Virus record (IMG/VR): IMGVR_UViG_3300028908_000221
Span: 1-29,165 of that record
Origin: a virus
Direction: 5' to 3' (one strand)
DNA: 29,165 nt
How positions within the stretch are numbered: position 1 is the first letter of the stretch; every line of letters starts with the position of its first letter. The translations under genes and the position numbers were made by a program. A model generated the notes under the pieces. That model saw nothing but the letters and a program-made list of their open reading frames with translations. It did not search any database and was not told the origin of the DNA. Shown one piece after another: positions 1 through 29,165 of this stretch.

Positions 1-58
1 TCAGAGCATCCGGCTCATACCCGGAGTGTCGAAGGTTCGAATCCTTCCGCCGCCACCA
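1..58 (+). tRNA. tRNA-Met (CAT), 3' part, cut by the window edge
   Basis: This is the 3' three quarters of a tRNA. The anticodon arm is TCCGG (9-13), loop CTCATAC (14-20, anticodon CAT at 16-18) and CCGGA (21-25). The T arm is GAAGG / TTCGAAT / CCTTC (31-47). The acceptor strand CGCCGCC (48-54), discriminator A55 and an encoded CCA (56-58) follow. The anticodon stem lacks the three G:C pairs of initiator tRNA, so this is elongator Met, or less likely the Ile tRNA with a modified CAT anticodon. The 5' acceptor strand and most of the D arm lie outside the window. The integrase gene runs antisense through the whole segment. Confidence 0.9.
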
Positions 59-75
59 TTCCCGATACTTGATTT
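1..75. other. candidate phage attachment junction (attL or attR) at a tRNA 3' end
   Basis: An integrase gene pointing into the 3' end of a tRNA is the usual layout of a prophage end, with the crossover in the tRNA tail or just beyond the CCA. Everything right of about position 59 reads as phage DNA. Serine integrases share only a very short core, so the exact crossover cannot be placed. No second copy of the tRNA tail was found at the other side of the window. A phage-encoded tRNA or a free phage genome is a less likely alternative. Confidence 0.5.
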
Positions 76-1455
76 GTTATTAAATTCCCGTGGAACCTCA
101 GTTGTTCCTAATCCATTCCATTCAATAACAAACTTATCCCGATATGCAATTATTCTATTAATAGCAAGGTGCCAGAAATGTGCTTTTTCTTCCCTGCTCA
201 TGTATTGATAAACATTTGTAATGTTGTTGATAATTCTCTTTATCTCCCTGGCATCAATTGTCCTTTCTTTTTTAGGCGTTTTTAAGATTTCTTCTCTACG
301 TTTTTTGAGTTCATTTATTCTCCGTGCAACTTCCTGCACATTCCCAGTTCTCTCTGAGAGGGCAACTAATCTTCGGATCTTTCTGTCAATCTGTTTAAGC
401 TCTTTTTCAATGTTATTCTCTTTAAATTTATTATCTTTTTTAATATCAATGTTTACAAGTTTTTCTATCGCGGAAAGTAATAAATCTTCCATTTTTGACT
501 CATTCACATATTGGGAACATGCTTTACTTTCACGGCTTATCTTTTCGCAAATATAATAAAATGTGATTTCTTTTTTATTCTTCCAATGCCTGGTGTGGAA
601 AGAAAGATTATGCTCGCAATAAGGGCAGTATATAAGTTTAGAAAATAAGCGAGCATATTTTGTTTTGGTATTTTTTGCTCTGCTGTGCCTGATTTGAGAT
701 ACATCTTGATAAGTTTTTAGAGAAATAATTGCCTTATGTTGTCCTTTATACCATTCCCACTGTTCTTCAGGGATTCGCTTATTTTTCCCATTTCTGCGTC
801 TCACAAGGTACCCACAATAAAATGGTTGTCTTAATATACTTCGAACATGCCATACAGAAAACCCCATTTTTTGAGCAATTTCCGACATAGAGTATCGTTT
901 AAGTGCTAACTGATAAATCTCCTTTACTTTCTCGGCCTCGTCCGGGACAATCACAACCTTATTGCCTTTTAACCTCTTATAACCATAAGGAATGGCCCCC
1001 GATGGGAGGCCATTTTGTAGTCTTTGTTGAAAAGAGTCTATAGCACGGTCTACATCAATCTCGCGTTCAAAATTCGCAAAATCAACCAAAATTGCAAGCA
1101 TAAGGCGTCCGGTAGATGTAGTAGTGTCAAATTGCTGAGTTACCGATACAAATGATATATTATACTTCTTTAATTTCTCAATGGTAGTATGGAAATCTAA
1201 TATTGACCTAGATAATCTGTCAATTTTATAAACAACAAGCACATCAAAAAGTCTAGACTCAGCGTCTTTCATCATTTCTTGAAACGCAGGACGTGCTGTA
1301 TTCTTACCGGAAAATCCTTTATCTTCGTAAATTTTATAGAGTTTCCATCCCTGCGCTTTAATATAGGCTGTAAGCCTCTCCTTTTGCATTGAGATGCTTT
1401 CCCCTTTGAGTGCTTGCCGAGGGGTAGAAACCCTAACGTATATTGCCGCTTTCAT
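1..1455 (-). CDS. int: large serine recombinase (phage integrase)
   Basis: This 484-aa protein has the full layout of large serine integrases. The N-terminal resolvase domain (about 3-145) contains YVRVS with the nucleophile Ser10, and R8 beside it. A recombinase domain follows (about 155-260), then a zinc ribbon with C277, C280, C303 and C313, and a coiled coil (about 345-395). It would insert or excise the phage between attP and attB. The ATG at 1453-1455 lies 23 nt inside the upstream gene, so translation is probably coupled, and the gene is last in the repressor operon. The stretch that usually ends this family (…NRIIAYRDKFVIEWNG…) is finished by about residue 448. The last 19 or so residues are simply the tRNA read antisense, and the stop codon is the very first base triplet of the window. 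The helix after the catalytic core reads FEREIDVDRAID where FERE-x3-ER is usual, a small oddity. Confidence 0.95.
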   Translation of the reverse strand: MKAAIYVRVSTPRQALKGESISMQKERLTAYIKAQGWKLYKIYEDKGFSGKNTARPAFQEMMKDAESRLFDVLVVYKIDRLSRSILDFHTTIEKLKKYNISFVSVTQQFDTTTSTGRLMLAILVDFANFEREIDVDRAIDSFQQRLQNGLPSGAIPYGYKRLKGNKVVIVPDEAEKVKEIYQLALKRYSMSEIAQKMGFSVWHVRSILRQPFYCGYLVRRRNGKNKRIPEEQWEWYKGQHKAIISLKTYQDVSQIRHSRAKNTKTKYARLFSKLIYCPYCEHNLSFHTRHWKNKKEITFYYICEKISRESKACSQYVNESKMEDLLLSAIEKLVNIDIKKDNKFKENNIEKELKQIDRKIRRLVALSERTGNVQEVARRINELKKRREEILKTPKKERTIDAREIKRIINNITNVYQYMSREEKAHFWHLAINRIIAYRDKFVIEWNGLGTTEVPREFNNKSSIGNGGGGRIRTFDTPGMSRML

Positions 1456-2296
1456 GTTTTTTTATCCGATATTTAATTGCAGTATCAACTATTTCCTTTA
1501 AGCCCTGGATATCAATTGTTTTGAAAAAAGATTTATAGATCTCTCTGTCTTTTTCATTTCTGAATGAATGTTTGACTCTATCATTCAACAATCTATACTT
1601 CGAAATTACTTCTTTATCTGCGTGAGTTAGTTCGCTAACATTACGATCAAATTCATCACTTACTCTATCTTTATCAGCATTTGCTGCTTTTTCAAGCGCT
1701 ATATACAGGAATTTAAAAAAATGTTCTTTATTATTCCCGTTCAGAGCGTTTATGTAATTGTTTATAGCCTCTACAATATTCCCTTCAAAAAGAGTTCTAT
1801 CACCGTCCTTTTTGAAAATATTCAGTAAGCCTTTTAGTATTTCTAAAAACTCTCGTTCGTTAATTTCAATGGGAGAAGCAGTGATCTCGATCTTGATTTG
1901 CTCTTTCACTGTGACAATTTCATAGAGCTGGAGGGATTTGCCGTCAGGAGTATTATTAAACAAAGGATCTTTTGGTTTTTTTCTCGGCTTATTTACAGAT
2001 TGCTCCAAATAACTGTTTTGTGTTTCCGAAAAGAGGACACCAGGATTTAACATAGACAGAGCAACCGATACAAGTTTACACCACCACTCATATTTACAAA
2101 ACGAAGAAATCTCAGCAGGCACTGTTAGAGAAAACTTATAAACTGATTGCTTATATTCCTCTTTTGTAGTATTCTCAACCTTTAAATAGTTATCAGAGTT
2201 CACTACACTGACGTCAATTTTTGTAGTTAAATTTTCTCTAGGCGGATTATTAACAAGCTTTGCAGCTAATTCGCAAGTCACAGTACAAGCACACAT
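1433..2296 (-). CDS. unknown protein, HEPN-like C-terminal half
   Basis: I do not recognise this 287-aa protein as a named family. The N-terminal 130 residues are Cys-containing and mixed (MCACTVTC at the start, Cys67 and Cys73 in FCKYEWWCK). The C-terminal half (about 150-285) is helical and resembles HEPN/Apea-type domains: a FLYIALEKAANAD helix, then YRLLNDRVKH at about 241-250. HEPN proteins usually show LRN-x3-H at this place. Here the Arg is replaced by Leu and only N and H remain, so RNase activity is doubtful. A GGGG SD site lies 9 nt before the ATG. It sits between repressor and integrase in the same operon, so it would be expressed in the lysogen, where phages often carry superinfection-exclusion or conversion genes. 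That role is inferred from position only. Confidence 0.7.
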   Translation of the reverse strand: MCACTVTCELAAKLVNNPPRENLTTKIDVSVVNSDNYLKVENTTKEEYKQSVYKFSLTVPAEISSFCKYEWWCKLVSVALSMLNPGVLFSETQNSYLEQSVNKPRKKPKDPLFNNTPDGKSLQLYEIVTVKEQIKIEITASPIEINEREFLEILKGLLNIFKKDGDRTLFEGNIVEAINNYINALNGNNKEHFFKFLYIALEKAANADKDRVSDEFDRNVSELTHADKEVISKYRLLNDRVKHSFRNEKDREIYKSFFKTIDIQGLKEIVDTAIKYRIKKHESGNIR

Positions 2297-2305
2297 TGAA
2301 ATCCC

Positions 2306-2572
2306 CTAATCTGTTAATCTGACAATTACTTGGCCACTGTTAAACCAATCTGGTTGATAAATTAATTCTAAACCGGAATCACCTTTTGGAATTTCAAAAA
2401 CAATATTCCCACGAACTTTTCTCCCCGGCTGCAATGTTCCAGAATCCAATTCAGGCTCAATGGAGCAATCAATTGTTTGTTCATATGTATAGCCCTCCTT
2501 ATCCTGTAATGTGAAATCAAAGACGTTGTAATCTTTAGGCTGACTACCATGATTTTCTATAAGAACATCCAC
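2306..2572 (-). CDS. short DUF4352-like (immunoglobulin-fold) protein
   Basis: This 88-aa protein matches the C-terminal two thirds of DUF4352: ENHGSQPKDYNVFDFTLQD, GYTYEQT, LQPGRKVRGNIVFEIPKG and a final strand QVIVRLTD. Full-length DUF4352 proteins are usually secreted lipoproteins, but here the signal peptide and first strands are missing. The start is a GTG at 2570-2572 with AAGGAGG 10 nt upstream, so the short form looks like a real, translated gene and not a sequencing break. It lies 19 nt after the repressor gene and 9 nt before the 287-aa gene, in the same operon. With no export signal it should stay in the cytoplasm. Its function is unknown; a remnant of a longer conversion gene is possible. 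Confidence 0.75.
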   Translation of the reverse strand: MDVLIENHGSQPKDYNVFDFTLQDKEGYTYEQTIDCSIEPELDSGTLQPGRKVRGNIVFEIPKGDSGLELIYQPDWFNSGQVIVRLTD

Positions 2573-2591
2573 AAGAATACTGCCTCCTTTT

Positions 2592-3254
2592 TTATTTGAA
2601 TTGTTTAATTAAATATACAACCCTGCCAACAATTTCAAAAGGTGGTTCAATTTTGCTGTAATGCGAATTGGCAGGTTCAAGCCATATGCGACCATTTTCC
2701 TTTCTTAATCTTTTCAAAGTAAACTCATCGCCTATTCGGGCAACAACAATTTGTCCATTGTCGGCATCGCTCTGCATTTTAATCAAAATTATATCACCTG
2801 GAAGAATTCCTTCCTCTTTCATCGACATACCCTCAACAAGCAATGCATAATCTGCTTTTCGTGCAATTCTGCGCGGAAGTTTTAACACATCAATTATTTC
2901 CTCATCGGGAATGTTTGGATCTCCTGCATGGACTCTGCCTAATACTGGTAGTGTAACAACATCAGAGATTTCTCCCAAATTTACTAATTTACCACTGTCA
3001 TTACGGAAAGCCTCAAAATCTCCGTTTTTACCTGCTAACCGTTTTTCTTCTGCTTTTTCAAGCAATAATTTGAAATCGACACCTAACACTTCAGCCAATT
3101 TGCGCATTCTCTCTGGCTTAGGAAGTGTTTTACCTGTTTCATAGTCACTGATAACAGAACGTGCAACACCAATTTGTTTCGCTAAATCGTCCTGCCTCCA
3201 CCCTTTTTTCTTACGCAAAAAACTCACTAATTCACCAAAACTTTTTTCTTTCAT
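2592..3254 (-). CDS. LexA/CI-type phage repressor (HTH + S24 peptidase)
   Basis: This 220-aa lysogeny repressor has an XRE helix-turn-helix (about 7-65, with QDDLAKQIGVARSVISDYET) and a C-terminal LexA-like S24 peptidase. The predicted self-cleavage site is Ala110-Gly111 (GRVHAGDP). The catalytic Ser144 lies in EGMSMKEEGILPGD and the general-base Lys181 in FTLKRL. It should dimerise, bind operators in 3255-3467 to silence the early promoter, and inactivate itself when RecA filaments form after DNA damage. All key residues are present, so induction should work. The ATG at 3252-3254 has AGGGG 9 nt upstream. It is the first gene of the leftward operon that ends with the integrase. It is divergent from the excisionase-like gene, the usual switch layout. 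Confidence 0.95.
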   Translation of the reverse strand: MKEKSFGELVSFLRKKKGWRQDDLAKQIGVARSVISDYETGKTLPKPERMRKLAEVLGVDFKLLLEKAEEKRLAGKNGDFEAFRNDSGKLVNLGEISDVVTLPVLGRVHAGDPNIPDEEIIDVLKLPRRIARKADYALLVEGMSMKEEGILPGDIILIKMQSDADNGQIVVARIGDEFTLKRLRKENGRIWLEPANSHYSKIEPPFEIVGRVVYLIKQFK

Positions 3255-3467
3255 AATTTATACCCCTATAAAATAATAATATCTTTACCGAAATTTGCAA
3301 GATAAATTCCGTATAAAACCGAAAAAAACCACAGTTATAAAATCTTTGAAGGATTACGCCCAAAAAAGTAGGTATTTTTTCCGAGAAACTATTGACAAGT
3401 TAGTAAAATTAGATATAATAGTAGGCAGATGTAGGTAAAAGAAGTTAAAAGAAAGGAGATGAGCAAA
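3255..3467. promoter_or_regulatory. divergent control region (lysis-lysogeny switch)
   Basis: This 213-bp AT-rich gap separates the repressor gene from the early operon. It holds the rightward promoter at 3392-3419. A weak leftward promoter candidate is TTGCAA (3295-3300) with TATTAT on the minus strand at 3273-3278, spacing 16. The repressor operators must be here, but no single clean palindrome stands out. Candidates are GTAGGTA at 3368-3374, GTAGGCA at 3421-3427 and GTAGGTA at 3431-3437, which bracket the rightward promoter, the last two exactly 10 bp apart. An imperfect AAAAAAGTA/TATTTTTT dyad at 3362-3380 overlaps the first of these. Confidence 0.7.
3392..3419 (+). promoter_or_regulatory. 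early rightward sigma-A-type promoter
   Basis: The -35 box TTGACA (3392-3397) and -10 box TATAAT (3414-3419) are both perfect consensus, 16 bp apart. Transcription would start near 3426, giving a leader of about 40 nt before the excisionase-like gene. GTAGG repeats just downstream and upstream are placed where a repressor could block it. Confidence 0.85.
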
Positions 3468-3671
3468 ATGGCAGTTAAAGAATTAACAGCAGAAAAAGAA
3501 ATAGGTGGAAGGAAATTTTATTCACTAAAAAGTGTTCAAACATTTTTCGGAATTACGGACAAAACAATGCGTAAGTATATCAGAAACGCTAACATTCAAC
3601 CAATACGAATTGGACACGTAACTTACATTAGCGAATCCGATTTACTTAGGCTTGTTGAACCGAGACGTTAA
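3468..3671 (+). CDS. excisionase-like small helix-turn-helix protein
   Basis: This 67-aa DNA-binding protein has the MerR-like winged helix seen in excisionases (helix_turn_helix_17 type): FYSLKSVQTFFGITDKTMRKYI, then a wing (PIRIGHVTYI) and a closing helix (SESDLLRLVEP). As first gene of the early operon it may act as Cox/Xis, directing excision by the serine integrase, or as a Cro-like antirepressor. The start at 3468 is chosen because AGGAG (3454-3458) lies 9 nt before it. An in-frame ATG at 3459 directly abuts the SD and cannot use it. Confidence 0.8.
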   Translation: MAVKELTAEKEIGGRKFYSLKSVQTFFGITDKTMRKYIRNANIQPIRIGHVTYISESDLLRLVEPRR

Positions 3672-3673
3672 AG

Positions 3674-3814
3674 ATGACAAAGCAAGAAGTCGAAGAAGCA
3701 ATCAACGAATTAATTTGGGAGGTGGTGCAAAGGCTTAAAAGAGATGAACCGGAAAAGTATCAAGAATTATTGCAAAAAATCAAAGCAAAGGAGGCAACTA
3801 ATGTTAAAAGCTAA
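3674..3814 (+). CDS. small unknown acidic-helical protein (46 aa)
   Basis: This open frame of 46 codons begins 2 nt after the previous stop codon. It encodes one highly charged amphipathic helix (KQEVEEAINELIWEVVQR followed by LKRDEPEKYQELLQKIKAK). It has no strong SD site, so it depends on coupling to the gene before it. Its end overlaps the start of the next gene by 14 nt, and that gene's SD lies within its last codons. The tight packing supports a real gene, but it has no recognisable family. Confidence 0.5.
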   Translation: MTKQEVEEAINELIWEVVQRLKRDEPEKYQELLQKIKAKEATNVKS

Positions 3815-4478
3815 TGTCGGAAAAAGAAAAGAGTCTTTCAGTTTTATAAAACTGAAAGACTCCCACGTGCGTGTTAATGATACAGTAAAAAGAGAGAATT
3901 GTCAAGAACTTGAAGAACTTGCTTACAAAAACAAAATTAACTTGCGTGTAGAAGGAACCGAAGCACTATTACACGATTACGAAGTGTTTAAAAACAATCC
4001 TGTAATTCACTCTCTTATCGTTAAGGAAATCTTGAGAAGAACAGAGAAAATAATGTTTATAAAAATAAGGGGAGATTGGCATAGTGAAATTTACCTTGGA
4101 TTCAGCAAAACAGGCTGGACTGTAGAGCCAAGATTCATAGGAGCGCCTGCTCTGGCAGATTTACAACGAATAGAACACTTTTCTTACGATGACAAAGGGA
4201 TAAAAGAGATGGAAAAATACATTGGAGGAGATTGGGATAATCCTCAATACAAAACTATTGCCAAACTTTATCTCATAGCAGGGAGAATTCGGTTTCTAAT
4301 CGAAAAGCTGAAACGAATAAGAGAACAGGTTAAGACGCAACCAGAATCAAGAAGTTCCCTGTGGCATTCGTATAAAGCCGCTCAGGATGAATTAGCATCA
4401 CTAGATCCGTCGTCCGAAGAGACTAAGATAGGTATTCTAGGCAAAAGATATTTTGTGGGACTTGCTGATCAAGAGTAA
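3801..4478 (+). CDS. unknown early phage protein (225 aa)
   Basis: I do not recognise this family. The start at 3801 has GGAGG (3790-3794) 6 nt upstream. A longer reading from 3744 would add 19 residues but has no SD and would overlap the small gene before it. The N-terminal 45 residues are Lys-rich. The middle (about 70-175) is mixed alpha/beta with a tryptophan-rich patch (RGDWHSEIYLGFSKTGWTVEP). The C-terminal third is a long charged helix (about 155-190). No signal peptide or membrane segment is seen. A perfect 32-bp palindrome begins 30 nt after the A of the start codon, so both translation and transcription of this gene may be controlled there. Its place upstream of the recombination genes suggests a DNA-metabolism or host-takeover role, which is only inference. 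Confidence 0.75.
   Translation: MLKANVGKRKESFSFIKLKDSHVRVNDTVKRENCQELEELAYKNKINLRVEGTEALLHDYEVFKNNPVIHSLIVKEILRRTEKIMFIKIRGDWHSEIYLGFSKTGWTVEPRFIGAPALADLQRIEHFSYDDKGIKEMEKYIGGDWDNPQYKTIAKLYLIAGRIRFLIEKLKRIREQVKTQPESRSSLWHSYKAAQDELASLDPSSEETKIGILGKRYFVGLADQE
3831..3862. repeat. perfect 32-bp palindrome inside an early gene
   Basis: The left arm is GAGTCTTTCAGTTTTA (3831-3846) and the right arm is its exact reverse complement (3847-3862). As RNA it would give a 14-bp hairpin with a TATA loop, starting about 30 nt into the 225-aa coding sequence (codons 11-21). A perfect palindrome of this length is far beyond chance for a window of this size. It is not followed by a T-run, so it is not a standard terminator. 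Confidence 0.9.
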
Positions 4479-4490
4479 AGGAGGAAAACC

Positions 4491-4850
4491 ATGGAAATAT
4501 ACGAATTAGCAAACGAATATTTACGTTTAAAAGAAGAGCAAGAACGACTGCAAAACAGAATTAAACAAATCAAAGAAATTTTACAGAAGGAAATCGCAGA
4601 AAAAGGAAACTTCCGCGTGGGGGACAGAGAATTTGTACTAATAAGAAGAGTATCGTTTGACTTCGATCCGGACAAAGTTAGAGAAATTGAAGGTGATTCG
4701 ATATTTAACGTTGTGGCAAGGACGGTAGTTGATAAGAAAAAGATTTTTTCACTTCAAAAAGCAGGGATTATAGGAAGTGAAATTGAAAGAGCAAAAGTTA
4801 TTAGAAAAGAAACATCAGCACTTGTCGTAAAGGAGGTATCCAAAAAATGA
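4491..4850 (+). CDS. unknown phage protein with N-terminal coiled coil (119 aa)
   Basis: The protein opens with a helical heptad-rich segment (about 3-38: YLRLKEEQERLQNRIKQIKE), followed by a compact mixed domain (about 40-115, FRVGDREFVLIRRVSFDF … VVDKKKIFSLQKAGII). This build resembles small early siphophage proteins found next to single-strand annealing genes, such as Gp157-like proteins, but I cannot assign it. The ATG has AAAGGAGG about 7 nt upstream and lies 12 nt after the previous gene. The last codon overlaps the next start (ATGA), so the genes are coupled. A partner of the Bet recombinase is a guess from position. Confidence 0.75.
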   Translation: MEIYELANEYLRLKEEQERLQNRIKQIKEILQKEIAEKGNFRVGDREFVLIRRVSFDFDPDKVREIEGDSIFNVVARTVVDKKKIFSLQKAGIIGSEIERAKVIRKETSALVVKEVSKK

Positions 4851-4996
4851 TAAGAGAAGACAGGCGAAAAAGAATGACTGAGACACTGTTTATGTGTGCT
4901 GAGACATGGTTGGTATGCAACAAAGAAGAGAAAAAAGAATTTAAAAAAGAATTGAAAGAATTTGTGAAGGAGGTAATGCAAGATGATCAGGATTAA
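4847..4996 (+). CDS. small unknown protein (49 aa)
   Basis: This short gene starts in an ATGA overlap with the previous stop, with AGGAGG (4831-4836) 10 nt before the ATG. The product has an Arg-rich start (MIREDRRKRM), a Cys-containing helix (TETLFMCAETWLVCNK) and a Lys/Glu tail. It ends 14 nt inside the next gene, whose SD lies within its last codons. The good SD and the coupling on both sides support translation. No function can be read from it. Confidence 0.65.
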   Translation: MIREDRRKRMTETLFMCAETWLVCNKEEKKEFKKELKEFVKEVMQDDQD

Positions 4997-5174
4997 AATC
5001 GTTGGAACAAACGAACACGAAGTGGAGAACATTGCAAAAGAGCTAATTAACTATTCAACTACAAATGACTTTCCAGTTGTAGTCGGAAAGTCAAGAAAAT
5101 GTGTTGGTGGTTACGTGAAGCAAGTGGTAATAAACAATACTAATATCTCGAACAGTATTCGAGATATTAGTTAA
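4983..5174 (+). CDS. small protein, DUF3970-like (63 aa)
   Basis: The start (MIRIKIVGTNEHEVENIAKEL) and the alternating strands that follow resemble DUF3970, a family of very small phage and plasmid proteins of unknown function that begin M-x-V/I-R-x-x-G-T. The match is by eye only. GGAGG at 4969-4973 lies 9 nt before the ATG. The last eleven codons lie in a 14-bp perfect inverted repeat, so the C-terminus (TNISNSIRDIS) may be shaped by the DNA or RNA signal and not by protein function. Confidence 0.65.
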   Translation: MIRIKIVGTNEHEVENIAKELINYSTTNDFPVVVGKSRKCVGGYVKQVVINNTNISNSIRDIS

Positions 5175-5219
5175 AAATTCTAAACGAGCGTAATAGCAAA
5201 GCGTTCGAAATATATTCGA
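5139..5219. promoter_or_regulatory. pair of TCGAA-N5-TTCGA dyads, one inside a 14-bp hairpin
   Basis: Two dyads share the same arms and spacing: TCGAA-CAGTA-TTCGA at 5148-5162 and TCGAA-ATATA-TTCGA at 5205-5219. The first is the core of a longer perfect inverted repeat (ACTAATATCTCGAA at 5139-5152, reverse complement at 5158-5171). The second directly abuts the SD of the following gene. They could be a pair of operator sites for a dimeric regulator, or RNA hairpins that set the level of the genes downstream. The first lacks a T-run, so termination there would be weak. Confidence 0.55.
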
Positions 5220-5233
5220 AAGGAGAAGAAGAT

Positions 5234-5419
5234 ATGAAAAAGAAAAACAGTCAGATTAATGAAGATGTGGAACTTCTTGTAGAGTTAGGCCTCCAGTATA
5301 AAAAAGGAGGCAAAAAAGCAGTAATGGAATTTTTAGTAAAAGAGAAAGGTTTTTCAGAAAAAAAAGCAAAGCAAATTTACGGACTTGTTTTGCTCAGCGG
5401 TGTTATTGATATTTTATAG
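5234..5419 (+). CDS. small unknown helical protein (61 aa)
   Basis: This is a Lys-rich, all-helical protein. A helix-turn-helix-like pattern appears in the second half (AVMEFLVKEKGFSEKKAKQI), where FSEKKAKQIYGL could be a recognition helix, but the match is weak. AGGAG at 5221-5225 lies 8 nt before the ATG. It lies between the TCGAA dyads and the Bet gene, 23 nt before the latter, and is probably co-transcribed with it. If the dyads are operators, this is the first gene they would control. Confidence 0.65.
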   Translation: MKKKNSQINEDVELLVELGLQYKKGGKKAVMEFLVKEKGFSEKKAKQIYGLVLLSGVIDIL

Positions 5420-5442
5420 CTTGGTAAAAGGAGAGAGATAAT

Positions 5443-6351
5443 ATGAAAAAAGAAAAAAATAAAGAATTAGCTGTACGATTTCAAGATCAGCGGGGAGAAT
5501 TAGTTACCCTTACAGGGAGCATCGTAAGAGATTATATCAGTACGGATCCTGCTGTGACTGATAAAGAAATCTTTATGTTTCTTAAACTCGCACAATTTAT
5601 GCATCTCAACCCATTTTTGAAGGAGATATATCTCGTAAAATTTAAGGACCAGCCTGCACAGTTCGTCGTGAGCTACCACACGCTGCTGATGCGTGCAGAG
5701 GCGAATGAGAACTACGACGGGATGGAAGTAAAGATTGAAGGAAAAGAACCGCCCGATTTGAAGGCAACGGCAATCGTGTATCGGAAAGATAGAAGCCACC
5801 CAACCGTCGTGGAAGTCGAGTATAGCGAAGCGGTCCGGATGATCTATGATAAGCAGACACACCAGAAACGTCCGATGGGGCCCTGGGCGACTATGCCGAA
5901 ATGGATGCTCCGAAAAACAGCAATTGCACGGGCACTCAGGGAAGCATTCCCTGGCATTGTAGGTCCTGCAGCAGTTCAAATTGGAGATAGCACAGATCCA
6001 ACTGCGGAAGTAAAACCATATAGAAAGTTCACTGACGAGGAAACAGAAGAAGCTCTCGTCGATTTATACGGAGATAAAGAAGAGATACAAGTGCGACCAG
6101 AACCACCCGCACCGAAAGAGACTGAAGAAAAAACCGAAACCGAAACACATAAAATCACTAAAAAAACAAGTAAAGATACACCTATTACACCGCAACAAAA
6201 GAATGTGATATTACTGCTTGGAAGCAAACTTGGGCTTGACATGAAAAAACTTGAGCAACAAATACAAAATGCCACGTACGAAGAAGGAAAAAACATGATC
6301 GCCTTTTATCAGGCAGAGTGGCGCAAGCAAAAAGAAGAATTTGAAGGATAG
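5443..6351 (+). CDS. bet: Bet/RecT-family single-strand annealing recombinase
   Basis: This 302-aa protein is a phage recombination protein of the Bet (lambda beta/RecT) superfamily. The core (about 12-190) includes FLKLAQFMHLNPFLKEIYLV, FVVSYHTLLMRAEA, and GPWATMPKWMLRKTAIARAL, all typical of the family. It would bind ssDNA and anneal complementary strands in recombination-dependent replication or repair. After an acidic, Thr/Lys-rich linker (about 205-245) comes a small helical module (TPQQKNVILLLGSKLGLDM…) of a kind often found at the tails of ssDNA-annealing proteins. SD AAGGAG lies 9 nt upstream. No exonuclease partner is adjacent; the DUF1064 nuclease downstream is the nearest candidate. 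The middle of the gene (about 5650-5960) is clearly richer in G+C (about half) and uses different codons from both ends, which suggests mosaic exchange within the gene. Confidence 0.93.
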   Translation: MKKEKNKELAVRFQDQRGELVTLTGSIVRDYISTDPAVTDKEIFMFLKLAQFMHLNPFLKEIYLVKFKDQPAQFVVSYHTLLMRAEANENYDGMEVKIEGKEPPDLKATAIVYRKDRSHPTVVEVEYSEAVRMIYDKQTHQKRPMGPWATMPKWMLRKTAIARALREAFPGIVGPAAVQIGDSTDPTAEVKPYRKFTDEETEEALVDLYGDKEEIQVRPEPPAPKETEEKTETETHKITKKTSKDTPITPQQKNVILLLGSKLGLDMKKLEQQIQNATYEEGKNMIAFYQAEWRKQKEEFEG

Positions 6352-6375
6352 AGAAGGGGGCTTAAGCCCCCTTCT
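6352..6375. repeat. 24-bp GC-rich perfect palindrome between bet and the replication gene
   Basis: Arms AGAAGGGGGC (6352-6361) and GCCCCCTTCT (6366-6375) pair perfectly around a TTAA loop. It begins right after the bet stop codon, and its last base touches the TGAGG SD of the next gene (ATG at 6388). There is no T-run after it. It may be an mRNA 3' end stabiliser or processing hairpin for bet, or a structure that limits translation of the initiator gene. Confidence 0.8.
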
Positions 6376-6387
6376 GAGGCGGCGAAA

Positions 6388-7314
6388 ATGCAAATAAATA
6401 AAATAGGAAATTCGCAAGGAAATCCGCAACTTCAAGATGGATACACCCGGATTGCTAACGAATTACTTGAAGCAATTTTGACCTTCCCGTTCTCAAAACG
6501 AGAGATCAAGGTAATTTTATATGTTATCCGATATAGTTATGGATACCATAAAAAATACACTATTGATAGTGCTGAAAAGATCGTAAATATAGCTAACAAC
6601 ACAGAGATTGATGAAGCAGATATATCTCGAACTATTAAAAAACTTGAATCTCAGAATGTTCTTGTTCGTGTTAATAAACATCTTGCGCTTAATAAACATT
6701 ATAGTGAGTGGAAAAAAATTGGTAAAACACCAACAAAAGAAAAAGATGGACAGTTGGTAAAACACCAAAAAGGGGTTGGTAAAACACCAAGAAAAAATTG
6801 GCAAAACACCAACAAAAAGTTGGTAAAATACCAAGAAGCACCTTTGACAAATGTAGATAAAATCAAACCTGCCGAGACCCCTAAAGAAAGTATTAAAGAA
6901 ATATATAAAGAAAATATAGAGAAAGAGAATATAGAGAAAGAAAAAAATCCGAAACCGAAACCAACCAAAAAGCAAATCCTAAAAGAGAAAATCCGTTATA
7001 ACGAAAGCGAAGGGCGTTTCGAGTCATTTCCGGAAGAGCTTATCAGTTATTTTCAAGCGAGGTACCCGGATATAGACGTGAAAAACGTATTAAAAACGAT
7101 GGAAAGCTGGATTTTTACGAAATTTATTCTTAAAGGCAAACATTCGCCTTACAGGGATTATGCCGCTGCGCTCGCTCGCTGGCTGGCAAAGGAAGAACAA
7201 CAATTGAAAAACCAAAAGGAGGTTGGCTATGTCAAAAATGGAATATCCCGATATGTCGGGATCACAAAGTCAGAAAAGCGGAATAAACAGTTCAAAGATG
7301 AATTCATTCCATGA
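6388..7314 (+). CDS. phage replisome organiser (lambda O-like initiator)
   Basis: This 308-aa protein is the replication initiator. The N-terminal winged helix (about 14-110) starts with the typical NPQLQDGYTRIANELLEAIL and continues REIKVILYVIRYSYG, followed by the segment ISRTIKKLESQNVLVRVNKH. The middle (about 111-200) is low-complexity and Lys/Asn/Glu-rich; its DNA carries the five iterons and an AT-rich stretch. The C-terminal domain (about 205-270) resembles the part of O-like proteins that contacts the helicase loader (FPEELISYFQARYPDIDV … YAAALARWLAKEE). The protein should bind the iterons in its own gene and recruit the DnaC-like protein encoded next. The SD is TGAGG, 8 nt before the ATG, directly behind a strong hairpin. 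The last 86 nt overlap the loader gene in another frame, so that stretch codes twice. Confidence 0.88.
   Translation: MQINKIGNSQGNPQLQDGYTRIANELLEAILTFPFSKREIKVILYVIRYSYGYHKKYTIDSAEKIVNIANNTEIDEADISRTIKKLESQNVLVRVNKHLALNKHYSEWKKIGKTPTKEKDGQLVKHQKGVGKTPRKNWQNTNKKLVKYQEAPLTNVDKIKPAETPKESIKEIYKENIEKENIEKEKNPKPKPTKKQILKEKIRYNESEGRFESFPEELISYFQARYPDIDVKNVLKTMESWIFTKFILKGKHSPYRDYAAALARWLAKEEQQLKNQKEVGYVKNGISRYVGITKSEKRNKQFKDEFIP
6719..6834 (+). repeat. five iterons (15-bp, dyad TTGGT-AAAAC-ACCAA)
   Basis: Copies lie at 6719-6733, 6754-6768, 6776-6790, 6798-6812 (one change, TTGGC) and 6820-6834 (one change, AAAAT). The last four are exactly 22 bp apart, about two helical turns, so they face the same side of the DNA; the first is 35 bp from the second. 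Each has inverted arms TTGGT/ACCAA. The spacing is not a multiple of three, so the same DNA word is read in different frames (IGKTP, QLVKHQ, VGKTP, NWQNTN, KLVKYQ). This shows that the DNA and not the protein sequence is conserved. Confidence 0.92.
6719..6945. other. probable origin of replication inside the initiator gene
   Basis: The iteron block (6719-6834) is followed by an AT-rich stretch (about 6880-6950) that contains two copies of AATATAGAGAAAG (6913-6925 and 6928-6940). Iterons next to an AT-rich unwinding region in the middle of the initiator gene is the layout of lambda ori within gene O. The initiator gene with a DnaC-like loader directly downstream completes the set. This is inferred from layout; activity is not shown. 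Confidence 0.8.
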
Positions 7315-7978
7315 TGATCTTGACAATGTAATAAAAAAAATAATGGATGTGCCAGAAGAGGAATTAAAAAAAATAAGAGACAAGTGGAATACGCATATTC
7401 GTGATTTACGGAATAAAAACAGAATTCTATTCCGTAACTTTGCAGAGCGCAACATCGGATTTCGGTATGTGGAAAAATTTAGCGAAGATAAAGTAAAAAA
7501 TAAGAAAGCAGTGGATACAATAATTTCGAACCTTGTCGGAAAGAAAAAAGGTGCTGTGATCATGGCAGATGTTGGAGTAGGCAAAACAATGGCACTTCTT
7601 TATATCGCAAAAAGAGTTACTGAGGAAGAAGGAGAAAGGTGTATTCAGAAACACTATCTTGAACTTGAAAGAGTGCCTGTATCGTATTTCTTTATGCCGA
7701 GGTTATTTGCTCTTTTGCACTCAGGAGGGATGCCACGACTTGAAAAATATGTGCTACTTGACGACTGGGGGCGTGAGTATGCAGAACCATTTGTGCTATC
7801 ACAGTTCGAGGCACTTATCGAAAAGATATATGCCTCAAAGCGTGGACTTGTTATTACGACTAATCTGTTGAAGGAAGAGTTTTATAACCGTCCTGGTTGG
7901 GAGAGGATTATTGACAGAGTGCGTGAGATGTGCTCCGTCCTGGTTTTATCTGGCAAATCGAGGAGAGCTATACAATAA
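7229..7978 (+). CDS. DnaC-like helicase-loader ATPase
   Basis: This 249-aa AAA+ protein of the DnaC/IstB/DnaI group would load the host replicative helicase at the phage origin. It shows a Walker A (ADVGVGKT, 113-120, with Ala for the first Gly), a Walker B (YVLLDD, 174-179), a sensor-1 region (VITTNL, 209-213) and Arg residues in ERIIDRVRE (about 225-233) that fit the Arg finger. The N-terminal 70 residues would contact helicase. The start at 7229 has AGGAGG (7217-7222) 6 nt upstream; the TTG at 7223 abuts the SD and is unlikely. The first 86 nt overlap the initiator gene in a different frame. A small hairpin (ATCCCGA/TCGGGAT with TATG loop, 7245-7262) lies just inside the gene. Confidence 0.9.
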   Translation: MSKMEYPDMSGSQSQKSGINSSKMNSFHDDLDNVIKKIMDVPEEELKKIRDKWNTHIRDLRNKNRILFRNFAERNIGFRYVEKFSEDKVKNKKAVDTIISNLVGKKKGAVIMADVGVGKTMALLYIAKRVTEEEGERCIQKHYLELERVPVSYFFMPRLFALLHSGGMPRLEKYVLLDDWGREYAEPFVLSQFEALIEKIYASKRGLVITTNLLKEEFYNRPGWERIIDRVREMCSVLVLSGKSRRAIQ

Positions 7979-7980
7979 CG

Positions 7981-8337
7981 ATGACAATAAATAGAGAACA
8001 ATTCTTAGAGCTTTATGAAATCATCGCAGAAGCCATGAATGAAAACGATCCTGTATTGGTTTTGAAAGCTGTTCTTAGGTATCTAAAAATTAAAACTCCC
8101 TCTAAAGAAGAAAAACCCTTTAATCATCCTATCTGTGATGTTTTCTTTTCATTGCATACACCGTTAGAGAGGATTTATGGATTCATCGAGTTTCTGCGAA
8201 AGAAAGGATTTCAATCATTCTTGCTTCCAGATGGCAAAATAGTGAGAACTGAAGCACCGGTTGAAGTTGTAAAAAAAATCGATACAACGTTTGGTATTCA
8301 AAGTATTGCAAAACTAAGGAGATGTAAAAATGACTAA
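7981..8337 (+). CDS. unknown early protein (118 aa)
   Basis: I do not recognise this family. It is a soluble mixed protein: a helical N-terminal half (REQFLELYEIIAEAMNEN) and a C-terminal part with PLERIYGFIEFLRKKGFQSF and a strand-loop-strand (FLLPDGKIVRTE). The ATG is 2 nt after the loader gene; AGGAG lies 15 nt upstream, which is long, so coupling to the loader gene probably matters. It overlaps the DUF1064 gene by 8 nt. Its place between helicase loader and nuclease suggests a role in replication. Confidence 0.7.
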   Translation: MTINREQFLELYEIIAEAMNENDPVLVLKAVLRYLKIKTPSKEEKPFNHPICDVFFSLHTPLERIYGFIEFLRKKGFQSFLLPDGKIVRTEAPVEVVKKIDTTFGIQSIAKLRRCKND

Positions 8338-8665
8338 ATACCACAGCGTAAAAGTAGAGGCAGATGGAAGGATTTTTGATAGCAAGATGGAACGGGATTA
8401 TTACATTTTTGAGCTCCTTCCTAAACTTCAAAGTGGAGAAATCGTAAAAATTCAATTCCAACCACGTTTCTTACTCCAGCCCGCTTTCTGGAAAAAAGGC
8501 AAAAGATATCGGGCTATTGAATATGTTGCGGATTTTAAAGTTGTATATAAGGACGGCCACAAGGAGATCATCGACGTGAAAGGCTTCCAAACTGCTGTGT
8601 TCCAGTTGAAGCGAAAGTTGTTTGAGTATAAATATAAAGATTTGGAATTGAAGGTGGTAAAATGA
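8330..8665 (+). CDS. DUF1064 protein, PD-(D/E)XK-type nuclease
   Basis: This 111-aa protein matches DUF1064 over its full length: KYHSVKVEADGRIFDSKMER, QFQPRFLLQP, YRAIEYVADFKV and IIDVKGFQT. The spacing of E21, D68 and D82-x-K84 fits the active site of PD-(D/E)XK / Holliday-junction-resolvase-like nucleases, the class to which this family is usually assigned. It could resolve branched replication intermediates before packaging, or act with the Bet protein. AAGGAG lies 8 nt before the ATG. Its stop overlaps the next start as ATGA. Confidence 0.88.
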   Translation: MTKYHSVKVEADGRIFDSKMERDYYIFELLPKLQSGEIVKIQFQPRFLLQPAFWKKGKRYRAIEYVADFKVVYKDGHKEIIDVKGFQTAVFQLKRKLFEYKYKDLELKVVK

Positions 8666-9267
8666 GTAAACAACAAATAATCGACCCGTATAAACCTTCT
8701 TTTACAAGATTATCGCTTAAACAGCTGAGGGAATTTTATAAGAATCTGTTTTTGAAATATCGGGATTTGCAGGCCAACATTCGTGTTCTCGTGGACGAAC
8801 GAGCGCACGCTTTATTGCAGAAAAAAGCATATGAAGAATACCAGGACACTGCACGTGAGATAGTTTATTATCTTCGTGCACATCCTGATTTTCGCACACT
8901 TTCTACGCCTGCAAAAATGGGCATTCAATTTCTGATTAAGACACAAGATATTTGGCACCGTAATTTAGAAGTTAGGAGGAATTACGAGGGGATTTACCGT
9001 TTGCTATGGATCGATCTGCTTCCACCTGCAGACAGAGAAGAAATCAAAAATTTTCTTGAGGGCAAAACGGCTCGGCATTGGAAATACCAAAATTGGGAAA
9101 TCGAAATAATGAAAGATTTTTCGCTATCTCATGTTGAGGTAGCATATAAAATAGGACGTTCCATTGCTGCGGTATGGTGGTATAGATACAAGCAATTGGG
9201 TTGGCGAAAGCATAAAGGTCAAGAGAATTTGCAAAAAAGAGCAAAAACCGAAAAAGCAAGAATCTAA
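8662..9267 (+). CDS. unknown protein with SANT/Myb-like C-terminal domain, last early gene
   Basis: The 201-aa protein is helical throughout. Its C-terminal third (about 138-178) reads WEIEIMKDFSLSHVEVAYKI then GRSIAAVWWYRYKQLGWRK, the pattern of SANT/Myb-like helix-turn-helix domains in phage proteins (W…E…L……EIA..LGRS..AV…..LG). The N-terminal two thirds contain a long charged helix (about 17-75) and an Arg-rich middle. It is the last gene before the noncoding leader and the late operon, the place where many phages carry a late-gene regulator or antiterminator. That role is only an inference. It starts in an ATGA overlap with the nuclease gene. Confidence 0.75.
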   Translation: MSKQQIIDPYKPSFTRLSLKQLREFYKNLFLKYRDLQANIRVLVDERAHALLQKKAYEEYQDTAREIVYYLRAHPDFRTLSTPAKMGIQFLIKTQDIWHRNLEVRRNYEGIYRLLWIDLLPPADREEIKNFLEGKTARHWKYQNWEIEIMKDFSLSHVEVAYKIGRSIAAVWWYRYKQLGWRKHKGQENLQKRAKTEKARI

Positions 9268-9380
9268 CAAGATTTCACAGCGATTTTCCTGTTTTTTTAT
9301 TTACATCCTTTGTGATTATGACATATTCTTATGATATGAAATGCATTTGGAGCGGAGTAGCTTCGTTAACTCGAAGTGAG

Positions 9381-9439
9381 GGACACAGGCACAAAAAGTT
9401 AGTTTGTTCCATAGGGGCAAGCCTGTTTACTAACTGTCC
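9381..9439 (+). ncRNA. candidate structured RNA with pseudoknot
   Basis: Four helices can form together. P1 is GGAC (9381-9384) with GTCC (9436-9439). P2 is AGTTAGT (9397-9403) with ACTAACT (9429-9435). P3 is TTGTTCC (9404-9410) with GGGGCAA (9414-9420), with two G:U pairs and an ATA loop. The strand left between P3 and P2 begins GCCTGT (9421-9426) and pairs exactly with ACAGGC (9385-9390), which makes a pseudoknot. Nearly all of the 59 nt is used. T5 follows at 9443-9447, so it could also act as a terminator. I do not recognise a known RNA class, and the strand is assumed from the transcription direction. Confidence 0.5.
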
Positions 9440-9471
9440 GCATTTTTCTACAAATTCACTCCCTTATCCTG

Positions 9472-9535
9472 CTTCCGCGTGCAGTTTCTTTTTATTTCCT
9501 CCTTTCCTGCACGCGGAAGGATCTGTTTTCGGAGG
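9472..9535 (+). promoter_or_regulatory. 13-bp hairpin with CCTCC loop ahead of the TerS ribosome site
   Basis: CTTCCGCGTGCAG (9472-9484) pairs perfectly with CTGCACGCGGAAG (9507-9519). The 22-nt loop is almost pure pyrimidine and contains CCTCC (9498-9502), the exact complement of the SD GGAGG (9531-9535) of the terminase small subunit gene. Pairing of loop and SD would hide the ribosome site. No T-run follows the stem, so it is not an ordinary terminator. A terminase recognition site is an alternative. Confidence 0.65.
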
Positions 9536-9541
9536 TAGTAA

Positions 9542-9970
9542 GTGAAAAAGAGAGTAAAAAGGAAACTCAGGAGATATAGTTTTGAAACGATTACAAAAGT
9601 ACTTGCGGATGTTGCGAATATTGGGGTTAATTATGCAGCGAAAAAGTGGCATATCCCTGTCTCTACAGTTGGGACATGGGTATCGAAGTATCCAGAAGAG
9701 TTTGAAAAGATAAAAAGTGAGGTGCGGGATTTATTTGTCGAAAAAGCAGCAGAAGTTGTGGACATTTATCTTGAGCATTTAAAAGATCCTGAGGTTGTTG
9801 CAAAAACATCTGCACGTGATAGCGCTATTATAATCGGTACAATGAGGGACAAATTATCCCTTGCACAGGGTGAACCAACAAATAGAGTAGAAATCAATGA
9901 TGACGGAGGCGCAGAAGGTGTCTTATGGGCAAGAGCGCAAGAAAATACTACGGAAGAAAGCAAAGAGTAA
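9542..9970 (+). CDS. terS: terminase small subunit
   Basis: This 142-aa DNA-recognition subunit of the packaging motor has a basic N-terminus (MKKRVKRKLRRYS), a homeodomain-like helix-turn-helix (about 13-50, VNYAAKKWHIPVSTVGTWVS), a helical oligomerisation region (about 55-105) and an acidic C-terminus that would contact the large subunit. The start is GTG at 9542 with GGAGG 6 nt upstream; that SD can pair with the loop of the hairpin just before it. Assignment rests on length, HTH and position directly before the large subunit. Confidence 0.85.
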   Translation: MKKRVKRKLRRYSFETITKVLADVANIGVNYAAKKWHIPVSTVGTWVSKYPEEFEKIKSEVRDLFVEKAAEVVDIYLEHLKDPEVVAKTSARDSAIIIGTMRDKLSLAQGEPTNRVEINDDGGAEGVLWARAQENTTEESKE

Positions 9971-11258
9971 TTTATTTTGGTTCTCTCGGGCCGTTTTGGG
10001 ATATGACTTACAGCCGTTCCACAAGGAATGGTGCGCAATACTGCAAACGGAATCCCGTATTCTCTTACTCGCACCGAGAGGCTCATACAAAAGTACGGTG
10101 GCTTCTGTTGCTTATCCGCTTTGGCTTCTTGTCAACAACAACAATTTCCGTATTCTTATCCGTTCGGGAACTGATAAACTTGCAAAATCATTTCTCCGGG
10201 AAATTAAGGGACATATCGAGCATAACGCACTTTTTCAATATCTTTTTGGCAATTGGAAGAGGAAAAGCACACATTGGAAGGAAATGTCAATTATCGTTCC
10301 GAGGAGTAAACGAATGAAAGAGGTTTCCATAGCGGTTGCAGGGATTGGATCCAATGTTGTATCCCAGCATTACGATGTGATAATCGACGACGATATCGTT
10401 ACGAGAAAAAATGTTGAGACTGCAGAAATGAGGGAAAAAGTAAAACGCGCTTGGCAAGAGGATTTCGGTTTGCTTCTCACACATGGGCAAAATGTTGTAA
10501 TCGGCACACGCTGGCACCCACGGGATTTATATGGTGAGATTTTGCAGAACCCGAGTTTCAACCGCATTCTATTCACGGCACACAAGGAAGACGGAAGTTT
10601 ACTTTTCCCAAAAGTGTTGAGCGAAGAGTTTCTAAATAAACAAAAGGCAATTATGGGAACTGCACTTTATAGGGCACAGTATGAGAACGACCCGAGTGCA
10701 TTTAAAAAAGGTGCAACGATGTTTAAGCGTGAGTGGTTCGGGATAGTGAGAGAATACCCGCACGACGGCAAAAAAGTGCGGTATTGGGATTTAGCGGGAA
10801 CAAAAAGCAGAAAATCAGATTTTACTGTCGGTGTGTTAATGACGGAAAAGGACGGCATATATTACATTGTCGATGTAAAAAAGCATAGGTTGTCGCCGAA
10901 AGAAAGCGAAGATTTAATAAGGCAAACTGCTGTTACTGATGGTGTTGAGACCACTATATATATTGAGCAGGAGCCAGGAAGTTCAGGAATTTACACAATA
11001 GATCATTTTCGTCGTTTTGTTCTTCCTGGCTTTGCTTTTTATCCGGACAAAAAGGACGTGTCGAAGGTTGTCAGAGCGCAGCCTCTTTCGGCAATGGCTG
11101 AAGCGGGGAATATCAAACTTGTCAAAGCGGATTGGAATAAAACATTCCTTGATGAAATCGAGATTTTTCCGAAAGGCGAACACGATGACCAAGTGGACGC
11201 CGCAAGCGGGGCGTTCCACTATTTAAGCGAGGGAGTAGCGAATGCTTATATTATATGA
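9918..11258 (+). CDS. terL: terminase large subunit (packaging ATPase and nuclease)
   Basis: This 446-aa motor protein pumps DNA into proheads and cuts it. The ATPase domain has a variant Walker A (APRGSYKST, 52-60) and Walker B (YDVIIDDD, 152-159). The RNase H-like nuclease domain begins with YWDLAGT (D291), then SDF (D301), and ends with HDDQVDAAS (D423/D424, D427). The start chosen is GTG at 9918, because GGAGG (9905-9909) lies 8 nt before it. ATG codons at 9897 and 9900 have no SD and would add six or seven residues. It overlaps terS by 53 nt. The stop overlaps an ATG of the portal gene (ATGA). Confidence 0.96.
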   Translation: MSYGQERKKILRKKAKSNLFWFSRAVLGYDLQPFHKEWCAILQTESRILLLAPRGSYKSTVASVAYPLWLLVNNNNFRILIRSGTDKLAKSFLREIKGHIEHNALFQYLFGNWKRKSTHWKEMSIIVPRSKRMKEVSIAVAGIGSNVVSQHYDVIIDDDIVTRKNVETAEMREKVKRAWQEDFGLLLTHGQNVVIGTRWHPRDLYGEILQNPSFNRILFTAHKEDGSLLFPKVLSEEFLNKQKAIMGTALYRAQYENDPSAFKKGATMFKREWFGIVREYPHDGKKVRYWDLAGTKSRKSDFTVGVLMTEKDGIYYIVDVKKHRLSPKESEDLIRQTAVTDGVETTIYIEQEPGSSGIYTIDHFRRFVLPGFAFYPDKKDVSKVVRAQPLSAMAEAGNIKLVKADWNKTFLDEIEIFPKGEHDDQVDAASGAFHYLSEGVANAYII

Positions 11259-11266
11259 GGCAAGAA

Positions 11267-13168
11267 ATGAATTTGAGTTTATTTAAGATGTTCAGATATA
11301 GAAGAAAAGGTTTTTCTTTAAGCGAATTAGCATATTTGCTTAGAAAGAATGCCAATTCGCCGATTTCAAATCCTGAGGAAGCAATAGAAAAATCGGCATG
11401 GGTATATGCCTGTGTTCGTGCTATTGCGACAAAGGTTTCAGCAATACCTTGGCAAATCAAGTTAAAAGATAAACGAAATGAAAAAGCAGAGGCGATAATA
11501 AAGAAGCCGAATCGTTTCTTTACAGATATTCAACTCTTTCAGATAATCCAGGCATGGAAAGAATTGCGAGGTATTGCATTTGTTTACGTCAATTATCCTT
11601 ATATAGAGATACTTGATACCGACTTAATGCAAATGACGCTAAGACCACTTTCCTACACATATTACAGAAATGGCATACCTGAAAAGCTCGATCCTGAAAA
11701 GGTCGTTTTCTTTCAAAACTTTAGCCCGTATGCAAAATTTCCTCCGCTCTCTACTCTTTCAGCTGCTATGAGCGGAGTGGAATTACAAGCACTTTCGGAG
11801 GCAGCAACAAGAGGAGTTTTAAAAAACGGTGCAGTTGTTCCGCTAGTGATGGAAACAGCGAAAGTGCTTACTTCGCAGCAAGTTGAAACTCTCCGAAAGG
11901 TATGGCAAGAACGTTATGGGGGAACAGAGAATGCAGGGCATACTCCGATTTTGCCTCCGGGTGTTACGGTAAAACAAATAGGACTTTCTCCAATTGATAT
12001 GGGTGTGTTATTATTCGAGAAAATGACGAAAAATAGGATTTCAACGGTTTTCGGGGTGCCACCTACACTCCTAAACGATACAGAACGGAGCGATTATGCT
12101 AAATCTAAAGTTGAAGAGCGCGTATTTACGAGAAATACAATTATCCCGAAATTGACACTTTTGCAAAGGGAGATTACGAATCGACTTCTTCCGCTTATTG
12201 GTGCAGAGGGATACGAATTTAAATTTGTGTGGGAGCAGTTGCCTGAACTTAAAGAAGATGAAAAACTGAAAGCAGAAACAGCACATACGTATATCATAGA
12301 CGGTGTAAAAACCATTAACGAGGTAAGGGCAGAAATAGGACTTCAACCAGTACCGTGGGGTGATTCTTGGTGGGGTCCGCTTAATCTCACGGAACTTGGG
12401 ACAGTAAAGGGAAACAGCAAGGATATAAACAAATTGATTGAATTGATTGCGAAAATGTATGTGGAAGAGAAAAGCAAAAAAACTGACCAGATCTGGAAAA
12501 ATTTCGTCGCGCATACAACACCGCAAGAAAACAAACTCGCAAAGGAACTAATGAAATTTTGGAAAAAACAGGAAAAATATGTGCTGGAAACCTTAAACTT
12601 GAAATTTGAATTTCCGAAAAGTTGGGATAAAGCGCTTGCTTCTTTGTTGAGAACATATTTACTCGCATTCATGCAACAAGCGGGCGATAGGCAGGCTGCG
12701 GAATTTGGAATCTCTTTTGATTTACAACGTCCCGAGATTATGCAGTGGTTAGAAAAAAAAGTAATGAAATCAGCTGTCCAGGTGAATGAAACAACAAAAA
12801 AGGACATTCTAAAGCAGTTACAGGAAGCGGAAGCTAACGGCGAGGGGATAAATGAGATGGCAGGACGCATAAAAAACCTGTTTGAGGAAACATACAAAAA
12901 CAGAGCGCAAACAGTGGCGAGAACGGAAGTGATAAGCGCGAATAATAAAGCTGGAATGGAAGCGGCAAAACAAGCGGGGATGCGATATAAGGTTTGGTTG
13001 ACAGCTCTTGACGAACGTACGAGGCCCTGGCACGCTGAAGCGGATGGGCGAACAGTCCCGATGGATGAACCTTTCATCATAAACGGTGAGGAGTTACAGT
13101 TTCCGGGCGACCCAAACGGAAGCCCTGAAAATATTATAAATTGCAGATGCACAATGACATATAAGTGA
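11267..13168 (+). CDS. portal protein fused to a MuF-type minor head protein
   Basis: This 633-aa protein is a fusion. The first 390 or so residues are an HK97-family portal (EKSAWVYACVRAIATKVSAI, GVPPTLLNDTERSDYA, LPLIGAEGYEFKFVWEQLPEL, INEVRAEIGLQPVPWGDSWW). A helical linker (about 395-495) leads to a Mu gpF-like domain with ARTEV (about 551-555), VWLTALDERTRPWHAEADG, the FPGDPNGSPENIINCRC motif and a C-terminal strand. The portal forms the DNA entry ring and MuF is an internal minor head protein; in most phages they are separate genes. Fusion fixes one MuF per portal subunit. TGAGG lies 6 nt before the ATG at 11267. The ATG at 11255, overlapping the terL stop, would add four residues and cannot be excluded. 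Confidence 0.93.
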   Translation: MNLSLFKMFRYRRKGFSLSELAYLLRKNANSPISNPEEAIEKSAWVYACVRAIATKVSAIPWQIKLKDKRNEKAEAIIKKPNRFFTDIQLFQIIQAWKELRGIAFVYVNYPYIEILDTDLMQMTLRPLSYTYYRNGIPEKLDPEKVVFFQNFSPYAKFPPLSTLSAAMSGVELQALSEAATRGVLKNGAVVPLVMETAKVLTSQQVETLRKVWQERYGGTENAGHTPILPPGVTVKQIGLSPIDMGVLLFEKMTKNRISTVFGVPPTLLNDTERSDYAKSKVEERVFTRNTIIPKLTLLQREITNRLLPLIGAEGYEFKFVWEQLPELKEDEKLKAETAHTYIIDGVKTINEVRAEIGLQPVPWGDSWWGPLNLTELGTVKGNSKDINKLIELIAKMYVEEKSKKTDQIWKNFVAHTTPQENKLAKELMKFWKKQEKYVLETLNLKFEFPKSWDKALASLLRTYLLAFMQQAGDRQAAEFGISFDLQRPEIMQWLEKKVMKSAVQVNETTKKDILKQLQEAEANGEGINEMAGRIKNLFEETYKNRAQTVARTEVISANNKAGMEAAKQAGMRYKVWLTALDERTRPWHAEADGRTVPMDEPFIINGEELQFPGDPNGSPENIINCRCTMTYK

Positions 13169-13176
13169 GGTGAAAA

Positions 13177-14274
13177 ATGGATAAAATAACCAAATTCTTT
13201 AACGGTAAGATTAAAGAGATCAAAGGTGACAGAATTACCGTTTATGTTTCGACTGCTACGAAGGACAGAGACAATGAAGTAATTTTGCCGACTGCTTGGA
13301 AATTAGAGAATTACAAAAAGCATCCCATTTTGTTAGCATCACACGATTATCACGATTTGTCAAATCAGATTGGGAAAGCTGTGGATTTCGGAGTTGACGA
13401 GAAGGGTTTATGGGCGACGTTTGAATATTTTACGGAGAAAGGAAATTTCAAAGCAGATTGGGCTTTCTTCCTGACAAAGCAAGGACTTGCAAGTTTTTCT
13501 GTCGGCTTTATTCCTCTAAAATCACACAACGGTGAAAACGGAGTGCGAAGAGTTTACGACGAAGTCGAGCTACTTGAGATTTCTCAAGTGCTCGTTCCTG
13601 CAAATCCCGAAGCAGTACAAAACGACTATGAAAAGCAGTATTTGATGGCAATTAAATCATTCGCAGGAAATGAAAAGATGGAAGAAAAGGGAGTAATTCC
13701 GTATAAGAAGCACCCGCTTGCGGATCTAAATGCGGAGTGGGACGCCGCAAAGGAAGTGAAACAGGCGACAGTTGAACAGCTGAAGGAAATGTGCGCTTGG
13801 TACGACAGTTCGAAGCCCGATATTAAGTCGAGCTATAAACTTCCGCACCATTACGTAAGGAATTACGTAACCGTATGGCGTGCGGTGGCTGCTGCAATGG
13901 CTGCCTTGCTTGGCGCTCGTGGAGGTGTTCAAATACCGGATAAAGATCGTTTAGGTGTTTACAATCATTTAGCAAAACATTATGAAGAATTTGGGAAGAA
14001 ACCGCCTGAACTTCGAGAATATGAAAATGAAGAAGAGGTTTTAAAAGCTTGCGGATTAATTGAAACTACAGAGAAGTCAGGCAGAGTTTTAAGCGAAGCG
14101 AATAGGAAGAAAATACAAAATGCAATCAAGGCATTGCAAACTGCTGAATCGGCTCTGAAGGAATTACTTGCCATGTCGGAACCTCAAAAAGATAGCTCGT
14201 CATTAGGCGAGAAAGAAAAAGAAATCGGCATTGAAGAAGTTCTTAAAGAGCTGAAAGAGGCATTAACAATATAA
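13177..14274 (+). CDS. prohead maturation protease with extra C-terminal domains
   Basis: This 365-aa protein begins with an HK97-type (S78) prohead protease (about 1-165): His56 in LASHDYHD, Ser108 in GLASFSVGF, and E134 in LEISQVLVPANP. A second domain (about 175-280) reads IPYKKHPLADLNAEWDAA, then CAWYDSSKPDIKSSYKLPHH and YNHLAKHYEEFGKKPPEL, a module I have seen C-terminal to head proteases of other phages but cannot name. The end (about 300-365) is helical and acidic, like a scaffold or delta domain. The capsid gene encodes a delta-like N-terminus too, so scaffold function may be shared. GAGGTG lies before the ATG. The middle domain is somewhat richer in G+C than its flanks. Confidence 0.88.
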   Translation: MDKITKFFNGKIKEIKGDRITVYVSTATKDRDNEVILPTAWKLENYKKHPILLASHDYHDLSNQIGKAVDFGVDEKGLWATFEYFTEKGNFKADWAFFLTKQGLASFSVGFIPLKSHNGENGVRRVYDEVELLEISQVLVPANPEAVQNDYEKQYLMAIKSFAGNEKMEEKGVIPYKKHPLADLNAEWDAAKEVKQATVEQLKEMCAWYDSSKPDIKSSYKLPHHYVRNYVTVWRAVAAAMAALLGARGGVQIPDKDRLGVYNHLAKHYEEFGKKPPELREYENEEEVLKACGLIETTEKSGRVLSEANRKKIQNAIKALQTAESALKELLAMSEPQKDSSSLGEKEKEIGIEEVLKELKEALTI

Positions 14275-14297
14275 ATATATCACTTTGGAGGTGAAAT

Positions 14298-15356
14298 ATG
14301 GATGTAGAAGTTTTAAAAAAAGAGATAATTGATGTAACAGCAAAAAGAGTTGCTGAAGGACTTGAAAATAAGTTTGTCACAGTTGATGAGATGAAAAAGG
14401 CATTGGAGAGCTTACACCAAACTACGCCTGAAGAGAAAATGACAGAAACAGAAGAAAAGTTTTGGAAAGACATAGCAAGCGGAGTATATGCAAAAGCAAC
14501 AGGGGATATAACAGATACAAGCACGGCTGGAACTCTTGTTCCCTCTACTGTAGCATCTAAGATCCTTGATCAGTTGCAGGCTGCGAGTTATATTAGAAAA
14601 ATATGCACAGTATTCCCTGATGATAAAGGAACTTTGTTCGTAAAATCTCAAGGTGCTACTGCATATAGAACTGCAGAAAATACCGCTCCAAATAACGGGA
14701 CGCCGTCTACCCTTGCATATAATGCAGTAACTTACGAAGGGTACGACGTCGCAGCAGACACCCTGATTTCAAATAAACTTCTGAAACTTGCAAAACCAAA
14801 CCTTAGGCAGTTCGTTTACACACAGCTTGGACAGGCATTTGCAAACCTCGAACTTGTCGAATTTATCACGGGTTCAGGTACAAATTCTTTTACAGGGTTA
14901 AATAATGCAGGAATAACGGCAGTTATTGCTGCAAGCGGACACACTGCAATTACGGATATTGACTACGATGATTTACTTTCCCTTTTCTTAGCAGTTCCTC
15001 AACAGTATAGGGCAAAATCGAGCTGGATAATTACATCTACGCTTGAAGGGATTGTGATGAAGCTCAAAGATAGTAACGGAATCCCAATCTTCAACCCAAA
15101 TGCTGGGACAATTATGGGAAAACCATATTACATCAATGACAATATTGCTACATCAGGAACCACAGATCCTATTGCATACTTCGGGTACTGGAAAGACTAC
15201 TTCATCTTTGATAAGGGTGGGATTTCCGTACTCACTACGAACCAGGGCAAAGAGTTAATGAGCAAAAGACAGACTTATATGATTGCGTTTGCCTCTACAG
15301 ATGGAAAACCTGTTGACACAAAAGGAATGAGAGCACTCAAGTTAGCCTCTGCATAA
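14298..15356 (+). CDS. major capsid protein, HK97 fold
   Basis: This 352-aa protein has a helical N-terminal segment (about 1-65, a delta-like arm likely removed by the protease) and an HK97-type core: GTLVPSTVASKILDQLQAAS, a typical YEGYDVAADTLISNKLL spine segment, then FITGSGTNSFTGLNN, an A-domain with SSWIITSTLEGIVMKLKDSN and GKPYYINDNIA, and a closing YFGYWKDYFIFDKGG. It forms the hexamers and pentamers of the head. A strong SD (GGAGGTGA) lies before the ATG. A GC-rich hairpin follows the stop. Confidence 0.95.
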   Translation: MDVEVLKKEIIDVTAKRVAEGLENKFVTVDEMKKALESLHQTTPEEKMTETEEKFWKDIASGVYAKATGDITDTSTAGTLVPSTVASKILDQLQAASYIRKICTVFPDDKGTLFVKSQGATAYRTAENTAPNNGTPSTLAYNAVTYEGYDVAADTLISNKLLKLAKPNLRQFVYTQLGQAFANLELVEFITGSGTNSFTGLNNAGITAVIAASGHTAITDIDYDDLLSLFLAVPQQYRAKSSWIITSTLEGIVMKLKDSNGIPIFNPNAGTIMGKPYYINDNIATSGTTDPIAYFGYWKDYFIFDKGGISVLTTNQGKELMSKRQTYMIAFASTDGKPVDTKGMRALKLASA

Positions 15357-15378
15357 CCGGAAGCCGATTTGAAAATAA

Positions 15379-15418
15379 GGGCGGGGATCCAACCTCCTTG
15401 CCCCGCCCACTTGGAGGT
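15379..15418 (+). promoter_or_regulatory. GC-rich hairpin after the capsid gene, loop complementary to next SD
   Basis: GGGCGGGG (15379-15386) pairs perfectly with CCCCGCCC (15401-15408). The 14-nt loop contains ACCTCC (15392-15397), the exact complement of GGAGGT (15413-15418), the SD of the following gene. It lacks a T-run. It could block the next ribosome site, end or stabilise the capsid mRNA, and so lower connector synthesis relative to capsid. The layout matches the hairpin before terS. Confidence 0.7.
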
Positions 15419-15423
15419 GAAAA

Positions 15424-15633
15424 ATGAAAGTAAGAGCAAAAATAAATTTATACGAAAATTACCAAGTGATACAGAAAGGCGAGATTTTCGAAACCACGCC
15501 CGAACGCGTAAAAGCACTTGGCGATTCAGTTGAAATACTTGAGAAAGCAAAATCAGTTGAAAGGCCGAAAAAAGACAAAATGGTACATAAGGCAAAGCAA
15601 GAAAAAGGGACAGGCTATGTTAAAATACGATGA
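15424..15633 (+). CDS. small head-tail region protein (69 aa)
   Basis: The first 40 residues (MKVRAKINLYENYQVIQKGE then IFETTPERVKALGD) form a short SH3-like pattern common in tiny phage proteins placed between capsid and connector genes. The tail is very basic (KPKKDK-type, Lys-rich from about 43). Its exact role is unknown; a connector accessory or head decoration is possible. Its SD is the one that can pair with the upstream hairpin loop. It overlaps the next gene by 17 nt. Confidence 0.7.
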   Translation: MKVRAKINLYENYQVIQKGEIFETTPERVKALGDSVEILEKAKSVERPKKDKMVHKAKQEKGTGYVKIR

Positions 15634-15928
15634 TTTTAAAGTGTATTTTAAAAATGTTGATATAAGCGAAGATGAATTTGATAAATTTAACAATGTTGCA
15701 GAGAACTTGGCATGGCAATATTTAGGATATAAGCCATCCAAGGTTGACTCCACACTTCAATTTGCAATTGGTCTCATAATTCAAAAGATCTATGCCCGTG
15801 GGATGCGTGCAAAAGATTTACCATCGTCAGAGAGTGAAGGTGGCGTAAATCGGAGTTACAACAATGAAGATATTTTGTCCGAGGAAATCACAAATATCTT
15901 AGATTTGTTTCGGAGGCCCACCTTATAA
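15617..15928 (+). CDS. head-tail connector (gp6-like)
   Basis: This 103-aa, mostly helical protein has the size, helix layout and position of gp6-type adaptors that form a ring under the portal (FDKFNNVAENLAWQYLGY, FAIGLIIQKIYARGMRA, and a conserved-looking C-terminal LDLFRRP). The start at 15617 has AAGGGA 7 nt upstream; a longer reading from 15518 lies wholly within the preceding gene and has no SD. The stop and the next start overlap (TAATG). Confidence 0.72.
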   Translation: MLKYDDFKVYFKNVDISEDEFDKFNNVAENLAWQYLGYKPSKVDSTLQFAIGLIIQKIYARGMRAKDLPSSESEGGVNRSYNNEDILSEEITNILDLFRRPTL

Positions 15929-16197
15929 TGTTTGAAAAAACACGCACGAAAACTGCGATGGTATTACGAAAAGGAGACTCTTTAGGGTATGTTAAAGTAG
16001 AACCGTTTTCTCCAGATGTTAATTCAAAAGTGTATGCTTATATGAACGGTATAGATGTTTCATTGCAAGCATATGTTTCGAAAGAGATTCCGATTCAAGT
16101 ATTTGATGTTTTACAATACGAATCGAAATCTTACAAAATTGTGCAAATCACTGAATATTCTTCGTTTTATTTTGTTTTAGGAGAAAAGATAATATGA
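15928..16197 (+). CDS. head completion / stopper-like protein (89 aa)
   Basis: This small beta-rich protein (VLRKGDSLGYVKVEPFSP, FDVLQYESKSYKIVQITEYS) lies between the connector and the gp10-like gene. Short beta-barrel stoppers that close the connector after packaging sit at this place in many siphophages, and the pattern 'bare loop, then YKI' fits. The assignment is mainly from position and size. It starts in a TAATG overlap and ends in an ATGA overlap. Confidence 0.65.
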   Translation: MFEKTRTKTAMVLRKGDSLGYVKVEPFSPDVNSKVYAYMNGIDVSLQAYVSKEIPIQVFDVLQYESKSYKIVQITEYSSFYFVLGEKII

Positions 16198-16649
16198 AGG
16201 GAATTCGTTCAAATGCAACCGAAGTAATACAAGATTTAGAAAGAATAAAAGGCAAAAAACAGCAGGAAATCGCAAGTGCTTTTTTCAAATGCTTGTATTT
16301 GTTGCAAAACTCCGCACGCCGCAAAACCCCTGTGAATACTGGATGGCTTCGTAGTTCATGGCATCATGTTTTACAGAGAAAACGGGTAGGAAAGGAATGG
16401 CAATACGTAGGAACCGTAGGCACAAATGTTAAGTATGCGCCTTACGTGGAGTTTGGAACGGGGATTTATGCGACAAATGGTAAAGGACGGAAAACGCCAT
16501 GGGTATATCACTTGAATGCTGATGTAGGTAAGTATAAACAGGGGTTCTACCGAACAAGCGGACAAAAGCCAAAACTGATGCTTATAACAGCATGGAAGGA
16601 CAATATCGAACAAATTAAACGAATACTTGGGGAGGTCATAAAACTATGA
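16194..16649 (+). CDS. HK97 gp10-like tail component
   Basis: This 151-aa protein is of the HK97 gp10 family, a neck or tail-completion protein. The diagnostic segment is ARRKTPVNTGWLRSSW, followed by VGTNVKYAPYVEFGTG and a C-terminal region LMLITAWKDNIEQIKR. AGGAG lies upstream. It overlaps genes on both sides by 4 nt, so the neck genes form a translationally coupled string. Confidence 0.87.
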   Translation: MKGIRSNATEVIQDLERIKGKKQQEIASAFFKCLYLLQNSARRKTPVNTGWLRSSWHHVLQRKRVGKEWQYVGTVGTNVKYAPYVEFGTGIYATNGKGRKTPWVYHLNADVGKYKQGFYRTSGQKPKLMLITAWKDNIEQIKRILGEVIKL

Positions 16650-17002
16650 CGACAGATTTCGTAATTTCAATACTTCAAGAAGGTTTTGACACCCCCGTGA
16701 ATCGATATGGTTCCGAATATGATTTTAAAACTCCTGCTATCTTTGTTCAAATACTTTCCGAGAAATCATATTCATTTTCAAAGCAAACAATTGTGACAGT
16801 GTGGATCACGTTTCAAGATGCAACTTCTTTACAAAGTATTGAGCAGCATATAGATAAAGTTTTCCATAAAGGCTACTTAGGACCTCAAGAGTCTGTATAT
16901 GTATATCAAGTATTGAAAGCAGATGAGGACTTCGAAGATCTTGGTAATGGATTCTTCATGAAAAAATTATCATATACACTTGTATATGAGGAGGTGCAAT
17001 AA
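16646..17002 (+). CDS. probable tail terminator (118 aa)
   Basis: This is a mixed alpha/beta protein with a helical start (DFVISILQEGF) and strands ending in FFMKKLSYTLVYEE. Its length and position between the gp10-like gene and the tube genes fit the tail terminator (lambda gpU / HK97 gp17-like) that caps the tube and joins it to the head. I see no diagnostic motif, so this is a positional call. GGGAGG lies before the ATG. Confidence 0.65.
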   Translation: MTTDFVISILQEGFDTPVNRYGSEYDFKTPAIFVQILSEKSYSFSKQTIVTVWITFQDATSLQSIEQHIDKVFHKGYLGPQESVYVYQVLKADEDFEDLGNGFFMKKLSYTLVYEEVQ

Positions 17003-17338
17003 ATGGCAGAGTTGACAGTCCAAAATGTAACATTAGCAGGTGTTTCGCCAACCTATGTTGCATGTGATAGTAATGGAGATGTATTTAAGAATCCTGCGGG
17101 GCGTACATTTTTAAGTTTCAAAAACACGGATACTGCTGATAAAACAGTGACGATTTTGAGTTTGAAAGAATGTAATCAAGGTTACATACATAATGTTGTT
17201 ATAACGGTTCCCGCAGGCGGTGAAGTATTGGTTGGAGCCTTTTCTCCAACCCGGTTCAATGATACTACGCAAAAAGTAAGTATCACGTATAGTGATGTAA
17301 CGGGATTGACTGTTGCAGCATTGAAACTTACATTTTAG
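17003..17338 (+). CDS. beta-sandwich structural protein (111 aa)
   Basis: This small all-beta protein (PAGRTFLSFKNTDTADKTVT, VITVPAGGEVLVGAFSPTRF, ITYSDVTGLTVAALKL) resembles a family of structural proteins found between neck and tube genes in several phages, with a conserved GRTFL-x-F-x-N and GPF/GAF-x-P-x-RFND pattern. It may be a head decoration or a second tail protein. It starts immediately after the previous stop, with GAGGAGGTG upstream. Confidence 0.7.
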   Translation: MAELTVQNVTLAGVSPTYVACDSNGDVFKNPAGRTFLSFKNTDTADKTVTILSLKECNQGYIHNVVITVPAGGEVLVGAFSPTRFNDTTQKVSITYSDVTGLTVAALKLTF

Positions 17339-17350
17339 GGAGGTGAAATA

Positions 17351-17737
17351 ATGGCATTGACTCCAAAAGTTTTTGGAATTGCAGCAAATAGTGTAACAAT
17401 CACAGGAGGGCCAAGCGGATTTGTAATTGAAACATTCGATATTGACGCGAGTTCTGCGGAGAAAGAACTAACTGGGAACAACGCAGGTCAAACAGTTATT
17501 GATGTGAGAGCCACCAGCGTGAAAGAAACTGTGAGTTTCTCTGCAGAGTTTGAAACGTATATTGAACCTGTGGAAGTCATTGGAAAAGAATGCACTTTTT
17601 CTGCAACGAGTGATGACACTAGTGCCGTGAGCCCTTCTGTAACAGGAAAAATTACAAGTTGTAAATTGTCAGGAAAGAAGAGTGATTGGTGGGTTTACGA
17701 CATAACAGTTACGAAGATTGCAGGAGCATCGCAATGA
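17351..17737 (+). CDS. major tail (tube) protein
   Basis: This 128-aa, strand-rich, Ser/Thr-rich protein (FDIDASSAEKELTGNN, SFSAEFETYIEPVEVIGK, ITSCKLSGKKSDWWVYDITV) lies directly before the two chaperone frames and the tape measure, the fixed place of the tube protein. It is at the short end for tube proteins, and the call comes mainly from position and beta content. A strong SD (GGGAGGTGA) fits high expression. Confidence 0.72.
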   Translation: MALTPKVFGIAANSVTITGGPSGFVIETFDIDASSAEKELTGNNAGQTVIDVRATSVKETVSFSAEFETYIEPVEVIGKECTFSATSDDTSAVSPSVTGKITSCKLSGKKSDWWVYDITVTKIAGASQ

Positions 17738-18003
17738 AGAAGTTAACAATTGAACTTGTAGATCGAATTTTTAGAGCAACTGGCGTGAATATTTTACTTT
17801 TGACGCCAGATGAGTGGCGTCATACAAATCCGTTAGCGCAGAGAATGTTGGTTCAAGAATATCTTCAAGCCGTTCATAAGATGGATGGTTCTGATGGAAT
17901 TCACGTTCCAGACAATTTTGTAGATTTACTTTCGGAGGCAATAAACTATTTTTTTACGCCGTTGACTCCCCAAGGAAGTGGAGCAAAGACGAAGTCGAGT
18001 TAA
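17734..18003 (+). CDS. tail assembly chaperone G
   Basis: This 89-aa helical protein (LTIELVDRIFRATGVNILLL, MLVQEYLQAVHKMDG, VDLLSEAINYFFTPL) is the short tail chaperone that binds the tape measure. The start at 17734 has AGGAG (17722-17726) 7 nt upstream and overlaps the tube stop as ATGA. A T7 run at 17949-17955, within codons for YFF, allows a -1 shift that yields the longer GT form. Confidence 0.82.
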   Translation: MKKLTIELVDRIFRATGVNILLLTPDEWRHTNPLAQRMLVQEYLQAVHKMDGSDGIHVPDNFVDLLSEAINYFFTPLTPQGSGAKTKSS

Positions 18004-18122
18004 TGGAATGGAAGGCGAAAATATACATTGTGCTAGGTAAATTGGGATGGAGCAAAAAGGAGATTGATACTACGGATTTACGTCTTATTTATGCAATTTT
18101 GCGGGAGATGAAAAATGCCTAA
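17734..18122 (+). CDS. tail assembly chaperone GT (by -1 frameshift)
   Basis: Reading G to the slippery T TTT TTT (17949-17955) and slipping back one base continues at TAC (17955) in a frame open to the stop at 18120-18122. The product is 129 aa: 74 from G, then 55 more beginning YAVDSPRKWSKDEVELME and ending LRLIYAILREMKNA. This is the classic siphophage G-T arrangement. The T part also has its own ATG at 18003, overlapping the G stop (TAATG), so separate synthesis of a 39-aa piece is an alternative. The GT end overlaps the tape measure start by 8 nt. Confidence 0.8.
17949..17955 (+). promoter_or_regulatory. -1 ribosomal frameshift site (U7)
   Basis: The codons TAT TTT TTT give the heptamer T TTT TTT in the right phase for tandem -1 slippage. 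The new frame stays open for 55 codons, as expected for G/GT. No strong pseudoknot is obvious just downstream. Confidence 0.8.
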
Positions 18123-19593
18123 AGAAGAAACTTTAAAAGTTAAAATTGTTGCGAGTATTGCAGGGTTCACTAAAGGAATTGAGAAGTGCACTAATGAAAT
18201 TAAAGGTTTTAAAAAGACCCTTGCAACTGCTGCAAAAGGGATTGCTGCTTTTTCTGGAGTTGCTGTTGGCGCTGTAGGTGCTACTTTTGCTTTAGCAAAC
18301 TCCGTGGCTACTGCTGGGGACAATTTTCAAAAAATGGCTTTAAGAACAGGTTTGTCGGTTTCTGATTTATCTAGGCTAGATTTCGCTGCAAAACGTTCTG
18401 GAACAAACATTCAAGTTTTAGAAAGTAGTATCCGCTATTTGACGAAAGCAATGGCGGATACAAAGAATGGTTTAGGTGAAGCCAAAAAAGGTTTCAATGA
18501 ACTTGGAATCTCCGTAATTGACAGTCAAGGACATCTCCGGAACTCATTCGATGTGTTAAAAGAAGTATCTAATAAACTTTCGAAAATGAAGAATGAGACG
18601 GAGAAGATCTCCGTGGCACAGTATATTTTCGGAGCCCGTTTTGGAACTCAGTTACTCCCGCTTCTTACAAGCGGAACGCAAGGGCTAACGGCGTTGCTCC
18701 AGAAATCTGATGAACTAGGCTACACTTGGAGCACCCGTGATGCGAATGCCGCTGCTCTGTTTCGAGATAGGTTAACAGATTTAGAGAGTGCATTTGATGG
18801 ATTCAAAAAGAGTTTAATGGTTAATACGTTTCCGTTTTGGGAAGGCGCACTACTTGGTGCGCAAAGTTTTATTCAATCCCTTATGGCTGTCGAGGATACT
18901 ATGGGAGACGTTAGTGAAGACAGTTATGCTATGGGAAACAGCGTTTTAGATGTATTTCATTCATTATCTGATGCAGTTGTTAAATTTCAAAATGGATTTG
19001 TTCAAGTTGTCAATACTCTTGGAATAGGCCTTTTGAAGATTCTTGGGCCTGTGGGTGAAGTTGCTGCGGGTATAAGTGGAATCTTCACGGGCAAAGGGTT
19101 TAAAACAGAATTTAATAACACTAAATCTTTCTTGTCGCTGCAAGAGGATATTTTGAAAAGGACGATGCATATATCAAGTGATATAACGTCTAAACGCTTG
19201 GACGAAACAACTAAAATCTTTAATAAGTCAAAAAAAGAGTTCGAAGATTCTCAAAAAGCACTTGACTCCTACAAAAAAGCCCTTGCAAATGTAGGGGTTG
19301 CTGCAGTTAATACAGGAAGTAAGATAAGTAATGCAGCAAATAAAGCAGCAAGTGCTTCTTCAAAATGGCGGACATTTAATATTGAAGGAATTTCTTCGAA
19401 TCGTCTTCTGTCTTACGTTGGAAGTTTGACGTCCAAAACTGTTTTGAAACACGTTGTAGAAATTCAATTAAAGTGGGACGGTCGTAAAATAAAAATGGAT
19501 ACAAGTAATCCTCAACTTGCACAAGAAATAGGCCGTGCAGTTTTAAGGCAAATTCAAAATGGACGTGCAGTTGCTTTTGGAGCAGGAGGATAA
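18115..19593 (+). CDS. tail tape measure protein
   Basis: This 492-aa protein has the TP901-type tape measure start: helical N-terminus (FTKGIEKCTNEIKGFKKTL), a Gly/Ala hydrophobic stretch (about 40-63) and GDNFQKMALRTGLSVSDLSR with FAAKRSGTNIQVLESS, then VAQYIFGARFGTQLLPLL. A second hydrophobic region lies at about 295-325 (LGIGLLKILGPVGEVAAGIS) and a coiled coil at about 360-395. At the usual 1.5 Å per residue the tail would be roughly 70-75 nm, which is short. GGGAG lies 7 nt before the ATG. The C-terminus ends in a Gly-rich tail. Confidence 0.92.
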   Translation: MPKEETLKVKIVASIAGFTKGIEKCTNEIKGFKKTLATAAKGIAAFSGVAVGAVGATFALANSVATAGDNFQKMALRTGLSVSDLSRLDFAAKRSGTNIQVLESSIRYLTKAMADTKNGLGEAKKGFNELGISVIDSQGHLRNSFDVLKEVSNKLSKMKNETEKISVAQYIFGARFGTQLLPLLTSGTQGLTALLQKSDELGYTWSTRDANAAALFRDRLTDLESAFDGFKKSLMVNTFPFWEGALLGAQSFIQSLMAVEDTMGDVSEDSYAMGNSVLDVFHSLSDAVVKFQNGFVQVVNTLGIGLLKILGPVGEVAAGISGIFTGKGFKTEFNNTKSFLSLQEDILKRTMHISSDITSKRLDETTKIFNKSKKEFEDSQKALDSYKKALANVGVAAVNTGSKISNAANKAASASSKWRTFNIEGISSNRLLSYVGSLTSKTVLKHVVEIQLKWDGRKIKMDTSNPQLAQEIGRAVLRQIQNGRAVAFGAGG

Positions 19594-19595
19594 AA

Positions 19596-19934
19596 ATGCC
19601 CGGCAGTGTTCTGATAAACGATGGAACTTCAACAGGAATCAAGTTCATTGACGACACGGGGGATTACGTTGCCCCTACTGTGAACGTGGTTACTGGGATA
19701 AATTCTGTGATTGCAATGCAAAACAAAATCATGTTCAAACGTGAAATCACAGTTGAGTGCAGGAGTTTGCAAGTCCGCGATAGTTTAATGCAGGCTCTTC
19801 TTGATCCAGATGGCGTTGTTGTTAATGGAGAGCAATACGTTGTTGTCTCTGTGACGCCGATTGAGACATTTGGTATTGGAGATACTAATCCTGTGCAAGT
19901 TTGGACATACAGAATAGAGTTGGTGATGGCTTAA
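19596..19934 (+). CDS. distal tail protein of unknown type (112 aa)
   Basis: This small beta-rich protein (GTSTGIKFIDDTGDYVAP, KIMFKREITVECRSLQVRDS, VWTYRIELVMA) follows the tape measure by 2 nt with GGAGG upstream. That place is normally occupied by a distal tail (Dit-like) protein, but this one is much shorter than Dit and no motif is diagnostic. It overlaps the next start in TAATG. Tail-tip role is inferred from position. Confidence 0.65.
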   Translation: MPGSVLINDGTSTGIKFIDDTGDYVAPTVNVVTGINSVIAMQNKIMFKREITVECRSLQVRDSLMQALLDPDGVVVNGEQYVVVSVTPIETFGIGDTNPVQVWTYRIELVMA

Positions 19935-20962
19935 TGATCGTGAAAATTCCTACAATAAGTATTGAAACTGAGAGATTGGGGCTTCTTTCTGGTATAACCA
20001 TTACAAGTCTTGCGTTCTCTGGATCCATATTCACGAAAGGGGATGCAAGTATTGTATTTTATGAAGTTCCGCGGAACGGTGCATTTTATAATGTATGGGA
20101 CATGGGTGGTAAGTGGGTAATTTATTTTGATGGGAACCCGGTTTGGACTGGTTATGCAATGGATGTGCGAAGTGAACGATTAGGGAAATTAATGAAAAGA
20201 TCCGTTTCCTTAGTTGACCAAACAGAGGCCTGGAATGTTCTTGTGAAAGATAAAATGTATCCGGCATCGCCAAATCCTTCTTATACGGTTGGAGATCTAA
20301 TATCTGATTTGGCGAATGATGGGGCTCTTGCTTCCGGAGTTCCTCTTGAAAATCTCCCTGATAATTCTACTTTACTTTCTGATATTTTGGACGGAGGTGT
20401 TTATACTATTCGAAGTTCTACATATCTTGCAGAACTTCAAAAAGTATTGACGTGGGTAGGATATAAATTGTATGCAGATCCTTATAATGGGAGTATAAAT
20501 ATTATTGATCCTAACAACACTCCTGCTACAGGTAGTCTTCCAATATCTTTTAATAGTGAAAACCTTCTTTCGGCTGGGTTTGATATGCAATATTCGAATA
20601 TTGCAACAACAGTAGTCGTAGGAGACAAGGTTTCTGGAAAGGCAGTTGCGTATGGATATCTTGCAGATACTTCGGATACTACTAATTTTGATATCAGGAA
20701 ACTCGAAAAAGTTGCCTTTGCGACTACTTTTGGAGTGAAAGAAGATAAGTTGAAAGATATTGCAAAAAACATATTTGACTTATCCCGGAGGGGGAGTCAA
20801 ACATTGAGTTTGAGTGTTGCAGGATATTACACAACCTCATTGCTTTGGAATAGTTTATCCTGGATCGATGCAAACGGAAATGCTGGGAATTACAAGATCT
20901 CCCGGTATGCGGTCAATGTAACTCCGCAAGAAATTACAACATCACTGGAGGCTATATTATGA
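19934..20962 (+). CDS. tail hub / baseplate-type protein (342 aa)
   Basis: This beta-rich protein shows the build of siphophage tail hubs related to gp27/late-control D: a strand-rich start (ITITSLAFSGSIFTKGDASI, WVIYFDGNPVWTGYAMDV), a middle with YTVGDLISDLANDGA and TYLAELQKVLTWVGYKLYAD, and a closing region (LWNSLSWIDANGNAGNYKIS). Hub proteins form the ring under the tape measure and carry fibres. The assignment comes from this pattern and gene order. The start at 19934 overlaps the previous stop; an upstream in-frame start at 19901 lies inside the preceding gene. SD is weak, so coupling is likely. Confidence 0.72.
   Translation: MIVKIPTISIETERLGLLSGITITSLAFSGSIFTKGDASIVFYEVPRNGAFYNVWDMGGKWVIYFDGNPVWTGYAMDVRSERLGKLMKRSVSLVDQTEAWNVLVKDKMYPASPNPSYTVGDLISDLANDGALASGVPLENLPDNSTLLSDILDGGVYTIRSSTYLAELQKVLTWVGYKLYADPYNGSINIIDPNNTPATGSLPISFNSENLLSAGFDMQYSNIATTVVVGDKVSGKAVAYGYLADTSDTTNFDIRKLEKVAFATTFGVKEDKLKDIAKNIFDLSRRGSQTLSLSVAGYYTTSLLWNSLSWIDANGNAGNYKISRYAVNVTPQEITTSLEAIL
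20586..20605. repeat. 20-bp perfect palindrome in the tail hub gene
   Basis: TGCAATATTC and its exact reverse complement GAATATTGCA lie back to back. It is inside coding sequence (around MQYSNIAT). AT-rich sequence makes such a palindrome a little easier to get by chance than in random DNA, so its meaning is uncertain. Confidence 0.7.
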
Positions 20963-21270
20963 TTGAGTCTATGATGGAGCATAAGGTGCAAACGGCTATT
21001 CAAGGTATGACTCACGTGCTTCGGTATGGAACTTTTTCAAACACGGGAGGCGATATTCTTGTATCCTTCGGATTCACGTTTATCCAGAAACCTATTATTT
21101 TTGTCCAGGCTGTAGAAGACTCTAATGATGAAAGTGCTCAACCTATATGTTACGTGAAAGCACTTTCTCAAGATGCAAATGGATATTATACAGGATGCAC
21201 TGTGCATACAGATGGAAAGGGTAGCAGTGTTAATTGGATGGCAATTGGTATAGGAGTTTCAAGTGATTAA
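20959..21270 (+). CDS. H-type lectin-like tail protein (103 aa)
   Basis: This is a single small beta domain resembling H-type lectin / phage receptor-binding tip domains: ILVSFGFTFIQKPIIFVQAV, a central strand YVKALSQDANGYYTGC and the closing VNWMAIGIGV. Such domains are found at the ends of tail fibres and bind sugars. Here it is a separate gene directly after the hub, with GGAGG before the ATG. Carbohydrate binding is an inference from the fold resemblance. It overlaps the next gene by 8 nt. Confidence 0.65.
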   Translation: MIESMMEHKVQTAIQGMTHVLRYGTFSNTGGDILVSFGFTFIQKPIIFVQAVEDSNDESAQPICYVKALSQDANGYYTGCTVHTDGKGSSVNWMAIGIGVSSD

Positions 21271-22816
21271 GTTGATTCGAGTCAAAAAATCCGATTGGAA
21301 TTATGATTTATATTTGGCATCAAATGCTTTAGGGGCGATGTATGCAGCGAATCCTAACATTGTAGGCTGGGAGCATTTTAAACATCCTGATTCTGGATCT
21401 ACCTCAATACTGTATCCGTTTCAATATGTAAAAAATAAAGGGAGTTTTCGTAGCGGAGGAAGACTTTTTGATATAGATGGCACTTTTTACGGAGCAAAAA
21501 CAAATGAAAGGACTGTCCTTATCTTCACGAGGATGTGGATTGATGACTCACCGAATCCAGTTGAGAAAAGAATCTTGCACATACCTCTCACATATACTGC
21601 AGTAGAAGACGATTTCAGTTGTGCTTCTGATTTCAATACTATTTATTCTGTGGATACTTTTCAAGACCTCAGTGAAGGAAGCGATTCCTGCGCAAAACGA
21701 ATTTATTTGCAGAAGTATTCTGGAGAAGACAATGTTTTTTGTCTTGAACAATTTTTGAAAGTAACATATTCTATACTTCCTGGACCTGACTTACATCAGT
21801 ATCATACAGTGAATGACGATGACTCTGTTAATTTTGCAGTTCATGTAACTCCGAATAGTTCTAGGGGAACGGATACTTGGGAGGCTACGCAAGTTAGAAC
21901 TCAATTTTCTTACTATTCCGACTTTCATGATTTGCTTCATGACTACACGAAGCCTATTATATGTAATGATGGTGGTGATGTAGATTTTCATATTATTTAT
22001 AGCATTGATAATTATCCGGCTAGTGGAGATGTTCAGTATGTTAGAGCACGTATTGAGAACAATGATCAATCAAAAGTATCTCCGTGGACTTCTTTTGTTA
22101 CCTTAGACCCTTCAAATCCTGGTGATAATACTTCAAAAAGCGGAATCCTTTCGGGAGTCAGGACCGAGATACATCCTCTTGGACTCTCATTTCATAAGAA
22201 TGCTTTATACTTCTTTTATGAAAAGTATGAAGAAGACTTTGATAACAATGAGTCCACGTGGACATCGTATCTAAGGAAATATGATAGTGATGGGAATTTG
22301 CAAGATGAATTTTCTTTTTATGAAACTAATACTGATTATGGAAGTGGAACCGAATATTCAAAACCTCCAGACATTTTTTGGGATTCAAATGTTGTTTACA
22401 TTTTGGGGAATCCAACAGAATACTCTTTAGAACCCTTGCATATACACAGAGTGAATGTGGCAACTCAAGATTCTGTGGCAAAACAGATAGATTGTAGTTC
22501 AAAAGTATCGGAAGGGACGATTTCTTCTTATTATGTTCTTGGTAGTGGCAATGTTTATATAGGTGTCTCAAACTATTATAATTATACAAAAGGATTGATT
22601 TGGAACTTTGATACCGAAGAATTTAGTGATCCGGGTTTGCCTATTGGAATCTGGGGGCAAATTTCGCCAACATTTTCAAGAGGTAATTTCTGGTTTGAGT
22701 TTGATGATGGCGACTACGTAGGAGTTGCATTTACAGGAGTTCCTCCATTTAGTGCAACGTTTTATCCTTTTGGGCAGATCGCATTACAAAGGACGGTGAT
22801 TTCTAATGAAAGTTAA
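21263..22816 (+). CDS. large tail fibre / tail tip protein (517 aa)
   Basis: I do not recognise a family. The protein is strand-rich, with many Tyr, Asp and Ser residues and repeated blade-like segments (GRLFDIDGTFYGAKTNE, LGLSFHKNALYFFYEKYEE, DIFWDSNVVYILGN, VLGSGNVYIGVSNYYNYTKG, SRGNFWFEFDDGDYVGVA). This pattern suggests a beta-propeller, common in tail tip proteins. No signal peptide or catalytic motif is seen. The start is GTG at 21263 with TAGGAG 6 nt upstream. It overlaps the next gene by 11 nt. Receptor binding is a reasonable guess. Confidence 0.7.
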   Translation: MIKLIRVKKSDWNYDLYLASNALGAMYAANPNIVGWEHFKHPDSGSTSILYPFQYVKNKGSFRSGGRLFDIDGTFYGAKTNERTVLIFTRMWIDDSPNPVEKRILHIPLTYTAVEDDFSCASDFNTIYSVDTFQDLSEGSDSCAKRIYLQKYSGEDNVFCLEQFLKVTYSILPGPDLHQYHTVNDDDSVNFAVHVTPNSSRGTDTWEATQVRTQFSYYSDFHDLLHDYTKPIICNDGGDVDFHIIYSIDNYPASGDVQYVRARIENNDQSKVSPWTSFVTLDPSNPGDNTSKSGILSGVRTEIHPLGLSFHKNALYFFYEKYEEDFDNNESTWTSYLRKYDSDGNLQDEFSFYETNTDYGSGTEYSKPPDIFWDSNVVYILGNPTEYSLEPLHIHRVNVATQDSVAKQIDCSSKVSEGTISSYYVLGSGNVYIGVSNYYNYTKGLIWNFDTEEFSDPGLPIGIWGQISPTFSRGNFWFEFDDGDYVGVAFTGVPPFSATFYPFGQIALQRTVISNES

Positions 22817-23147
22817 TTTTGAAGTATTTCGTGGAGACACGTTTGAAAAAACACTGTTTTTTACAGATAGTGAAGGGAACAACTTGGACATTACTAACTG
22901 GACTATAACCTTCACTGTTAAACGTCCGGAATATATCGTAGGAGACGATAATGATACTGATGCACTAATTCAGGTAAGAAATGTTGTATCAAATGGACTT
23001 GCAGGTAAAACAACAATAAAATGTGTTATCGATATAGATCCAGGAAATTACGTTTATGATGTTCAAATTGTGAAAAGCAATGACGAAGTTCGCACGATAT
23101 TATTTGGAGACTTTATTGTAAAAGCAGATGTAACTCGAGAGGTGTGA
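22806..23147 (+). CDS. tail protein with BppU/Ig-like domain (113 aa)
   Basis: The sequence FEVFRGDTFEKTLFFTDSEG then LDITNWTITFTVK, followed by NGLAGKTTIKCVIDIDPGNY, is the common baseplate-upper/Ig-like module of siphophage tail tips (FxVxRGDT…T….DG…DLTGW….VK). Such proteins attach receptor-binding proteins to the tip. It is a single-domain version. The gene overlaps its upstream neighbour by 11 nt. Confidence 0.75.
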   Translation: MKVNFEVFRGDTFEKTLFFTDSEGNNLDITNWTITFTVKRPEYIVGDDNDTDALIQVRNVVSNGLAGKTTIKCVIDIDPGNYVYDVQIVKSNDEVRTILFGDFIVKADVTREV

Positions 23148-23152
23148 AGAGA

Positions 23153-23470
23153 ATGAGTGACGAGATAAATGTTCGCATTGAGGAGACTACAATACACGTG
23201 CAAGTTGTAACTCCTGGAGTTAGCAAATTTATTGAATTGGAAGATACGCCACAAACTTACAAGGAGGGAAAGTTTTTGAAAAGCACATCTTCTGGAATAG
23301 TGTTTGCTGTTCCTCAAGGTGGCGGAGACATGCTAGTGTCAATCTACGACGCGAATCACAATGGCATTGTAGACTTTTCGGAAGGTGTTCGCGTTTTGTC
23401 GTCTTTTCCAGCGACGGCAAAACAAGGAGACATCGTCGTGATTGCTGGAAAAGTGTTTATAAATCTATAG
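23153..23470 (+). CDS. tail fibre protein with EF-hand-type calcium loop (105 aa)
   Basis: The N-terminal half is a short fibre-like segment (IELEDTPQTYKEGKFLKSTS, a pattern common in fibre shafts). Residues 66-77 read DANHNGIVDFSE, a full canonical EF-hand loop: D1, N3, N5, G6, hydrophobic at 8, D9 and E12. The last part has short strands (GDIVVIAGKVFINL). Calcium binding is likely to stabilise the fibre or set receptor binding. ATG at 23153 is preferred, with GAGG 10 nt upstream; a GTG at 23144 sits too close to that SD. Confidence 0.75.
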   Translation: MSDEINVRIEETTIHVQVVTPGVSKFIELEDTPQTYKEGKFLKSTSSGIVFAVPQGGGDMLVSIYDANHNGIVDFSEGVRVLSSFPATAKQGDIVVIAGKVFINL

Positions 23471-23483
23471 CGGAGGTGAAAGT

Positions 23484-23957
23484 ATGGCTTGGAAAAAGAT
23501 TTTACTTGAAGGGGATGCAATTGAAGCCCCTAGTAACGCAGCACAAGGAGACATCTTGTATTATGATGGATCTTCATGGACAAGATTACCTGCTGGCACT
23601 GCAGGACAGTTGCTTGCAACGGGTGGATCAGGAGCGAACCCAAGTTGGGTAGATGCAAGTGGAACAACAGACGAGAAGGTAAAGGCAGACAGTAGTGATC
23701 CGTCTGCAGGGTATTTGTCGGATAAAGTTGATGGAACAACTATTGAAGAAGATGCCGCCAATCATGTAATTGGAATAAAAGATGGTGGAGTAACAGTTGC
23801 AAAGTTAAACATTGATAGTGACTTACCTATGAACTATAAACAGTTGCTTCATGCTGTTGTGGAAACTGGAACATCATTGCCAAATACAGGCAACGAAGTC
23901 GCTGGACAAGTTTTTTACAACTCCAGTGATGGCCACTTATACGTGTATGGAGCATAG
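23484..23957 (+). CDS. tail fibre protein (157 aa)
   Basis: This fibre protein starts WKKILLEGDAIE, then AAQGDILYYDGSSWTRLPAG and TAGQLLATGGSGANPSWVD, repeats typical of phage fibre shafts, and ends with a short beta tip (GQVFYNSSDGHLYVYGA). It probably forms a trimeric fibre. GGAGGTGA lies before the ATG. Confidence 0.8.
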   Translation: MAWKKILLEGDAIEAPSNAAQGDILYYDGSSWTRLPAGTAGQLLATGGSGANPSWVDASGTTDEKVKADSSDPSAGYLSDKVDGTTIEEDAANHVIGIKDGGVTVAKLNIDSDLPMNYKQLLHAVVETGTSLPNTGNEVAGQVFYNSSDGHLYVYGA

Positions 23958-23959
23958 CG

Positions 23960-24217
23960 ATGAGTCGAAAGAAAAAGGGTAAAGCAATTGTTGATACAGA
24001 AAAAATTATTGCAAACCTTGTATCAAACGAAGTCGCGAAAACCGAGACATTACTGCGACAAAAGCAACGTGAGTCCGAAGAAGAATTTCACAATGCAGTA
24101 GTAAACAAAATCCAAGAATTGAACCTTACACCGCAGTCTGTGGTTTTCGTATTGGATGTATTAAAGAGTGAAATTTTGGAACAATTTTTACAAAAGGTGG
24201 TGAGAGACAATGTATAA
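23960..24217 (+). CDS. small helical protein in the fibre cluster (85 aa)
   Basis: This protein is all-helical and highly charged (ETLLRQKQRESEEEFHNAVV), with a basic N-terminus (MSRKKKGK). It lies between two fibre genes and overlaps the second by 8 nt. Short coiled-coil proteins in this place often act as fibre assembly chaperones, but no family can be named here. Confidence 0.65.
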   Translation: MSRKKKGKAIVDTEKIIANLVSNEVAKTETLLRQKQRESEEEFHNAVVNKIQELNLTPQSVVFVLDVLKSEILEQFLQKVVRDNV

Positions 24218-25400
24218 AGATGATATTGTCAGGAAACATTATACTTCTGGAGCCGATTTCGTTTCTGATTTGTTTAGCGCAATGGAAGCGATGGGATGGA
24301 CACTTGAAGACAATCAAGATGCTTCTAAATACAGAGTATATAGTTCTGACGGAGAAAATGGAGATCGGATTAAAGAGTTCATAAAGATAGACTATAGTTC
24401 TTCTTCGCAATTACATGCTACAGCATATTATCATTGGGACAGTAGTTCGCATTCAGGAGTTGGAACTGCTTATGGGAACCAGGTGCTTGCGAATGTTTCA
24501 TCAAATTTTTATGGATGGATTTATGGAAACAAGAACCTTGTTGTAATTCTCACACTGTTAGGGTCTAGTTATTACGTTTCATTTTTCGGACATTTTCCTA
24601 AAAGGTTTTGGACGACTCCTTTAGCACATCTTACAGCAGACGCGACTTCTGGTTCAAATATTACATTGACTTTAGATACTACAGGTGATTTTATTGCAGG
24701 AAAAGAATATCAAATTGTAGGGGCTTCCGGTGAAGGACGTGATAGAATAAAAGTAACTTCGATAACAGATGCAACCCATTTAGTAATTGAAAGTTTACCC
24801 CGAAACTATAGTTCTGGATCTCTTTTTGGAGCAGCCCCCTCAACATTTGGAGTTCTCAGCGGACTTAATGGAGTCGATTTTTATTTGACATGCCCTTATA
24901 ATGCTGCAGGAACATCATCTGGATCTAGTTCAGGAAAAGCACGTTTAAATGATCCTTTATTTTCCACAAGTTATCTTGACCCAGACCAACGAGAAAACTT
25001 GTATATTTTGCAACCTATGAGTGCTCTTGAATATAATGGAATTGGAGTTCTTGGGTATTCTGATGAATATTTCTTATATGCTCCTACAGGATCTTCAGAA
25101 GATGTTTTTTCGATTGGAGAAAAAGATCACGGAGTTTCTTCGGGAAGTAATGATGCTACTCATTTGAATGATACAACAAAGAATTGGGCTTCTTCGGCCT
25201 TTCAAGATAAGGTTCTTGTTATTACTGGAGGGCCGGGTGCTGGAGAAATACATAAGATTGCTTCGAATACAGCAACACAAATTACGATAGTTGACTCTTT
25301 TGTAACGGTGCCAGATGATACAAGTTCATATCTTGTAGCAGATGCTGCATATAGATATCTTTCTTCATATAATCATTTGGCCGTTAAAGAAGGTGTATAA
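24210..25400 (+). CDS. tail fibre / receptor-binding protein (396 aa)
   Basis: The N-terminal part (about 1-95) is a mixed domain (FVSDLFSAMEAMGWTLED, a start seen in several virion proteins of phages). The rest is strand-rich: two similar loops occur, LTADATSGSNITLTLDTTG with HLVIESL, and NDATHLNDTTKNWASSAFQ with QITIVDSFVTVPDD, both typical 'DTTK-W… GKTV…ITSGTATTLTV' modules. It is the largest gene of the distal fibre cluster and a good candidate for host recognition. The SD is AAAGGTGGTGAG. Confidence 0.75.
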   Translation: MYKDDIVRKHYTSGADFVSDLFSAMEAMGWTLEDNQDASKYRVYSSDGENGDRIKEFIKIDYSSSSQLHATAYYHWDSSSHSGVGTAYGNQVLANVSSNFYGWIYGNKNLVVILTLLGSSYYVSFFGHFPKRFWTTPLAHLTADATSGSNITLTLDTTGDFIAGKEYQIVGASGEGRDRIKVTSITDATHLVIESLPRNYSSGSLFGAAPSTFGVLSGLNGVDFYLTCPYNAAGTSSGSSSGKARLNDPLFSTSYLDPDQRENLYILQPMSALEYNGIGVLGYSDEYFLYAPTGSSEDVFSIGEKDHGVSSGSNDATHLNDTTKNWASSAFQDKVLVITGGPGAGEIHKIASNTATQITIVDSFVTVPDDTSSYLVADAAYRYLSSYNHLAVKEGV

Positions 25401-25402
25401 AA

Positions 25403-25642
25403 ATGACTTTCTATAGTGCTATCGCGTTGTCAAAAGAAGACATCTTGAAAAACATTCAAAAAGCAGATTACACTTCTGTTTTTAAGCCTTTGTGTGATGT
25501 GCATGAAAGCGTTTCTTTATCAAAAGAAGACATCTTGAAAAACATTCAAAAAGCAGATTACACTTCTGTTTTTAAGCCTTTGTGTGATGTGCATGAGGCT
25601 CATATTTTACAGAAAAAGATATTAGTGGAGAAAGGAAAATGA
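25403..25642 (+). CDS. small protein made of a tandem 30-residue repeat (79 aa)
   Basis: Two copies of a 27-residue unit (LSKEDILKNIQKADYTSVFK then PLCDVHE) make up most of the protein; they are identical in amino acids. The unit is amphipathic-helical with one Cys. The DNA repeat is exact over 77 bp with a 90-bp period, so the number of units can change without a frameshift. It lies between two fibre genes. No family is recognised; a fibre assembly or adaptor protein is possible. Confidence 0.7.
   Translation: MTFYSAIALSKEDILKNIQKADYTSVFKPLCDVHESVSLSKEDILKNIQKADYTSVFKPLCDVHEAHILQKKILVEKGK
25430..25596 (+). repeat. tandem direct repeat, 77 bp identical, 90-bp period
   Basis: Positions 25430-25506 and 25520-25596 are identical, while the 13 bp between unit ends differ. 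The perfect identity points to a recent duplication or ongoing copy-number change. Confidence 0.95.
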
Positions 25643-25896
25643 ATTTTCGAGACGCGCTCTTAATTAAGTTAGGCACAAAAGGGACTTGGAAGAAAGTTGT
25701 GTTCATGGAGGATTTGATTACGCATACCGTGAATACGGAAAATCCTCATCAAGTTTTAGTTAGACAAACCCTTGCTTCTCCACCGACAGCACCGAATTCT
25801 CCTGGACAAAAAGGAGACATTGCAATTGATGAAAATTATCTATACGTTTGCATTGCAAAAAACACTTGGAAACGTATAGAACTGACAGCATGGTGA
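25639..25896 (+). CDS. small fibre tip-like protein (85 aa)
   Basis: The C-terminal half reads PGQKGDIAIDENYLYVCIAK then NTWKRIELTAW, a common closing domain of phage fibres (GxxGDIAxDxxYLYVCxAxNTWKRxxL). The N-terminal half is short and helical (TVNTENPHQVLVRQT). It is the last of the fibre genes. SD GGAGAAAGGA lies before the ATG, and it overlaps the preceding gene by 4 nt. Confidence 0.75.
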   Translation: MNFRDALLIKLGTKGTWKKVVFMEDLITHTVNTENPHQVLVRQTLASPPTAPNSPGQKGDIAIDENYLYVCIAKNTWKRIELTAW

Positions 25897-25901
25897 TTCT
25901 T

Positions 25902-26675
25902 ATGAAAAGAAACTTTACAATCATACTTGTATTACTTGCTTTTCTATTTGGAGTTTTTCTGGGACACCTCACCGTGAAAGAGGTTCCCCAGAAGCAGCAA
26001 AAGATTGGAAACACTTCTGTTCAATTGGCTCAAGAAATTACTGTTTTACGTCCATCATTCATGACGTCGCAAGAACTTGATTCAATTGTTAAAGGAACTC
26101 CACTTTATGGACTTGGAAAGCACTTTTTAGAAGCAGAAAAGGAAAGTGGAATAGGTGCAGATATATTGCTTGCCATTGCGATTCATGAAAGTGATTATGG
26201 ACGTAACTATTGGAGTGGATACGCAAAGTATCAGGGAAAAATATATCCTTGCAATCAAATTTTTAGTTGGGGGATTACGGACAGTGGTCCGAAAGTATGG
26301 GCTTTCTATAGAAGCAAAAAAGAGTGCTTGTTGGGTGGAATTAATCCTATCACTGGAGCCTACCAAAAAGGAGTTCCCGAGTTGATTTATGAATTGTATT
26401 TGAAACCCGGAGCCATTTACTACAGCGGCGAAACCTTGTGGTCTATAGGACAGCACTATGCAAGTGACGGCTCATGGTATCGGAAAGTTGAAAATATTTT
26501 AGAAACGTTTCCTAAAACGCAACTTGAAAAAGCGCAAGAATGGATAGTAGGATCAAGAATTCTAAAACCTTATGATAAATCAAAAGGTATTAAACCTCCA
26601 GCAGATTATTGGGACAGGCCTCTCACGCGCCGTGAGTTGGCTGTGATTTTGTATCGAATTCAAGAAGGAAGGTGA
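25902..26675 (+). CDS. membrane-anchored GH73-type endolysin with SLH-like tail
   Basis: This 257-aa protein has an N-terminal membrane segment (about 5-22, FTIILVLLAFLFGVFL) after MKRN. Its central glucosaminidase domain (about 68-205) contains ADILLAIAIHESDYGRN with the likely catalytic Glu96, FSWGITDSGP, and YASDGSWYRKV, the pattern of GH73 peptidoglycan hydrolases. The C-terminal 45 residues (AQEWIVGSRILKPYD, RPLTRRELAVILYR) resemble an S-layer-homology-type cell wall binding module. The anchor suggests Sec export and a signal-anchor type of lysis control. ATG at 25902 is chosen over 25890 because GGTGA lies 5 nt before it; neither is strong. Confidence 0.85.
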   Translation: MKRNFTIILVLLAFLFGVFLGHLTVKEVPQKQQKIGNTSVQLAQEITVLRPSFMTSQELDSIVKGTPLYGLGKHFLEAEKESGIGADILLAIAIHESDYGRNYWSGYAKYQGKIYPCNQIFSWGITDSGPKVWAFYRSKKECLLGGINPITGAYQKGVPELIYELYLKPGAIYYSGETLWSIGQHYASDGSWYRKVENILETFPKTQLEKAQEWIVGSRILKPYDKSKGIKPPADYWDRPLTRRELAVILYRIQEGR

Positions 26676-26680
26676 CACGT

Positions 26681-27064
26681 ATGAAATTGACCGGGTTTTT
26701 ACTATGGATCGGGATGTCCGTCCTTGTGAGTTACACAGGGACAGTTATTTTTCGTTTTAGTGTTTTCAAGAAAGAGAAAATATGGAGATTCAAAACAAGT
26801 GATGTAAAATTATTTATCATGATTGCTCTTTCCGAAATTGTTATGATCAGTTATATCCATTTGAACACTGTTTTAGGCATCTTCGGATATTTTGGAATAT
26901 TTTTGTATCCGTTAGAAGATGCAATTTTGTCTGGTGTTTTAGTATCAGCCGGATCGGACTTTCTGTATCAAATATATAAGACAATTTTAAATTACAAAGA
27001 TCTTTTAAATGCTAAAAAGGAATTGCTTAATAAAGCAAAGAAAAGAGAGGAGGTGTCAAAATGA
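26681..27064 (+). CDS. probable holin (127 aa, three to four membrane segments)
   Basis: Membrane segments lie at about 4-25 (FLLWIGMSVLVSYTGTVIF), 43-60 (LFIMIALSEIVMISYI), 63-77 and 80-98, followed by a Lys-rich cytoplasmic tail. Size, topology and position right after the lysin fit a holin. No family motif is seen. The ATG at 26681 has GGAAGG 8 nt upstream; a GTG at 26672 lies on top of the SD. Confidence 0.7.
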   Translation: MKLTGFLLWIGMSVLVSYTGTVIFRFSVFKKEKIWRFKTSDVKLFIMIALSEIVMISYIHLNTVLGIFGYFGIFLYPLEDAILSGVLVSAGSDFLYQIYKTILNYKDLLNAKKELLNKAKKREEVSK

Positions 27065-27903
27065 AATGGGGTTCGGAAAAAGATAAGGCGCAAACTGTTT
27101 TTTATTACCTTGCGGCAATTGTATTAGTTTTGGTGATACTTGGAATGCTAACAGATTTTATTTCATGGAAAAGTGCTGTTGGTATGATAAAAAGAAATTT
27201 ACCAACAAATGGCGCTTACAACGGCATGGAATATAAATTTAATTGGTTGTGGTTTACTAAACCTGTTCGCTTTCATATTTATCTGTCCTCCGACGAGGAT
27301 CTAAATCTTCATACATATTATGATACGCAGTATAAGAAAAAGGTTGAAGGCCTTGTGGACGGCGTTCTTCCAGGTGTTGGCGGGTTTGAGGCTCCTATTA
27401 CGCAAAACGAGTTTGAGACACAGGCCAGTTCCGCAAAGGGAATGTGGCAAATAAAAGGAAATATTTATTTGCTGAATAAAGGAAAGAAAGTATATAAAAA
27501 AGTATTCGTTGGGTATGCTCCTGTAGATTATCCAATTACACCAAACATTATAAACACATATAAACAGAGCATAGACCCGGACAATGACATGACGCAAGAT
27601 GTAATTGAATGGCTGTGCACTTTCAGTCATGATAGTCTACATCAATACATTGTAAAAATGTTTGAAACGGGTAAACAACAAGAATTGTTTCAAAAACCAG
27701 GAATCTATGCATACCGACTAGACTCTGTTATCGCATCGCAAGTGAAATGGAAAAAAGAATACAAGAAAATTTTTACAGGAAAACGCACAGCCCTTTTAGG
27801 AATTGTATATACTATAGATAATCAAACATATTTTGACTTTATACGAGGAGCCTATAGGATTTCATGTCATAACGGAGGCTACGTATGGAGCGATCTAAAA
27901 TAA
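27061..27903 (+). CDS. unknown membrane-anchored protein (280 aa)
   Basis: One membrane segment lies at about 12-31 (TVFYYLAAIVLVLVILGML), followed by a large soluble domain of about 240 residues, probably outside the membrane. It is rich in Tyr and Lys with mixed secondary structure (NWLWFTKPVRFHIYLSSDED, GNIYLLNKGKKVYKKVFVGY, FIRGAYRISCHNGG). I recognise no family. It is coupled to the holin gene (4-nt overlap, GAGGAGGTG SD) and overlaps the next small gene by 19 nt. A lysis, superinfection-exclusion or conversion role is possible. Confidence 0.7.
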   Translation: MKWGSEKDKAQTVFYYLAAIVLVLVILGMLTDFISWKSAVGMIKRNLPTNGAYNGMEYKFNWLWFTKPVRFHIYLSSDEDLNLHTYYDTQYKKKVEGLVDGVLPGVGGFEAPITQNEFETQASSAKGMWQIKGNIYLLNKGKKVYKKVFVGYAPVDYPITPNIINTYKQSIDPDNDMTQDVIEWLCTFSHDSLHQYIVKMFETGKQQELFQKPGIYAYRLDSVIASQVKWKKEYKKIFTGKRTALLGIVYTIDNQTYFDFIRGAYRISCHNGGYVWSDLK

Positions 27904-28070
27904 TCATTGTCATAGTATTATGTATCTTGGTGAGCATGATCTTCAGTATAAGAACCCCTGTGAAAAGTTCGAAAAAGAAACTCAAAGTTACGCAAGGGAC
28001 TGTGTATTTAAATAAAAATATAGGACTCCCGCCGAAAGCGCGGAAAGTCCTAGACAAAATATTACCATGA
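27885..28070 (+). CDS. small single-pass membrane protein (61 aa)
   Basis: The N-terminal helix (MERSKIIIVIVLCILVSMIF) is followed by a short basic tail (KSSKKKLKVTQGTVYLNKN). There is no lipobox, so it is not an Rz1-type lipoprotein. GGAGG lies 6 nt before the ATG, inside the previous gene. A hairpin covers its last third (28021-28052). It could be an antiholin or spanin-like partner of its neighbour; this is inference. Confidence 0.65.
   Translation: MERSKIIIVIVLCILVSMIFSIRTPVKSSKKKLKVTQGTVYLNKNIGLPPKARKVLDKILP
28021..28052 (+). repeat. hairpin near the end of the 61-aa gene
   Basis: TAGGACT (28021-28027) pairs with AGTCCTA (28046-28052), and inside it CCGC (28029-28032) with GCGG (28040-28043), giving an 11-bp stem with a small internal loop. 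It has no T-run. It might stabilise mRNA ends or limit readthrough to the last gene. Confidence 0.6.
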
Positions 28071-28079
28071 GGGAAGAGG

Positions 28080-28835
28080 ATGAGGAAAAAAATGTTACTA
28101 ATCGCAGAGATATTAAGTTTAATTGTCGCAGGTATTCTTTTTTGGAGCGGCTTTCAATCAATAGAGCCACCTGTTTTTACAAAAGTTTCTCACAGATATG
28201 TAGCAGACGATAAATATTGGGGTATGCCCGTGACTTTGACGGAGATGATTACGCCACAAGATATTGCGATACAGGAGTTTGTGAAAGAGAATTCTCTAAA
28301 TACCGGGTCTCCTGAGCAACGTGTAATCAAGACTTTTGATTTGTTTGAGCGTTCGGGAGTCTACTTCTATACAGCGGATTCAACAGCAACCTTTTCAAAC
28401 GCTGTGGTCAAATTTGGAAACTTTCCTGATTTATGGGAGTTTCCGAAATTTATTCTTGCAGAATACAAAGCCACAGGCAAGATCGCGGTTGATTGTGAAA
28501 CTGGGTCAATGCTTTTGACATCGTTGTTTCTTGCCGAAGGAGTTCCAGCAAGAGAAGTCATCGGTGAAGTAGACATCCCGAACCAGGGCATTTACGGTCA
28601 TGGGTGGTGCGAGGTAAACTTGGATGGAAAATGGTATCTAATAGAAAGCACGCGTGGAAAACCTCTTCAAAAGTTTATTCCCACACCTAAAATTTACAAA
28701 CCTTATTTCTATTTCACAGATACATACGTGAACGCTTTGCAAAATGTAAAAATAGAAGACATTGAAAAGATTCATACGCTTACACCGGATGGAGTGCGCG
28801 CGCTAAACAGATATCTAGATAGTATTGGTTTATAA
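28080..28835 (+). CDS. membrane-anchored transglutaminase-like protein (251 aa)
   Basis: An N-terminal membrane anchor (about 5-24, MLLIAEILSLIVAGILFWSG) precedes a transglutaminase-like, papain-fold domain (about 85-220). The catalytic Cys139 lies in IAVDCETGSMLLTSLFLAEG, His174 in YGHGWCEVNLDGKWYLIEST, and the third residue is Glu189 where Asp is usual. The pattern GVPAREVIGEV between them is typical of the family. Such enzymes cut or cross-link peptide bonds; here the active part would face the cell wall. It is the last gene of the late operon. The ATG at 28092 (GAGG 6 nt upstream) is an alternative start that trims four residues. Confidence 0.78.
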   Translation: MRKKMLLIAEILSLIVAGILFWSGFQSIEPPVFTKVSHRYVADDKYWGMPVTLTEMITPQDIAIQEFVKENSLNTGSPEQRVIKTFDLFERSGVYFYTADSTATFSNAVVKFGNFPDLWEFPKFILAEYKATGKIAVDCETGSMLLTSLFLAEGVPAREVIGEVDIPNQGIYGHGWCEVNLDGKWYLIESTRGKPLQKFIPTPKIYKPYFYFTDTYVNALQNVKIEDIEKIHTLTPDGVRALNRYLDSIGL

Positions 28836-29165
28836 CTACTCAAGATCGGAAAGAAGTAGATTTCCAGCAATCTTACGTTTCTTATTTAAGAGACGTAAGA
28901 TTTTTTCTTCTATAGTATTGCGAGCGATTAACTCATAGATTGTAACATTCTTTTTCTGCGATAATCTATATATTCGATCTTGGGCTTGTTGATTCACTGC
29001 TGGAGACCATGATTTATCAATGAAAATTACAATGGATGCAGCATTTAAATTTAATCCTTGGCCTCCAGCGCCTAGGATAGCCGCGAATACTTTCACATTG
29101 CCTTTTTGAAACTGTCGTAACATTTGTTGTCTTTCGTTTGAAGAAACTCCTTCCACAAATTCCAC
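28836..29165 (-). CDS. SNF2-type helicase, C-terminal part (cut by the window edge)
   Basis: The visible 109 residues are the second helicase lobe of a SNF2-family ATPase: motif V region (AAILGAGGQGLNLNAASIVI), then FIDKSWSPAVNQQAQDRIYR with the arginine-bearing motif VI (QAQDRIYRLSQ), and the usual TIEEKILRLLNKKRKIA ending. The reading frame is open at the right edge, so the N-terminal lobe lies outside. Firmicute siphophages often carry such a helicase, sometimes with a VRR nuclease, but a host gene is possible. It converges on the late operon; the two stop codons are adjacent, and the late terminator lies within its last codons. Confidence 0.9.
   Translation of the reverse strand: MEFVEGVSSNERQQMLRQFQKGNVKVFAAILGAGGQGLNLNAASIVIFIDKSWSPAVNQQAQDRIYRLSQKKNVTIYELIARNTIEEKILRLLNKKRKIAGNLLLSDLE
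28869..28909 (+). terminator. intrinsic terminator of the late operon, inside the convergent gene
   Basis: AATCTTACGTTTCTT (28869-28883) pairs with AAGAGACGTAAGATT (28888-28902), 15 bp with one G:U pair and an ATTT loop, followed by TTTTCTT. The T-run is on the plus strand, so it ends rightward late transcription about 35 nt after the last stop codon. It lies within the coding sequence of the SNF2 gene. Confidence 0.9.

Follow-up and report, generated by a model that had tools for sequence, protein, structure and literature searches.

Gene content of the window

The window analyzed here is the whole of the 29,165-base virus record IMGVR_UViG_3300028908_000221. It encodes a serine integrase, a repressor, a RecT-family protein, a terminase, a portal, and a capsid protein, a gene content by which its source is a temperate tailed phage. 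The large serine recombinase at 1-1455 is the probable integrase. A Bacillota host is likely from the best match of the portal, which is Geobacillus phage GBK2 (27%), and from the matches of the helicase loader to Roseburia and Faecalibacterium phages; used as a query against viral contigs, the portal gave no match. The features relevant to this analysis are as follows.

1-1455, minus strand: large serine recombinase with Resolvase, Recombinase, and zinc ribbon domains
6388..7314, plus strand: O-like replication initiator gene, 308 codons (PF04492, phrog_678, similarity to P22 gene 18)
6424..6714, plus strand: winged-helix DNA-binding domain, approximately residues 13-109 (AlphaFold2 model, fold search)
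6610..6621, plus strand: codons 75-78 (D-E-A-D), putative specificity residues (covariation, predicted helix position)
6719..6733, plus strand: iteron 1, TTGGTAAAACACCAA, phase 1, peptide IGKTPT
6754..6768, plus strand: iteron 2, TTGGTAAAACACCAA, phase 0, peptide LVKHQK
6776..6790, plus strand: iteron 3, TTGGTAAAACACCAA, phase 1, peptide VGKTPR
6798..6812, plus strand: iteron 4, TTGGCAAAACACCAA, with a TTGGC arm, phase 2, peptide NWQNTN
6820..6834, plus strand: iteron 5, TTGGTAAAATACCAA, with an AAAAT core, phase 0, peptide LVKYQE
6880..6950, plus strand: A-rich, AT-rich stretch, putative DNA unwinding element (AT content, tandem repeat, relatives)
7229..7978, plus strand: DnaC-like helicase-loader gene (phrog_50, E = 2.9e-16; phrog_3277, E = 2.9e-12; start from the sequence)

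The product of 6388..7314 matches Phage_rep_O (PF04492) with E = 2.4e-20 and 73.3 bits, against a curated cut-off of 28.7, and it also matches phrog_678 (replication initiation, O-like). The P22 gene 18 product is 33% identical to it over the DNA-binding domain, and tblastn aligns it with P22 gene 18 and numerous enterobacterial O proteins. By these similarities it is a member of the Phage_rep_O family and a homolog of lambda O. The whole O protein as a direct query found no match among viral and genome contigs, because the search patterns were too specific.

An AlphaFold2 model (mean pLDDT 74.5), built from the window together with related loci, has helices at residues 17-32, 37-52, 61-72, and 76-88 and strands at 92-95 and 98-101. 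A fold search with the domain returned winged helices of the MarR, LexA, CRP, and DnaD-N-like kinds, none of them significant by Foldseek (no match at E <= 0.001). We claim no closer fold relative, since the VIA-align score of the candidates considered (Z ~8) is also at a commonplace level. Searching the PDB by sequence gave chance matches or none, and no solved structure of an O DNA-binding domain was found.

The start of the loader gene was listed as TTG 7223, but ATG 7229, behind AGGAGG, is the probable real start; the loader thus starts inside the O-like gene, overlapping its 3′ end (region 7223-7314). Downstream from the replication module, 8330-8665 encodes a DUF1064 protein (PHROG Holliday junction resolvase).

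An iteron array inside the initiator gene

The middle of the O-like gene contains the quasi-palindrome TTGGT-AAAAC-ACCAA five times, at spacings of 35, 22, 22, and 22 bp. Iterons 1-3 are identical, and iterons 4 (TTGGC...) and 5 (...AAAATACCAA) have one mismatch each. Their phases relative to the ATG at 6388 are 1, 0, 1, 2, and 0, so that all three frames are used and the encoded peptides differ. At three or fewer mismatches the window contains seven matches to the iteron, compared with 1.86 expected; all five copies with no more than one mismatch fall inside 116 bp, and the other two are three-mismatch strays elsewhere. No close copies outside the array were found in the whole window, and the palindromic-iteron finder reported 0 families in 20 shuffles of the iteron region.

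The iterons are followed by a stretch that is 83% AT over the 60 bp at 6889-6948, the highest value among the 60-bp steps between 6088 and the end of the loader gene. Inside it lies a 15-bp tandem repeat (6907-6944). Unlike the iterons, this repeat stays in frame, its period being a multiple of three; by itself it therefore provides no evidence of selection at the DNA level, and it could be kept at the protein level. The first-pass annotation had described these elements, namely five 15-bp copies with four at 22-bp steps, different frames and peptides, and an AT-rich stretch with a 15-bp-period repeat downstream, and the sequence bears them out.

The same annotation had likened the layout to the lambda ori in an unrelated-looking sequence. 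The likeness holds: Lambda has a homologous O gene with four annotated palindromic iterons in its middle, at the same place as those of the window, followed by an AT-rich tract and then by the helicase-loader gene, which in the window too lies directly downstream from the O-like gene. The sequence, however, is not unrelated, since the protein is a Phage_rep_O homolog and the lambda iteron, TCCCTC-AAAAC-GAGGGA, has the AAAAC core layout in common with that of the window. The two origins differ in their arms (TTGGT in the window, TCCCTC in lambda) and spacing (22 bp and 20-24 bp, respectively), and the loader of the window is of the DnaC-like kind, without a lambda P annotation. P22 gene 18 likewise encodes a homologous initiator and contains palindromes (TTTACC..GGTAAA) followed by an AT-rich 14-bp repeat, although its arms differ and its recognition residues are APTK. 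Iteron plasmid origins of the RepA/RepE type resemble the window in having initiator sites repeated at ~22 bp and an AT-rich tract, but their iterons lie outside the rep gene, are direct rather than palindromic, and belong to another initiator family.

Since a winged-helix protein bound inside its own gene could repress transcription, the iterons might serve the O-like protein solely as an autoregulatory operator, with the true origin elsewhere. We consider this very improbable: Iterons located within the gene serve as the origin in lambda and Stx phages (PMC7466680), the AT-rich tract and the helicase-loader gene follow here as they do in lambda, and the window is without further close copies of the motif.

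The same iteron in distantly related O-like genes

If the array is an origin inside the initiator gene, the DNA might be conserved in relatives while the peptide varies, a comparison that had been proposed in advance, and this is the pattern we find. The O-like gene of GBK2 carries the same iteron as the window (TTGGTAAAAYACCAA) in seven copies at the same place, and the two phages also have related portal proteins, whereas their O-like proteins are 36-39% identical in the matched region. The GBK2 spacings are 21, 27, 21, 21, 33, and 23 bp, and six of the seven copies are in one frame. The GBK2 gene (locus L002, 1492-2421; GBK2 30825-31754) is annotated as a primase (KJ159566) or a DnaD-like helicase loader (NC_023612), and the in-gene iterons carry no annotation in the GBK2 feature table.

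An iteron pattern with exact 22-bp steps gave no match, but a pattern with variable gaps succeeded, finding the iteron pair in the genomes of two Desulfotruncus species, Aneurinibacillus, Bacillus, and Sutcliffiella and in one further virus. Wherever the frame was determined at these loci, the copies proved to be within an O-like gene; in Desulfotruncus alcoholivorax their phases are 1, 1, 1, 0, 2, and 1, which again covers all three frames. The DNA-binding domains of the O genes sharing the TTGGT-type iteron are 31-43% identical to that of the window.

We also gathered O-like genes from phages, prophages, and viral contigs and kept 91 that are >20% different in the DNA-binding domain. At least three strict in-gene palindromic iterons occur in 57 of the 91, compared with 2/455 shuffled genes and 0/172 flanks of 900 bp. 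A relaxed finder adds 21 of the remaining 34 genes (null, 4/102 shuffles). By both finders iterons are absent from 13 of the 91 O-like genes, and the in-gene site is therefore not universal or not always detectable. More than one reading frame is used in 49 of the 57 arrays, and 107 of 185 spacings are not multiples of three. The commonest spacing is 23 or 24 bp, and all of the spacings fit a period of ~10.9 bp; the 57 spacings >26 bp fit this period better than 5000 out of 5000 jittered sets, including codon-stepped jitter. Given the multiframe arrays and the helical phasing, selection appears to act on the DNA, as had been suggested from the different frames of the iterons in the window, and on the helical face.

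The frames also bear on whether the repeats instead encode a repeated linker peptide that is conserved for the protein. The iterons do sit in the linker that follows the DNA-binding domain, and the frame common to six of the seven GBK2 copies gives VGKTPT-like peptides. This explanation is nevertheless even less probable than an operator, and we set it aside as contradicted by the use of all three frames in both the window and D. alcoholivorax, by the family spacings, and by locus L297, whose array steps through phases 2, 0, 1, 2, 0, 1, and 2.

Covariation of initiator residues with the iteron half-site

A site inside the initiator gene provides one linked protein-site pair per genome. Over the 57 genes, a partial Mantel scan scored the 96 columns of the DNA-binding domain one at a time for association with the similarity of the iteron half-sites, controlling for the remainder of the domain. 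In this unprompted scan the top four columns are, in order, 62, 60, 59, and 61, corresponding to D78, E76, D75, and A77 of the window. The top covariation is 0.366 compared with a permutation maximum of 0.257 (2000 permutations; ancestry corrected only in part), and the mean of the four columns is 0.240 compared with a maximum of 0.077 (shared ancestry again only partly corrected). In the AlphaFold2 model the helix preceding the wing spans residues 76-88, so that residues 75-78 would make up the N-cap and first helical turn of the predicted recognition helix.

At the level of single positions, residue 78 and the half-site base four from the center form the best of 768 pairs (z = 16), with the pairings H-C (37/39), D-G (7/9), N-T (9/12), and K-C (5/5). 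Residue 75 pairs with the next base outward, five from the center (D-G, 15/15). Among 24 genes of <50% identity, the majority rule for residue 78 fits 20, which none of 5000 shuffles reaches; residue 75 is weaker in this thinned set (126/5000 shuffles). A 40% identity cut leaves eight genes, with which the test has little power. In disjoint nearest pairs, the median half-site distance is 0.01 if the last two residues are the same and 0.30 otherwise (P = 9e-5). For 23 held-out genes, half-site prediction from the quartet gives 0.165, which is far better than the average (0.365); prediction from the remaining domain is not significantly poorer (0.204, P = 0.096), and the superiority of the quartet over overall relatedness therefore rests on the partial Mantel scan and its permutations. 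Two proteins with D at residue 78 have other arms: L081 (TTACG) and L058 (CTAAC). The window itself, with D75, D78, and the half-site TTGGT, obeys the pairings.

We think it probable that iteron recognition by Phage_rep_O initiators follows a simple, transferable code, in which residue 78 sets the base four from the center (H-C, D-G, N-T, K-C) and residue 75 the base five from it (D-G, A-A). We found no published account of such a residue/half-site code in the open-access literature. As protein and site are encoded together in each gene, the code could be read straight from any phage genome and, if true, would predict both the specificity of an origin and the phages that compete for one another's origins. 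The genetics of lambdoid origin specificity goes back to the 1970s (Furth and Yates 1978, cited in PMC6022878). Since the pairs point to two base-specifying residues, the question becomes testable by changing those two residues.

That the palindromes are mRNA hairpins controlling translation or transcription, and not DNA sites, is as improbable as the linker peptide and is set aside, since although the transcript folds better than shuffles (z = -3.1), as expected of any inverted-repeat array, a pair is lost in the TTGGC copy, where C opposes A, arm identity tracks the DNA-binding helix of the encoded protein, and spacing tracks the DNA helical repeat.

A model for initiation at the proposed in-gene origin

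The homology, the anatomy of the locus, the conservation of the iterons across frames, their helical phasing, and the protein-DNA covariation are established here. An iteron origin inside the initiator gene, as first proposed for this phage, is the best reading of the sequence: Distant O genes have the same iteron at the same place, most relatives have in-gene iterons, and the arms covary with the helix. We are therefore highly confident in a lambda-type phage replication origin, working by the steps proposed below.

In lambda, O dimers bind each iteron to form the O-some, and the adjacent AT-rich tract opens (PMC7466680; PMC6022878). By analogy, a dimer of the O-like protein would bind each TTGGT-AAAAC-ACCAA palindrome through its N-terminal winged helix, and recognition of the TTGGT half-site would fall to residues 75-78. 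An O-some would form as several dimers, all on the same helical face, wrap the iterons, and it would melt the A-rich stretch (6880-6950). Through its C-terminal part, the O-like protein would then recruit the DnaC-like loader (7229-7978), which would in turn load the host replicative helicase. So understood, the window holds an ordinary lambda-type origin in an uncharacterized phage, probably of Bacillota, and matters more as an entry point to the specificity question.

Tandem repeats downstream from the iterons in relatives

AT-rich or A-rich short repeats likewise lie downstream from the iterons in P22, Turner, and GBK2. In L297 (1788-1990), where the O-like gene has seven GTTGTY iterons, four tandem CAAAAGACAA-like units follow as a candidate unwinding element. 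Tandem ACAAAAGACAA-like units are seen just 3′ of the iterons at L007 1047-1074, L003 1092-1121, L010 1894-1923, and L297 1940-1990. The O genes with these units (P22, Turner, IdasGreatGrand, and L297) differ in their iteron arms, and the recurrence of the units suggests a conserved unwinding or single-strand binding motif.
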